Below the pieces are notes generated by a model. That model did no database searches. It saw only the letters and a list, made by a program, of their open reading frames with translations, and was not told where the DNA came from. A stretch of DNA of 64,000 nucleotides from NCBI RefSeq assembly GCF_009725755.1, contig NZ_WNIJ01000001.1, positions 868,001 through 932,000 on the forward strand, in the 5' to 3' direction. Origin of the DNA: Bombella sp. ESL0385. GTDB taxonomy: Bacteria > Pseudomonadota > Alphaproteobacteria > Acetobacterales > Acetobacteraceae. Shown here one piece after another: positions 1 to 64,000 of the stretch (position 1 is its first letter; each line of letters starts with the position of its first letter). The translations under genes were made by a program, and so were the position numbers.

Positions 1-642
1 CCCAACAGCCTGACCATCAGCTAAGCTACGCAGGCCGGACCGCTCCAAAGCAGAAGCGTGGACGAATACATCCTTACCCCCAGCTTCTGGTGTGATGAAG
101 CCAAAGCCCTTGGTGGTGTTGTACCATTTTACAATCCCGCGCATTTCTTCAGCTTGGGAGAGATCTGGTGCAGGGTGGAAACGCTCGCGCTCTTGCCGCA
201 TAGGCGGTGCGGAGTGGCGGGGGGCTTCCTCTGTCGCAGTGCTGGCATCAACAGAGAGAACCTCGGCGACTTGGCGGCCTTTGGGGCCTTGGCCAACGCG
301 TACAACAACAGTTGTGCCCGGTGCAGGCTCGCCATGGCCGATAGTGTTCAGCGTATTCGCGTGGAGGAAAACATCCCCGCTACCATCGCTCAGCCCAACA
401 AAACCGAAGCCACGCTCGGAGTTGAACCATTTAACCGTCCCGGTGATTTCGGGGCCTGTGGGAGTGATTTGCGGGCCACCACGGCCGCCACCGCCACCAC
501 GGCGGGGGCCACCACCAAAGCCACCACGCGGCGCATCGTAACTGCCGCGATCGTCAAAATAGGAGGGTTGGGTCATAAAATCGCGGTCAAAACCGCCGCG
601 GCGGGAGGAAAAGGAGCTGCGGTCGGATCTATTATTTCTCAA
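1..642 (-). CDS. Double cold-shock-domain protein (C-terminus cut by window edge)
   Basis: Nucleic-acid-binding protein with two cold shock domains. The first begins near residue 68 ([16 protein letters not shown]) and the second near residue 165 ([16 protein letters not shown]). Both show the RNP1-type GFGF core used to bind single-stranded RNA or DNA. Before them lies a Gly/Arg-rich low-complexity segment (RGG-like, about residues 10-56), also typical of RNA-binding proteins. The reading frame runs off the left edge, so the C-terminus is missing. The start is uncertain: TTG at 642 keeps the Arg/Gly-rich N-terminus, whereas ATG at 576 is the first ATG; neither has a strong ribosome-binding site. 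A TGA lies in frame upstream near 667. The upstream region has a short inverted repeat (713-717 with 725-729) that could belong to a structured leader, as is known for cold-shock mRNAs. The family call is secure; a cold-inducible role is inference. Confidence 0.85.
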
Positions 643-885
643 GTGTCTCGTCCCGTACTGGGGTCATCAGGGAGGGGAGCAACATTCTGCTACCCTCAGG
701 GTCTTAAAAGGCACCGCCATTCATGCGGTCCGATTAGGACGGTAGCATGTTTTTTCACTTACGCCATATGAAAAAGAAAAAACTGCGAAGATTTTTCAAT
801 CTCTTTAATTAAGGAAGACACTATTAAAGAATTACTATAAACTAGTCGCTTGGTTATCAATAAAATTGATTCAATATCCAGTCTT

Positions 886-2988
886 CTACCCAGCGGCGAG
901 CAATCGTCCCGGCATAGCGCGGTCAAACAGATGGAGGAGGTCTTGCAAAGCTGCTCCGCGTGGGCCTTGTAAGGTGGGGTTACGCGTTAGCTCACGCTGG
1001 CTATCATGGCGCATAGCGGTGAGGAGCAAAGCAAGGCGTGTGGGGTCGGCAAGGCGAAAGCCCGGTAAGCCAGATTGGCGGCTGCCTGCAAGGTCGCCCC
1101 CACCACGGATGCGGAAATCTTCATCAGCGATGAGGAAGCCATCCTCAGTATCGCGTAAGAGGGAGAGGCGTTTTTTCGCGGTGAAGCTGCTCTCCTCACT
1201 ATGGAGGAGGAGGCAGTAAGATTGTTGTGCCCCACGCCCCACCCGACCACGGAGTTGATGAAGCTGGGCAAGGCCGAAACGCTCAGCTTGCTCAATGACC
1301 ATAATCGTTGCATTGGGGATATCAACGCCGACTTCAATCACCGTTGTGGCAACAAGGAGGCGTGTTTTGCCTTGCTCAAAGGCGGTGAGGGCCTTTTGGC
1401 GTGTTTCAATATCCTGTTTGCCGTGGGCAAGGCCGATGATGGGGCCGAATCGTTTGGTGAGTGCGGCCCAGCGTTCCTCCGCTGCGGCGGCACTTTGGCT
1501 TTCACTCTCCTCAATAAGAGGGCAGACCCAAAAGATTTGTTTTCCTTGCTCTAAGGCGCGCTTTATCCCTGCGAGAATATCATCCAATAGGCCCATATTA
1601 TGAACAGTCGTATGGATGGGTTGGCGTCCGGCGGGTTTGCTATCCAGCCGGCTAACACCCATCTCGCCCCATTCTGTGAGTTGAAGTGTGCGGGGGATGG
1701 GGGTGGCTGTCATGACCAGCACATCAGTTGCAGGGCCTTTTGTGGCGAGCTTCATACGCTGCTCCACCCCAAAACGATGCTGTTCATCAATGACAGCAAG
1801 CCCGAGGTCAGCAAAGATGACACCATCTTGAAAGAGTGCATGCGTGCCGATGGCGATTTTAGCATGACCATCGGCCAGCTTGGCTAAGGCAATCCGCCGG
1901 GCACGCCCTTTGATGGAGCCACTTAAAAAGACAAAGGGCACAGGGCAGAGGGCTTCAAAGGTGCTGGCATGTTGCTGAGCGAGGATTTCGGTCGGGGCCA
2001 TGAAGGCCGCTTGAGTGCCGGCCTCTACAGCATGGAGCATGGCCATCATTGCGACAAGGGTTTTCCCTGCCCCTACATCACCTTGCAAAAGGCGCATCAT
2101 CGGGGTGGGTTGGCGCATATCAGCGGCAATTTCATCCATGACACGGCTTTGGGCTGCGGTGGGGCGATGGCCAAAACGCTCCAAAAGCTGTTGGCGGAGT
2201 GTGCCATCTCCAATAAGGGCACGCCCCTCGCGCGCCTGCGCTTGTTGGCGGGCCATCCCTAAGCAAAGCTGGTCAGCGAGGACTTCATCAGCGGCAAGGC
2301 GTGCGCGTGCGCGCTCTAAAAAGGGGGTGGGGTCCCCTTGTTGGGAGAGGCTTTCGGGCAGGTGTAAGGTTTCTAATGCCGTTTTAAAGGACGGCCAGCG
2401 ATGTTTTTGCAGGAGGGGGGCATCTAACCATTCAGGGAGGTCATCGGGGATGAGGGCCAAAGCGGCCTTCATGGCACGGCGCACGGTGGAGGGGAATAAT
2501 CCAGCCGTTAAGGGCCAGACAGGCTCTAACCACGGGAAGTTATCTCTCTTCTCCCACGCGATGATATGGTCTGGCCGGGAGAGTGTGAGGCGGTCATGAT
2601 AATGTCCTACTTTACCAGAGACGAGAATCTCCGTGCCTTCAGGGGGGAGGAATAGTCGCCCTTTTTGGAAGAAGGTAATCTCTAACATGCCCGTTTCATC
2701 ATGGGCGGTGAGGATGGTCGGTTGGGAAGGCCGTGCAGGACGGCGAATGCCTAAGACGCGGACATGGCTTGTGAGTACGTCCCCCGTTGGGAGGGCGCGT
2801 CCTTCGGCAAGGGTCATTATTTTTCGGCGGTCAATGAGCTTTTCTGGCAGGGTAAAGAGCAGGTCAATCACCCGTTTGCCGCCGCTAATTTTGCTTAATA
2901 ATGTGGCATGGCGTGCTGTGAGTCCCGGCAAGCTCGTCAGCGGGGCCAAAAGCGGGGTAATCCGCAAAGAGGGAGGGGCAAGGGGCAT
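886..2988 (-). CDS. recG: ATP-dependent DNA helicase RecG
   Basis: RecG remodels stalled replication forks and branch-migrates Holliday junctions. About 700 residues, the usual family length. An N-terminal wedge/OB region is followed by a superfamily 2 helicase core: Walker A GDVGAGKT near residue 300, DEQH box (VIDEQHRFG), TATPIPRT, and the late motif QLRGRVGRG. The start chosen is ATG at 2988, giving MPLAPPSLRI, where homology to the family begins; an upstream in-frame ATG at 3051 would add 21 residues that do not look conserved. No clear Shine-Dalgarno decides between them. It is divergent from mfd, which starts about 100 bp away, so the two repair genes share a short promoter region. Identity is very secure; the start is moderately so. 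Confidence 0.95.
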   Translation of the reverse strand: MPLAPPSLRITPLLAPLTSLPGLTARHATLLSKISGGKRVIDLLFTLPEKLIDRRKIMTLAEGRALPTGDVLTSHVRVLGIRRPARPSQPTILTAHDETGMLEITFFQKGRLFLPPEGTEILVSGKVGHYHDRLTLSRPDHIIAWEKRDNFPWLEPVWPLTAGLFPSTVRRAMKAALALIPDDLPEWLDAPLLQKHRWPSFKTALETLHLPESLSQQGDPTPFLERARARLAADEVLADQLCLGMARQQAQAREGRALIGDGTLRQQLLERFGHRPTAAQSRVMDEIAADMRQPTPMMRLLQGDVGAGKTLVAMMAMLHAVEAGTQAAFMAPTEILAQQHASTFEALCPVPFVFLSGSIKGRARRIALAKLADGHAKIAIGTHALFQDGVIFADLGLAVIDEQHRFGVEQRMKLATKGPATDVLVMTATPIPRTLQLTEWGEMGVSRLDSKPAGRQPIHTTVHNMGLLDDILAGIKRALEQGKQIFWVCPLIEESESQSAAAAEERWAALTKRFGPIIGLAHGKQDIETRQKALTAFEQGKTRLLVATTVIEVGVDIPNATIMVIEQAERFGLAQLHQLRGRVGRGAQQSYCLLLHSEESSFTAKKRLSLLRDTEDGFLIADEDFRIRGGGDLAGSRQSGLPGFRLADPTRLALLLTAMRHDSQRELTRNPTLQGPRGAALQDLLHLFDRAMPGRLLAAG

Positions 2989-3095
2989 AGCGTGTAAACG
3001 GCTTTTGTGCTGACAGAGGGCCGAGGGAGCGTTATAGGGTAGCAAAACCATCAGATAATAAAAATACTCTTATCTCATGAGGGGAGCCTGCTTTG

Positions 3096-6000
3096 ATGCA
3101 CGCTGAAGATTCTGCCATGGCGTCTTTTGGTCCGACTATCTGGGGTGTGCCAGATGGCGCGGTGGCGTTTTTGCTGCGTCAGCGTTTGTCAGAGCATCAA
3201 GGGACGATTGTGCATGTCGCTCATGATGATGCCGCTTTAGCGTCCCTGGCTGATATGCTGAGTTGGCTTGTGCCAGAGGTAATGGTGCTGCGCTTTCCTG
3301 CGTGGGATTGCCTACCTTATGATCGTATCTCGCCTAATCCGTCCATCGTTGCAGAGCGTACAGCAACCTTAAGCCATTTATTGGAGCCCGCACCGCCCAC
3401 AGGCCGCATTGTGCTGACGACAATCCATGCGATGATTCAACGTGTACCGCCGCGTGCCGCTTTTGCGGGCCAGACACTCCACATCAAACGTGGTGATATG
3501 GTGGAGGCTAATCACCTTGCTGAGCAGCTGGTGGGGAATGGCTATAGCCGTGTTGATACCGTGATGGAGCGCGGCGAATTTGCTATGCGCGGGAGCATCT
3601 TCGACCTCTATCCCGCTGATGCGGGGGAGCCTGTGCGGCTCGATTTCTTCGGAGATGAGGTTGATAATATCCGTAATTTTGATGCTGCAACCCAGCGTTC
3701 GACAGAGGCGCGGGAGGGGTTCAGCCTTACGCCCGTGTCGGAATATGCATTGGATAAAGCCAGCCTAAGCCGTTTTCAGACAGGATGGCGGGATGTGTTT
3801 GGCAGCGGTGCGATGGAGGATGTGCTGTACCGGCAATTATTGGAGGGACGCCGGGCCAGCGGGGCAGAGCATTATCTACCGCTTTTTCATGATGGTGATG
3901 GCCATCATATGGAAACTTTGTTGGATTATCTGCCAGATGCCGCGGTGAGTTTTGAGCGTGAAACGCCAGAGATTTTTATCGCCCGGTTGGAGATGATTGC
4001 CGACCATTACCAAGCGCGTTGCGCGGCGGGGCATGAGGGGGAGCTGCCTTACCGGCCCCTACCGCCGCATCGTTTATATCTCAATCGCCATGGGTGGGAA
4101 GGGATGTTGAAGGGCCATCCCACCGTCCTATTATCACCCTTTGCGCGCCCTGATGGAGCTGAGGGGATAGAGGCAGGCTATAAGCCGGGGCCTGTTTTTG
4201 CCAGCATGGGCGGCGCGGGGCGAGAAGGGATTTTTCAGCAATTTGCAACCCATGTACAAGCATGGGCGAAAGAGGGGCGGCGCACTTACCTAACGGCATG
4301 GAGCAATGGTTCGCGGGAGCGGATTGCGACCCTCTTACGCGATCATGATATTGCGTGTGAGAGCTTTGAGGGTTGGCCCGAGGCCGCAGCTATGGCGCGT
4401 GGGGCGGTTGGGCTGGTTGTTCTGGGGCTAGAGCGTGGCTTTACGGGGGGAAGAGTCGCCTTTGTCTCCGAGCAAGATTTATTAGGAGAGAGGTTAGCCC
4501 GCCCACCAAGGCGGCGGCGAAAGGGTCAAGATTTTATCACCCAAATTGGCGAAATTGCCGAGGGTGACCTTGTCGTCCATGAGGAATACGGCATTGGGCG
4601 TTATGTTGGGCTAGAGACCGTGCGCGAAGGGCGTGTAGCGCATGATTATCTCTCCATCCTTTATGATGGGGAGCAACGCTTGCTTCTGCCTGTGGAGAAT
4701 ATCGACTTGCTTAGCCGGTTTGGCTCCGAGCAAGGGACGGTGCAGCTTGATAGGCTAGGTGGGACATCATGGCAGGCGCGTAAGGCGAAGATGAAGACAC
4801 GCCTGCGCGAAATGGCCGGGGAGCTGATTCGCACCGCAGCGGCACGGGCGATGAAGGAGGCCCCCATCATGGCTCCCGCAGAGGGGTTGTGGGATGAGTT
4901 CTGCGCGCGATTTCCTTTTATGGAGACGGAGGACCAATCGCGCGCGATTGCCGATGTGTTGGAGGATTTAAGCAGCGGCAAGCCGATGGACCGCCTCGTC
5001 TGTGGGGATGTCGGCTTTGGTAAGACAGAAGTCGCCTTACGCGCGGCGTTTGTCGCGGCTCTTTCTGGTATGCAAGTGGCTGTCGTGGTGCCCACAACCT
5101 TGCTCGCACGGCAGCATTATCTTGGCTTTAAACAGCGTTTTGAGGGGCTACCTGTGCGGGTAGAGCAGCTCTCACGCATGGTGAGCGCAAAAGAAGCCAC
5201 AAAAGTGCGCGATGGGTTGGCTGATGGCACGGTGGATATTGTCATCGGGACTCATGCGCTCCTCTCCAAAGCAGTGTCTTTTGAGCGGCTAGGGATGCTG
5301 ATTATTGATGAGGAACAGCATTTCGGCGTGGCGCATAAAGAGAAGCTGAAAGCTATGCGCGAGGATGTCCATGTGCTGACCCTCTCCGCAACCCCGCTTC
5401 CCCGCACGCTTCAGCTATCGCTCTCTGGTGTGCGGGAGATGAGCTTGATTGCCACCCCGCCGACAGACCGGCTCTCGGTCCGTACTTTCATCACGCCTTT
5501 TGATAAAGTGATGATTCATGAAGCCATTCAGCGAGAACGCTTCCGCGGGGGGCAGATTTTCTGCGTTGTGCCGCGTTTATCGGATATGCAGCATATGGCA
5601 GAGCGGCTTAAAGAGATTGTGCCAGATGCCCGCATTACCGAGGCGCATGGCCGCCTCACCCCCACCGAGCTAGAAACGGTGATGACGGAGTTCTCGGAGG
5701 GGAAGTACGATATTCTGCTCTCCACCAATATTGTGGAAAGCGGCTTGGATATGCCGCGTGTTAATACGATTATTATTCATCGGGCGGATATGTTTGGCCT
5801 TGGCCAGCTTTATCAGCTTCGTGGTCGTGTAGGGCGGGCCAAACAGCGTGGTTATGCCTATCTGACATGGCCACAAACGCACGTATTATCCTCATCTTCC
5901 ATCAAACGCTTAGAGATTATGCAGACGTTGGATTCTTTAGGGGCAGGCTTTACGCTCGCCTCGCATGACCTCGATTTACGCGGGGCGGGGAACCTCTTAG

Positions 6001-6590
6001 GCGATGAGCAATCTGGCCATATTCGGGAGGTGGGGATCGAGCTGTATCAACAGATGCTGCAAGATGCGGTGACGGATTTGCGGCGGATGCGTGATGAGAG
6101 CGATGAGGAGGATATAGGCTGGACACCGAACATCATTCTCGGTTTGGCTGTCCTCTTGCCGGAGGATTATGTAAAAGACCTGCCTGTTCGGCTTGGTTTA
6201 TATCGCCGCATCGCCGCTTTGAAGGACGAAGCTGATGTGGATGCGATGCGGGTAGAGCTGGTGGATCGCTTCGGCCCGCTGCCCCAAGAGGTAGAAAATC
6301 TGCTTGATGTTGTGATGATTAAAAAACTCTGCCGCGATACCGGGGTGGAGCGGTTAGAGGCTGGTCCTAAAGGCATGGTGCTTCAGTTCCGCAAGAATAA
6401 GTTTGCTAATCCAGATGGGTTAATCCGTTGGGCTGCGCGGAATGAGAAAGCTGGGGTGAAGATACGCCCGGACCATAAGCTTGCGATGGTGCGGGAAATG
6501 ACAAACGCCGTACGCATTAATATGGCGCGGAAAATCCTCGCTTCTCTAGGTAAATTGCTGGAGAAAGCACGCCAGAGTGATGCGGCATAG
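3096..6590 (+). CDS. mfd: Transcription-repair coupling factor Mfd
   Basis: Mfd displaces RNA polymerase stalled at DNA lesions and recruits UvrA. At 1164 residues it has full family length. Visible parts in order are the N-terminal UvrB-like module, the CarD-type RNA-polymerase-interaction domain near residue 490 (GDLVVHEEYGIGRYVG), the helicase core with Walker A GDVGFGKTE near residue 638, the DEEQ box (IIDEEQHFG) near 738, SATPLPRT, and the RecG-like translocation motif YQLRGRVGRA. The C-terminal domain ends in an Ala/Asp tail. The start is ATG 3096, preceded by a purine-rich GAGGGGAG; a TTG lies directly upstream in frame. The regulator downstream follows after 18 bp and may be co-transcribed. 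uvrC, a functional partner pathway, lies elsewhere in this window. Confidence 0.97.
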   Translation: MHAEDSAMASFGPTIWGVPDGAVAFLLRQRLSEHQGTIVHVAHDDAALASLADMLSWLVPEVMVLRFPAWDCLPYDRISPNPSIVAERTATLSHLLEPAPPTGRIVLTTIHAMIQRVPPRAAFAGQTLHIKRGDMVEANHLAEQLVGNGYSRVDTVMERGEFAMRGSIFDLYPADAGEPVRLDFFGDEVDNIRNFDAATQRSTEAREGFSLTPVSEYALDKASLSRFQTGWRDVFGSGAMEDVLYRQLLEGRRASGAEHYLPLFHDGDGHHMETLLDYLPDAAVSFERETPEIFIARLEMIADHYQARCAAGHEGELPYRPLPPHRLYLNRHGWEGMLKGHPTVLLSPFARPDGAEGIEAGYKPGPVFASMGGAGREGIFQQFATHVQAWAKEGRRTYLTAWSNGSRERIATLLRDHDIACESFEGWPEAAAMARGAVGLVVLGLERGFTGGRVAFVSEQDLLGERLARPPRRRRKGQDFITQIGEIAEGDLVVHEEYGIGRYVGLETVREGRVAHDYLSILYDGEQRLLLPVENIDLLSRFGSEQGTVQLDRLGGTSWQARKAKMKTRLREMAGELIRTAAARAMKEAPIMAPAEGLWDEFCARFPFMETEDQSRAIADVLEDLSSGKPMDRLVCGDVGFGKTEVALRAAFVAALSGMQVAVVVPTTLLARQHYLGFKQRFEGLPVRVEQLSRMVSAKEATKVRDGLADGTVDIVIGTHALLSKAVSFERLGMLIIDEEQHFGVAHKEKLKAMREDVHVLTLSATPLPRTLQLSLSGVREMSLIATPPTDRLSVRTFITPFDKVMIHEAIQRERFRGGQIFCVVPRLSDMQHMAERLKEIVPDARITEAHGRLTPTELETVMTEFSEGKYDILLSTNIVESGLDMPRVNTIIIHRADMFGLGQLYQLRGRVGRAKQRGYAYLTWPQTHVLSSSSIKRLEIMQTLDSLGAGFTLASHDLDLRGAGNLLGDEQSGHIREVGIELYQQMLQDAVTDLRRMRDESDEEDIGWTPNIILGLAVLLPEDYVKDLPVRLGLYRRIAALKDEADVDAMRVELVDRFGPLPQEVENLLDVVMIKKLCRDTGVERLEAGPKGMVLQFRKNKFANPDGLIRWAARNEKAGVKIRPDHKLAMVREMTNAVRINMARKILASLGKLLEKARQSDAA

Positions 6591-6608
6591 GGTAGGGGGA
6601 TTAGGGCT

Positions 6609-7085
6609 ATGCGCTTAACCCTTTATACGGATTACGCCTTTCGGGTTTTAATTTATCTGGAAACACAAAAAGACCGTCTTGTCTCTATTGGGGAGATTGC
6701 CCGTGTTTATGGAGTCTCTGAAAATCATTTAGTAAAGGTGGTGCATCGCTTAGGGCAGCATGGCTTTATTAAGACGCTGCGTGGGCGCAAAGGGGGGCTG
6801 CGTTTAGGGCGTGATGCGGCGGAGATTTATCTGGGTGATGTTGTCCGTTGTACAGAGGATGACCTCGCCCTTGTAAGCTGCATGCGTAAAGATGAGGCAG
6901 CAGCGGGCTGTATTTTGGTGGGGGGATGCCGTTTAAAGCAGACGCTGTTGAAGGCACGTTTTGCGTTTATGGATGTGCTGGATAGCGTTACGCTGGCCGA
7001 TGTAACTGCCCCGCATGAACGTACGATATTGATGGATGCTGTGCAGGAGGTAATTGCCACACCGCATGAGGGACCTAAAGGTTAG
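6609..7085 (+). CDS. Rrf2-family transcriptional regulator, NsrR-like
   Basis: A 158-residue winged-helix DNA-binding protein of the Rrf2 family. The N-terminus MRLTLYTDYAFRVLIYL and the segment VSENHLVKVVHRLG match NsrR/RirA-type regulators. Three cysteines at residues 91, 101 and 107 (C-x9-C-x5-C) sit where Rrf2 proteins bind an iron-sulfur cluster; an additional Cys is at 81. NsrR senses nitric oxide and RirA/IscR sense iron or Fe-S status. The N-terminal sequence favours NsrR, but the actual signal is inference. It lies 18 bp downstream of mfd. Its 3' end overlaps the convergent glycosyltransferase gene by 11 bp. No recognisable target site was identified in the window. Confidence 0.85.
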   Translation: MRLTLYTDYAFRVLIYLETQKDRLVSIGEIARVYGVSENHLVKVVHRLGQHGFIKTLRGRKGGLRLGRDAAEIYLGDVVRCTEDDLALVSCMRKDEAAAGCILVGGCRLKQTLLKARFAFMDVLDSVTLADVTAPHERTILMDAVQEVIATPHEGPKG

Positions 7086-7923
7086 GCCGGAATCTGCGCC
7101 AATTTGCCGTAGTTTGTTGGTACGCAAAGTGCGAATAAGTCGGCAAGGCCTGCTCTATATGCGGATGAGGGATAAAGATAATCCCTGAATCTGTTAGGAA
7201 GCTATCAATCTCTTTAAAAGGAACATCATGCGTTTTTAGCTGTTGGGCAATCCAATTCATGGTTCCCATGACCATTGCTCCGGGGCCGGTAATGGCCCAG
7301 ACATTTTCAAAAACACCTGTCTCGACAAAAGCGCGGACCTTGTGGAACATCGTTTCCATAATATGCTGCATGATGGGGTTCCCGGCCTCGTAAATGAGGA
7401 TGTCATTATCAAGGCACCACGGATTGCCCACGGAGTAAGGTAGCAATGTCTTAAAATGGGCTCCTTTGGTTATGTCCGTAACGGGGGCGTGGCAGATAAC
7501 ATCGGCATCAATATACACACCGCCTTTGATATGCAGGTAACATAACCGCCAAAAATCAGAGAGCATGGCAGGATGGGGGCAAGCCTCATACAGGGCTGCA
7601 ATATCCGTGCCGAAATGCGCCTCAATAAACGCCCGAGCGGAGTCGGCATTGGCACGATGATAGGTGAAGTCAGGATGAGCGAGCCGGACGCTCTCCATGG
7701 CGGTGAGAATATCATCGGGCGGGGGCGTACTATCCCAAAATTGAGCAATATGTTTGGGTATGCGTCGTGGGAACTCCTGCGGCACAGAGCGCGAAATTGT
7801 AGGAAAGAGACGGCTCTCTAAGGCTAAGGCAAGGAGCGCAAAACACCCGTCATGTTCCCCTCGTAATGCCGCTTGGAACATCTCTTGGAAGGGAGCGGGA
7901 TAATCTGGGAAATCAAAGCTCAT
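7075..7923 (-). CDS. Glycosyltransferase with DXD motif (GT32 / Gly_transf_sug type)
   Basis: Putative sugar transferase of 282 residues. The region RIPKHIAQFWDSTPPPDD near residues 54-71 followed by LSDFWRLCYL and GGVYIDADVI (DAD at residues 139-141) is the pattern of the DXD sugar-binding domain found in OCH1-like and capsular polysaccharide transferases; the acidic motif binds the metal and nucleotide-sugar. No signal peptide or membrane helix is evident, so it is probably cytosolic and acts on an unknown acceptor. The start is ATG 7923 (MSFDFPDYP); a TTG 18 bp upstream is less likely. It overlaps the end of rlmE by 11 bp, so both are probably translated from one message. It is convergent with the Rrf2 regulator. 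The acceptor and sugar cannot be read from sequence. Confidence 0.75.
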   Translation of the reverse strand: MSFDFPDYPAPFQEMFQAALRGEHDGCFALLALALESRLFPTISRSVPQEFPRRIPKHIAQFWDSTPPPDDILTAMESVRLAHPDFTYHRANADSARAFIEAHFGTDIAALYEACPHPAMLSDFWRLCYLHIKGGVYIDADVICHAPVTDITKGAHFKTLLPYSVGNPWCLDNDILIYEAGNPIMQHIMETMFHKVRAFVETGVFENVWAITGPGAMVMGTMNWIAQQLKTHDVPFKEIDSFLTDSGIIFIPHPHIEQALPTYSHFAYQQTTANWRRFRPNL

Positions 7924-8704
7924 CGCGGAAGCCAGTGGCAATGACGTAAAGCTCGCTCGATTCCTTACGGGAGGCAGGCGGCTTGACGTGCTTCACAACG
8001 GCGAAGTTGCGCTTCATCAGGTCTAGCATCTCTTTTTCTGACCCACCTTGGAAGACTTTTGCAATAAAGGCCCCGTCCGTAGCGAGGATTTTTAAGGCGA
8101 AGTCGAGTGCATTTTCAGCTAAGGCCATAATGCGGATATGATCAGTTGCAGCATGGCCTGTGGTGTTAGGTGCCATATCGGACATCACAAGGTCTGCGCG
8201 CCCGCCAAGCATGTTTTGGAGCCGTTCTGGCATGTCGGCTTCCATAAAATCCCCTTCGATGATGTCGGCCCCCGGTACGGGGTCCACTGGTAGTAAGTCC
8301 ACCCCAATGACCTTAGCCGCCCCGCGCTTAACGGCAATCTGCGCCCAGCCCCCCGGTGCGGCACCCAGGTCCACCACGCGGCTACCGGGTTTGATGAAGT
8401 GGAAGCGGTCATCCATCTCCAGCAATTTGAAGGCCGCGCGGGACCGCCAGCCTTGTTGGCGTGCCGCACTGACGTAGGGGTCATTTAATTGGCGATTGAG
8501 CCAGCGTTGCTGGGCAGGGGTGCGCCCACGGGCTTTGCGTAGTTTGACGGTCTGCGTCCGTAAGGTTTGGGAGGCAGAGGCATCATCGGCGGGGTCGCGT
8601 GTGCCGGGTGTGCGTGAGTGACGCAAGGGCTTGCCGGGAACACGTTTTGCGGCTCGCTCTTTAGCAGGGCGGCGGGATGAGGGAGGTGTATCTTTTGGGC
8701 TCAT
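7913..8704 (-). CDS. rlmE: 23S rRNA 2'-O-ribose methyltransferase RlmE (FtsJ/RrmJ)
   Basis: SAM-dependent methyltransferase that modifies U2552 of 23S rRNA (E. coli numbering) late in 50S assembly. The core shows the K-D-K-E residues: Lys in SRAAFKLLEMD, the SAM loop VVDLGAAPGGWAQ, Asp in VMSDMAPNTTG, Lys in FIAKVFQGG and Glu in SSELYVIA. The first 60 or so residues are a basic, Arg/Lys/Pro-rich extension common in alphaproteobacterial homologues. The chosen start is ATG 8704 (MSPKDTPPSS); an in-frame ATG at 8803 would add 33 residues, and neither has a convincing ribosome-binding site. The glycosyltransferase gene downstream overlaps it by 11 bp. Confidence 0.93.
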   Translation of the reverse strand: MSPKDTPPSSRRPAKERAAKRVPGKPLRHSRTPGTRDPADDASASQTLRTQTVKLRKARGRTPAQQRWLNRQLNDPYVSAARQQGWRSRAAFKLLEMDDRFHFIKPGSRVVDLGAAPGGWAQIAVKRGAAKVIGVDLLPVDPVPGADIIEGDFMEADMPERLQNMLGGRADLVMSDMAPNTTGHAATDHIRIMALAENALDFALKILATDGAFIAKVFQGGSEKEMLDLMKRNFAVVKHVKPPASRKESSELYVIATGFRDEL

Positions 8705-8841
8705 AATGCGAGAAGATAAGCCCTTCCATCCTATCTGCAAAGGCCGCTTCGTCTTTTTGTTGCTGCAAGAGGCTTTTTGCCTGTAAGGGGCTGGCAGAGA
8801 CATTGTGTTAGCCGTTGCACTAGAGAAGATAAGGGCCTTTT

Positions 8842-9864
8842 GTGAGACAATTTTACGCCGCCTTTATGGTTGCAGCCTTCGCCTTATGTATAGGGGCAGG
8901 CTTAGGATATTGGCAGACAGCGAGCCTTACCGGGGTGCTTATGGGGGTAGAGGCTGTAGCGATTCTAGCCCTGATGGAAACTGCTGAATCCATGGATAAT
9001 GCGATTGTCGATTACGGTATTCTCAAAACCATGTCTCCACAATGGCAACGCCGTTATATGAGCTGGGGGATGCCGATTTCAGTTTTAGGGATGCGGTTTC
9101 TTTTCCCCATTCTGCTTGTGGCTATTGTCGCGGGGCTTTCCCCGTGGCAAGCGGCGCGTTTGGCGATGATGGAGCCGCAGCGTTATGCCCATATCATGCT
9201 CGGTGCGCGGGATATGATCGCCTCTTTTGGTGGGGCATTCCTCCTCCTTATCGCGCTGAATTACTTTTTAGATGATGATAAAACCCATCATTGGGTCACA
9301 TGGGTGGAAAAGCCAGTAGCACGGCTTGGTGGGGTCCCCGCCTTGCCTGTGGGGGTGACATTAGCGGTGCTGATGGGGGTAAGCCGTTTGATGGCCCCCG
9401 GGCATGACCCGTTAGCCTTTCTCTTTTGGGGCTGTGGGGGGATTGTTGCCTATATATTGGGCAAAGAAGTTCTCGTCTGGTTGATTGGTGAGCCCGGTGC
9501 AGCCCCCCTTATGATGAAGGGCGGTTTGCTCAGCTTCCTCTATCTAGAGTTTATTGATGCGAGCTTCTCTTTTGATGGTGTCATTTCGGCGTTTGCTATT
9601 ACGACAGACCCTATCATAATCGCCCTTGGCCTTGGTGTGGGGGCCATGTTTGTACGGTCTATGACCCTCTCCATGCTGAAAACGAACGCTTTGGCAGAGT
9701 ATGTTTATGTAGAGCATGGGGCGTTTTATACCATCCTTATTCTGTCTCTTTTGATGCTATGTGGCGTGTTGGTCTCTGTACCAGAATGGATAACGGGGCT
9801 GGTCGGGCTATTATTGATAGGCGGGGCCTTTTTGGCGAGTCTGGCGCATAAGCGTCAGGGGTGA
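8842..9864 (+). CDS. DUF475 family integral membrane protein (TerC-related)
   Basis: Polytopic membrane protein of 340 residues with about eight to nine hydrophobic segments. Two related acidic motifs are visible: ETAESMDNAIVD near residue 50 and LEFIDASFSFDGVISAFA near residue 235. This places it in the DUF475 group related to TerC proteins, for which metal-ion handling has been proposed but not settled. The start is GTG 8842, since no ATG is nearer the N-terminus until a Met nine codons in. It is divergent from rlmE. A second TerC-type gene (YjbE-like) lies at 45730-46383. Substrate and direction of transport are unknown. Confidence 0.8.
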   Translation: MRQFYAAFMVAAFALCIGAGLGYWQTASLTGVLMGVEAVAILALMETAESMDNAIVDYGILKTMSPQWQRRYMSWGMPISVLGMRFLFPILLVAIVAGLSPWQAARLAMMEPQRYAHIMLGARDMIASFGGAFLLLIALNYFLDDDKTHHWVTWVEKPVARLGGVPALPVGVTLAVLMGVSRLMAPGHDPLAFLFWGCGGIVAYILGKEVLVWLIGEPGAAPLMMKGGLLSFLYLEFIDASFSFDGVISAFAITTDPIIIALGLGVGAMFVRSMTLSMLKTNALAEYVYVEHGAFYTILILSLLMLCGVLVSVPEWITGLVGLLLIGGAFLASLAHKRQG

Positions 9865-9948
9865 GGGGGTAGAAACAAGGGAAAAACGCGCCTGCCCTCT
9901 TGCGCCGGAAAATGAATGACGTTAGAAACCCGACTGCATACACCGCCT

Positions 9949-10022
9949 TGGGAGATAGTTTAGCGGTAGAACTACCGGCTCTGACCCGGTCAGCCCTGGT
10001 TCGAATCCAGGTCTCCCAGCCA
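9949..10022 (+). tRNA. tRNA-Gln (anticodon CUG), copy 1
   Basis: Complete cloverleaf of 74 nt with encoded CCA. The acceptor arms TGGGAGA and TCTCCCA pair, the anticodon stem ACCGG/CCGGT encloses the loop CTCTGAC giving anticodon CTG, and the T arm CCTGG-TTCGAAT-CCAGG is intact. It reads CAG codons. A second identical copy follows 128 bp downstream. Confidence 0.95.
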
Positions 10023-10076
10023 TTATGAGGGTGTTATGTTTAGCAGGCCGTCTTAGAGCGGTCTCACAGTGCCGCT

Positions 10077-10150
10077 TGGGAGATAGTTTAGCGGTAGAAC
10101 TACCGGCTCTGACCCGGTCAGCCCTGGTTCGAATCCAGGTCTCCCAGCCA
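10077..10150 (+). tRNA. tRNA-Gln (anticodon CUG), copy 2
   Basis: Identical over all 74 nt to the copy starting at 9949, including the encoded CCA. The 54-bp spacer between the two genes is not repeated, so only the tRNA itself (plus a base or two) is duplicated. Both are probably made from one transcript. Confidence 0.95.
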
Positions 10151-10186
10151 GTTATCTTAGCTTAAATGATGCACAAGTTCGCTTAA

Positions 10187-10217
10187 CATACGCTTCAGAT
10201 TTGCGTATCAGCGTATG
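10187..10217. promoter_or_regulatory. Inverted repeat upstream of hemN
   Basis: CATACGC at 10187-10193 is the reverse complement of GCGTATG at 10211-10217, with an extra GCGTAT at 10203-10208 between them. It lies about 50-80 bp upstream of hemN and could be an operator or a leader hairpin. It does not match the FNR consensus TTGAT-N4-ATCAA. Function is unknown. Confidence 0.3.
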
Positions 10218-10265
10218 CCGCTGTAAGGGAAGGCTCCCTTCTTCAAGGTTGGAGCATGGCACGAT

Positions 10266-11654
10266 ATGGCTGCAAAAATCTCATCTGATTTAATAGCGCG
10301 TTATGCGGGCAATCTGCCGCGTTATACCAGCTACCCAACTGCTGTTAGTTTCACTGATGCTATTGGTCCGCAAGATGTGGCAAGCTGGCTAAAGGCTTTG
10401 CCGGCTGAGCAATCGGTCTCGCTTTATTTTCATGTCCCTTTTTGTGATGAGCTATGCCGCTTTTGTGCCTGCAATACGGCTGTGATGCGGCAGGAGGAGG
10501 GACGCAAGGCATATGGGGCGTTATTGCTAGAGGAGATGCGCCGCGTTATCGCCCTGATAGGGCAAGGCCGCCTTGTACGGCATCTTCATTTTGGGGGAGG
10601 GACGCCGACAACCTTACCGCAGGATGTTTTGCGGGAGGTCATGGCCGCTGTGCGTAGGGCGTTCCAGATAGCTCCAGATGCAGAGTTGGCTATGGAGATG
10701 GACCCGCGTCATGTTCCAGAGGGGATGTTGCCACTCTTGGCGGAGTTGGGGTTTAATCGCATCAGCTTTGGGGTGCAGGACCTTAACCCACGCGTACAAG
10801 AGACATGCGGGCGCGTACAATCTTATGAGCAAACTCTCGCCTGTGTGCAGCAAGCCCATGCCGCCGGGGTGCATGGGGTGAATATCGACCTCATCTATGG
10901 TCTGCCTTATCAAACGGTGGAGAGTGTGAAGGACACCGCCCAACGCATTGTGGCCATGCGACCAGATAGATTAGCTGTTTTTGGTTATGCTCATGTCCCG
11001 TGGAAGCAGAAACGCCAGCAACTCATCCCTCAGGAGGCCTTACCCGGTACGGAGGAGAGGGTTGAGCAAGCGGCGATGATTGATCACGTCTTGGTAAAGG
11101 CGGGCTATAAGCCCATTGGGCTAGACCATTACGCCCATCCAGATGATGCAATGGCGCGCGCTTATGAGGCCGGGACACTGCATCGGAACTTCCAAGGCTA
11201 TACGATTGATTCCTCACCTGTTTTGCTGGGGATGGGGGCCTCGTCTATCTCCATGACGCCAGAGGGATATTATCAGAATATCCCCTCCACAGCCGCTTAT
11301 AGCCGTGCTTTGAAGGAGCAAGACGGCTTGCCCATCGCCCGCGGTGTCTTTCGCACACAAGATGATCGTTGGCGGGGGAAGGTGATTGAGACCATCATGT
11401 GCCTCTCTGCTGTGGACCTTACCCCTTATATTCCAGAAGGGCAGGCTCTAAGTCAGGCTTTTGCTGCGGAGTTAGAGGCGTTACGCTCTTTTGAGGAAGA
11501 TGGGTTGATTCACTGGCAAGGGAATCACCTTAGCCTGACAGAAAAGGGCAAGCCTTTCCTCCGGCATGTGGCAGCGGTGTTTGATGCACGGCAGAAAGAG
11601 CTTGCCGCAAAGCAAACAGGCCAAGCGACGCCGCGTTTTTCGGCTTCATTGTGA
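10266..11654 (+). CDS. hemN: Oxygen-independent coproporphyrinogen III oxidase
   Basis: Radical SAM enzyme that decarboxylates coproporphyrinogen III to protoporphyrinogen IX without oxygen in haem synthesis. At 462 residues it has HemN length. The Fe-S motif C-x3-C-x2-C is at residues 60, 64 and 67 (HVPFCDELCRFCACN) with the additional Cys at 69 seen in genuine HemN. The second SAM contact GGGTPTTL follows, and the N-terminal RYTSYPTA region that distinguishes HemN from HemW is present. The start is ATG 10266 with GGAG about 12 bp upstream. It stands alone between the tRNA-Gln pair and guaB. hemB lies at 54251-55246. Anaerobic regulation is plausible, but no FNR box is visible. Confidence 0.95.
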   Translation: MAAKISSDLIARYAGNLPRYTSYPTAVSFTDAIGPQDVASWLKALPAEQSVSLYFHVPFCDELCRFCACNTAVMRQEEGRKAYGALLLEEMRRVIALIGQGRLVRHLHFGGGTPTTLPQDVLREVMAAVRRAFQIAPDAELAMEMDPRHVPEGMLPLLAELGFNRISFGVQDLNPRVQETCGRVQSYEQTLACVQQAHAAGVHGVNIDLIYGLPYQTVESVKDTAQRIVAMRPDRLAVFGYAHVPWKQKRQQLIPQEALPGTEERVEQAAMIDHVLVKAGYKPIGLDHYAHPDDAMARAYEAGTLHRNFQGYTIDSSPVLLGMGASSISMTPEGYYQNIPSTAAYSRALKEQDGLPIARGVFRTQDDRWRGKVIETIMCLSAVDLTPYIPEGQALSQAFAAELEALRSFEEDGLIHWQGNHLSLTEKGKPFLRHVAAVFDARQKELAAKQTGQATPRFSASL

Positions 11655-11754
11655 GATAGAAGGGCCATAGTGGCGGATTTTCTTTGCCTCCCTTTGCAGA
11701 GTGCGTTATGAGACCCTGCCAACGGCTTAAAACCTATCAATAGGGTTAAGCTGA

Positions 11755-13284
<1,530 letters not shown>

Positions 13285-13332
13285 GGTGATTTTTCCCTTT
13301 CCTGAAGGACGGAAACAGGGTAGGCGGGGGCC

Positions 13333-14646
13333 ATGACCCCCGCTGCTCGTCTCTCTGGTGCGATTGATCTGCTTTGTGCGATTCAAAATGCGCCTCATCG
13401 TCCGGCTGATGCCGTGGCTAATAACTTCTTCCGCGAACGCCGCTATATTGGTGGCGGGGATCGCAGGGCTATCTCGACCTTAGCGTGGGATGTGCTGCGG
13501 GCGTGGCGGCGGCTGCATTGGCATTTACGGGCAGAGTTACGGTACCGGCATGAGGATATTTCCCCACGGCTTTTATGCGCGGCGATGCTGCATTTTGTGG
13601 GGCAGCCTTTATCCTCCATTCAGGCGTTATTTAGTGGGGAGCGTTACGCGCCAGCCCCATTGAGTGAGCGTGAATATGCGATGCTGGCGGCATTAGAGGG
13701 CCAATCCATCACAGATGAGAAACAATCCCTCCCTGTCAGGTTGGAATATCCTGATTGGTTGCACCCTTATTTAGAGCGTGATTTCGGTGAGCGATTGGAG
13801 GAGGAAATGCGTGCCCTCATGGGGGCTCCAACGCTCGACCTCCGCGTGAATCTGCTGAAAGGAACGCGTGAGGAAGCCTTGCGCCGCCTTAAGCGGGAAG
13901 GGTTTGATGGGCAGCCAACGCCTCTTTCCCCTTGGGGGATTCGTCTTGAGGGCCGCCAGCCCGTTACCGCTGCGGCACTTTTTCGGGATGGTCTGGTAGA
14001 GATTCAGGATGAAGGGAGCCAGCTCATCGCTGCGGCGGTGGATGCCCGCCCCGGCGAGCGGTTGCTTGATTATTGCGCTGGTGCGGCGGGAAAGACCTTA
14101 GCTATTGCCATGACGATGGAAAATAAGGGTCAAATTGTCGCATGTGATGTCTCCTCTATACGGTTGGAGGGGGCTGTAAAGCGGTTGCGCCGGGCGGGTG
14201 TGCATAATGTGACGCGCCATCTCCTCAAAGAGGGAGATAAATGGGCCAAACGGCGGGAAGGGCAGTTTGAGACGGTATTGGTCGATGCGCCTTGCTCTGG
14301 TACGGGAACATGGCGGCGTAACCCTGATGCACGGCTGCGGCTAAGTGAGACGGATGTACAAGAGCTTTGCGTAAAGCAAGCCGCTATTTTGGATATTGCC
14401 GCACGGCTTGTTCGCCCCGGTGGTAAATTGGTTTATGCCACATGCTCTCTCTTAGGGGTGGAGAATACCCAGCAGATAGAGGCCTTCCTTAAAAGAAGGG
14501 CTGATTATCAGCGCCTTCCTTCAGCGCGGCGGTCTTTATTCTTGCCAGAGAGCTTGCGCCAAGATTCTGCCTTTGCCCTTACCCCCTATAGCTATGGGAC
14601 AGATGGCTTTTTTGTTGCGGTGATGGAGCGTAGCGCACAAAATTAA
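13333..14646 (+). CDS. RsmB-type rRNA cytosine-C5 methyltransferase
   Basis: SAM-dependent RNA m5C methyltransferase of 437 residues. An N-terminal NusB-like helical region is followed by the Rossmann methyltransferase domain: SAM loop LLDYCAGAAGKTLAIA, motif IV VDAPCSGTGTWRRNPD with the conserved PC cysteine, and motif VI YATCSLL with the catalytic TC cysteine. This pair of cysteines is diagnostic of RsmB/NOP2/Sun proteins. The exact target (C967 of 16S rRNA if a true RsmB) is not provable here. The start is ATG 13333. It lies 48 bp after guaB and may be co-transcribed. Confidence 0.9.
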   Translation: MTPAARLSGAIDLLCAIQNAPHRPADAVANNFFRERRYIGGGDRRAISTLAWDVLRAWRRLHWHLRAELRYRHEDISPRLLCAAMLHFVGQPLSSIQALFSGERYAPAPLSEREYAMLAALEGQSITDEKQSLPVRLEYPDWLHPYLERDFGERLEEEMRALMGAPTLDLRVNLLKGTREEALRRLKREGFDGQPTPLSPWGIRLEGRQPVTAAALFRDGLVEIQDEGSQLIAAAVDARPGERLLDYCAGAAGKTLAIAMTMENKGQIVACDVSSIRLEGAVKRLRRAGVHNVTRHLLKEGDKWAKRREGQFETVLVDAPCSGTGTWRRNPDARLRLSETDVQELCVKQAAILDIAARLVRPGGKLVYATCSLLGVENTQQIEAFLKRRADYQRLPSARRSLFLPESLRQDSAFALTPYSYGTDGFFVAVMERSAQN

Positions 14647-14761
14647 GCCTCTTACAGCCTTATTAGCGTGATGGCGGAGCTTTTCTGCCATGGAGCGTTT
14701 GTGTATTTATTGTGAGAATGGCTGATATTCGGCTACGCGCAATGGAGGAAATACGCTCCCT

Positions 14762-16612
14762 ATGGCCTATGATGTTCTCTTTGGTGTGGTGCTAACATTT
14801 GGAGCTGGTATGCTGGCGCAATGGGTGGCGTGGCGTCTGCACTTGCCAGCAATTGTGTTGCTGTTTGCTATGGGGCTGCTTTTTGGCCCTGTGCTAGGCT
14901 GGTTAAACCCCTCCGAAACATTAGGCCATGCCTTCCGTCCGCTTGTCTCTATGCTGGTCGCCTTGATCGTGTTTGAAGGCGGCCTTGCGCTGGATCTTCG
15001 TCAGTTACGCGAGGCTGGGCAAGGGGTTGCACGTTTGACGATGGTGGCCTTGCCTATCAACTGGCTCTTAGGCTCCATAGCGGCGCATTATGTTGCACGG
15101 CTGGAGTGGGGGCCGTCTTTTCTCTTTGGGGCGATTATCGTGGTGACGGGGCCTACGGTCATTCTGCCTTTGCTACGCAGTGCCAAGTTACAACCGCGTG
15201 TTGCTGCCTTTTTACGGTGGGAAGCGATTGTGAATGACCCGCTAGGGGCTATTCTTGCTGCGGTTGTGATGCAGGTTATGTTGCTGCATCTCGACCTGCA
15301 TAAACAGATGCTCTTTGTCCACACCTTGCCTGATATGGTTGTGGCGGGGGCTTTGTCTGTTGCTGCGGGGATATTGCCTGCTTATTTGCTCAGCTATCTC
15401 TTTACGCGGGACTTAATGCCGGAGCTGCTAAAGGTCCCTGTCATTCTAACACTAGCCCTGGTTATTTTTGAGGCCTGCACATTGGCGATGGAAGGTGCGG
15501 GGCTAATCGCCGTAACCGTTTTTGGCATGATGCTGACCAACTTACACCCGCCGGGGATGAATGATCTAAAACGCACAAAGGAATCCCTTGTTGTGCTGAT
15601 GGTCTCGGTATTGTTCATCCTCCTCGCGGCGGATTTGCATCGTGGGGTTCTGGCACGGCTCTCGGTCCCGATTTTATTGCTGACCTTAGTGGTGTTGTTT
15701 GTGGTGCGGCCACTGGGGATTTTCCTCTCCACATTAGGCACAACGATGAGCTGGCAAGAGCGGCTTTTTGTTGGCTGGATTGCCCCGCGCGGTATTGTTG
15801 CAGCGGCTGTGGCTGGGGCTGCGGGGATTAAATTGGCAGAGGCGGGGTATCCTTCGGCAGAGTTGGTGATGCCTGCAGTGTTTGCAGTCATTGCTGTGAC
15901 GATGATTTGCCATGGCTTTTCCCTCGGTCCCCTCGCACGGCGGCTGCATCTGACACTCTCTAACGAGCCAGCTTTGGTCATTCTAGGCGGTAATGCGTGG
16001 TCAACGGACCTCGCCGCATGTTTGAATGAGGAGAAAGTACCCGTCTTGCTTGTTGATACAACAGCGCAAGAGCTTATGCCTGCTGCACGGCTCGGGGTAC
16101 CTGTTTTAAAGACGGAACTCCTCTCCGCAGCCGGGCAAGAAGCTTTGGAGGAGCGGCCCGCCGATTATCTGATCGCGACAACAGGGGATGCGATTTATAA
16201 CGGTATGGTTTGTGGGCATTTAGCCCCTCATATGGGGCGGGAGCGCGTTTATCAGGTTAGCCCCGGTGTGGCACGGCTGGACCTCTATCGTGGTCTTTCG
16301 CGTGATGCGCGTGGGAAAGTACTGGGAGAGCCGGGATGGAACTATACGTTTTTTGATACGTTATTTAGTCGTGGTTGGCGTTTTAAGAGCTATACCGTTA
16401 CGGAAGTAATGGCTGATTTGTTGGAAAAAGAAGAAAACCGGATCGATCTGCTCATCGTACGCCGTGGGACGGGTATCTTTATACGCTCGGCAGAAGATAG
16501 GACTAAGACGAGTCCAGCTGCGGGGGATTTGGCTATTTCCATGTTCTCGCCAGAAGGGCAAGAGGCCTTTACCGGGGTAAAAGAGGAGGCAGAGCTACTT
16601 GAAGAGGCATAG
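14762..16612 (+). CDS. CPA1-type Na+/H+ antiporter with cytosolic C-terminal domain
   Basis: Integral membrane cation:proton antiporter of 616 residues. About twelve hydrophobic helices occupy residues 1-395, including the exchanger core VFEGGLALD and the motif WEAIVNDPLGAI with the conserved ND pair of NhaP-type carriers. The remaining 220 residues are soluble; they begin with ALVILGGNAWSTDLAACL, which resembles a Rossmann/TrkA-N-like regulatory domain, but the glycine pattern is degenerate. It probably exchanges Na+ or K+ for protons, useful in an acid-producing bacterium (inference). The start is ATG 14762 with AATGGAGGAAA about 10 bp upstream. It is followed by an orphan response regulator. 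Confidence 0.88.
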   Translation: MAYDVLFGVVLTFGAGMLAQWVAWRLHLPAIVLLFAMGLLFGPVLGWLNPSETLGHAFRPLVSMLVALIVFEGGLALDLRQLREAGQGVARLTMVALPINWLLGSIAAHYVARLEWGPSFLFGAIIVVTGPTVILPLLRSAKLQPRVAAFLRWEAIVNDPLGAILAAVVMQVMLLHLDLHKQMLFVHTLPDMVVAGALSVAAGILPAYLLSYLFTRDLMPELLKVPVILTLALVIFEACTLAMEGAGLIAVTVFGMMLTNLHPPGMNDLKRTKESLVVLMVSVLFILLAADLHRGVLARLSVPILLLTLVVLFVVRPLGIFLSTLGTTMSWQERLFVGWIAPRGIVAAAVAGAAGIKLAEAGYPSAELVMPAVFAVIAVTMICHGFSLGPLARRLHLTLSNEPALVILGGNAWSTDLAACLNEEKVPVLLVDTTAQELMPAARLGVPVLKTELLSAAGQEALEERPADYLIATTGDAIYNGMVCGHLAPHMGRERVYQVSPGVARLDLYRGLSRDARGKVLGEPGWNYTFFDTLFSRGWRFKSYTVTEVMADLLEKEENRIDLLIVRRGTGIFIRSAEDRTKTSPAAGDLAISMFSPEGQEAFTGVKEEAELLEEA

Positions 16613-16745
16613 CCTTCTGTTTTTAAACGGATTAGGGTAGTGTTGGTTGGTTAGTAGCAGTGCTATGCTTTTCAGGCTCTTTTTTGGGGGGATGTTGAGG
16701 GCAAGGCTGTAACTGAACTGTATTTATGAACAGGATTTTTGAGAC

Positions 16746-17447
16746 ATGAATACGCGGCACTCAATATTGATTGTTGACGATGATGATGGTTTAGGTTCCG
16801 TCTTAGCGGCTCAGTTGTCAGAAGGAGCGGCTTATCGGGTAGAGCGGGCAACCACGCTTGCTCTTGCAGAGGAAGTGTTGGGTCGTTCTGAGGGGCGGAT
16901 TAATATTGTCTTGTTGGATGTGAATCTTCCTGATGGTGATGGCCGGGAATTTTGTGCGGCATTACGTAAAAAGGGGTTAGCAATCCCTATTATCATCATG
17001 ACAGGATCTCATGATGAAGATGATGTCATTCGTGGTCTTGATGCAGGGGCGAATGATTATGTGGCTAAGCCTTTTCGCATTGGTGAGTTAAAGGCGCGTG
17101 TGAGAGCGCAGCTGCGTTTGTTTGAAAATAGCGAGGACGTTGTTTTTGATATTGGTCCTTATGTCTTTCGCCCCGCAAACAAGCAGCTTTTTGAGCCTAA
17201 AACAGGTCAGCGGATTCATTTAACAGAGAAAGAGACAGCTATCCTTAAATATCTCTATCGCGCAGGAGGGCAGCCGGTAGAGCGTGATGTGCTGTTGCAT
17301 GAGGTCTGGGGGTATCACGCCTCTGTAACGACCCATACATTAGAGACCCATATTTATCGCCTTCGCCAAAAGATAGAGCCGGGGCAAGGCCGAGCTGGGA
17401 TTTTGCTGACAGAGGGTGGGGGCTATTGCCTTAACCCTAATGTGTAA
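16746..17447 (+). CDS. OmpR/PhoB-family response regulator, no adjacent kinase
   Basis: Two-component response regulator of 233 residues. The receiver domain (about residues 5-120) has the acidic pair in VDDDDG, the phospho-acceptor Asp58 (VLLDVNLPDGDG), Thr86 (MTGS) and Lys108 (AKPF). The C-terminal winged-helix domain ends in the typical VTTHTLETHIYRLRQKIEP recognition helix and a GGGYCL hairpin. No histidine kinase gene lies beside it, so its partner is encoded elsewhere. The start is ATG 16746. It is convergent with xth across a strong hairpin. The regulon cannot be inferred. Confidence 0.93.
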   Translation: MNTRHSILIVDDDDGLGSVLAAQLSEGAAYRVERATTLALAEEVLGRSEGRINIVLLDVNLPDGDGREFCAALRKKGLAIPIIIMTGSHDEDDVIRGLDAGANDYVAKPFRIGELKARVRAQLRLFENSEDVVFDIGPYVFRPANKQLFEPKTGQRIHLTEKETAILKYLYRAGGQPVERDVLLHEVWGYHASVTTHTLETHIYRLRQKIEPGQGRAGILLTEGGGYCLNPNV

Positions 17448-17460
17448 GACGTTCTCCAAA

Positions 17461-17493
17461 GCAGGCTGGTCCTATCATGTTAGGTCAGCCTGC
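17461..17493. terminator. Bidirectional hairpin between response regulator and xth
   Basis: GCAGGCTG (17461-17468) pairs with CAGCCTGC (17486-17493), and inside it CCTA pairs with TAGG. It sits just after the response regulator stop and between two convergent genes, so it probably ends both transcripts. The T-run is weak on either strand. Confidence 0.6.
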
Positions 17494-17514
17494 ACTCTTT
17501 ATAGGGTGGTATTG

Positions 17515-18312
17515 TTAGAGGGTAATGTCCATCATGACCGGTGCATGGTCGGAGGGGGATTCCCAGTCGCGTAGCGCGCTGAGAACGGTGATTTTTTGCA
17601 TATTGGGGAGAATATCTGGCGTGGCCCAAATATGGTCCAACCGGCGGCCACGGTTAGATTTCTTCCAATCTCGGTTGCGATATGACCACCATGTATAGAG
17701 TTTTTCTGGCTCTGGGATGGCAGTACGCATGGCATCTTCAAAGCCTGTGTGCATCCAGTCTAACAGGCCGGATGTCTCAATGGGTGTGTGGCTAACAATT
17801 TTGAGGAGCTGTTTATGGCTCCATACGTCATGCTCTAGCGGGGCGATGTTTAAATCCCCCACAAGGATGCTTCTTTTAGGAGGATGGGCTGTAAACCACT
17901 CTTTTGCTTCTTCTAAAAAAGCGAGCTTATGGGCGAATTTTTCGTTCTCGTCTGGGTCTGGTATGTCGCCACCAGCAGGGACGTAGAAATTATGAAGATT
18001 CACCGGGCCGGAGTCTGTATGAAGGCGCGCAGCAACATGGCGGCAATCCATCTTGCCGCACCAATCAGGTGCATGAGATAGGGCGGGCTCTAACGGTATG
18101 CGTGATAGAATCGTCACGCCGTTATAGCTTTTCATCCCGCGATAAAGCTGATGCGGATAGCCTAGGGCCGTTAACGCCTCTTGGGGGTAGAGCGGGTCGG
18201 GGACCTTTGTTTCCTGAAGGCAGATGACATCAGGGGCGTATTCTTCGCTTAGACGCGTTAAGAGGGGCAGCCGGAGGCGAAGTGAATTGATATTCCATGT
18301 AATAAGACGCAT
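17515..18312 (-). CDS. xth: Exodeoxyribonuclease III
   Basis: AP endonuclease and 3'-5' exonuclease of base excision repair, 265 residues. The endonuclease/exonuclease/phosphatase fold motifs are all present: TWNINSLRLR at the N-terminus, CLQETK with the metal-binding Glu, YNGVTILSR, GDLNIAP with catalytic Asp and Asn, and WESPSDHAPVM with the catalytic Asp-His pair. The start is ATG 18312. It is divergent from the dipeptidase gene about 100 bp away. The call at family level is secure; separating XthA from close paralogues such as ExoA is not possible by eye. Confidence 0.93.
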   Translation of the reverse strand: MRLITWNINSLRLRLPLLTRLSEEYAPDVICLQETKVPDPLYPQEALTALGYPHQLYRGMKSYNGVTILSRIPLEPALSHAPDWCGKMDCRHVAARLHTDSGPVNLHNFYVPAGGDIPDPDENEKFAHKLAFLEEAKEWFTAHPPKRSILVGDLNIAPLEHDVWSHKQLLKIVSHTPIETSGLLDWMHTGFEDAMRTAIPEPEKLYTWWSYRNRDWKKSNRGRRLDHIWATPDILPNMQKITVLSALRDWESPSDHAPVMMDITL

Positions 18313-18413
18313 GGCTTTTGATCCCTCTTTAAACGGAAAAATTCAAGTATGATCTTGCGATTACGGCTTATTACGCCACATTGAAGCGTATAGCGAAGGA
18401 AGGGGCCTTATAG

Positions 18414-19442
18414 ATGTCTATTTTCATCATGGATACGCATATTGATATTCCGTGGGAGGAAAAAACGGCGGATGGCCTTCCCAGTTGGCACAAGCGTGAC
18501 CAAGCTGATTGCGCCCAGCGAGATGTAGAGCGGCGGTTTACGGTCCCCAAAGCGAAAGCGGGCGGGTTAGGGGCGGCTTGTTTAGCAGCCTATACACCAC
18601 AAGCAGGCCTTGATGAAGCTGGTCATGCGGCGGCGTGGCGGCGGGCGCAAGCTATGTTAGAGGCAATAGAGGATATGGTTCCCCATTATCTTGAGGGGCA
18701 GGCGGCTCTATGTCACACAGCCGCGCATATACGGCAGGCGGCGCAAAATGGGGAGGTCGCGCTCATCCCGGTGATGGAGAATGGTTATCCGATAGGAGAG
18801 GATGATAGCCGTATTGGTTGGCTCGCTCAGCGTTATGGGGTGCGTTATATGACCCTTACCCATAATGGGCATAATCTCCTAGCGGATTCCGCAGTGGTAC
18901 GAGAAGGCCCAGAGGAAGCACATGGCGGCTTATCCTCGCTAGGCCGCCGTGTGATTCAACAGATGAATCGTCATGGCATGTTGGTGGATGTCTCACATGC
19001 ATCGCGCAAGACGATGATGCAGGCTGTGGAACTTTCCGAGGTGCCGGTTTTTGCTAGTCATTCTTGCGTGCGGGCTTTGTGTGACCATCCGCGTAATCTG
19101 GATGATGGGCAACTAGATGTGTTGAAGGCGAGTGGCGGGCTTATCCAAATCACAGCCATGGGGGCGTTTTTAAAACGTGGCGGTGGTGGCACAGCGGCGG
19201 ATTTTGCGAAGCATGTGCTGTACGTTATCCGCCGGATAGGTGTGGAGCATGTTGGTCTCTCCTCCGACTTTGATGGCGGGGGCGGCATAGAGGGCTGGCA
19301 GGATGCTGGTGAGACCCATCAACTCATCCAAACATTACAAGAGCATGGGCTGGATGATAGTGAGATTCGCGCTGTGGCGGGTGAGAATATGCTTACTCTT
19401 TTGGAGAAGGCAGAAGAAAGAATGACGAAGAGTCAAATATAA
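18414..19442 (+). CDS. Membrane-dipeptidase family peptidase (M19)
   Basis: Zinc-dependent dipeptidase of 342 residues. The renal dipeptidase metal ligands are visible: MDTHIDIPW (His9, Asp11), VMENGYPIGED with the bridging Glu, DVSHAS and FASHSCVRALCDHPRN with histidines, and VGLSSDFDGGGG near the C-terminus. No signal peptide is evident, so it is probably cytosolic and cleaves dipeptides. The start is ATG 18414, with the purine-rich GGAAGGGG about 8 bp upstream. It stands alone, divergent from xth. The physiological substrate is unknown. Confidence 0.9.
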   Translation: MSIFIMDTHIDIPWEEKTADGLPSWHKRDQADCAQRDVERRFTVPKAKAGGLGAACLAAYTPQAGLDEAGHAAAWRRAQAMLEAIEDMVPHYLEGQAALCHTAAHIRQAAQNGEVALIPVMENGYPIGEDDSRIGWLAQRYGVRYMTLTHNGHNLLADSAVVREGPEEAHGGLSSLGRRVIQQMNRHGMLVDVSHASRKTMMQAVELSEVPVFASHSCVRALCDHPRNLDDGQLDVLKASGGLIQITAMGAFLKRGGGGTAADFAKHVLYVIRRIGVEHVGLSSDFDGGGGIEGWQDAGETHQLIQTLQEHGLDDSEIRAVAGENMLTLLEKAEERMTKSQI

Positions 19443-19640
19443 TTTTCCTTTTTGGCGATGTTTTGGGTATTTTCTGTCCACTATTTTTTTCAGAAACGGG
19501 ATTGACAGTTATATCGGGGGGAAAAGGGGGGAACATCTATGTTACGGGTTAGAAAACCTTTTATAAATCGTTGTTTTTCAGATAGTTAGTGATGGTGACT
19601 AAAAAATAGGCAATCTCTCAAAAAGGAGAGAAACTCTGCG
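19443..19640 (+). other. Intergenic leader region upstream of uvrC
   Basis: About 200 bp without a recognised gene. It contains a perfect TTGACA (19502-19507) but no good -10 element at the right distance, a G-rich stretch (19516-19531), and a possible 16-codon ORF (19539-19589) preceded by AGGGGGGAA. Just before 19640 lies AAAAAGGAGAG, a strong ribosome-binding site for the small ORF at 19641. Confidence 0.4.
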
Positions 19641-19736
19641 ATGCGGCGTTTTACCCTTGGGGTATTCACAGCTTTTTCCACAGGAATAGTGGATGAGTTT
19701 GCTAAGCCTTATAAAATCAGGAAGAATTGGCGGTAA
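19641..19736 (+). CDS. Small ORF (31 aa) in frame with and abutting uvrC
   Basis: ATG at 19641 is preceded by AAAAAGGAGAG, one of the best Shine-Dalgarno sequences in the window, about 10 bp upstream. The ORF encodes 31 residues starting MRRFTLGVFTAFSTG and ending KIRKNWR. It terminates in TAA at 19734-19736, immediately before the uvrC ATG at 19737, and is in the same frame as uvrC. It could be a coupled leader peptide or a small protein. No family is recognised. Alternatively it is a chance ORF within the uvrC leader. It also contains two DnaA-box-like 9-mers (19662-19670 and 19674-19682). Confidence 0.4.
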   Translation: MRRFTLGVFTAFSTGIVDEFAKPYKIRKNWR

Positions 19737-21635
19737 ATGAGCATTATGGCTGAATCCCCTCACGGTGTGGCTGCGATTCGGAAGGCCCTGAAGACAATCC
19801 CTGACAGTCCGGGCGTCTACCGTATGGTCGGGGCGAAGGGGGAGGTGCTTTATGTTGGTAAGGCCCTAAACCTTAAGAAACGTGTAACCTCTTATACCCA
19901 TCTCTCTCGCCTATCCGAACGTATTCGTCTGATGGTGACGCTTACTATGGGGATGGAGATTGTCGTCACCAGGACAGAGGCCGAAGCTTTGTTGCTAGAG
20001 GCCAATTACATCAAGCGGATGAAGCCACGCTTTAATATCCTCTTGCGGGACGATAAATCTTACCCGTGGTTGTTGCTAAGTGGGGACCACGCTTACCCTC
20101 GCCTAATGCGCCAAAGGGGGAAACCGATAAAAGGGGCGACTTATTGGGGGCCTTTTGCGTCATCTCGTGCGGTGGATCAGACGATTCAGGTGATTCAACG
20201 GGCTTTTATGCTGCGGACATGCACCGATAGCGTGTTTGAATCCCGCACTAGGCCTTGTTTGCTTTATCAAATTAAGCGTTGTTCTGCCCCCTGTGTGGAG
20301 CGGATTAGCGCGCAGGAATATCAAGCGTTAGTTGGACAAACGAAGGAGTTCCTCAGCGGTGGAGGGCGGGAGCTTCAACAACGGCTCACAAAAGAGATGG
20401 AAGATGCCGCGGAGGAGATGGCTTTTGAGCGTGCTGCGCTGATTCGGGACCGTATCCGCGGCTTTGCGAATCTTCGAGCCTCAGGTGCGATTAATCCCAT
20501 TACTATTCGAGAAGCAGATGTTGTGGCTTTGTGGCAGCAAGCGGGACAGAGCTGCATACAGGTTTTCTTTATCCGAGGAGGACGAAATAATGGGAACCGC
20601 GCCTTCTACCCGCGTCATGCGAAGGATGAGCCAGCGGCAGATGTTCTCTCTGCTTTTTTATTGCAATTTTATGAGGATAAACAACCACCCGCTCAGATAT
20701 TGACGAATCTTGCTCCGCAAGAGGATGCTTTGTTGATGGAGGCTCTGACACTACAGCGCGGGCATAAGGTGCAGATACTCCAACCACAAAGGGGGGAGAA
20801 AAAAGATGTGTTGGATCATGCCATCCTCAATGCGCGCGAAGCGTTAGAACGCCGCTTAGCAGAGACAGCAGGACAGGCGGCTCTTTTGGAAAAGGTGGCG
20901 GATTTGTTTGGTCTTCCTGCGCCGCCAAAACGTATCGAAGTGTATGATAACTCTCATCTGATGGGCCAAGCCCCTTATGGGGCGATGATTGTTGGCGGGC
21001 CGGAGGGGTTTGTAAAACGGGCTTACCGTAAGTTTTCCATTCGTGGTCCTGTGGCACCGGGCGATGATTTTGGAATGATGAAGGAGGTTATGAGCCGCCG
21101 TTTTGCACAATTAAGTATGGAGGATGCAGGGAGTGAGGCATGGCCAGATCTGTTGTTGATTGATGGCGGCAAAGGCCAAGTACGAGTCGTAAAAGAGATG
21201 CTTGAGGAGAAGGGCCTGTCCTCCATTCCGATTGTGGGGATTGCGAAAGGGGTGGATCGCAATGCGGGGCGAGAGTGGTTTTTTGTCGAAGGGCGGGAGC
21301 CATTTCAATTACCTGTTAATGATGCTGTCTTATATTATCTACAACGCCTGCGTGATGAGGCGCATCGCTTCGTGATTACAACCCATAGGGCTGGTCGCTC
21401 TAAGGCGTTAACGCGCTCAGGGTTGGATGATGTGCCCGGCATTGGCCCAGCACGGAAGAAGGCATTGCTGACACGTTTTGGGTCTGTCCGGCAGGTGCGC
21501 CAAGCGGCAATAGAGGAGTTAGAACATGTACCGGGAATTAATCGTGAAATGGCGCAGGTCATTTATGGATATTTCCATCCAGAATGGGTAAGAGAGCAAA
21601 GTGACGTCTCCGAAAAACCCTGGCTAGATTCATAG
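19737..21635 (+). CDS. uvrC: Excinuclease ABC subunit C
   Basis: UvrC makes the dual incisions of nucleotide excision repair in complex with UvrB. It has 632 residues. An N-terminal GIY-YIG nuclease (SPGVYRM...[14 protein letters not shown], residues 24-50) makes the 3' cut; a Cys-rich stretch ([16 protein letters not shown]) follows; the UVR helical hairpin contacting UvrB is near 215-250; the RNase H-like nuclease ([21 protein letters not shown]) makes the 5' cut; and a C-terminal double helix-hairpin-helix ([21 protein letters not shown]) binds DNA. The start ATG 19737 directly follows the stop of a small ORF, suggesting translational coupling. pgsA follows after 32 bp. Confidence 0.97.
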
Positions 21636-21667
21636 TTAGGGCATGGCCTGCCGGATAGGGATACATA

Positions 21668-22231
21668 GTGCTTAATCTTCCCAATCTTCTGACTTTGTTC
21701 CGTATTCTTGTGATCCCGTTATTAATCGGGTGCCTCGCTGGTGGTGGCATCTGGGCAGATATTGCTTTTTGCTTATATGTTGGGGCATGTGTGACGGATT
21801 ATCTGGACGGAGCCTTAGCACGCAGGCAAGGTTTAACGTCTGACTTAGGCCGGATGATGGACCCGATTGCAGATAAGCTCTTGGTGGGTAGTTTGCTTTT
21901 AGCCCTCGCCGGGCTGGGAGGCTTGCATTTTTGGTCCCTCTATGCAGCTATTTTGATTATGTTGCGAGAGATTTTAATTAGTGGGTTGCGGGAATATATG
22001 GCCTCTCAAAATCAGACAATCCCTTCAACTCGTTTGGCGAAATGGAAAACGGGGATACAAATGGTGGCCATAGGTTTGCTCATTCTTGGGCAAGGGGGTA
22101 TTAGTTCTTTCCATGATGTGGCCCGGTATTTTGGGTTTATGGGGGCAGTATTGCTTTGGCTGTCTGTGATTCCTACCCTTTTGACAGGAACAGGTTATTT
22201 AAAAGCAACTATGGCACGGATGCGGGTATAA
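21668..22231 (+). CDS. pgsA: CDP-diacylglycerol-glycerol-3-phosphate 3-phosphatidyltransferase
   Basis: Makes phosphatidylglycerophosphate, the precursor of phosphatidylglycerol and cardiolipin, at the inner membrane. It has 187 residues and about five hydrophobic helices. The CDP-alcohol phosphatidyltransferase signature D-x2-D-G-x2-A-R-x8-G-x3-D-x3-D is intact in DYLDGALARRQGLTSDLG followed by RMMDPIAD. It begins with the typical LNLPNLLTLFRI. The start is GTG 21668. A 32-bp gap follows uvrC, an order common in proteobacteria, so they are likely one operon. Confidence 0.93.
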   Translation: MLNLPNLLTLFRILVIPLLIGCLAGGGIWADIAFCLYVGACVTDYLDGALARRQGLTSDLGRMMDPIADKLLVGSLLLALAGLGGLHFWSLYAAILIMLREILISGLREYMASQNQTIPSTRLAKWKTGIQMVAIGLLILGQGGISSFHDVARYFGFMGAVLLWLSVIPTLLTGTGYLKATMARMRV

Positions 22232-22351
22232 AAGGTGGGATATCAGTCAGATAAATCAAATAGCCATGCAGGGGCTTACCGCCTTCTTCTCTTGTCAGAG
22301 CCTGCTTATAAAACACGTATTATGCACCGGATGATGCCCAAGGGCGATGGG

Positions 22352-23887
22352 ATGAGGCGGGCTAGTCTCGTTATTTTATCGTGTTTAACGGCAAGCTGTA
22401 CGGGGTGGGATAGGCGTGCAGGGGAGATGTTTAACCCCATCGGCAACCCTAACTCTCCCGATGCACAGAGTGAAGTGGCACGCCGTGTGCGGGGCGAAGT
22501 TGCGAGTACAACCCCTATCCTTCCAGAGGAAGGCGATATTTGGCCCGGCCAGCCAGAGCCTGTGCCAAGCTTACAGGATGTAAGCCGCTCCAATAGTCAG
22601 TTCATTAATAAGTGGCATCAATTAAGGCCACAGCTTGAGGCGGACCTGAAGCATCAGTTGGCTGATGGGCAGGGTTTAGCGGTAGGCGAGGATGTTGGCA
22701 AACGCTATGGATCTGGCAAAGCGATTATGCCAGCAGAAACCCCTTTGCCATCGCATGTGCAGGATAATGCTGATGCTTATCTAGAGCCAGTGGATCAGAA
22801 AAAGGCGGAGCAATCTGCCAAGGCTTTGTTGGCCGAAAGCCATGTAGATTCTGTTCCTCTTCCCGATATAAAGCCTCAGCCTCAGCCTCAGCCTCGGCCT
22901 CAGCCCCAGCCTCAGGCGCAGGAGGTTGTGCAGAAGGAGGCTACATCTTCTCCAGCTCCGCAGGCGCATGTCGCTCCGCCGCCACCTGCTGCGCTTATTG
23001 TGGTGCCGCCTTTGCCTGCCACTCGGCAGGCCACCGTGCAGCCTGAACATAAGGAGACAATGGCTAAGCTGGAGAGAATGCCAGCTGCCCCTGTTGTGGC
23101 TCCTATCGCTTCGCAAAAAGCACCATCTTCCGTTGCGCCGGTTATTGTGCCGCCTGCACCGGTACACGCTCCCATCAAGGAGGAGGCGAAGAAGATGCCT
23201 CCTGTAACGGCACAAGCGTCTCGGTATAGTGAGGATGTTGCTGCAGTTTTCGCAGCTGGTGGTGGGGCATTGCCGCTACATGAATATGGTAGCAGGCATG
23301 AGAAGACTCCGGCCAAGACTACGCCATATAGCGCACCGATTGCCTCTGCCGTGCCAAATACTGTACCCCCTAAAACGGAACGTGTGGAAGCAAGCCCTCA
23401 GCAATGGAATGATTTTGGGGAGGAGGCAACCAAAGCTTCTACCGTCTCTAGGCGTCATGATAACGTAAAGGCTTCGGTTGTAGAGCCACTTGTACCGGGG
23501 GCGGTCTCTATTCCTAATGGGGATGGGACCTATACCTTTATCCGACCGGATGGGACAATTAAGGTCGTAAGCGAGATACGCGGTGGTGCCTTTAAGAAGG
23601 CCACAACGCACCACTCTGATAAGAGTTTAAGTCTTACGGAGGAGTATGCAAAACCGCGTTATGTACGGCCTACTCAACAGCTAGAGAATAATCGATATGA
23701 TTGGGAAGGCGATGTGATTAAGCTCTCTGAGCGGGTAGGAGAGGAAGATACGATGACAGTGAGGCGGAAGGGCGGTTACCATAAAGGGACATCCTACCGT
23801 GGACATAGTGTTGTAAAGCATGGTCATTCTCGCCATCATGCGTCTCGTCATCGCTATAATGATTTGGATGCTTTTGGCGATAGATAA
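22352..23887 (+). CDS. Proline/glutamine-rich predicted lipoprotein, unknown function
   Basis: Not recognised. From ATG 22352 it encodes 511 residues beginning with a lipoprotein signal, MRRASLVILSCLTASC, with lipobox LTAS|C at Cys16. It should therefore be exported and lipid-anchored. Around residues 174-190 is a (Pro-Gln)n run, and residues about 190-350 are low-complexity Ala/Pro/Val-rich, resembling a periplasm-spanning linker. A short ordered-looking motif, NGDGTYTFIRPDGTIKVV, lies near residue 390, followed by a basic His/Arg/Tyr-rich tail. An in-frame GTG at 22235 would extend it by 39 residues but would bury the signal peptide. It follows pgsA by 120 bp. No enzymatic motif is visible. 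Confidence 0.7.
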   Translation: MRRASLVILSCLTASCTGWDRRAGEMFNPIGNPNSPDAQSEVARRVRGEVASTTPILPEEGDIWPGQPEPVPSLQDVSRSNSQFINKWHQLRPQLEADLKHQLADGQGLAVGEDVGKRYGSGKAIMPAETPLPSHVQDNADAYLEPVDQKKAEQSAKALLAESHVDSVPLPDIKPQPQPQPRPQPQPQAQEVVQKEATSSPAPQAHVAPPPPAALIVVPPLPATRQATVQPEHKETMAKLERMPAAPVVAPIASQKAPSSVAPVIVPPAPVHAPIKEEAKKMPPVTAQASRYSEDVAAVFAAGGGALPLHEYGSRHEKTPAKTTPYSAPIASAVPNTVPPKTERVEASPQQWNDFGEEATKASTVSRRHDNVKASVVEPLVPGAVSIPNGDGTYTFIRPDGTIKVVSEIRGGAFKKATTHHSDKSLSLTEEYAKPRYVRPTQQLENNRYDWEGDVIKLSERVGEEDTMTVRRKGGYHKGTSYRGHSVVKHGHSRHHASRHRYNDLDAFGDR

Positions 23888-23926
23888 AAGATAATTGCTT
23901 TTAGGGGGAATCTTCTGCCAAAAAGG

Positions 23927-23953
23927 CTTGACCTGAAAGGCACAAGGTATCAT
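23927..23953 (+). promoter_or_regulatory. Possible promoter of rpmG
   Basis: CTTGAC (23927-23932) resembles the alphaproteobacterial -35 element and TATCAT (23948-23953) a -10 element. Their spacing is 15 bp, shorter than ideal, so this is tentative. It lies about 85 bp upstream of rpmG. Confidence 0.3.
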
Positions 23954-24035
23954 TCTCCCGTCCAAGTATTCGGGAATATGCTGCTTGGAATAATGGTGAA
24001 GCGGCATCCCATCACGGCAGCAGTCCGAGGGTAGT

Positions 24036-24203
24036 ATGGCTAAGACAAATGTTATCATGATCCGTCTCGTTTCTTCCGCAGATACGGGTTATTTTTATGT
24101 GACGAAGAAGAACGCACGCACAGCAACAGGCAAGATGGAAGTGCGTAAGTATGACCCTGTTGTGCGTAAGCATGTGGTCTTTCGCGAAGCGAAGATTAAG
24201 TAA
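24036..24203 (+). CDS. rpmG: 50S ribosomal protein L33
   Basis: Small ribosomal protein of the large subunit, 55 residues, starting [20 protein letters not shown] and ending FREAKIK. The sequence [21 protein letters not shown] is the family core. It is the alphaproteobacterial cysteine-free form, so it does not bind zinc and is not a zinc-responsive paralogue. The start is ATG 24036 with GAGGGTAG just upstream. A strong terminator follows directly, so it is probably transcribed alone. Confidence 0.97.
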
Positions 24204-24224
24204 GGGTCTTCGTAGAAATCTTAT

Positions 24225-24257
24225 AAAAAAGGCGGCTCACTCTGGGCCGCTTTTTTT
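24225..24257 (+). terminator. Rho-independent terminator after rpmG
   Basis: GCGGC (24232-24236) pairs with GCCGC (24246-24250), extended by flanking A and T runs, and is followed by seven T residues. It lies 22 bp past the rpmG stop. Confidence 0.85.
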
Positions 24258-24284
24258 GTATCTGGAGGTGATGGGAAGACGCGT

Positions 24285-24611
24285 TTAATAAAGCGGGTGT
24301 TTATCCCCATAAGGAATGACTAAATCGCCTTTGAGACTATCATTCAGCATAGCGCGGCTTCGCTCGTCCAACATATCAGAGTCGAGGGCATTTTCATTAA
24401 GGGCTAAAACGCGCCGCCGCCAGATATTTTGCTCTGCATGGGCATTAGCTAAGGCTAGCTGCGCCTCTGCCTGTAGGGTCTTTTGGTGCTGATAGGCCCT
24501 AATCCCTAACTCGCCATGAAGGGCGTTCCAGACGAAATAGGCCGCTAGGAGAAGAAAGAGGAGAGGGGCACAGATAGCTCTTACGCTGCGCCGTAAAAAG
24601 ACGAACACCAT
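24285..24611 (-). CDS. ftsB: FtsB/DivIC-family septum formation protein
   Basis: A 108-residue bitopic membrane protein. One N-terminal transmembrane helix (about residues 12-32) is followed by a coiled-coil-prone segment (YQHQKTLQAEAQLALANAHAE) and a conserved-looking tail with DMLDERSRAMLN. This is the FtsB/DivIC pattern: a cell-division protein linking FtsL, FtsQ and the septal synthase. Its place immediately downstream of eno matches the eno-ftsB neighbourhood widely seen in proteobacteria. A terminator lies between eno and ftsB, so ftsB may use its own promoter. The start is ATG 24611. Confidence 0.85.
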   Translation of the reverse strand: MVFVFLRRSVRAICAPLLFLLLAAYFVWNALHGELGIRAYQHQKTLQAEAQLALANAHAEQNIWRRRVLALNENALDSDMLDERSRAMLNDSLKGDLVIPYGDKHPLY

Positions 24612-24693
24612 ATCCCCCTTAACGTCTCGTAAATAAAATCACGGAATCACCCTATAAAGGATTTTTGCAACAAGCAAGTTACGCAGAGGATAT

Positions 24694-24726
24694 AAAAAAA
24701 CCCCGCCTTGTGGGCGGGGTTTCTTT
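24694..24726 (-). terminator. Rho-independent terminator after eno
   Basis: CCCCGCC (24701-24707) and GGCGGGG (24713-24719) form a 7-bp GC stem with a 5-nt loop. On the minus strand it is followed by seven T residues. It ends the eno transcript, 26 bp past the stop. Confidence 0.88.
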
Positions 24727-24751
24727 TAGACCAATGGCCTATGGCTGAAGA

Positions 24752-26074
<1,323 letters not shown>

Positions 26075-26148
26075 CTATCATCAGGCGCGAAGCAACATCC
26101 GCTTACACCTTATTTTAGTCTCAAAAACCGGGCCTGAGGTCAATTAAG

Positions 26149-26621
26149 ATGCGACAATTTCCTGTCACGGCAGCCATGCTTATTGTGCTTGGCGGTGTTT
26201 TGCCTTTGTTAATGGGCGGCTGGCTCTTTTTGGCGGGGATTGTCATGTCTCTGCCGCATTTAACACTCGTTTTGCTTACGTATGGGGGCTGTCTCTTACC
26301 CTTTTATGGGGCGATGAATTGGGGTTTCTTAGCCTGCAAGCCCACCATCATCCTCCCGAAAAGGGAAAGCCTGCGTGATAAGCGGGCGATTCTCTTGGGG
26401 TGTTTTGCGTTTTTATGGGGATGGTTAGCCATGGGTGTTGGGGCCTCTGGCTCTTTAAAAATAGGTTTTGCGCTGGAAATAGGGGGCTTTCTCAGCCTCA
26501 TCTTATTAGAACGACTCGCAAACCGGCATGGTGACTTCCCGCCCGGTTATTTTCTGGTACGGGTGATTAGCAGCATTTTATGCGTGATTGGCTTCGCGCT
26601 CGCGCTTCTTTCTCCGCAAGG

Positions 26622-26631
<10 letters not shown>
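26149..26631 (+). CDS. DUF3429-type small membrane protein
   Basis: Integral membrane protein of 160 residues with about five hydrophobic helices. The pattern MSLPHLTLVLLTYGGCLLPFYGAMNWG, followed by a further helix pair and a charged LLERLANRHGDFPP segment, resembles the DUF3429 family, whose function is unknown. The start is ATG 26149 with GAGG about 10 bp upstream. It is divergent from eno, and its 3' end overlaps convergent kdsA by 10 bp. Confidence 0.65.
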
Positions 26632-29098
<2,467 letters not shown>

Positions 29099-29171
29099 TT
29101 ATATAGCGAAGAGGCAGGGAAGGGGAAGTAGATTATGGCTTAACTTCCCCTAAAATTAGTGCCCTAAAATT

Positions 29172-29193
29172 AATGAGCAGGTGTTTGCTCATT
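29172..29193 (-). terminator. Hairpin downstream of secG
   Basis: AATGAGCA (29172-29179) pairs with TGCTCATT (29186-29193) around a 6-nt loop. On the minus strand AATTTTA follows. It lies about 40 bp past the secG stop and may terminate or attenuate reading into pyrG. Confidence 0.5.
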
Positions 29194-29199
29194 TTGTGT

Positions 29200-29286
29200 C
29201 TGTCCCTGCGTCTGTGCGGGAGCAGTTTCTTAAAACTCGTCACTGGCTTTGCTATCATCCTGTCCCTGCGTCTGTGCGGGAGCAGT
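29200..29286. repeat. 27-bp direct repeat spanning the end of secG
   Basis: A perfect 27-bp sequence occurs at 29200-29226 and again at 29260-29286, 60 bp apart. The right copy codes for part of the SecG tail (TAPAQTQGQ). The left copy lies beyond the stop codon (29230-29232) but in the same frame, so the two copies would encode the same peptide if the stop were absent. Confidence 0.9.
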
Positions 29287-29613
29287 AGGAGCCTGCGGGG
29301 CCGCTGCTTGCGGTGCAGTTTGTGCAGCTGGTTGGGATACAGGCGGATGAGCGAGAATATCACGCCCATTGCTCGCACCAGAGGAGGCTCCGCGATTCAA
29401 GATGGCAAGGACCAAGCAGAGAATCATAAACAGGGCAGCTAGCACCGCCGTACTACGGGTGAGCAAGGTAGCCGTGCCACGCCCAGACATAAAAGAGCCA
29501 AGACCCTGACTATTGCCAACGCCAAGACCACCGCCTTCGCTACGCTGAATCAGGATAACGCCGATAAGGGCTAGGGCAACCAGAACAGTGAGGATAAGCA
29601 ATAATGTGGTCAT
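29230..29613 (-). CDS. secG: Preprotein translocase subunit SecG
   Basis: Inner-membrane subunit of the SecYEG protein export channel, 127 residues. Two transmembrane helices (about residues 3-22 and 55-72) flank the conserved loop LIQRSEGGGLGVGNSQG. The SGRGTATLLTRSTAVLAALF segment completes the family pattern. The C-terminal 50 residues are a variable Ala/Gln/Pro-rich tail. The frame continues past the TAA stop with a near-repeat of that tail for 19 codons before another stop, suggesting a recent nonsense change or tail duplication. The start is ATG 29613. It lies 18 bp downstream of tpiA. Confidence 0.93.
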   Translation of the reverse strand: MTTLLLILTVLVALALIGVILIQRSEGGGLGVGNSQGLGSFMSGRGTATLLTRSTAVLAALFMILCLVLAILNRGASSGASNGRDILAHPPVSQPAAQTAPQAAAPQAPTAPAQTQGQDDSKASDEF

Positions 29614-29631
29614 TCAATCAGGGTCCAAAAG

Positions 29632-30426
29632 TTACGAAGTCAGTTGAGGCGTCGTGGCCTCAGCCGCAGCGGTGATAATATCTAAGAAGCTCTGCGCCTC
29701 CAAACTAGCACTGCCAACAAGCACTCCATCTACGGCTTCGATAGACATAATGGAAGGGGCCTGTACAGATGTTACGGACCCGCCATACAGGACCGGGACG
29801 CGAATGTCATCTGTCATCAAGCGCATAGGCAATAAAGCACGAATGAGAGTTAGCTTCCTTTGGAGTTCCTCATGGGAAGGGGTAATCCCACTACCAATGG
29901 CCCAAACAGGCTCATAAGCAACGATTCCGCGGAAGCCTCTTGTAAGAGAGCCTTCAATTTGGCTGGCAAGGACACTTGCCGCACGGCCCTCATTACGTTC
30001 AGCAAGGTGCTCGCCAATACAGACAATCGGGGTCACGCCCGCAGCCGTAGCGGCTTTGACCTTCTGGCGAATCACGGCATCTGTTTCACCATGATTCTGG
30101 CGGCGTTCAGAATGGCCAAGGATGACATAGCTAGCCCCTAGAGCTTTGATCATCTGCGGGGAAATATCCCCCGTAAAAGGCCCTGATGCTGCTGGATAAC
30201 AATCTTGCGCCCCTAAAGCGAGCTGCTCATTTGGTAGGCCAATTTCATCAAGCTCGCTATGAACCCCAGCCAGTTGAGTAAAGGGTGGGCATAGGATGGT
30301 GTGGAGGCGGCTAGGCGGAGGATTGTCCCTTAATCCTTGAGCAACTCCGCGTGCAAGCTCTAGGCCATATTCGTGGCGGGCCTGCATCTTCCAGTTCCCA
30401 ATGACGAATTTGGGTACAGTGGTCAT
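29632..30426 (-). CDS. tpiA: Triosephosphate isomerase
   Basis: Interconverts dihydroxyacetone phosphate and glyceraldehyde-3-phosphate. It has 264 residues in a TIM barrel. Catalytic residues are visible: Lys in IGNWKM, His in VILGHSERR and Glu in VAYEPVWAIG, with the phosphate-binding YGGSV near the end. The start is ATG 30426 (MTTVPKFVIGNWKM) with GGGGGAGAG six bases upstream; a longer frame upstream lacks homology. It heads the tpiA-secG-pyrG-kdsA-eno block and is divergent from ppiD. Confidence 0.97.
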   Translation of the reverse strand: MTTVPKFVIGNWKMQARHEYGLELARGVAQGLRDNPPPSRLHTILCPPFTQLAGVHSELDEIGLPNEQLALGAQDCYPAASGPFTGDISPQMIKALGASYVILGHSERRQNHGETDAVIRQKVKAATAAGVTPIVCIGEHLAERNEGRAASVLASQIEGSLTRGFRGIVAYEPVWAIGSGITPSHEELQRKLTLIRALLPMRLMTDDIRVPVLYGGSVTSVQAPSIMSIEAVDGVLVGSASLEAQSFLDIITAAAEATTPQLTS

Positions 30427-30590
30427 TCTGCTCTCCCCCGGTTTCGCTATGGCGTACTTCATCGCGTTATCATGCAAATGATAGCCATGGCGCGCTGGTC
30501 AATTTGTCTCAGCATCTCTATGCTAGGGTAGCTTAGCGGGTTTTTCCGCTTAACGCCATTCCACCATTAGATAAGTGATACGCGCTTTCG

Positions 30591-32555
30591 ATGATTACTG
30601 CTCTGCGTCATTTCCTGGTTGACTCTTGGTTGGGTCGGGTCATTGCCTTGTTAGTCTTTGCCTCCTTTATTGTTTTGGGGGGTACTTTCTTCAGTATTGA
30701 TGGGGGAGGTATCGGCCTCAATGGGGATGTTGTGGTGCAGATTGGCTCCCACAAAGTCACACCCATTGAGATGCAGCAGGCAATACAACGGCAAATCGCT
30801 TATGCCATTCAGCAGAATGGTGGCTCGCCAGAGATTCTTAAAGCTCCGCAAGCGCGGGGGGAGCTTGGTCATACAGCGTTGCGTAGCCTTATCTTGACGC
30901 AAGAAGGTGAGGTTGCTGGGCGGCGTAATGGCCTTAATCCTAGCGATGATACGATTCGCTCTGCAGTATTCTCGATGCCGATCTTTCAGGATCCAACAGG
31001 CAAGTTTGACCCGCAGAAGATGGAAGCTGTGCTGAAGGGCAATCAGCTCGACCATCAGAGTTTGGTAAATGAGACGCGGAGCATGCTTTATGCCGCCGCA
31101 ACGATGTATAGTTTTGGTCAGGGGTTGGTCGCCCCGAATGCACAAGTTGATTGGATGGTGAATTTTTTCAGCCATGGGCGTGTGGTGGATATGATTCGCC
31201 TGCCTTTCTCCTTGGGAGAAGTTGCAACCCAGCCGACAGCTGAGCAATTAAAGCGGTATTATCAGAATCATCTCTGGCAATTTCGTGTGCCGGAATACAG
31301 GCATGCACGCCTAGTTGTGATAACAGCAGGCAGTGTGGCGAAGACCATTAGCGTTTCAGATGATGACTTGAAAGCTGCCTTTGCGCAGAAGATGACAGAC
31401 CCTGCCCAAGCTGCGCGTTATAATACGCCAGAGCTACGAACGGTGGAGGTTCTCGCTGTAACAGACAAAGCTCTTGCTTTGCAAATTGCGACAGCGTGGA
31501 AGAAGGGAGCGACGTGGGATGCGTTGCAAAAACAGCATCCGAGTGCGATTCCTGCCTCCTTGAATGACGCTCGGATAGCAGACTTCCCAGACCCAACATT
31601 AGGTAAAGCCGTTTTTGCTACAGAGGCGGGGGCGGTTTCTGATCCTATTCAGACGGCAGCCGGATGGAGTGTAGTGCATGTTATCTCTGTAAAACCTGCA
31701 CATCATGCCAATCTTGCTGATATGAAAGAAGGTTTAAGGGAGGATATCGCTAATGCCCGTGCCATTCCGCTACTTCAAGAGCGTGTGCGGATCTTGGAGG
31801 AGGAAGTGGCAAAATCTGCCACATTAGAGCAGATTCCCGCAGATATTGGGGCATTTCCTTTGGCAGGCACAATGGATGAGAGAGGCAATATCCCTAGCGG
31901 GGAGCCGGCTCCTCTGCCGGGTGATGCTGCTTTGCGTGAGGCGTTGTTGCAGCAGGTCTTTAGCCAAAAGAAAGATGAACCTCCTCATATTGTTACCCAG
32001 CCTGATGGGAGTGCTTTTGCGGTCTTGGTGGATAATATCGTACCAGCCCACCAAGGCAGCTATGAGGAAATGGGCGATAAGGTTAAAGAGGCATGGCTTG
32101 ATGATGCGCGTAAACATGCGATGGAGCAACGCGCAACCAGCCTGTATCAGCATGCTAAAACTGATGGCTTGCGCCGTGCAGTGGATGGGCAAGGTGAGGC
32201 GTCCCTTCTGCAAAAGGATGAGCATTTCCCGCGTCTTCAGCAACGTCAGGATGTTCCTGCTCTTATTCTTCGTGCCGCTATGGAGCAGAAAGAGGGTGAG
32301 ACCGTTATGCTCCAAGAGGGGGATGGCTATTGGTTGGTGAATGTGACGGGCAGCTATGAGGAATCGCCGAGTTTCACAACTACATTGCGCCAGAATATCA
32401 CGAGCCAACTGGCGGAAGCATATCGGAGTGATGTGCGTGAGACATTAGGCATGTCTTATACGCGCTCCGCCCCGCCGCGGCACTTTAATGCCGCTTTGTT
32501 TGATGACATTAATAATCGGGTCTTCAGCAGTGTTTCAGGAAGGTTTGGGCAGTAG
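30591..32555 (+). CDS. PpiD-type membrane-anchored peptidylprolyl isomerase
   Basis: Periplasmic folding factor of 654 residues. One N-terminal transmembrane helix (about residues 14-33, VIALLVFASFIVLGGTFF) anchors a large periplasmic part. A SurA-N-like region follows (IGSHKVTPIEMQQAIQRQI), and a parvulin-like PPIase segment lies near residues 260-370, ending TAAGWSVVHVISV. This layout matches PpiD/SurA-N chaperones that assist proteins leaving the Sec channel. The start is ATG 30591. Its stop overlaps the trpE GTG by one base, an arrangement that couples it to tryptophan synthesis genes. Confidence 0.88.
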   Translation: MITALRHFLVDSWLGRVIALLVFASFIVLGGTFFSIDGGGIGLNGDVVVQIGSHKVTPIEMQQAIQRQIAYAIQQNGGSPEILKAPQARGELGHTALRSLILTQEGEVAGRRNGLNPSDDTIRSAVFSMPIFQDPTGKFDPQKMEAVLKGNQLDHQSLVNETRSMLYAAATMYSFGQGLVAPNAQVDWMVNFFSHGRVVDMIRLPFSLGEVATQPTAEQLKRYYQNHLWQFRVPEYRHARLVVITAGSVAKTISVSDDDLKAAFAQKMTDPAQAARYNTPELRTVEVLAVTDKALALQIATAWKKGATWDALQKQHPSAIPASLNDARIADFPDPTLGKAVFATEAGAVSDPIQTAAGWSVVHVISVKPAHHANLADMKEGLREDIANARAIPLLQERVRILEEEVAKSATLEQIPADIGAFPLAGTMDERGNIPSGEPAPLPGDAALREALLQQVFSQKKDEPPHIVTQPDGSAFAVLVDNIVPAHQGSYEEMGDKVKEAWLDDARKHAMEQRATSLYQHAKTDGLRRAVDGQGEASLLQKDEHFPRLQQRQDVPALILRAAMEQKEGETVMLQEGDGYWLVNVTGSYEESPSFTTTLRQNITSQLAEAYRSDVRETLGMSYTRSAPPRHFNAALFDDINNRVFSSVSGRFGQ

Positions 32556-34027
32556 TGTGTAAGATTCTTCATAGGGTAGAAGCGGCAGACCTTCTTACTC
32601 CGCTCTCTGTATTCCTGCGTTTATCTCGCCTCGCTGATGATCCTTACCGTCTCTTTTTTGAGAGTGTAGAAGGTGGGGCCGCGCGGGGGCGTTATTCCAT
32701 TATCGCTTTGCTGCCCGATACGGTTTGGCGGTGCCAAGATGGGCAGGCCTTTCGGGATGGCAAGCCGGAGGCAGTAGCCCCCCTGACCTCGCTTAAAGCT
32801 TTGTTGGATGAAAGCCGGATGCCCTTGCCAGAAGGCTTGCCGCCGATGATTGGCGGCGTCTTCGGGGTGTTGGGTTATGATATGGTCCGGCAGATGGAGG
32901 ATTTGCCCAATCCCCCGCCTAATGACCTGAGCCTCCCCGAAGGGGTGATGATTCGTCCGCGGCTTTTTGCTGTATTTGATACAGTGCGGGATGAGTTGAT
33001 TTTAGCCACACCGCTGCGTGAGGGGACGACAGAGCAAGATGGCGAGGCTTTGCTAGCCAAAGCAGTGGAGGCTTTACGTCAACCCGTGGCAGACCCTGCC
33101 GAATCCCTCCCTGAAGGGACGACACTGGCGGAGCCTGTCTCCAACATCACGCATGAAGCTTTTTTGCAGAATGTCAAAAAAGCGCAGGATTATATTGCGG
33201 CGGGTGATGCCTTCCAAATTGTGCCAAGCCAGCGTTTTACAACGCCCTTTCCCCTTTCCGGTTTGGCATTATATCGCAGCTTACGGCGGATTAACCCCGC
33301 ACCATTCTTATTCTTGATGGACCTTGGGGGCTTTACGCTTGTTGGGTCCTCGCCAGAGATTTTGGTGCGGATGCGCCAAGGGGTCGTTACGGTGCGTCCT
33401 CTGGCAGGTACGCGCCCGCGTGGGCGGGACCGTGCGCATGACCTTGCTTTGGAGAAAGAACTTCTTGCCGATGGCAAGGAGCTTGCCGAGCATCTTATGT
33501 TGATTGACCTAGGGCGTAATGACGTTGGCCGCGTAGCGCAGCTTGGCACGGTAGAGGTGCCAGAACGCTTTGTGGTGGAGCGTTATAGCCATGTCATGCA
33601 TATTTCCTCCACCGTGACGGGGAAGGTAAAAGCGGAATGCGGTGCGTTGGAGGCCCTCTCGGCAGCTTTCCCAGCGGGGACGCTCACAGGGGCCCCAAAG
33701 ATTCGCACTATGGAGATTATTGATGAGCTAGAGCCAACACGGCGTGGCCCCTATGCTGGGTGTGTTGGTTATTTTGGTGCGGATGGGGACATGGATACCT
33801 GCATCGGCTTGCGTATGGCCTTGCTGAAAGACGGGCATATGTATGTACAGGCCGGTTGTGGTGTCGTGGCTGAATCCAACCCCGAGGCGGAGTATCAAGA
33901 GACGAGAGCGAAGGCACGTGCGCTCTTTAGCGCAGCAGAAGCAGCGATTGAGCAAGCGGTGCATGTAGGGCAGCAAAAGCATTCTGCCCCGAGGGGGATG
34001 AAAAATGCCGCGCGACATCTCATCTGA
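32555..34027 (+). CDS. trpE: Anthranilate synthase component I
   Basis: Converts chorismate with ammonia to anthranilate, the first committed tryptophan step; TrpG supplies the ammonia. It has 490 residues. Chorismate-binding motifs include GSSPEILVR, PLAGTRPRG, LIDLGRNDVGR, FPAGTLTGAPKIRTMEII and GPYAGCVGY. The start is GTG 32555, overlapping the ppiD stop by 1 bp. trpG follows after 39 bp. No leader-peptide attenuator is visible before trpE, because ppiD runs up to it. Confidence 0.96.
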   Translation: MCKILHRVEAADLLTPLSVFLRLSRLADDPYRLFFESVEGGAARGRYSIIALLPDTVWRCQDGQAFRDGKPEAVAPLTSLKALLDESRMPLPEGLPPMIGGVFGVLGYDMVRQMEDLPNPPPNDLSLPEGVMIRPRLFAVFDTVRDELILATPLREGTTEQDGEALLAKAVEALRQPVADPAESLPEGTTLAEPVSNITHEAFLQNVKKAQDYIAAGDAFQIVPSQRFTTPFPLSGLALYRSLRRINPAPFLFLMDLGGFTLVGSSPEILVRMRQGVVTVRPLAGTRPRGRDRAHDLALEKELLADGKELAEHLMLIDLGRNDVGRVAQLGTVEVPERFVVERYSHVMHISSTVTGKVKAECGALEALSAAFPAGTLTGAPKIRTMEIIDELEPTRRGPYAGCVGYFGADGDMDTCIGLRMALLKDGHMYVQAGCGVVAESNPEAEYQETRAKARALFSAAEAAIEQAVHVGQQKHSAPRGMKNAARHLI

Positions 34028-34066
34028 GATAACAGCAAAATGTGCTGCGATTGAGGAGACAATCAG

Positions 34067-34666
34067 ATGATTTTGTTGATTGATAATTATGATAGCTTCA
34101 CCTTCAATTTGGTCCATCATTTTGGGGCGTTAGGGGTGGAATGTGCGGTGAAGCGGAATGATGCCCTCACTGTAGAGCATGCTTTGGCGATGAAGCCTTC
34201 TGCGATTGTGCTATCCCCCGGTCCTTGCTCACCTGATGAAGCGGGGATTTGCTGCGCGTTGATCGAAAAAGCAGCGGGCAAGGTGCCTGTTTTGGGGGTT
34301 TGTCTTGGGCATCAGGCGGTAGGGCAGGTCTTTGGGGCAGATGTTGTGCGGGCAGATGTACCAATGCATGGCAAGATTAACGCCATTCATCATGATGGAA
34401 GTGGGGTTTTTGCAGGGTTGCCTAATCCGGTGGATATGGTGCGCTATCATAGCCTAACGCTAGACCCGGCGACTATTCCCGATTCGCTTATCGTTAATGC
34501 GCGGACAGAGGATGGCGTGGTGATGGGGGTGCGGCATCGGGATTATCCTATCCATGGCGTACAGTTTCACCCAGAGAGTATTGCCTCTCATTCCGGGCGG
34601 GAATTGCTAGCGAACTTCCTGCGTCTCGCTCATGTCCTACCACCCCATAAAGGTGCAGTGAGTTAA
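34067..34666 (+). CDS. trpG: Anthranilate synthase component II (glutamine amidotransferase)
   Basis: Releases ammonia from glutamine for TrpE; the same protein may also serve aminodeoxychorismate synthase (PabA role). It has 199 residues. The class I amidotransferase triad is Cys79 (GVCLGHQAVGQ), His168 and Glu170 (GVQFHPESIASH), and the oxyanion strand LSPGPCSPDEAG is present. The start is ATG 34067 with GAGGAGA upstream. The stop overlaps the trpD start by one base (TAATG). Confidence 0.96.
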   Translation: MILLIDNYDSFTFNLVHHFGALGVECAVKRNDALTVEHALAMKPSAIVLSPGPCSPDEAGICCALIEKAAGKVPVLGVCLGHQAVGQVFGADVVRADVPMHGKINAIHHDGSGVFAGLPNPVDMVRYHSLTLDPATIPDSLIVNARTEDGVVMGVRHRDYPIHGVQFHPESIASHSGRELLANFLRLAHVLPPHKGAVS

Positions 34667-35739
34667 TGGCACGGCAGGGGACGCCTTTCACACCGTTTTT
34701 GAGTAAGGTTGTTTTAGGTCAATCCTTGAGTGCTGAGGAGGCCGAAGCTGCCTTTACGCTCATTATGGGGGAGCATGTCTCGGAGATTGAGCTTTCTGCG
34801 TTCTTGACCGCTCTTTACATGCGCGGGGAGACGTCTGCCGAGCTTTCTGGTGCGGTACGCGCTGTGCGTCGTGCGATGCAAGCTTTAAAGGATGTTCCTG
34901 ACGATACCGTAGATGTATGCGGGACGGGGGGCGATGGGCTGGGGACGTTGAATGTCTCCACCGCGACAGCCTTTGTTTTGGCGGGGCTTGGTGTGCCTGT
35001 GGCGAAACATGGGGGGCGTGCCTTATCCTCCCGTGCAGGGGCAACTGATGTGTTGGAAGCATTGGGCATCCCTGCTGAGGCTAGTCACGTTGTGCAGGAG
35101 ACGCGTCTGCGGGAGGATGGTCTTGCATTCCTTGCAGCACCTTATCACCATCCGGCGATGCGGATTGCTACCCCAGTGCGGAAAGGTTTGGGGTTTAGGA
35201 CGTTATTTAATTTGCTCGGCCCGCTTTGTAATCCTGCGCGGGTGCGGCGACAGTTGGTTGGCGTGTTTGATGAAACGTGGTGCCAGCCTGTTGCTCAGGT
35301 TTTGGGGGAGCTGGGCGGTACGTCTATTTGGGTGGTGCATGGCCATACGGATGAAGGTGGCATTGATGAGCTTACTTTAGCAGGTTCCACGCATAATGAG
35401 GTGTGGGAGGCTGGTCAGATATTCTCTTTTGATATCACGCCCGAGATGGCAGGCTTACCCTGTTATGAGATTGCGGCCCTAAAAGGCGGGGACGCACAGG
35501 CAAATGCGCAGGCGATGAAGCGTTTATTTGCCGGAGAAAAAGGCTGTTATCGGGACACCGTTTTGTTAAATGCCGCGATAGGCCTACATGTCGCAGGGCG
35601 TGGTAATTTGTTAGAGAATGGTGCGCTTTCCGTCCCCGCATTGCGGCGCAACATTGCTCAAGCGGCGCACTCTTTGGATGAAGGAGACGCACAGGAGGCT
35701 TTAATCCGCGCCCAAAGGGGTGTAAGGGCACAGAGTTGA
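34666..35739 (+). CDS. trpD: Anthranilate phosphoribosyltransferase
   Basis: Attaches phosphoribose from PRPP to anthranilate. It has 357 residues. The glycine-rich PRPP loop VDVCGTGGDGLGTLNVSTA and the following KHGGRALSSRAGATDVLEALG are diagnostic; LGFRTLFNLLGPLCNPA and VVHGHTDEGGIDELT complete the family pattern. The start is ATG 34666, sharing a base with the trpG stop. trpC follows after 50 bp. trpF, trpB and trpA are not in this window. Confidence 0.96.
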   Translation: MARQGTPFTPFLSKVVLGQSLSAEEAEAAFTLIMGEHVSEIELSAFLTALYMRGETSAELSGAVRAVRRAMQALKDVPDDTVDVCGTGGDGLGTLNVSTATAFVLAGLGVPVAKHGGRALSSRAGATDVLEALGIPAEASHVVQETRLREDGLAFLAAPYHHPAMRIATPVRKGLGFRTLFNLLGPLCNPARVRRQLVGVFDETWCQPVAQVLGELGGTSIWVVHGHTDEGGIDELTLAGSTHNEVWEAGQIFSFDITPEMAGLPCYEIAALKGGDAQANAQAMKRLFAGEKGCYRDTVLLNAAIGLHVAGRGNLLENGALSVPALRRNIAQAAHSLDEGDAQEALIRAQRGVRAQS

Positions 35740-35789
35740 ACGTGTAAAACCGTTCGTGATTTGTTTTAAGGTAAAGATTCAGGACGATC

Positions 35790-36752
35790 ATGATTTTCTT
35801 GCCACAGCGGTCGATGGCTGCTTTTGCTCCTGCTGATGATGCAGGACAATCGCCAATATCTGAGTCCCCAGCTGGGGGTGATGTAGCAGAGGCCGCTAAA
35901 TCGGAAGATGCTACTCCACCCTCTGTAGACGGAGGGGATAGTGCCGCTGCGGATAACGGGGCCAGTGTGTTGGAACGTATTTGCGCGCGGACTCGCCTTG
36001 ATGTCGAACAACGGATGCAGGTGTTGCCCCTCAAGGAGATTGCCGCGAAGGCAAAAGAGGTCTCCATGCCGACCCGTGGTTTTGGGCAGGCTTTGCAGCA
36101 TATTACGGCAGATAAGCGCGTTGGGTTGATTGCTGAGGTGAAGCGGGCGTCCCCCTCTGCAGGTATTTTGCGGCCCGATTATGACCCTGCTCAAATTGCT
36201 CTATCGTATCAGCGGGCAGGGGCAAGCTGTATTTCCGTTTTGACGGAAGGGTCATGCTTCCATGGGAGTGTGGAAGATTTAAAAGCCGTCCGTGAAGCCT
36301 GTAGCCTACCGATTTTGCGGAAGGACTTCATTTTAGAGCCGTGGCAGGTGCATGAGAGCCGTTTGATTGGGGCAGATTGCATCCTTTTGATTATGGCTAT
36401 TTTGAAGGAAGAACAAACAGCCGAGCTTATCGCTCTCGCGCGAGGGCTGGATATGGATGTATTGTTGGAGGTCCATAATGAGGAGGAGCTTAATAAGGCT
36501 CTTGCTTATGATAGCTTCCTCATTGGTATTAATAACCGTAACTTGAAGACATTAAAGACGGACATCCAAACAACATTAGACCTTGCCCCGCAAGTGCCGC
36601 CTGATCGTCTCGTTGTCTCAGAGAGTGGGATTGCGACATCGGAGGATTTGGCAAAGGTTGGTGAAGCTGGATGTAGTGCTGTTCTCGTAGGTGAATCATT
36701 ATTGCGGGAGGAAGACCCCGGCCTCGCAGCGCGCCGACTATTAGGTTTCTAA
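35790..36752 (+). CDS. trpC: Indole-3-glycerol phosphate synthase, with N-terminal extension
   Basis: Closes the indole ring in tryptophan synthesis. It has 320 residues. The TIM-barrel motifs are present: GLIAEVKRASPSAG, PILRKDFI, LIGINNRNLKT and VVSESGI. About 58 residues precede the domain and are acidic, Ala/Ser/Gly-rich and low complexity, unusual for this enzyme. ATG 35790 has AGGA upstream. An alternative start is GTG 35967 (giving MLERICARTRLDVEQRM), which would leave a 227-bp gap after trpD containing a short CCCTC/GAGGG inverted repeat. The enzyme call is secure; the start is not. Confidence 0.92.
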   Translation: MIFLPQRSMAAFAPADDAGQSPISESPAGGDVAEAAKSEDATPPSVDGGDSAAADNGASVLERICARTRLDVEQRMQVLPLKEIAAKAKEVSMPTRGFGQALQHITADKRVGLIAEVKRASPSAGILRPDYDPAQIALSYQRAGASCISVLTEGSCFHGSVEDLKAVREACSLPILRKDFILEPWQVHESRLIGADCILLIMAILKEEQTAELIALARGLDMDVLLEVHNEEELNKALAYDSFLIGINNRNLKTLKTDIQTTLDLAPQVPPDRLVVSESGIATSEDLAKVGEAGCSAVLVGESLLREEDPGLAARRLLGF

Positions 36753-36864
36753 AGAGTACTGTGTTGGTATAAAATGCCGCGTTAATGTGTGAAATGCTGG
36801 TATTTGGGGAGGAGTGTTGTTACAACTCCGCTCCATTGTAAAATTGCAATCCTGGGAGAGTGTC

Positions 36865-37869
36865 ATGGGTTCTATGACGGATGCGCCGAACCGCCAGAAT
36901 GGCCCGGTGCTATCGAAGGAGGAAATGGAACGTGCTTATAGGGAGATGCTCCTTGTCCGCCGTTTTGAGGAGAAAGCCGGTCAATTATACGGTATGGGGC
37001 TGATTGGCGGGTTCTGCCATCTCTATATCGGTCAAGAGGCCGTTGTCGCAGGGATTGGCCTTGCGATGAAGAAGGGTGATCGTTCCATTACCTCTTATCG
37101 CGATCATGGGCAGATGCTCGTTGCTGGGATGACAGCGCGTGGCGTGATGGCCGAGCTTACGGGTCGTTCTGGTGGGTATTCCCACGGGAAGGGCGGCTCT
37201 ATGCATATGTTCTCTAAGGAGCAAGAGTTCTATGGGGGGCACGGCATCGTTGGCGCGCAAGTGGCGTTAGGGACAGGCCTTGCCCTTACCAGCGCGTATA
37301 AAAAGGACGGGGCTATCTCCATTGTGTATTTTGGGGAGGGTGCCTCCAACCAAGGGCAGGTTTATGAGAGTTTCAACCTTGCCGCTCTGCATAAATTGCC
37401 GTGCCTTTATGTGATTGAGAATAACCGTTACGGCATGGGGACATCGATCGAGCGTGCCTCTGCCTCTAAGGACCTCTCAAAGAATGCTACCCCGTGGGGG
37501 ATTCCATCACGCAAAGTAGATGGGATGGATGTCGCTGCTGTTTATCAAGCGGCAAAAGAGGCCATGGAGCATTGTCGCTCTGGCAAAGGGCCTTTCTTGT
37601 TAGAGATGGAAACATATCGTTACCGTGGACACTCCATGTCTGACCCGGCGAAATATCGCCAGCGTTCAGAGGTGGATGAGATGCGCCAAACGCGTGACCC
37701 GATTGAATCGTTAAAGGCGGAGATGATTAAACAGGGAATTGATGAATCGTTCTTCAAAACCGTGGATCACGACGTGAAGGCCGTTGTAAAAGACGCAGCC
37801 GAATTTGCCGAAACAAGCCCAGAGCCGGATGCTTCCGAACTGTGGACTGATGTTCTGGTGGGAGAATAA
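36865..37869 (+). CDS. pdhA: Pyruvate dehydrogenase E1 component, alpha subunit
   Basis: Thiamine-diphosphate-dependent decarboxylase subunit feeding acetyl-CoA production. It has 334 residues. The thiamine motif GEGASNQGQVYESFNLAALHK ending in YVIENNRYGMGTS is clear, as is SHGKGGSMHMF; the phosphorylation-loop-like YRGHSMSDPAKYR is also conserved. The start is ATG 36865 with GGGAGAG eight bases upstream; a TTG further upstream would add 17 residues. It is the first gene of the pdhA-pdhB-pdhC-lpd-lipA-ratA cluster and lies about 110 bp after trpC. pdhB follows after 3 bp. Confidence 0.97.
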   Translation: MGSMTDAPNRQNGPVLSKEEMERAYREMLLVRRFEEKAGQLYGMGLIGGFCHLYIGQEAVVAGIGLAMKKGDRSITSYRDHGQMLVAGMTARGVMAELTGRSGGYSHGKGGSMHMFSKEQEFYGGHGIVGAQVALGTGLALTSAYKKDGAISIVYFGEGASNQGQVYESFNLAALHKLPCLYVIENNRYGMGTSIERASASKDLSKNATPWGIPSRKVDGMDVAAVYQAAKEAMEHCRSGKGPFLLEMETYRYRGHSMSDPAKYRQRSEVDEMRQTRDPIESLKAEMIKQGIDESFFKTVDHDVKAVVKDAAEFAETSPEPDASELWTDVLVGE

Positions 37870-37872
37870 GCC

Positions 37873-39249
37873 ATGGCCTCTCCAATTCTTATGCCCGCTC
37901 TTTCCCCTACAATGGAGGAAGGGACTCTGGCCCGTTGGGTTAAAAAAGAGGGTGATGCTGTTCGCTCTGGCGAGGTTATCGCAGAGATCGAGACTGACAA
38001 AGCCACGATGGAGATGGAAGCTGCCGAGGATGGCGTGCTAGGCCGTATTCTCATCGATGAAGGTACAGAGCATGTGGCGGTAAACACGCCTATTGCCGTT
38101 CTGTTGGAAGAAGGCGAGGATGCCTCCGCAGCGGACGGGCTGGACCTTGGTTCAAAAGCCAAACCCACATCCAAGGTAGAGAAGATTGTCCCCAACGCGG
38201 CGGCATCTGCTCCGCAAGGGCCTGCTCAACGCTCTACTGCTGAGCTTGTCGAGCCTGAATGGGGTGAGACAGCAGACATTACAGTGCGCGAGGCTTTGCG
38301 TGATGCGATGGCTGCGGAGATGCGCCGTGATGAGGATGTCTTTCTGCTAGGTGAGGAAGTCGCCCAATATCAAGGGGCTTACAAGGTTAGTCAGGGCTTG
38401 TTAGATGAGTTCGGTGAGAAGCGTGTTATGGACATGCCCATTACCGAGCATGGCTTTACCGGTATGGCTGTCGGGGCGGCTCTCTCTGGTGTGAAGCCGA
38501 TTGTTGAGTTCATGACGATGAACTTTTCCCTCCAAGCGGTGGACCACATCATCAACTCCGCAGCGAAAACGCGTTATATGTCCGGTGGGCAAATGTCGTG
38601 CCCGATTGTTTTCCGTGGGCCGAATGGGGCAGCGGCGCGTGTAGGGGCGCAACATTCCCAATGTTTTGGCAGTTGGTACGCGCATATTCCCGGCCTTAAA
38701 GTTGTCGCGCCATGGTCTGCGGCGGATGCGAAGGGGCTGCTTCGTGCTGCTATTCGGGACCCGAACCCTGTCGTGGTGCTGGAGAATGAGATTCTCTATG
38801 GCAAGAAGTTCCCTTGCCCGGTGGATGAGGATTTTGTTCTGCCCATCGGTAAGGCTAAAATCGAGCGCGAAGGGAAGGATGTCACCTTGGTGGCGTTCTC
38901 CATCATGGTGGGTGTTGCGCTAGAGGCCGCAGAGCAGCTTGCTGCACAAGGCATTGAGGCTGAGGTGATTAACCTTCGTTCGCTCCGTCCGCTTGATACG
39001 GAAACGATCATCAAGAGCGTGAAGAAAACCAATCGGATTGTCTCGGTTGAGGAAGGCTGGCCTGTAGCGGGTATTGGATCCGAGATTTGCACCATCGCGG
39101 TGGAGCAAGCATTTGATTGGCTAGACGCCCCGCCAGCGCGTGTATGCGGGTTGGATATTCCTTTGCCTTATGCTGCGAATTTAGAGAAACTGGCCCTGCC
39201 TAAGCCTGAGTGGATTGTTGAGGCTGTGCGTAAGCAGTTGGGAGACTAA
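37873..39249 (+). CDS. pdhB: Pyruvate dehydrogenase E1 beta with N-terminal lipoyl domain
   Basis: Partner of PdhA in the E1 heterotetramer. It has 458 residues. Residues 1-80 form a lipoyl domain with the modifiable Lys43 ([12 protein letters not shown]); a Pro/Ala linker follows, then the transketolase-like domain from about residue 135 ([39 protein letters not shown]). A lipoyl domain fused to E1-beta is a known alphaproteobacterial feature. Its lipoyl domain is about four-fifths identical to that of pdhC. The start is ATG 37873, 3 bp after pdhA; pdhC follows after 5 bp. Confidence 0.97.
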
Positions 39250-39254
39250 AACCA

Positions 39255-40502
39255 ATGGCAACCAATATCTTAATGCCTGCTCTGTCTCCGACTATGACAG
39301 AAGGGACGCTGGCCCGGTGGGTGAAAAAGGAAGGCGATGCCGTTCAGTCCGGTGATGTTATTGCCGAGATTGAGACTGATAAAGCCACGATGGAAGTCGA
39401 AGCTGTGGATGAGGGGATTCTTGGTAAAATCCTCATCCCAGAGGGGACGGAGCATGTGGCAGTAAAGACGCCCATCGCCATCCTTGTGGAGGAGGGAGAA
39501 GCTGTCCCTGAGGCTCCTGAAACCGCACCTGCTGCGGCGAAGGCTGAAGCCCCTGCACAAGCTGAAAAGCCCGAGCCAGTGGTGATTTCTTCTTTTGACC
39601 CGGCTCAACAAACATCAACGCAGAAAGCGGATAAAGGGGAGCGGATTTTCATCTCCCCCTTGGCCCGCCGTATTGCGAAAGAAAATGGTGTTGATATTGC
39701 CAGCCTCACCGGGACAGGGCCGAATGGCCGTATTCTGCGCCGCGATGTGGAGAAAGCAAAAGGGCAGACATCTAGCACCACTGCATCATCTGCCACAGCG
39801 GCCTCAGCAGCGGGCTCTGTTGAGCGTGTAAAACACTCCGGTATGCGGAAGGTTATCGCCCGCCGCTTGACGGAATCTAAAACACAAGTGCCGCATTTTT
39901 ACGTCTCGGTGGATATTGAGCTTGATGCGCTCTTGGCCCTACGCAGTCGCCTTAATAAAGCTCTTGAAGCTGAAGGCTGCAAAATCTCTGTCAATGACAT
40001 GATGATTAAGGCCGTGGCTTTGGCGTTGAAGCAACAGCCGGGCCTGAACGTCCAGTTCACCGAAACCGAGATGCTGCATTTTGAGGATGTGGATATTTCC
40101 ATGGCGGTTTCCGTGCCGGATGGATTGGTGACACCGGTTGTCCGCCAAGCTGATCGCAAGAGCTTGAAGGAGATTAGCCAAGAGGCCCGCAGCCTTGCGA
40201 CCCGTGCGCGGGAGGGCAAACTTTCTCCAGAGGATTACCAAGGCGGGACATTCTCTATCTCCAATATGGGGATGTTCGGGGTGAAAGATTTCGCTGCGAT
40301 TATCAATCCACCGCAGGCGGCTATCTTGGCTGTGGCATCGGGTGAGAAACGCGCTGTGATACGCGATGGTGAGCTTGCTGTTGCAACGGTGATGACGGCT
40401 ACTCTCTCGGTGGATCATCGTGCGGTCGATGGTGCCCTTGGTGCGCAATGGCTTAATAAATTGCGTGACCTTATTCAAAACCCTTATTCACTGGTGCTGT
40501 GA
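39255..40502 (+). CDS. pdhC: Dihydrolipoyllysine acetyltransferase (E2 of pyruvate dehydrogenase)
   Basis: Core acetyltransferase of the complex, 415 residues. A single lipoyl domain with Lys43 ([12 protein letters not shown]) is followed by an Ala/Pro linker, a peripheral subunit-binding domain ([19 protein letters not shown], near residues 130-165), a second linker, and the catalytic domain from about residue 190, ending with the active-site [14 protein letters not shown]. The start is ATG 39255. Its stop almost touches the lpd start. Confidence 0.97.
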
Positions 40503-40504
40503 TC

Positions 40505-41911
40505 ATGTCTGACCTTTTTGATCTTATTGTGGTCGGCGGCGGTCCGGGTGGCTATGTGGCGGCTTTGCGGGCTAGTCAGCTTGGGATGAATGTCGCTTTG
40601 GTGGAAAGTACCCATATGGGGGGCGTCTGCCTTAATTGGGGGTGCATCCCTACCAAAGCTCTGTTGCGCTCTGCGGAGGTTTACCACAGCCTAGGGCACT
40701 TGAAGAAATATGGGCTTTCGGCCAGTAATCCTTCCTTCGACCTAGAGGCGATTGTAAAACGCTCTCGCTCAGTAGCGGAGGGAATGGGCAAAGGTGTGGC
40801 TCATCTCTTAAAGAAGGCGAAAGTTAAAACCTTTGATGGCCACGCTAAATTAGCAGGCCGTGAGGGTGAGGCGCATAAAGTCTCTATTACAAAAAATGGT
40901 AAAGAGACTGGCCAGATTCGTGCCCCGCATGTCATTTTGGCAACTGGTGCGCGGGGGCGGCAGCTACCGGGGTTGGAGACAGACGGCAAGCTCATTTGGG
41001 GCGCGCGTGAGGCGATGACGCCGGATAGTCTGCCAAAGCGTCTCTTGGTTATTGGCTCTGGGGCGATTGGGATTGAGTTTGCGTCCTTCTATCGGGATTT
41101 GGGCTGTGAGGTCACGATTGCCGAGGTCGCAGAGCGTATCCTCATGACCGAAGATGCCGAGATTAGCGCACAAGCGCATAAAGCGTTTGAGAAGCGGGGT
41201 ATGACCATCCATACAGGGGCAAAAGTTGGCCCGCTGAAGAAGGGTGCTAATGAGGTCTCCACCACTATTGAGACAGCGAAAGGCAAGCTGGACCTTACGG
41301 TGGACCGTGTAATCTGCGCGGTCGGTATCGTGGGGAATGTGGAGGAGCTTGGCCTTGAAGGCACCAAGGTGAAGGTTGATCGCTCCCATATTCAAACAGA
41401 TGAGTTCTGCCGCACGGCAGAGCCGGGCATTTATGCCATTGGTGATGTGGCGGCTCCACCGTGGCTTGCTCATAAAGCAAGCCATGAAGGGGTGATTTGC
41501 GTGGAGAAAATCAGCGGTCGCTCCCCAGAGCCGCTCCATATTCGCAACATCCCCGGCTGTATTTATGCACGCCCGCAGGTGGCTTCTGTGGGGCTTAGTG
41601 AGGAGAAGGCGAAAGCCGAAGGTTATAAGGTCCGCGTGGGGCGGTTCCCCTTCTTAGCGAATGGGAAAGCCGTTGCTATGGGTGAGCCTGACGGCATGAC
41701 CAAAACGGTTTTTGATGCTGAAACGGGCGAATTGCTAGGGGCCCATATGATTGGGGCTGAGGTCACAGAGATGATTCAAGGCTATGTCATCGCCCGGACG
41801 GGTGAGTTGACTGATGCCGAGTTGATGGAGACGGTGTTCCCCCATCCAACCATCTCTGAGACAATGCATGAGGCTGTCCTCGCCGCTTATGAGGGTGCGC
41901 TGCATATTTAG
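40505..41911 (+). CDS. lpd: Dihydrolipoyl dehydrogenase (E3)
   Basis: FAD enzyme that reoxidises dihydrolipoyl groups with NAD+. It has 468 residues. The FAD loop [18 protein letters not shown], the redox-active disulfide Cys42/Cys47 ([15 protein letters not shown]), the NAD loop [37 protein letters not shown] and the C-terminal [11 protein letters not shown] with the catalytic His-Glu are all visible. It has no N-terminal lipoyl domain. The start is ATG 40505, 2 bp after pdhC; a GTG at 40499 overlapping the pdhC stop is an alternative. Confidence 0.97.
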
Positions 41912-41913
41912 GA

Positions 41914-42891
41914 ATGGCTCAGCGCATCGTCATTAATCATCAAAAAGACCGGATGGCCGCTTTGCGTCATCCAGAGAAGGCGCACCGGCCCGATAACCCT
42001 ATCCAGAAGAAACCTTCATGGATTCGGGTGCGGGCTCCGGGGAGCAATCCGGTCTATGATGAGACGCATGGCCTCATGCGAAAACATGGCCTGACGACAG
42101 TATGTGAGGAGGCTGCATGCCCCAATATTGGGGAATGTTGGTCCCAACGCCATGCGACTATGATGATTATGGGGGAGATTTGCACGCGCGCTTGTGCGTT
42201 TTGCAATGTCACGACAGGTCTCCCGCATAAATTGGACCCAGACGAGCCGGCTCATGTCGCGGAAGCCGTGGCGAAGTTGGCGCTCAAGCATGTCGTTATT
42301 ACATCGGTGGATCGTGATGATTTGCCCGATGGGGGAGCGCAACATTTTGCGGATGTCATCCAAGCGATTCGTGTTCTTGCGCCAGAAACAACGATCGAGA
42401 TTTTAACGCCGGATTTTCTGCGTAAGCCGGGTGCGTTAGAGGTTGTTGTTGCTGCACGGCCGGATGTGTTTAACCATAATATCGAGACCGTTCCGCGTTT
42501 ATATCCGGGGATTCGACCGGGGGCGCGTTATTATCAATCTATTCGCTTATTGGATGATGCTAAGCGGCTTGATCCATCTCTTTTTACGAAATCCGGCATG
42601 ATGTTGGGTTTGGGGGAGGAGAAGATGGAAGTCGCACAAGTGATGGATGATTTTCGTATTGCGGATGTCGATTTCCTAACATTAGGGCAATATTTGCAAC
42701 CTACGGTTAAACATGCCGCGGTTAAAGATTTTATCACGCCAGAGCAATTCGCTGACTATGGGGCCATGGCGCGGGCGAAGGGGTTTTTGCAGGTTAGTGC
42801 ATCCCCCCTCACGCGCTCCTCTTATCATGCGGATCGTGATTTTGCAGAGCTACGCGAAGCCCGTGCGCGCCGTTTAAAAGGGGAGAGCTAA
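41914..42891 (+). CDS. lipA: Lipoyl synthase
   Basis: Radical SAM enzyme that inserts two sulfurs into protein-bound octanoyl groups, producing the lipoyl cofactor used by the neighbouring E2 and E1-beta. It has 325 residues. The radical SAM motif is Cys90, Cys94, Cys97 (CTRACAFCN) and the auxiliary cluster Cys64, Cys69, Cys75 ([12 protein letters not shown]). RSSYHAD near the C-terminus supplies the conserved serine ligand. The start is ATG 41914, 2 bp after lpd. The ratA-like gene overlaps by one base. Confidence 0.97.
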
Positions 42892-43355
42892 TGCCAACAC
42901 ATGCCGAGCAAAGGTTAATTCCTTACTCTAGCGAGCAGCTCTTTGACCTTGTGGCGGATATAGAGAGATATCCTGAGTTCCTCCCTTGGTGTGTGCGGGC
43001 TGCTGTGCGCTCTCGGTCGGAGAAGGAATTATTAGCTGATTTGACCATTGGCTTTGGCCCTTTCCGGGAGACTTATACAAGCCGTGTTCAGCTAGACCGC
43101 CCTCATCAGATTACAGTAGGGTATGAACGCGGGCCTTTTAAGCATCTCAAAAATATATGGCGTTTCACCCCTGAGGGAGAGCATTGCCGTGTTGATTTCT
43201 TTGTCGATTTTGAGTTCCGCTCCCTTTTGCTGCGCAATGCGATAGGAATGGTTTTTAATGAAGGCGTGCGCCTTATGGTGAAGGCCTTTATCACACGCGC
43301 TAGTAAGGTTTATGGCCCACCGCACACTATAGTATCGGGGGCTCATCTCTCATAA
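42891..43355 (+). CDS. RatA/Coq10-family START-domain protein
   Basis: A 154-residue protein with a lipid-binding START-like fold. The motif YSSEQLFDLVADIERYPEFLPWC is the family hallmark, followed by ELLADLTIGFGPFRETYTSRV and a C-terminal helix. Related proteins are Coq10 (ubiquinone handling for respiration) and E. coli RatA (reported to affect ribosome association). In alphaproteobacteria this gene commonly follows lipA, which favours the Coq10-like role (inference). The start is ATG 42891, overlapping the lipA stop (TAATG). Confidence 0.88.
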   Translation: MPTHAEQRLIPYSSEQLFDLVADIERYPEFLPWCVRAAVRSRSEKELLADLTIGFGPFRETYTSRVQLDRPHQITVGYERGPFKHLKNIWRFTPEGEHCRVDFFVDFEFRSLLLRNAIGMVFNEGVRLMVKAFITRASKVYGPPHTIVSGAHLS

Positions 43356-43481
43356 GGCTTCGCTTATAGGATAAATAATTTTATGTAATAATTCTTTTAG
43401 ATAAGAATGATTGTCCTAAAGGCTTATCCATTCTAGGATAGCTCCCGTCATCACAAGAAAAGGATGATTGAGGAGGATTTT

Positions 43482-43799
43482 ATGAAGAAACTATCTCTTT
43501 CCGCTATTGCTCTGCTCGGCCTGACGGCTGCTGCTGCTCCGGCTTTCGCTGCTGATGAGGCTGCTGCTCCGGCACCGGCTCACCATGCTCATCACGCTGG
43601 TCACCATCATCATGGCAAGAAATGCGGCATGAAGCATGGCCAGAAGAAGGATGAGGGCAAGGCTCCGCAAGCCACTGATGACCTGAACAGCACATCTCTG
43701 GATAAGGCACGGCCTGCTGCTCCTGCTGCTTCCGCACCAGAGGCTGCTCCGGCTCCTGCTGCTAACACAGGCGTTTCGGATGCGAACTCCAAGCACTAA
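43482..43799 (+). CDS. Small exported His/Ala-rich protein, unknown function
   Basis: Not recognised. It has 105 residues with a clear Sec signal peptide, MKKLSLSAIALLGLTAAAAPAFA, cleaved before ADE. The mature part has a His-dense patch (HHAHHAGHHHH, about residues 34-44) next to KKCGMKHG, followed by an acidic and then Ala/Pro-rich tail. The His cluster with nearby Cys and Met suggests periplasmic metal binding (inference). The start is ATG 43482 with a strong TGAGGAGG site; an upstream in-frame ATG would add six residues. A terminator follows, so it forms a single-gene unit. Confidence 0.75.
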   Translation: MKKLSLSAIALLGLTAAAAPAFAADEAAAPAPAHHAHHAGHHHHGKKCGMKHGQKKDEGKAPQATDDLNSTSLDKARPAAPAASAPEAAPAPAANTGVSDANSKH

Positions 43800-43832
43800 T
43801 AATGAGTGTTAAGCACACATTATAGTGGAAGA

Positions 43833-43859
43833 AGCGGCCCAATCGGGCCGCTTTTTTTA
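43833..43859 (+). terminator. Rho-independent terminator after the His-rich gene
   Basis: AGCGGCCC (43833-43840) pairs with GGGCCGCT (43845-43852) around a 4-nt loop and runs into seven T residues. It ends the His-rich gene and lies just before the convergent lytic transglycosylase stop. Confidence 0.9.
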
Positions 43860-43865
43860 TGGGTG

Positions 43866-45767
43866 TTATTGTGGGGCTAAAGCATAAAGAGACATATCGG
43901 CTTCAATATGTTCGATATACAGGCGCGTTTCTTTATAAGGGAGTAACAACACCCAACGGAGCAATATATCTTCATCACCAACGCTTGGGGTTATAGGGCT
44001 TTCCATCTCGTCTTGCCAGCGTTTGGCTCGTGTTGGGCCAGCATTATAGGCGGCTAATGTGTAAGGCAGTACATTATTAAAACGTGACAGCATATCTTCT
44101 AGGTAAAGACTGCCGATTGTGAGGTTAGTCTCCGGGTCTTGGAGGTCATGTGCCGAGGTTAGTTTATAAGAGAGATGATGTTGTCGGATAATCTGCTGGG
44201 CCGTGGGGAGGAGAAGTTGGGTTAGGCCAATGGCGTGACGCGGGCTTATGGCAGCTTCATCCATGCTGCTTTCTTGCCGGACCAAGGCCGGGAGTAAGCC
44301 ATTAGGCAAAGCCGGGGAGGATGCGAGAGGGAGTGAGGGATAGCCACCGGGGTAAAAGGCTACCCCAAGCCGCGCAAGTTGCCGTGTCGCGAGGATGGCG
44401 ATTTTTGGTAGTGGGAGGGATAAAGCAAGGCGGGCAATGGCGAGTTGTGCTGCTTTATCATCGGCTTCATGGACTTGAAGATACGCTAAAATCAGCATAG
44501 CGTTAAAAGCATCGCCTTCATGCCATAAGTCTATGCTTGCTTGTAGCAAATCCTCACGTGCGGGATTATGTCCCGCTGGGGTAGGAGGGAGCGTGCGGAG
44601 CTGCCTTTGTAAGGCTTCATAAAAATCCGCATTGCGGAGTGAGCTGGATAAAAAAGGCGCGTGCGTTATATGGGCTAAAGCAAGTTGGCCGTAAAAGGTG
44701 GTGGGATAATTGCTCGCCTTTTTATAAGTCTCTAATGCCGTATGTGGATGCAGGCTCTCCTCTGTACGGGCAAGCCAATAAAGCCCTTCAGCATGTTTAT
44801 TAAGGTTATTTTCTTCGGCCAGAGCTTTAAAATAAGGATGCGCTTGGGGTGGATTATGTAAAAAGGTAAAGGCGATATAGCCCATAAGGGAGCGTGTTTC
44901 TGGTGTTTGTTGATGAGGCGGTATGGCTTGCATAATGGTAAAGCCAGTAGAGGCAGCCTCTACGCGCCCTGTACGCAGCAAGGCCCGAACGAAATTAGCC
45001 CGTTCAGTTTGCCAATCTGCTGGGCTTGGGGGAAGGAGAGGGCTGCTTGCTGTGCCGGGCTTCTTCGTAAGCCAAAGTGATGTGGCTTCATCAAGCCGAT
45101 CATGAAGGCGTAAATATTTCAGGCGATAATAAAGAAGGGAAGGGTCAGAGCTGGCAGCATTGGCTTGATAAAGCGCATCAGCATCGGAAGTGGAAAAACG
45201 GTTTGTCAGACGGGCATAAAAGAGGGCGTGCCATAGCTCCGGGGTACGTTCTATTTGCTGTTTGGCGGTATTTATAGGCCCCGTATGCTCTAAGAGTTCG
45301 TAACGGGCGATTTCATCTTCAGGGGTAAGATATGGAGTAAATTGTCGCAGGAATAACGCCATTTGCTCCCCATCCATGGGCTGCTCCCGCCATAAACGCC
45401 GCGCCTGTTGGGCAAGGTTAGGGAGAAAAGGCGCGCAGGTAGCGAGGAGGTCCGCACGTTGAATAGGGCGCGAAGGGCAAAGAGTTTGTCGTACCGTTGG
45501 GTCTGGCTCTGCAAGAAGGGCGCGTTCATAACGGCTTTCGATTCGTTTTTGCAGGGGCCAATCTGGTTTTTGTGCTAGAAAAGCCGCATATCGTGTGGGA
45601 GGGTAGTTGGTACCGTCTGAGGCGATTAGAGCGCGCCATTCTTCAAAACGGGAGGGGGTTTGCCCCCATGCTGTTGTAACAATGCTGCCGAGATAAAGTA
45701 GGGTTAGCCCTCTTAAAAAAGGACCTGATTTACGAGAAAAGAGGAAGCGGAACATCGCGAATGCCAT
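43866..45767 (-). CDS. Soluble lytic murein transglycosylase (Slt family)
   Basis: Periplasmic enzyme cutting peptidoglycan between MurNAc and GlcNAc, 633 residues. A hydrophobic N-terminal segment (about residues 14-35) ending near AWG looks like a signal peptide. A long alpha-helical, TPR-like superhelix follows, and the C-terminal SLT domain has the catalytic Glu near residue 499 (LVRQESSMDEAAISPRHAIGLTQLL) and the AAYNAGP motif. The start is ATG 45767 or ATG 45755; neither has a strong ribosome-binding site. It overlaps the end of the TerC-like gene upstream, suggesting co-transcription. Confidence 0.92.
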   Translation of the reverse strand: MAFAMFRFLFSRKSGPFLRGLTLLYLGSIVTTAWGQTPSRFEEWRALIASDGTNYPPTRYAAFLAQKPDWPLQKRIESRYERALLAEPDPTVRQTLCPSRPIQRADLLATCAPFLPNLAQQARRLWREQPMDGEQMALFLRQFTPYLTPEDEIARYELLEHTGPINTAKQQIERTPELWHALFYARLTNRFSTSDADALYQANAASSDPSLLYYRLKYLRLHDRLDEATSLWLTKKPGTASSPLLPPSPADWQTERANFVRALLRTGRVEAASTGFTIMQAIPPHQQTPETRSLMGYIAFTFLHNPPQAHPYFKALAEENNLNKHAEGLYWLARTEESLHPHTALETYKKASNYPTTFYGQLALAHITHAPFLSSSLRNADFYEALQRQLRTLPPTPAGHNPAREDLLQASIDLWHEGDAFNAMLILAYLQVHEADDKAAQLAIARLALSLPLPKIAILATRQLARLGVAFYPGGYPSLPLASSPALPNGLLPALVRQESSMDEAAISPRHAIGLTQLLLPTAQQIIRQHHLSYKLTSAHDLQDPETNLTIGSLYLEDMLSRFNNVLPYTLAAYNAGPTRAKRWQDEMESPITPSVGDEDILLRWVLLLPYKETRLYIEHIEADMSLYALAPQ

Positions 45768-46383
45768 GAATCAAAAGATGGATGCTTAGAACAAGCATGA
45801 TGACTAAGCCTACCCATTCTAACCGGCGCAAACGGAGCAACTGCGCGGGAGCCATCATAACGCCAATCGTGATTGCTAGAATAGATATTACAAGGCCGCT
45901 GATGAGAATGATGTGGTGATGAATGGAAACGCAAGCAACGGCTAAGATATTATCCAATCCCAAAGCGAGGTCAGCCATAATGATTTTGGGAATCGCCTCT
46001 ATTAAGTTGGCTGAGTGAGAGCTTTCGGTTTCTGGATCAGGCGAGGTAAGGGTACGGAATAAGATCCAACTGGTCCATAAAAGGAGAATAGCGGCGATAA
46101 TCTTCGTATAAGAGAAGACGAGCATATCGCTTAGGATGAGTGTTAGGCCAATTCGTAGAAATGCCGCCAAAGCGGAGCCGAAGATAAGAGCTGTACGGCG
46201 GTATGAGCGGAGGTGTTTTTGGGCTAAATCGGGGTGCGTTTGGCGTGCTATATCCAGCCGAGGCGGCCTGATATGCTCGACAATATTTTGCAGAATCACC
46301 ACATTATAGCCACTCAATGCTAGATTCAGAATAATGGTGAGGCACACCATCATGATGAAATAGAGAGGAGACACCATGGTCAT
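45730..46383 (-). CDS. YjbE/TerC-family membrane protein with altered acidic motif
   Basis: Integral membrane protein of 217 residues, about six to seven helices in two inverted halves. The second half has the expected ADLALGLDNILAVA with Asp138 and Asp144. The first half reads NLALSGYNVVIL, with Tyr26 where family members typically have Asp (SGDN). TerC/YjbE proteins are linked to Mn2+ export or metal loading of secreted enzymes; loss of one acidic residue could alter that. The start is ATG 46383 (or 46377). It overlaps the lytic transglycosylase gene downstream by 38 bp. Confidence 0.8.
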   Translation of the reverse strand: MTMVSPLYFIMMVCLTIILNLALSGYNVVILQNIVEHIRPPRLDIARQTHPDLAQKHLRSYRRTALIFGSALAAFLRIGLTLILSDMLVFSYTKIIAAILLLWTSWILFRTLTSPDPETESSHSANLIEAIPKIIMADLALGLDNILAVACVSIHHHIILISGLVISILAITIGVMMAPAQLLRLRRLEWVGLVIMLVLSIHLLIHGIRDVPLPLFS

Positions 46384-46607
46384 ATGTTCACTTGAGCTCT
46401 AGGGTAGGCTGTTAATCTTCTATCTATAAACAAAAAATCTTTTTAATGTGAGAGTGGATGAGCGGTTAAGCCGTGCTGTGTGTGTTTTTCTGCCATGGTT
46501 TTTGTGAATTAAGGACTCATTGTTAGATAGCGGGTTTTCGGCTCTGGGCAAAAGGGGCAGTTTTAGGCTAATCAGGGGATAATTGCCCTTCTAGCAGGAG
46601 TTATAAC
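46384..46607 (+). promoter_or_regulatory. Leader and promoter region of purB
   Basis: 224 bp between the divergent TerC-like gene and purB. It is AT-rich near 46420-46450, where either promoter could lie. GGGCAA (46546-46551) can pair with TTGCCC (46583-46588) just ahead of the purB ribosome-binding site AGCAGGAG. No known riboswitch pattern was recognised. Confidence 0.3.
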
Positions 46608-47939
46608 ATGGTCCCCCGCTATTCGCGCCCACAGATGACAGCCATTTGGTCCCCTATAAACCGGTATCGCATCTGGTTTGAGATTGAGGCCTTGGCGTGT
46701 GAGGCTTTGGCGCGCCGGGGGGAGATTCCGGCAGAGGCAGCTAAAGTTATTCGCACAAAAGGCGATGCCGCGATGGCCGCTTTTAGTGAGGCTGATGTAG
46801 CGCGGATTGATGAGATTGAGGCAGAAACACGCCATGATGTGATTGCCTTCCTCACATGGTTGGCGGAGAAGGTTGGGCCGGAGAGCCGTTTTGTCCATAT
46901 GGGGATGACATCTTCGGATGTGTTGGACACATGTTTGGCGGTGCAACTAACACAAGCAGCGGATATTTTGTTGGAGGATATGGATATTCTCCTTGCCGCC
47001 CTGAAGAAGCGCGCTTTTGAGCATAAACACACCGTTACGATTGGTCGTAGCCACGGTATCCATGCCGAGCCGATGAGCTTTGGGCAAAAATTGGCGGGCC
47101 ATTATGCTGAGTTCGCCCGTAATCGTCGCCGTCTCGAAGTTGCGCGGGAGGAGATTGCCGTATGTGCTATCTCTGGTGCGGTAGGCACATATGCGCATAT
47201 CGACCCAGAGGTGGAAGAATATGTCGCCTCTCATCTGGGGCTAAAGGCTGAGTTTGTATCCACACAGGTGATTCCACGGGACCGCCACGCCGCTTTTTTC
47301 TGCGCTTTGGGTGTGATTGCTAGCGGGATTGAGCGGCTTGCTACAGAGGTACGTCATCTTCAACGCTCCGAAGTGCGAGAAGCGGAGGAGTTCTTCCATG
47401 CTGGGCAGAAAGGCAGCTCCGCCATGCCGCATAAGCGTAACCCTGTTTTGTCCGAGAATCTCACGGGCCTAGCACGGTTGGTGCGCTCTTATGTCACCCC
47501 AGCACTGGAGGATGTGGCTCTGTGGCATGAGCGCGACATTAGCCATTCTTCTGTAGAGCGGAATATCTGCCCCGATGGGACGATTGTGTTGGATTTCGCC
47601 CTTGCGCGCCTTTCTGGCATGATAGAAAAATTGGTCGTCTATCCAGAACAAATGCTGGCTAATGTTGAGAGTTTGGGCGGGGTTGTTCATTCTGGTGAAG
47701 TCCTGTTGGTACTGGCGCGTGCTGGTATCTCGCGTGAGGATGCGTATCGGATTGTTCAACGTGCTGCTATGGCGACTTGGACAAAATTAGGCACATCGGA
47801 GGGCCGTACCTTCCGTGAAAACCTAGAGGCAGACCCAGAAGTTGCAAAACATGTTGAGCCTGCTGTGTTGGATGATGCGCTAGACCCGGCGCGCCATTTG
47901 CGTGCGGTGGACCATATTTTTAAGCGCGTATTTGGTTAA
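46608..47939 (+). CDS. purB: Adenylosuccinate lyase
   Basis: Splits SAICAR to AICAR and adenylosuccinate to AMP in purine synthesis. It has 443 residues. The family signature GSSAMPHKRNP is present, along with MGMTSSDVLDTCLAVQL, TIGRSHGIHAEPMSFGQK with a catalytic His, and RDISHSSVER. The start is ATG 46608 with AGCAGGAG upstream. purC lies 114 bp further on, across a 7-bp hairpin at 47958-47974 that lacks a T-run, so the genes may be co-transcribed or only loosely linked. Confidence 0.97.
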   Translation: MVPRYSRPQMTAIWSPINRYRIWFEIEALACEALARRGEIPAEAAKVIRTKGDAAMAAFSEADVARIDEIEAETRHDVIAFLTWLAEKVGPESRFVHMGMTSSDVLDTCLAVQLTQAADILLEDMDILLAALKKRAFEHKHTVTIGRSHGIHAEPMSFGQKLAGHYAEFARNRRRLEVAREEIAVCAISGAVGTYAHIDPEVEEYVASHLGLKAEFVSTQVIPRDRHAAFFCALGVIASGIERLATEVRHLQRSEVREAEEFFHAGQKGSSAMPHKRNPVLSENLTGLARLVRSYVTPALEDVALWHERDISHSSVERNICPDGTIVLDFALARLSGMIEKLVVYPEQMLANVESLGGVVHSGEVLLVLARAGISREDAYRIVQRAAMATWTKLGTSEGRTFRENLEADPEVAKHVEPAVLDDALDPARHLRAVDHIFKRVFG

Positions 47940-47957
47940 AGGGACTTTATGAGGCAG

Positions 47958-47974
47958 AGCCACAATTTGTGGCT
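47958..47974 (+). other. Short hairpin between purB and purC
   Basis: AGCCACA and TGTGGCT form a perfect 7-bp stem with a 3-nt loop, 18 bp past the purB stop. No T-run follows. It could stabilise a 3' end, or be a weak attenuator. Confidence 0.4.
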
Positions 47975-48053
47975 TAGGCTCGTATAAGGGTATCTCTTGT
48001 GATATAGGGGCCGAAAAGGCTTTGATAGGCCCACTAGTTAAGGATGAAATGGC

Positions 48054-48818
48054 ATGGCTCGCCGGCGTCAGATTTATGAAGGAAAAGCCAAGATTATCTT
48101 TGAAGGGCCTGAGCCGGGAACGGTGGTTCAGTATTTCAAAGATGATGCAACGGCAGGTAATGGGGCAAAGAGTGGCGTCATTACCGGTAAAGGCGTCCTG
48201 AATAATCGCATTAGCGAATATTTGATGCTGCGTCTTGGTGAGATGGGTATTCCTACGCATTTCATCCGTAGCTTAAATATGCGGGAGCAGCTTGTGCGGG
48301 AGGTTGAGATTATCCCGTTGGAAGTTGTGGTACGTAATGTAGTGGCTGGTTCGCTTTCCAAGCGGTTTGGCTTGCCGGAGGGGGAGCGTCTGCCTCGCAC
48401 TTTGGTGGAATATTATTATAAGAATGATGCGCTGAATGACCCTCTCATCTCGGAGGAGCATATTGTTACCTTTGGGTGGGCTCATCCGCAGGAGCTGGAG
48501 GAGATTCAAAGTTTAGCGTTGCGGGTGAATGATTTTCTCTGCGGATTGTTTACCGGGGTTGGCATTACGCTGGTAGATTTTAAGTTGGAGTTTGGGCGTC
48601 TTTGGCAAGATGACGAGATGCGCATTGTACTGGCTGATGAGATTTCGCCAGATAATTGTCGTCTTTGGGATAGCCAAACACAGGAAAAAATGGATAAAGA
48701 CCGTTTCCGCCGGGATATGGGCGGTGTTGGTGAAGCTTATCAAGAGGTGGCACGCCGCCTTGGCATCTTGCCAGAAAATGGGCAAGTCGAGACTGTATCT
48801 ACGGAGGGTATGCGGTGA
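48054..48818 (+). CDS. purC: Phosphoribosylaminoimidazole-succinocarboxamide synthase
   Basis: Joins aspartate to CAIR, giving SAICAR, the PurB substrate. It has 254 residues. The N-terminal [20 protein letters not shown], the signature [19 protein letters not shown]-type segment ([16 protein letters not shown]) and [10 protein letters not shown] are canonical. [13 protein letters not shown] is the Mg/ATP motif. The start is ATG 48054 with AAGGA upstream. Its stop overlaps the purS GTG by 4 bp. Confidence 0.97.
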
Positions 48819-49057
48819 AAGTCAGAGTTTTTGTATATCTGAAAAATGGCGTGTTAGACCCACAGGGTAAAGCGGTTGAGCATGCTCTGCATTCTCTCGG
48901 TTTTGAGGAAGCCTCCGATGTGCGCATTAGCCGTGTGGTTGATTTGCACGTTAAGGCTAATGATGCCGCTGCGGCAAAAGAGCAAGGCGAGAAAATGGCG
49001 CGTGTTTTGTTAGCTAATGAGGTTATTGAGGATTTTCGTGTGGAGGTAAGTGCGTGA
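48815..49057 (+). CDS. purS: FGAM synthase subunit PurS
   Basis: Small bridging subunit that joins PurQ and short-type PurL in phosphoribosylformylglycinamidine synthase. It has 80 residues, starting [20 protein letters not shown] and containing [11 protein letters not shown] and an [12 protein letters not shown] end, all typical. The start is GTG 48815, overlapping purC (GTGA). Its own stop overlaps the following gene in the same way. That next gene is not purQ but an exported Rap1a/Tai-like protein, which separates it from its partner. Confidence 0.95.
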
Positions 49058-49791
49058 GAGCTATCCGTAACATAGGGTTTGCATTGGCCCTTGGCCTTGC
49101 CTCTTTGTGTGTGGGGCATGCCGCTCATGCTCAGCGTGTCTCTACCGTATCGGGGGAGGAGCTAGCGCGGAGCTGTGATAAGCAGTCTCGTTTTGCTGCG
49201 TGTAGTGCCTATCTTGCGGGCATTACGGATGGGGCTTCTTGGTCTCAAAGCTTTGGGCTTTTGCTTGGCTCTGCGCCGTCTCCTGCGTTTTGTATCCCGG
49301 CGCAAGTTAAGGGGGTGCAGATTCGGTCTCTCGTTGTAGGGTGGCTTGCTGGTCATAGCACAGCTCTGGGGCAGCCAGCAGGGCGGGGTGTTTTCCAAGC
49401 CTTGCATGATAACTATACATGCCCCTCTGGCGTAGCGAGTTTATATGCGGAGCGGCGGGCGCAAGCACAGCGTATTTCATCTCTGCCGGGTAAGGGGTTG
49501 GTGGCTCTGTGCAGTCATAATGCTGGCTTGCCAGCCTGTAATGGCTATCTCGCAGGGACAATGGATAGTGAGATTTGGTCACGCAATTTCTCCACTATTG
49601 AGGGAGCGCATAACCCGATGGCATTTTGTGTCCCTAAAGAGATGAGAATGTCTCAGCTGCGCGCCTTGATTGTCGGTTGGTATGCTGGTCATGAAGATGC
49701 GTTGAACGAGCCAGCAGGACGCGGTGTTTATCGGGCATTGCATGATAACTACCCTTGCTATGCGGGTACGCCGTCAGGGGATAACAGATGA
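49054..49791 (+). CDS. Exported tandem Rap1a/Tai-like double-domain protein inside pur operon
   Basis: A 245-residue protein with a Sec signal peptide (cleavage near AHA|Q, residues 24-27) and two copies of a domain of about 85 residues. Cysteines lie at 41, 50, 80, 123 and again at 153, 162, 192, 235; spacing is 9, 30, 43 in both. Repeated motifs are C-x-x-YLAG, FC(I/V)P, VGW-x-AGH and PAGRGV-x-x-ALHDNY-x-C. This resembles the Rap1a/Tai4 family, first described as periplasmic immunity proteins against type VI secretion amidases, though most members are uncharacterised. GTG 49054 overlaps purS by 4 bp and the stop overlaps purQ by 4 bp, so it is translated with FGAM synthase. No effector gene is nearby. 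Function in this setting is unknown. Confidence 0.85.
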
Positions 49792-50486
49792 AAATAGGCA
49801 TTGTCGTTTTTCCCGGCACGAATCGCGAGCGGGATATGGCACAAGCATTTCAGGTGGCTTCTGGTAAAGCTCCTCAAATGTTGTGGCATCAGCAGGATAA
49901 TGTTGATGGGTTCGATTTAATTGTCCTGCCGGGCGGCTTTAGCTTTGGCGATTATCTGCGTAGTGGGGCTATGGCAGCACATTCACCTATTATGCGGGCT
50001 GTTCGTCAGTTTGCAGAGAAAGGGGGATATGTTCTGGGGGTCTGTAATGGCTTCCAGCTCCTTACGGAGGCGCAGATGCTCCCCGGGGCGTTATTGCGTA
50101 ATGCGGGCATGCGCTTTTTGTCGCAGGATTGTCACCTTAAGGTAGAAGGGCGCGATAGCATCTTTACCGCTGGTTGGGAGCGTGGGGCCGTATTTCGCGC
50201 GCCTTTAGCCCATGGGGATGGGAATTATACTGCCGCCCCAGAGGTCTTGGACCAGTTGGAGGGTGAGGGGCGTGTGGCGTTCCGTTATTGTGATGCGGCA
50301 GGTCAGGTGAAGCATCATGATGCACATGTTAATATGAATGGCAGTGCCCGATCGATCGCGGGTGTGTTGAGTGAGAATCGCCGTGTTTGTGGGCTTATGC
50401 CTCACCCTGAAAATCTAACAGAAGACATATTGGGCGGCACAGATGGTTTGCCCCTCTTTAATGGGATTTTGGAGGGATTAGGCTAA
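49788..50486 (+). CDS. purQ: FGAM synthase glutaminase subunit PurQ
   Basis: Supplies ammonia from glutamine to PurL. It has 232 residues. The class I amidotransferase nucleophile is Cys86 in [10 protein letters not shown]; His-Glu follow in [11 protein letters not shown] near the C-terminus. The N-terminus [15 protein letters not shown] and [18 protein letters not shown] are characteristic of PurQ. The start is ATG 49788, overlapping the Rap1a-like gene (ATGA); the stop overlaps purL by one base (TAATG). Confidence 0.97.
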
Positions 50487-52726
50487 TGGTAACCGCTGTT
50501 GTTAATCTCGAATTGGCGCGTTCTTTTGGCCTCAAAGATGATGAGTATGAGAAGGTACTCACCATTATGGGGCGCACGCCGAGTCTGACAGAGCTTGGTA
50601 TTTTCTCGGTGATGTGGTCGGAGCATTGTTCCTATAAATCATCGCGTCTGCATCTGAAGACTTTGCCTACAAAGGCCCCCTGGGTGATTCATGGCCCCGG
50701 TGAAAATGCTGGGGTGATTGATATTGGGGATGGCTTGGCCGCTGTTTTTAAGATGGAGAGCCATAACCACCCCTCTTTCATCGAGCCATATCAAGGGGCA
50801 GCGACAGGTGTTGGGGGCATCCTGCGTGATGTTTTCACAATGGGTGCGCGCCCTATTGCGAACTTAAATGCCCTACGCTTTGGCGACCCGTCTCATAAAG
50901 ACACAAAACGCGTTGTTGATGGTGTTGTGCGCGGTATTGGCGGTTATGGTAACTGCATGGGAGTACCAACCGTTGGGGGCGAGGTAAACTTCCATCATTC
51001 CTATAATTGCAACCCGCTTGTTAATGCCATGACCGTTGGCTTAGCACGGCAGGATCGTATCTTCCTTTCTGCTGCGGCGGGGGTGGGGAATCCGGTTGTT
51101 TATGTAGGGTCTAAAACAGGACGTGATGGCATCCATGGGGCGACGATGTCCTCCGCGGAGTTCGATTCCGAATCGAGCTCAAAAAGGCCGACTGTTCAAG
51201 TTGGGGACCCGTTCACAGAGAAATTATTGCTCGAAGCTTGTTTAGAACTCATGGCAACGGATGCTGTGATTTCCATTCAGGATATGGGTGCCGCAGGGCT
51301 GACATCATCTGCTGTGGAGATGGCTAGCAAAGGTGGTGTCGGGATTGACCTAGATCTAGACCATGTGCCGCAGCGCGAAACCCATATGCAGGCTTACGAG
51401 ATGATGCTCTCTGAAAGTCAGGAACGCATGCTCATGGTGCTGCGTCCTGACCGGACAGAAGTGGCCCGTAAGATTTTTGAGAAATGGGAGTTGGATTTTG
51501 CAATTGTCGGCACGCTGACAGATAGCGGACGTATTACGGTACGTCATAAAGGTACTGTAGAAGCCGATATTCCCTTGGGCCCATTGGCTGATGAAGCTCC
51601 AATTTACGATCGCCCGACAGTTCCGTATGAGCGTCAACCTGCCCTTACCCCTCCAGCGGCTCCTTGTGGGGTAGAGGCTGCTTTGTCCCGTTTGCTTTCC
51701 AGCGGGAATGGGGCCTCGCGCGCTTGGATTTGGAATCAATATGATAGCGGCGTAGGTGGCCAGACAGTAAAACGCCCCGGTGGGGCTGATGCTGCGATTG
51801 TACGGGTCGAGGGTACGAATCGTGGCCTCGCGATGACAACCGATTGTACCCCGCGTTACGGGCAGGCGGACCCTTATATTGGCGGTGCGCAAGCTGTTGT
51901 AGAGGTCTGGCGGAATATAACCGCGACAGGCGCGCGACCTTTGGCGATGACGGATAATCTAAACTTCGCTAGCCCAGAAAATCCATACATCATGGCGCAG
52001 TTTGTCGAGGCTGTAAAAGGCATTGGCGATGCTGGGCGCGCGTTGGACTTCCCTGTCGTTAGTGGGAATGTCTCTCTTTATAACGAGACGCGTGGTGATG
52101 ATGGGAGCGTTACAGCCATCCAACCTGCCCCTGTGATTGGTGGCGTTGGTGTGCTGGAGGATGTACATAAAGCCGTTGGTCTTGCCTTCCCTGACGCAGG
52201 AGAGATTCTCCTCATTGGGGAGACGATTGGCACACTCGGGCAGTCTTTATGGTTGAAGGAAATCCTCAACCGTGAGGAGGGCGCACCTCCTGCGATTAAT
52301 TTTGAAGCTGAGCGGCGGAATGGTGATTTCGTGCGTGGATTGATTCAAGATGAGCTGGTCACGGCCTGTCATGATGTTTCAGATGGTGGGCTTTTGCTCG
52401 CTGTGGCTGAGATGGCTATGGCAGGTGGGATCGGTTGCAGCCTTGCGGATGCTCCTGCGGATATGCCTGCTCATGCTTATTGGTTTGGGGAAGACCAAGC
52501 GCGTTATGTTGTGGTGACGCAGCAGGCCGATTCTGTGATAAAGGCAGCGCAGGGAAAAGGTGTTCCCGTGCAGCGTCTGGGCCATGTAGGCGGTGATACG
52601 CTGAAAATTGGCACAGAGGGGGCTCTTACGGTTGGGAAGATGCAGGCACTGCATGCGTCCTTCTTCCCCCGTTTTATGGGGCAGGAAGATGCACCGCTTG
52701 TGCATCTGGATGAACAGCTATCCTGA
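50486..52726 (+). CDS. purL: FGAM synthase large subunit PurL (short type)
   Basis: ATP-dependent synthase that converts FGAR to FGAM using ammonia from PurQ. At 746 residues it is the short form requiring separate PurS and PurQ. Motifs include [71 protein letters not shown] and the C-terminal [19 protein letters not shown]. The start is ATG 50486. bolA follows after 28 bp. Confidence 0.97.
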
Positions 52727-52754
52727 AGAATGCGGCTATAGAGGGAGAGTAAGC

Positions 52755-52985
52755 ATGATGACGGTAAATGAGATTGAAAAAGCCCTTCGTGCGGCTTTCC
52801 CTAATGCGGAAATTGTGGTTGAAGACCTTGCAGGCGATGGTAATCATTTCGCCTGTGAAGTTGTGAGTGACGTATTCCGTGGGTTAACACGGGTGAAACA
52901 GCATAAGCTGGTTTATGACGCTTTCGGGGACCGTGTGGGGACGGAGCTACATGCTTTGGCCGTTAAGACGCGGGCTCCTGAGTGA
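52755..52985 (+). CDS. BolA-family protein
   Basis: A 76-residue BolA-like protein. The pattern VNEIEKALRAAFPNAEIVVEDLAGDGNHFACEVVS and RVKQHKLVYDAF is the BolA fold with its conserved His. BolA proteins pair with CGFS monothiol glutaredoxins to handle [2Fe-2S] clusters, and one lies 18 bp downstream. The start is ATG 52755 (or 52758) with GAGGGAGAG upstream. Confidence 0.93.
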   Translation: MMTVNEIEKALRAAFPNAEIVVEDLAGDGNHFACEVVSDVFRGLTRVKQHKLVYDAFGDRVGTELHALAVKTRAPE

Positions 52986-53003
52986 GTGGAAAGGACAGAT
53001 AAG

Positions 53004-53339
53004 ATGAATGATGCTGTTTTTCAGACAATTCAGGCATTAGTTGATAAAAACCCCGTTATGCTTTTCATGAAGGGGGATAAGCAGTTTCCGCAATGTGGTT
53101 TCTCTGCGCGTGTTGTGCAGATTCTGAGCCATATTGGCGTTGAGTTTGAGACGGAAAATGTTTTGGAAAATCCTGCAATCCGTCAGGGAATCAAAGATTT
53201 TTCGCAATGGCCGACCATCCCTCAGCTTTATGTAAAAGGTGAGTTTATCGGTGGGTGCGATATTGTGACCGATATGTATCAGAGTGGTGAGTTGGAATCA
53301 CTGCTTGTGGAGAAAGGGTTGCTTAAAAACGCTGAGTGA
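53004..53339 (+). CDS. grxD: Monothiol glutaredoxin (CGFS type, Grx4-like)
   Basis: A 111-residue glutaredoxin fold with the active site CGFS at residues 31-34 (FPQCGFSARVVQ), followed by the glutathione-binding WPTIPQLYVKGEFIGGCDI. CGFS monothiol glutaredoxins bind a glutathione-ligated [2Fe-2S] cluster and act with BolA in Fe-S trafficking or iron sensing. The start is ATG 53004 with AAAGGA upstream. It forms a pair with the BolA gene at the end of the pur run. Confidence 0.95.
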   Translation: MNDAVFQTIQALVDKNPVMLFMKGDKQFPQCGFSARVVQILSHIGVEFETENVLENPAIRQGIKDFSQWPTIPQLYVKGEFIGGCDIVTDMYQSGELESLLVEKGLLKNAE

Positions 53340-53376
53340 TAAGCGTGAGAGAGGATGAGAGTCTCTAAAGAATTGT

Positions 53377-53414
53377 TTAAGGAGAGGCAATTTTTATTGC
53401 TTTCTTTTCCTTAA
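53377..53414 (+). terminator. Imperfect hairpin after grxD
   Basis: TTAAGG (53377-53382) and CCTTAA (53409-53414) bracket an inner GCAAT/ATTGC stem (53387-53391 with 53396-53400) followed by TTTCTTTT. It is a plausible terminator for the purC-grxD run. Confidence 0.45.
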
Positions 53415-53490
53415 CATGATTAGAGTTTTCATTATTTGTGAGAGATGCGTTATCCCCTCTAGGTGGGTGGGGTGTGAGAAGGGGCGATAG

Positions 53491-53793
53491 ATGAAAATAT
53501 CCCGTACAAAGGGGGCTATTTTTGGCCTTCTGGGCTTAGCTGGTGTAACGATGGCTCCAGCTCATGCTGAGCGTGTTTTAACAGAGCATGAAGCGGGTAA
53601 ATTAACATTTGATGCCCTCATTGCGCCTCCTTCAGCATTCCAGCATGTTGCTCGTCATTCATGGCGGGGGCATGTTTTGGGGAGCCGCGTTGCAGCCACC
53701 CATCGTCATCATGCTGTAGCAGTGCGGAATGTGTCCTATTATAGTCATACTGCTGCAAGGCACGGGCGGGTAACTCATCGTCACCGTGGGTGA
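53491..53793 (+). CDS. Small exported basic His/Arg-rich protein, unknown function
   Basis: Not recognised. It has 100 residues with a signal peptide MKISRTKGAIFGLLGLAGVT ending APAHA, cleavage near residue 26. The mature part begins ERVLTEHEAGKLTFDALIA and becomes rich in His, Arg and Val (ATHRHHAVAVRN, ARHGRVTHRHRG), with about ten histidines. The signal peptide makes a periplasmic or secreted location likely. The start is ATG 53491 with AGAAGGGG upstream. A terminator follows at once, so it is a single-gene unit. Confidence 0.7.
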   Translation: MKISRTKGAIFGLLGLAGVTMAPAHAERVLTEHEAGKLTFDALIAPPSAFQHVARHSWRGHVLGSRVAATHRHHAVAVRNVSYYSHTAARHGRVTHRHRG

Positions 53794-53820
53794 TGCTTCT
53801 CTTGCCTTTCATCTACTATC

Positions 53821-53857
53821 AAAAGCTTCATCATGTGCGTGATGAGGCTTTTTTTTG
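53821..53857 (+). terminator. Rho-independent terminator
   Basis: AAGCTTCATCA and TGATGAGGCTT form an 11-bp stem (one G-T pair) with a 6-nt loop and run into a T tract. It ends the small exported protein gene and sits just before the convergent yraN stop. Confidence 0.88.
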
Positions 53858-53862
53858 ATGCT

Positions 53863-55261
<1,399 letters not shown>

Positions 55262-55269
55262 TTATCTTC

Positions 55270-56715
55270 CTAATGGTGTGAATGACGAATATGGCTACGA
55301 TGCAATCCGTAGCAAAGATAGACGCCCATACCAATTAGCAACCATACGACAAGCCTGATCCATGTCATGAGGTCCATAGCGAGCATGACAGCACCGCAGG
55401 AGATAATCCCTAAAATGGGAATGAGGAACGGCCCGCCGGGGGTGCGAAAACGCCGCACAGCGTCAGGCTGACGAATGCGTAGAATCATCACGCCCAGGCA
55501 AACGATGATGAACGCCAATAACGTGCCGATGGAGGTCATCTTCCCGAGAATATCAATAGGAAGGCACGCGGCGAGAAGGCTTGCCACAATAGCGGTGATG
55601 ATGTGGGAGCTCCACGGTGTACGGCTACGCTCATTAAGTTTTGAGAAGAGAGGGGGGAGGAGGCCATCTTTTGCCATGGAGAGGCAAATACGGCTCTGCC
55701 CCATGAGCAAACCATAAATAACGGAGATATATCCAAAGGCAATACCCAGTGTAATGACACTAGAGAACCATGACATATGAAGACTACCAAGGACGGTCGA
55801 TACAGGGTTCGGGTCATGCAGCATGGCGCGGTAATCAACAACGCCGACAATAACAAATGAGAATATCATATAAATGATAGCAGAGATGATAAGGCTACCA
55901 AGAATACTTAACGGAATATTGCGTTGCGGGTTTTTACTATCCTGCGCTGCGGTAGAGACGATGTCAAACCCAATATAGGCAAAGAAGATAAGCCCCGCTG
56001 CGCGCATAACCCCACTAACACCAAAATTGCCGAATTGCCCGGTATTGGGGGGAATGAAAGGATGGAGGTGAGTGCCTCTAATATAAGGCAAGCATACGGC
56101 TGTAACACTGCCAATGATAACGAGTTTGAGAATAACAATAGAGAGGTTAATTTTGCTTGAGATTTGTGTCCCGTACATGAGCAACGCTGTCACGGCCCAG
56201 ATGATGAAGACGGCTGGTGCATTAAACCAAGCATGTACAAAATGACCATCGGGCGTCATAACAGCCGCCCCCGTTGGGGCGAGGAAGCGAGGGTCCAGAT
56301 GGATGCCTAGCCCGTGGAGGAGAGCGGCAAAATAACCCGACCAGCTGGCGGCAACGGTGGAGGCGTTAACGGTATATTCGAGGATTAAATCCCAGCCGAT
56401 AATCCAGGCAATGCCTTCGCCCATGCCCGTATAAGCGTAAGTATAGGCGGAGCCTCCTTCTGGAATCATTCCAGCGAGTTCCGCATAGCAAAGGCCAGCG
56501 AAGGCGCAGGCGATGGCCGCGATGAGGAAGGAGAGCGTGACAGCGGGGCCAGCATATTGCCCCGCCGCAACACCTGTCATCGAGAACAGACCGGCCCCTA
56601 CAGTCACACCCACACCAAGGGCAATTAACTGCCATAAGCCTAAGACACGGCGTAACCCTGTTTTGGTGGTAAGGGTTTGGGCGATTGGTTTGGTGCGCCA
56701 GAAGGGCCTGTTCAT
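55270..56715 (-). CDS. APC-family amino acid permease, paralogue 3 (hemB-proximal)
   Basis: Inner-membrane amino acid transporter of 481 residues with about 12 helices. It opens with VLGLWQLIALGVGVTVGAGLF, the glycine-rich helix 1 of APC permeases, and contains CYAELAGMIPEGGSAYTYAY and FFAYIGFDIVSTAAQDSKNPQRNIP. The pattern fits the cationic-amino-acid-transporter-like (CAT/YfnA) group, but substrate is unknown. The start is ATG 56715 with GGAG upstream. It is the last of three tandem paralogues on the minus strand; hemB follows after 23 bp. Confidence 0.9.
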   Translation of the reverse strand: MNRPFWRTKPIAQTLTTKTGLRRVLGLWQLIALGVGVTVGAGLFSMTGVAAGQYAGPAVTLSFLIAAIACAFAGLCYAELAGMIPEGGSAYTYAYTGMGEGIAWIIGWDLILEYTVNASTVAASWSGYFAALLHGLGIHLDPRFLAPTGAAVMTPDGHFVHAWFNAPAVFIIWAVTALLMYGTQISSKINLSIVILKLVIIGSVTAVCLPYIRGTHLHPFIPPNTGQFGNFGVSGVMRAAGLIFFAYIGFDIVSTAAQDSKNPQRNIPLSILGSLIISAIIYMIFSFVIVGVVDYRAMLHDPNPVSTVLGSLHMSWFSSVITLGIAFGYISVIYGLLMGQSRICLSMAKDGLLPPLFSKLNERSRTPWSSHIITAIVASLLAACLPIDILGKMTSIGTLLAFIIVCLGVMILRIRQPDAVRRFRTPGGPFLIPILGIISCGAVMLAMDLMTWIRLVVWLLIGMGVYLCYGLHRSHIRHSHH

Positions 56716-56739
56716 GAGGCTTGCTCCACGTTGTTACGG

Positions 56740-58203
56740 TCAGTCAGGACGAGAGGACGTAGGGTGATGCTTCGTCCTTAGGTGGCTATGTTTTATGCTA
56801 TAGGCGAAATAAATCACGGCACCAATGGCTAACCAGATAATAAGCCGCATCCATGTGACAAGACTCATGGAGAGCATGACACTACCACATGAAAGGATGC
56901 CGAGGCCGGGGATAAGCCATGGCCCACCCGGCAAGCGGAAGGTACGCGGGGCGTGGGGTGCCCTAAAGCGCAGCGCAATAACGCCCGCGCATACGATGAT
57001 GAAGGCCGCTAACGTACCGATAGAGGCCATATCGGCAAGGATATTGATGGGTAAGCAGCAAGCGAGTGCCCCGCTAACGAGGAAGCTCAGCATATGGCTG
57101 GGTACAGGGGTATGGCTCTTGGGGTTAAGACGGCTGAAGAAGGCGGGTAATAAACCATCTTGTGCCATAGCGAGGAGGATACGGCTCTGGCCCATTAACA
57201 ACCCATAAAGGACAGATAAGTAACCGAGACAAATCCCTCCTTTAATGAGCAAACCCAACCAAGGAAGGTTGATGACATCCATAACCGTGGCAACGGGACT
57301 AGGGTCGTTTGCAAAGCGGTGATAATCCACTACACCAATCAACACGGCTGAGAAAGCCACATAGATAATCGTGCAAATAATCAAGCTGCCCAAAATCGCA
57401 AAGGGCATGGATTTTTGTGGGTTTTTGGTATCTTGCGCGGCGGTCGAGACGATGTCGAAGCCGATATAAGCGAGGAAGGCCATCCCTGCGGCACGCATAA
57501 CGCCGCTAAAGCCAAAAATGCCAAACTGGCCTGTATTAGGGGCAATAAAGGGATGAAAATGCGCCATATTGATGTGAGGCAGCGCGGCAATAATCATCCC
57601 AACAAGCACACAGAACTTGATAGCCACGACAAGGCCGTTCATCCGTGCTGATTCTTTCACTCCACGGGTGAGCATAAAGGTAACGAGCCAGAGGATGAAC
57701 AAACAAGGGGCGTTAAACCATGCATGCGCTGTTTGCCCATCGGGGAGGGTAACAAGCGTCATGGGCGGGTGGAGAAGGCGAGGATCTATGACGATTCCCC
57801 AGTCCTTGAGGAAGGAGACAATATAGCCCGACCAGCTAGAGGCAACAGCCGCTGTGCTGACGGTATATTCCAAGATTAAATCCCAGCCGATAACCCATGC
57901 CACAACCTCCCCCAAGGCGGCATAAGCGTAGGAGTAGGCGGAGCCACCAGAAGGGATCATGCCAGAGAGTTCGGCATAACATAAACCTGCAAAACTGGCG
58001 GCAATACCAGCGATGAGGAAGGAGAGCGGTATAGCCGAGCCAGCATAAAGGCCGGAGGCTACGCCTGTAAGAGAGAAAAGCCCCGCACCAATAGTGACGC
58101 CTACCCCGATGGCAATAAGCTGCCATGTATCAAAAACCCGCTTTAGGCCGCTAGGCTCAACAGGGGCGGTAATGGTCTTTTTACGCCATAGGGATGACTT
58201 CAT
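56740..58203 (-). CDS. APC-family amino acid permease, paralogue 2 (middle)
   Basis: A 487-residue, 12-helix transporter closely similar to its two neighbours throughout. The helix 1 motif is LIAIGVGVTIGAGLFSLTGVA; the FLAYIGFDIVSTAAQDTKNPQ segment and YAELSGMIPSGGSAYSYAYAALGE are conserved. Differences cluster in the loop after IIGWDLILEYTV and in the C-terminus (KHSHLRTKHHPTSS). The start is ATG 58203. It lies 24 bp upstream of paralogue 3. Substrate preference may differ among the copies, but this cannot be read from sequence. Confidence 0.9.
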   Translation of the reverse strand: MKSSLWRKKTITAPVEPSGLKRVFDTWQLIAIGVGVTIGAGLFSLTGVASGLYAGSAIPLSFLIAGIAASFAGLCYAELSGMIPSGGSAYSYAYAALGEVVAWVIGWDLILEYTVSTAAVASSWSGYIVSFLKDWGIVIDPRLLHPPMTLVTLPDGQTAHAWFNAPCLFILWLVTFMLTRGVKESARMNGLVVAIKFCVLVGMIIAALPHINMAHFHPFIAPNTGQFGIFGFSGVMRAAGMAFLAYIGFDIVSTAAQDTKNPQKSMPFAILGSLIICTIIYVAFSAVLIGVVDYHRFANDPSPVATVMDVINLPWLGLLIKGGICLGYLSVLYGLLMGQSRILLAMAQDGLLPAFFSRLNPKSHTPVPSHMLSFLVSGALACCLPINILADMASIGTLAAFIIVCAGVIALRFRAPHAPRTFRLPGGPWLIPGLGILSCGSVMLSMSLVTWMRLIIWLAIGAVIYFAYSIKHSHLRTKHHPTSSRPD

Positions 58204-58276
58204 GATGGGGATACTTTCATCGTCTCTTTAGTGCATCGCTCACCTTATTATGGAAGATTATTATAATTTTCCACCC

Positions 58277-59725
58277 CTAATGAGAAGACTTATTGCGTAA
58301 TTTGCTCTTACGGATGCCATAAGCGAAATAAATGACAAACCCAATGGCCAACCAAATGAGCAACCGTGCCCAAGTAAGTGGGCTCATGGAGGCAATGACA
58401 ATCCCACAGGTGATGATTCCTAAAAAGGGAATGAGTACTGGCCCACCCGGTACGCGGAAGCTACGCGGGGCATTAGGAGCGCGGAAGCGTAGGGCGGTGA
58501 CGCCTGCACAGACAATCACAAAGGCAAGCAATGTACCGATGGAGGTCATCTCGCCCAAGGTGGCAATAGGGACGCACCCGGCGAGTAGGGCGGCTGCACA
58601 GGCGGTGATGATATGGGCTGTCCAAGGGGTGCGTGTACCCTTATGAACACGCCCTAAAAAGCTGGGGAGGAGGCCATCTTCTGCCATATTCATAGCAATA
58701 CGGCTTTGGCCGATGAGGAGGCCGAAAAGGACGGAAATAAAGCCGAAGGTAATGCCGATTTTTACCAATACAGCCATCCATGGCAGATGGATTTTATCCA
58801 TAGCCGTGGCAACAGGGCTGGGGTCATGGGCGAGGAGATGGTAATCTACGACACCTACGAGAATGGTTGAGAACACAACATAGATAATCGCGCAAAGCAG
58901 CAGGCTACCTAAAATCCCAATGGGCATATTGCGTTGAGGGTTGCTGGTATCTTGTGCGGCGGTCGAGACAATATCAATGCCGATATAGGCAAAGAAAGCC
59001 ATACCCGCAGCGCGCATAATGCCGCTGACACCAAAATGGCCAAAGTTTCCCGTATTTTGGGGGATAAAGGGGTGGAAATGGCTGACATCGACAAAGGGTG
59101 TGCAGACAATAATCAGCCCAACAATGACCAAGAGCTTAATGAAGACGACCAGCGCATTCAGGCGGGCAGAAAAATTAGTTCCCCGCATAAGTAAAAGTGT
59201 GATGACGAAAAGAATGAGCATTGCCGGTAGGTTGCACCACGCATGAGCGGTTTGGCCATTGGGCAAGGTGAGGGTTGTAAGAGGTGGATTAAGGAGGCGC
59301 GGGTCTATGAGGATGTTCCACCCTTTAAGGAGGGAGGCAATATAGCCCGAAGCACTGGAGGCCACCGCCCCAGCCCCGACAGTATATTCCAAAATCAAAT
59401 CCCAGCCGATAATCCATGCGATGATCTCACCAAGGCCAGCATAAGCGTAGGCATAAGCCGACCCACCGGCGGGGAGCATCCCGGCAAGTTCGGCGTAGCA
59501 TAGTCCGGCAAAACTTGCGGCGATAGCGGCGATGAGGAAGGAGATAACCACCGCAGGGCCAGCATTTTGCCCAGCGGCCACACCGGTGAGGGAGAAAAGC
59601 CCAGCCCCAACTGTGACACCAACGCCCATCATGATAAGCCGCCACGGGCCAAAGACACGCTTCAACCCATTAGGATGATTGGTGGGGGGGGCGACTGGTT
59701 TTCTCTGCAAAAGGGGCGTGGTCAT
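58277..59725 (-). CDS. APC-family amino acid permease, paralogue 1 (glyA-proximal)
   Basis: A 482-residue, 12-helix amino acid transporter, the first of the three tandem copies. The motif LIMMGVGVTVGAGLFSLTGVAAGQ opens helix 1; CYAELAGMLPAGGSAYAYAYAGLGE and FFAYIGIDIVSTAAQDTSNPQRNMP follow. The start is ATG 59725 (MTTPLLQRKPVAPP) with GAGAG upstream; longer in-frame readings lack homology. It is divergent from glyA across 107 bp, which must hold both promoters. Confidence 0.9.
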   Translation of the reverse strand: MTTPLLQRKPVAPPTNHPNGLKRVFGPWRLIMMGVGVTVGAGLFSLTGVAAGQNAGPAVVISFLIAAIAASFAGLCYAELAGMLPAGGSAYAYAYAGLGEIIAWIIGWDLILEYTVGAGAVASSASGYIASLLKGWNILIDPRLLNPPLTTLTLPNGQTAHAWCNLPAMLILFVITLLLMRGTNFSARLNALVVFIKLLVIVGLIIVCTPFVDVSHFHPFIPQNTGNFGHFGVSGIMRAAGMAFFAYIGIDIVSTAAQDTSNPQRNMPIGILGSLLLCAIIYVVFSTILVGVVDYHLLAHDPSPVATAMDKIHLPWMAVLVKIGITFGFISVLFGLLIGQSRIAMNMAEDGLLPSFLGRVHKGTRTPWTAHIITACAAALLAGCVPIATLGEMTSIGTLLAFVIVCAGVTALRFRAPNAPRSFRVPGGPVLIPFLGIITCGIVIASMSPLTWARLLIWLAIGFVIYFAYGIRKSKLRNKSSH

Positions 59726-59832
59726 GATGGCTCTCACAGTATTTTTAAAGGTAATTATCCCGCAACGATAGACGCGCTTAGCTCTCATGCTTATAAAAAG
59801 GAAGAGTTTTTTTGCAGAGAGATGCGTAGCGA

Positions 59833-61128
59833 ATGTCCGACAACGTCAAAAAATCTACCCTTCATGCTTTCTATCATGCTCCTTTAAAGGAGCGTGACGC
59901 CGAGGTTAGTGCGATTCTGAATGCCGAGTTGGAGCGTCAACAAGATGGTATTGAGTTAATTGCCTCGGAGAATATGGCGTCTTTTGCTGTGATGGAGGCT
60001 CAAGGCTCTGTTCTGACCAATAAATACGCGGAAGGTCTGCCCGGTCGCCGTTATTACGGTGGCTGTGTTGATGTTGATAAGGTTGAGAATCTTGCCATTG
60101 AGCGTTTGAAGAAGATTTTCGGCGCGGAGTTTGTCAATGTGCAACCTCACTCTGGGGCTAATGCGAATCAGGCCGCCTTTATGGCATTGGCTAAGCCCGG
60201 TGATACCATCCTCGGTATGAGCCTCGCAGCGGGGGGGCATCTCACCCATGGTGCCGCGCCGAATTATTCCGGCAAATGGTTCAATGCGGTGCAATATGGT
60301 GTGCGCGGGGAGGATGGTCTGCTCGATTATGAGGAGATGGAGCGTCTGGCTCGCGAGCATAAGCCGCGCATCATCGTAGCGGGCAGCTCTGCGTATCCGC
60401 GTGTGATTGACTTCCCTCGTTTCCGCAAGATTGCTGATGAGGTCGGGGCTTATTTGATGGTCGATATGGCCCATTTTGCCGGGCTTGTAGCGGCTGGCCT
60501 TTACCCAAGCCCGGTTCCTCATGCAGATATTACGACCTCCACAACGCATAAAACATTACGCGGCCCGCGCGGTGGTATCATCATGACGAATGATGCAGAC
60601 ATCGCGAAGAAGATTAACTCAGCGGTGTTCCCGGGCCTTCAGGGTGGTCCTTTGATGCATGTGATTGCAGGTAAGGCTGTGGCTTTTGGTGAGGCTCTGC
60701 AAGAGGAGTTCAAACATTATCAGCAGCGTGTGCAGGCTAATGCGCGGGCTCTGGCTGATGAGCTGTTGAAATGTGGCTTCGACATCGTAACAGGTGGGAC
60801 CGATACGCATCTCGTGCTGGTGGACCTGCGTCCTAAGAAGGTGACTGGCAAGAAGGCGGAAGCTCTCATGGAGCGTGCTGGCATTACCGCGAATAAGAAC
60901 GCTGTACCATTCGACCCAGAAAAGCCTTTTGTGACCTCCGGCGTGCGTTTGGGTAGCCCGGCAGCAACAGCGCGTGGTTTTGGTGAGGCGGAGTTCCGCC
61001 AAGTGGCGCGTATGATTGATGCGGTGCTGAGTGCCGATGAGGAGGATGAAGCAACATTCGCCCGCGTGCGCAAAGAGGTGAAGGAGCTATGCGCTCGCTT
61101 CCCAATTTATGATCGTGCCTCTGCTTAA
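59833..61128 (+). CDS. glyA: Serine hydroxymethyltransferase
   Basis: PLP enzyme interconverting serine and glycine while charging tetrahydrofolate with a one-carbon unit, needed for purine synthesis. It has 431 residues. The PLP lysine is Lys240 in [42 protein letters not shown] and [16 protein letters not shown] are family landmarks. The start is ATG 59833. It is divergent from the permease cluster and convergent with a DEAD-box helicase. Confidence 0.97.
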
Positions 61129-61146
61129 AAGGGCTGGTAGCCTGCT

Positions 61147-61184
61147 CCCCTATGGTCGTGATGGTCGCCATTCGGCCATAGGGG
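61147..61184. terminator. Large hairpin between glyA and the helicase gene
   Basis: CCCCTATGG (61147-61155) pairs with CCATAGGGG (61176-61184), with a nested ATGG/CCAT stem (61161-61164 with 61168-61171). It sits between convergent stops and probably serves both strands; T-runs are weak. Confidence 0.55.
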
Positions 61185-61191
61185 GATGGGT

Positions 61192-62349
61192 TTAGAGCGT
61201 CTCGGTCGTGATGATGCGGATGCGGTAGTTGATATGTTTTTCAATATCGCGTAGGCGGGCGCGTTCATCAAATGTCACGAAAGTTACGGCACGGCCTTGC
61301 TTCCCTGCCCGGGCCGTACGGCCAATGCGATGAATATAAAGCTCTGGCGTTTGAGGTAGGTCCATATTGATGACGAGTTGAATATCATCAATATCCAGCC
61401 CACGGGCTGCTATATCGGTTGTTACGAGGATGGCTCCAGCCTGCTCTTGGTAACGCTCTAACGTCTTTTTCCGTTCGCCTTGGGTTTGTCCACCATGCAG
61501 GGCGATGGCTTTATATCGTGCCTTCCTCAATGATTTGGCAACAGAATCAGCCCGTTGTTTCGTTTTAGTAAAAATAATGGTGCGGCCTGTTTTCCCGTCT
61601 TTTAGGTGGGGGGTAGTTTCCAGTAGTTTTTGCAGGAGTGGCTCTTTTTGGTCATCTGTGATGAAGAGGGCTTGCTGGCGAATACGCCGCGGCGTGACTT
61701 CTTCTTCTCCCGGTTCGACCCGGATAGGGTCTTTTGTTACGCGTTTGGCAAGAGCCATGACAGGCGCAGGCAGGGTGGCTGAGCAAAAGACCGTTTGGGG
61801 ACGGTCAGCAATATAGGGGACAAGGGCCGTCATACTGGCTGAGAACTCCTCATCTAAAAGGCGGTCTGCTTCATCCAGCACAAGATAGAGAATATGCTCT
61901 AACGATAGGTCGCCTTTCTCCACAAAATCGAGCAAACGGCCATGGGTGGCAACGATAATATCGGCCCCTTGCGCTAAGGAGAGAGCTTGTTGCTCGCGTG
62001 GGACACCCCCGCAAATCACACGCGTTTTGAGCGGGAGTTGACGGCCCAACTGGCGGCACACTGCTGCGGTCTGCATGGCTAAATCGCGTGTTGGCTCTAA
62101 GATGAGGATGCGCGGGATAGAGGGGGTAGAGCCATCCTCTTTAAGACGAGCAAGTTTTTGGAGGGCAGGGAGAACAAAAGCGGCGGTTTTGCCGGTCCCT
62201 GTTTGGCCGGGTAACAGAACATCTCGCCCTGCCAGCAGGGGCGGAATAGCGTGTTGTTGAATCGCTGTCGGTTTCATCATGCCCGCTTTTTGTGCAGCAT
62301 GCGTAAGAGCATCGGAGAGGCCAAGGGTTGTAAAATCACTATGGGTCAT
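61192..62349 (-). CDS. DEAD-box RNA helicase (RhlE-like)
   Basis: ATP-dependent RNA helicase of 385 residues. The motif order is the Q-motif FTTLGLSDALTHAAQKAG...PTAIQQHAIP, Walker A GQTGTGKT, motif Ia PTRDLA, DEAD in LVLDEADRLLDEEF, CSATLP, HGGQTQGER, TTDIAARGLDI and HRIGRTARAGKQG. It has no long C-terminal extension, as in short RhlE-type proteins that act in RNA turnover or ribosome assembly. The start is ATG 62349; an in-frame ATG 63 bp upstream adds a His/Ser-rich stretch without homology. It is divergent from the ELM1-like gene. Confidence 0.93.
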   Translation of the reverse strand: MTHSDFTTLGLSDALTHAAQKAGMMKPTAIQQHAIPPLLAGRDVLLPGQTGTGKTAAFVLPALQKLARLKEDGSTPSIPRILILEPTRDLAMQTAAVCRQLGRQLPLKTRVICGGVPREQQALSLAQGADIIVATHGRLLDFVEKGDLSLEHILYLVLDEADRLLDEEFSASMTALVPYIADRPQTVFCSATLPAPVMALAKRVTKDPIRVEPGEEEVTPRRIRQQALFITDDQKEPLLQKLLETTPHLKDGKTGRTIIFTKTKQRADSVAKSLRKARYKAIALHGGQTQGERKKTLERYQEQAGAILVTTDIAARGLDIDDIQLVINMDLPQTPELYIHRIGRTARAGKQGRAVTFVTFDERARLRDIEKHINYRIRIITTETL

Positions 62350-62413
62350 GGAGGATAGTCTTGCTAGAGAGGAGGAATGATGATGGCTTAATACCCTAGG
62401 GAGCCTTTTCACG

Positions 62414-63364
62414 ATGCATGCGACGATTATTGCCGAGGATTATGCCGGGATGCGTTCACAAGGGCGAGGCTTGGCAGAAAGGGCGGGTTTCTCTTGGGAT
62501 TTTCAGCCTATTATAACACAAAAAGATTCATGGGTCCTTCGCTTACCCGTTCGGTTTTGGCCGCGTTCTTTGGGTCTTTTTGCACCATTTCATCTATCCT
62601 CTGCAACCCGTCTTATTATCAGCCTCGGGGGGAAGGGCGGGGTCGCAGGGGCGGCTCTGGGAACACATTATGGTCTTCCTGTCGTACAGATTCAGCACCC
62701 TAGAGCGCGCCTTTCTCCCTATGCGCTAGTGATTGCTAATGAGCATGATAAGCTTAGCGGGCCGAATGTATTATCTATTCGCACGGCGTTACATGATGTC
62801 ACCCCCGCCCGTTTAGTAGAGGCTGCACGGTGTTGGCATACCCCCATTCGCGCAGGGGCGGAGAGGGTCCTAGGGGTTCTTCTTGGCGGGTCTAATGGGC
62901 GGTATCGTTTTGAGGAGAGTGAAGCCGCAGCTCTTGCTGCACAAATTGCCGGCTTTATACGCAAAACGTCAGTTCGATGTGTTATCACGCCATCGCGCCG
63001 CACATCCCCTAAGGCCCTTGCCTTTATGCGTGCGCATCTTCACCCCCTTGGGGCTGTGGTGATGGATGGTGAGGGGGAGGAGAACCCTTATATGGGCTTG
63101 CTCGCTTGTGCTGATATTTTAGCCGTTACCCAAGATAGTGTCTCGATGATTTCAGAGGCGGTGGCAACAGATAAACCCGTATGTATTTTGCCGCTAAAGG
63201 GTAGGTCTTCACGGATAGATTCTTTTGTAAAGACCTTACAAAAAGCGGGACGTATTCAGTCTTCTTTAGACGTAGCCTCATTTATTCCTTGTTATCACCT
63301 TGACGATACTTGGCTAGCAGCGGAAGAAGTAAGACGGCGTATTCAGTTTGAGCAGAAAGGGTGA
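62414..63364 (+). CDS. ELM1-like (mitochondrial fission ELM1 / DUF1022 family) protein
   Basis: A 316-residue protein resembling the ELM1 family, named after a plant mitochondrial fission factor but of unknown role in bacteria. Landmarks are the N-terminal GMRSQGRGLAERAG, VVQIQHPRARLSPYALVIANEHD, VLLGGSNGRYRF, TPSRRTS and the C-terminal TQDSVSMISEAVATDKPVCI. The latter resembles the acceptor-side motif of GT-B glycosyltransferases, so a sugar-transfer function is possible (inference). The start is ATG 62414. An unrecognised gene follows after 4 bp and is probably co-transcribed. Confidence 0.85.
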   Translation: MHATIIAEDYAGMRSQGRGLAERAGFSWDFQPIITQKDSWVLRLPVRFWPRSLGLFAPFHLSSATRLIISLGGKGGVAGAALGTHYGLPVVQIQHPRARLSPYALVIANEHDKLSGPNVLSIRTALHDVTPARLVEAARCWHTPIRAGAERVLGVLLGGSNGRYRFEESEAAALAAQIAGFIRKTSVRCVITPSRRTSPKALAFMRAHLHPLGAVVMDGEGEENPYMGLLACADILAVTQDSVSMISEAVATDKPVCILPLKGRSSRIDSFVKTLQKAGRIQSSLDVASFIPCYHLDDTWLAAEEVRRRIQFEQKG

Positions 63365-63368
63365 TTCC

Positions 63369-64000
63369 ATGTTGGACATTAAAACTTTTGGACCGCAGGG
63401 CGGTAATGTCCTCTATAAGGCTCTCTCTCACCCGCTGATTGTTGAGGAGATGAAAACGCTGGAGGCGGCGTTAAAAGGCAAGAGAGTTGCTTTTTATGAC
63501 CCTGATGAGTACGCCCCTACGTTATGTGGGCTTTATCCCGCTATTCAACCGGCTTTGATTTTAACGCATGATAGTGAGCAAGTTGGTCAGGCTGATGGCC
63601 TAGGCGGGCAGAAGTGCGCCATTGTTCACGCGGCTAATTGTGATGTGGATGCCATCCTCGCTTTGTCGTTTGAGGATGCTAAAATGCGTTCCCGCCTTGG
63701 GGCATTTATAGGGGCTATACCGCTTTATACATTGGGTATAGCGCGCCTGCCAGATATGTTCTTCCCCTATAAGCGGCCTTATTTAGATAAATGTAATTTC
63801 GCAACTAATTTTGCCTTCTTTCGCGAGACAGAACATTTCAGCACCCGCTTAGTCACGGCGAATTATTGGTCTAATTACGGGGCAGAGTCTTTACGCTATT
63901 GGCTCCGTCTTTACGATGAGCAGGGCCTTATTCTGGCAGAATGGCATCATGATGTAGAGAACCCCGCCGCCGGTGTGGTGATTGATAGCCAAGAGGTGAG
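63369..64000 (+). CDS. Unrecognised protein, C-terminus cut by window edge
   Basis: ATG 63369 opens a frame that stays open to the end of the window (210 codons). AAAGGG lies upstream, and the ELM1-like gene ends 4 bp before. The product begins MLDIKTFGPQGGNVLYKAL and contains GKRVAFYDPDEYAPTLCGLY, VHAANCDVDAILAL and KRPYLDKCNFATNFAFFRE. The end available shows Trp-rich ANYWSNYGAESLRYWLRLYDE. No signal peptide or membrane helix is evident. I do not recognise the family; the tight coupling suggests a shared pathway with the ELM1-like protein. Confidence 0.7.
   Translation, partial: MLDIKTFGPQGGNVLYKALSHPLIVEEMKTLEAALKGKRVAFYDPDEYAPTLCGLYPAIQPALILTHDSEQVGQADGLGGQKCAIVHAANCDVDAILALSFEDAKMRSRLGAFIGAIPLYTLGIARLPDMFFPYKRPYLDKCNFATNFAFFRETEHFSTRLVTANYWSNYGAESLRYWLRLYDEQGLILAEWHHDVENPAAGVVIDSQEV

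Follow-up and report, generated by a model that had tools for sequence, protein, structure and literature searches.

A predicted exported tandem Rap1a-domain protein encoded between purS and purQ in Bombella, and the occupancy of this position across the Acetobacteraceae

The Rap1a family and its fold are already known. Rap1a of Serratia marcescens (also called Tai4a; PDB 3zfi, 4bi8) confers immunity to a T6SS effector that is known, and one disulfide has been reported for it; Tai4 of Agrobacterium tumefaciens (PDB 6ije, 6ijf), which has a serine at the C2 position in our alignment, is the partner of Tae4. The available sections of PMC3852654 report that proteins of this fold block the active site of papain-like amidases, enzymes that cleave D-Glu-mDAP bonds, and a single disulfide is reported for the crystallised immunity proteins (available sections of PMC3852654 and PMC6277958). 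Canonical Tai4 proteins (Salmonella, Enterobacter, and Rap2a of Serratia) are likewise helical dimeric inhibitors of Tae4 amidases, but their fold is a different one according to the same sections of PMC3852654, and they are absent from the matches listed for the protein described here. An earlier note on this DNA had called that protein Rap1a/Tai-like and had referred to Rap1a/Tai4 proteins; the Rap1a part of the label stands, and the Tai4 part needs care because Rap1a (Tai4a) and canonical Tai4 differ in fold.

The gene lies in a stretch of 64,000 nucleotides from Bombella sp. ESL0385 (hereafter the window), one of the bee-associated acetic acid bacteria, between the genes for two subunits of FGAM synthase. 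On the forward strand, purC (SAICAR synthetase, 48054..48818; Pfam PF01259, E = 4.7e-83) is followed by purS (FGAM synthase subunit, 48815..49057; PF02700, E = 1.8e-28, and an NCBIfam equivalog above its cut-off), the slot gene (49054..49791), purQ (glutaminase subunit, 49788..50486; NCBIfam equivalog, E = 1.7e-90), and purL (large subunit, 50486..52726; Pfam AIRS, AIRS_C, and linker domains). The identities of all four pur genes are backed by Pfam, and every neighboring pair in the series overlaps by 1 or 4 bp. With the last base of purS at 49057 and the first of purQ at 49788, the slot gene, which starts with GTG and encodes 245 residues, has 4-bp overlaps on both sides (GTGA, 49054..49057; ATGA, 49788..49791; both on the forward strand), so that the coupling described in the earlier note is borne out by the sequence. 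A consensus scan of the forward strand from 47800 to 50600, which is a weak test, gave no sigma-70-like site. The same note had seen no effector gene nearby, and we agree: the neighbors are pur genes, and a profile search of the genome with the Tae4 family PF14113 gave no match anywhere. Further along the window, a 100-codon ORF at 53491-53793 (+), located 3' of a glutaredoxin-like gene, has by eye an export-like leader and a His-rich tail.

The slot protein matches the Rap1a family (PF18602) in two stretches and scores 111.9 bits (cut-off 27.7; E = 2.2e-32). When the genome was searched with this profile, the two halves scored 58.3 and 57.8 bits separately, both above the family cut-off, and the slot gene was the sole gene with a Rap1a match found in the 1.9 Mb genome; an NCBIfam scan of the protein returned no family at E up to 1. 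Domain 1 (49150..49422, forward strand) contains C41, C50, C80, and C123, and domain 2 (49489..49758, forward strand; 57.8 bits) contains C153, C162, C192, and C235. The halves are 45% identical and both space their cysteines by 9, 30, and 43 residues, in keeping with the two domain copies of matching spacing that had been proposed. The N terminus looks by eye like a Sec-type signal peptide, as had also been claimed, covering residues 1-26 (49054..49131, forward strand) with predicted cleavage after AHA at residue 26. In a crude check based on hydropathy and a cleavage motif, 30 of 32 slot proteins passed, including that of the window; the two that failed (L075 and L105) may have wrong starts.

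A model of domain 1 (pLDDT 81) has the helical Rap1a fold and matches both Agrobacterium Tai4 and Serratia Rap1a, which, together with the profile score, places the protein in the Rap1a family as the earlier note had supposed. A full-length model of the tandem protein, built from an alignment of six rows, reached a pLDDT of 38.7 and was set aside; a search of viral contigs for extra alignment rows gave none. PDB matches were obtained by profile search only, the window protein by itself giving no sequence match in the PDB at E up to 10. In the alignment, the helix-2 interface Asp of the Rap1a dimer is kept in the slot protein, and the effector-contact residues of Rap1a, Gln84 and Arg119, are kept in neither domain (alignment counted by hand against the available sections of PMC3852654). 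The slot protein differs from Serratia Rap1a in several respects: each of its domains has four conserved cysteines, its chain holds two domains, its gene lies in a pur operon, and no effector was found. The search of a defence-system library produced a single weak match (E = 0.012, 12.7 bits), which was not used.

The four cysteines are invariant in all 30 rows of the slot alignment. Cysteines of the slot protein align with the C3 and C4 positions of Rap1a, where a disulfide is accordingly predicted. The earlier suggestion of two disulfides per domain is plausible in view of the invariant cysteines, but crystal structures offer a precedent for the C3-C4 bond only. We also considered the four cysteines as a hallmark of the pur-slot form and rejected this idea, since 53 of 67 non-slot rows from the class have all four as well; of the 14 that remain, three have another residue and 11 are aligned over too short a stretch to cover all four positions.

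The earlier note treated the gene as an oddity of one operon; it turned out to be a widespread occupant of this slot. PF18602 was found in 152 and PurS in 184 of 200 Acetobacteraceae genomes. A survey of 80 purS loci from 77 genera of the family, which omitted additional species from genera already represented as well as 17 genera without a given purS position, found Rap1a between purS and purQ at 31 loci (29 with a single domain and two with tandem domains, both from the window's genus). The slot holds a small protein of 69–97 residues with two hydrophobic stretches at 21 loci (L108 being assigned to this class by eye), is empty at 22, where purS and purQ lie within 40 bp of each other, and at the remaining six shows other gaps (three loci) or has no purQ in view and no Rap1a (three loci). 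The tabulation across the family thus places the gene at the same locus in relatives, and a local insertion or an artefact was rejected. Profile searching gave a similar picture: 26 of the 30 Rap1a loci returned for the family adjoin purS, as do seven of 10 from further genera (the exceptions being G006, G024, and G026). Outside the family, we examined 66 Rap1a loci of approximately 108 such matches listed (count by hand), and tblastn of their flanks of about 1.5–2 kb, shorter at contig ends, detected pur genes beside Rap1a at none; the linkage therefore looks peculiar to Acetobacteraceae. With start codons chosen mechanically, 25 of the 31 slot genes share 4 bp with purS; purQ was visible for 29, of which 16 share 4 bp with it, and 14 slot genes have both overlaps.

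Examples of the small membrane protein are found at L041:573-839, L051:542-787, L104:533-760, and L115:540-767, and at 17 more loci; four such proteins were scanned and gave no Pfam family above cut-off. At L065, a 104-residue coiled-coil-like frame (418-732) precedes the small membrane protein within the slot, which is hence able to hold two frames. At L022, the small membrane protein occupies the slot and a Rap1a gene (1483-1875, minus strand) lies outside it, about 600 bp upstream of purL.

The history of the slot was followed on a tree of PurS plus PurQ (76 rows, midpoint root), in which 19 of 73 inner branches are well supported and the bootstrap was not fully settled. On this tree the label of the small membrane protein needs one change (91/62); the Rap1a label is scattered and requires eight changes, against a mean of 23.9 for shuffled labels. 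Rap1a is present in 17 of 17 rows of the window's group, a group whose support is no more than 86/24, and turns up again across the remainder of the tree; most simply, though this is no proof, the family's ancestor already had it and some lineages later lost it. Pairwise distances of Rap1a correlate with those of PurQ (r = 0.38; none of 2000 permutations as high) and of PurS (0.28; one of 2000 permutations), the value for PurS and PurQ themselves being 0.69, which fits descent that was mostly vertical, combined with rapid change.

At the pur slot, no genus other than that of the window showed tandem copies. The nearest named loci, four Bombella records and “Parasaccharibacter apium”, are 65–87% identical to the window's gene; all five have the tandem form, as do all four genomes of the genus (the two sets may overlap). 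In a tree of domains from three tandem proteins, the first domains group together (98/95), as do the second domains (98/98), and these groups join the single-domain protein of L114, from the nearest genus, with support of 99/98, which puts the in-frame duplication near the base of the window's genus. An independent tandem Rap1a was observed at L161, where a 213-codon frame around 1878-2516 in an alphaproteobacterium of another family contains two matches. Selection was assessed from dN/dS in 12 pairs, of which six of eight within-genus pairs were usable (window–L036 and window–L038 gave no dS for the slot gene). The six values for the slot gene, 0.065–0.096, are about twice those of purQ in the same pairs (0.030–0.047), and the gene is under purifying selection within the genus. 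The four cross-genus pairs, at 52–79% protein identity, gave 0.14–0.63 and were not relied on.

The known target of the Rap1a fold is the amidase Tae4. Its family (PF14113) was found in seven of 200 family genomes, only one of them among the 31 slot genomes, and at the level of the class in two of 289 genomes against 78 with PF18602, counts which divergent Tae4 could escape. TssC (PF05943) is present in 100 of the 200 family genomes, in 10 of the 31 slot genomes, and in none of the four genomes of the window's genus. We inspected two of the eight Tae4 loci returned, L186 and L187, and saw no Rap1a beside Tae4 at either. At L187, the Tae4-domain protein (1330-2001, minus strand) has a signal-peptide-like leader of its own and no immunity gene was seen adjacent; that genome also has a slot Rap1a.

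These observations bear on whether the protein guards the cell against others. An orphan immunity protein, expressed constitutively from a housekeeping operon against Tae4-like amidases injected by competitors, would share its fold with two proven immunity proteins; the absence of a T6SS of one's own is no bar to attack by others, TssC does occur in the 10 slot genomes mentioned, and it has been suggested that their unusual cell wall helps Acetobacteraceae to survive competition (available sections of PMC10727944). Against such a guard speak the loss of the two Rap1a effector contacts, the lack of an effector in the neighborhood, and the four invariant cysteines, where the crystallised immunity proteins are reported, in the sections available, to have one disulfide. 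Retention of one operon slot across genera under purifying selection also argues against it. Immunity genes usually lie in variable arrays. Taken together, we consider a constitutive guard a possibility on the doubtful side. We regard as unlikely a periplasmic protein of some other function that shares only the fold, for instance an acid-stress chaperone like HdeA: kinship with HdeA was suggested by a hint from the fold and was rejected for want of sequence support, with 0.9% in the profile comparison; the HdeA family PF06411 matched nothing in the genome and did not appear when the slot protein was scanned with Pfam.

Alternatively, the slot may act in cis, a membrane-targeted nascent chain tethering pur mRNA to the inner membrane, or the spacing setting the PurS:PurQ ratio. 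Membrane targeting is indeed common to both main occupants, Rap1a and the unrelated two-helix protein, and the overlaps between start and stop codons point to coupled translation; however, purS and purQ are adjacent at the 22 empty loci, and conservation acts at the level of the protein. Moreover, PF18602 occurs elsewhere in 27 of the 43 genomes with a small-protein or empty slot (15 of 21 and 12 of 22, respectively), so the Rap1a protein has a use apart from pur, and we hold an action in cis to be very improbable. The family as a whole can do without the protein, given that 48 of 200 genomes have no PF18602 match.

We favor an old, mainly vertically inherited housekeeping periplasmic protein of the Rap1a fold, perhaps inhibiting a resident CHAP enzyme, and give this reading as a whole a probability of roughly one in three. 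A housekeeping role, one of the options raised in the earlier note, is held fairly firmly, given the slot kept across the family, the purifying selection within the genus, and the rarity of Tae4; the CHAP partner is held loosely. A resident cell-envelope protein is more likely than an immunity gene because the gene looks old and conserved and occurs without the weapon that gave its family the name. The slot gene would borrow the pur operon for co-translated expression. Each domain would contain the C3-C4 disulfide of Rap1a and a second bond, C1-C2. By analogy with crystallised Rap1a and Agrobacterium Tai4, the single-domain relatives may be homodimers formed through helix 2, and the tandem protein would then be such a homodimer fused into a one-chain pseudo-dimer. 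Least certain is the target: by the same analogy, the protein could block the catalytic site of a papain-like amidase acting on peptidoglycan. This amidase would be one of the cell's own, and the likeliest candidates are the genome's two exported CHAP-domain proteins, whose leaders look by eye like a signal peptide in one and a lipoprotein leader in the other. Inhibition of CHAP would link hydrolysis of the wall to pur expression and hence to growth.

A CHAP enzyme is the best candidate for the partner because the fold has a papain-like target, Gluconobacter has CHAP candidates, and CHAP was found in all 23 slot genomes searched (author-chosen), mostly in two copies, with NlpC/P60 missing in 22. 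For Gluconobacter oxydans, it has been proposed that 1-3 cross-links are made from dipeptide stems supplied by an endopeptidase; of two CHAP candidates, single transposon disruptions kept the 1-3 cross-links (available sections of PMC10727944). Co-occurrence itself failed as support for the pairing, which is not specific, since CHAP was also present in 16 of 16 family genomes without PF18602 (from the 48 such genomes). Further points against the favored reading are the missing Gln84 and Arg119, the 48 genomes that lack a PF18602 match, the modest correlation of Rap1a with PurQ distances, and the cross-links retained in the single CHAP mutants.

Residence in the pur slot, its spread, the alternative occupant, the fusion, and the separation from Tae4 were not found among the literature matches listed, which does not prove their absence from print, and, judged by title, no paper on the slot gene was among those matches (Rap1a, pur operon, Gluconobacter, Bombella). 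The available main text of a Gluconobacter knockout paper (PMC8602642), whose gene lists are in its supplements, does not name purQ.

For the family, the name “immunity protein” of PF18602 is likely misleading for most of the 152 genomes with a match because at most seven of them also have Tae4. The locus further shows that, across much of a family, a gene for a predicted exported protein can lie between the genes for two subunits of a cytosolic enzyme complex, within their operon. In a broader version, which we consider improbable, the Rap1a fold would be a housekeeping brake on resident papain-like endopeptidases, T6SS immunity would be a two-cysteine offshoot of a four-cysteine stock, and the window's genus would have fused the homodimer; if true, the target of the brake in acetic acid bacteria would be the endopeptidase that makes the dipeptide stems for 1-3 cross-links. 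In acetic acid bacteria, which are tractable, a family member locked into an operon opens the native function of the fold to testing, and this bears on wall remodelling.
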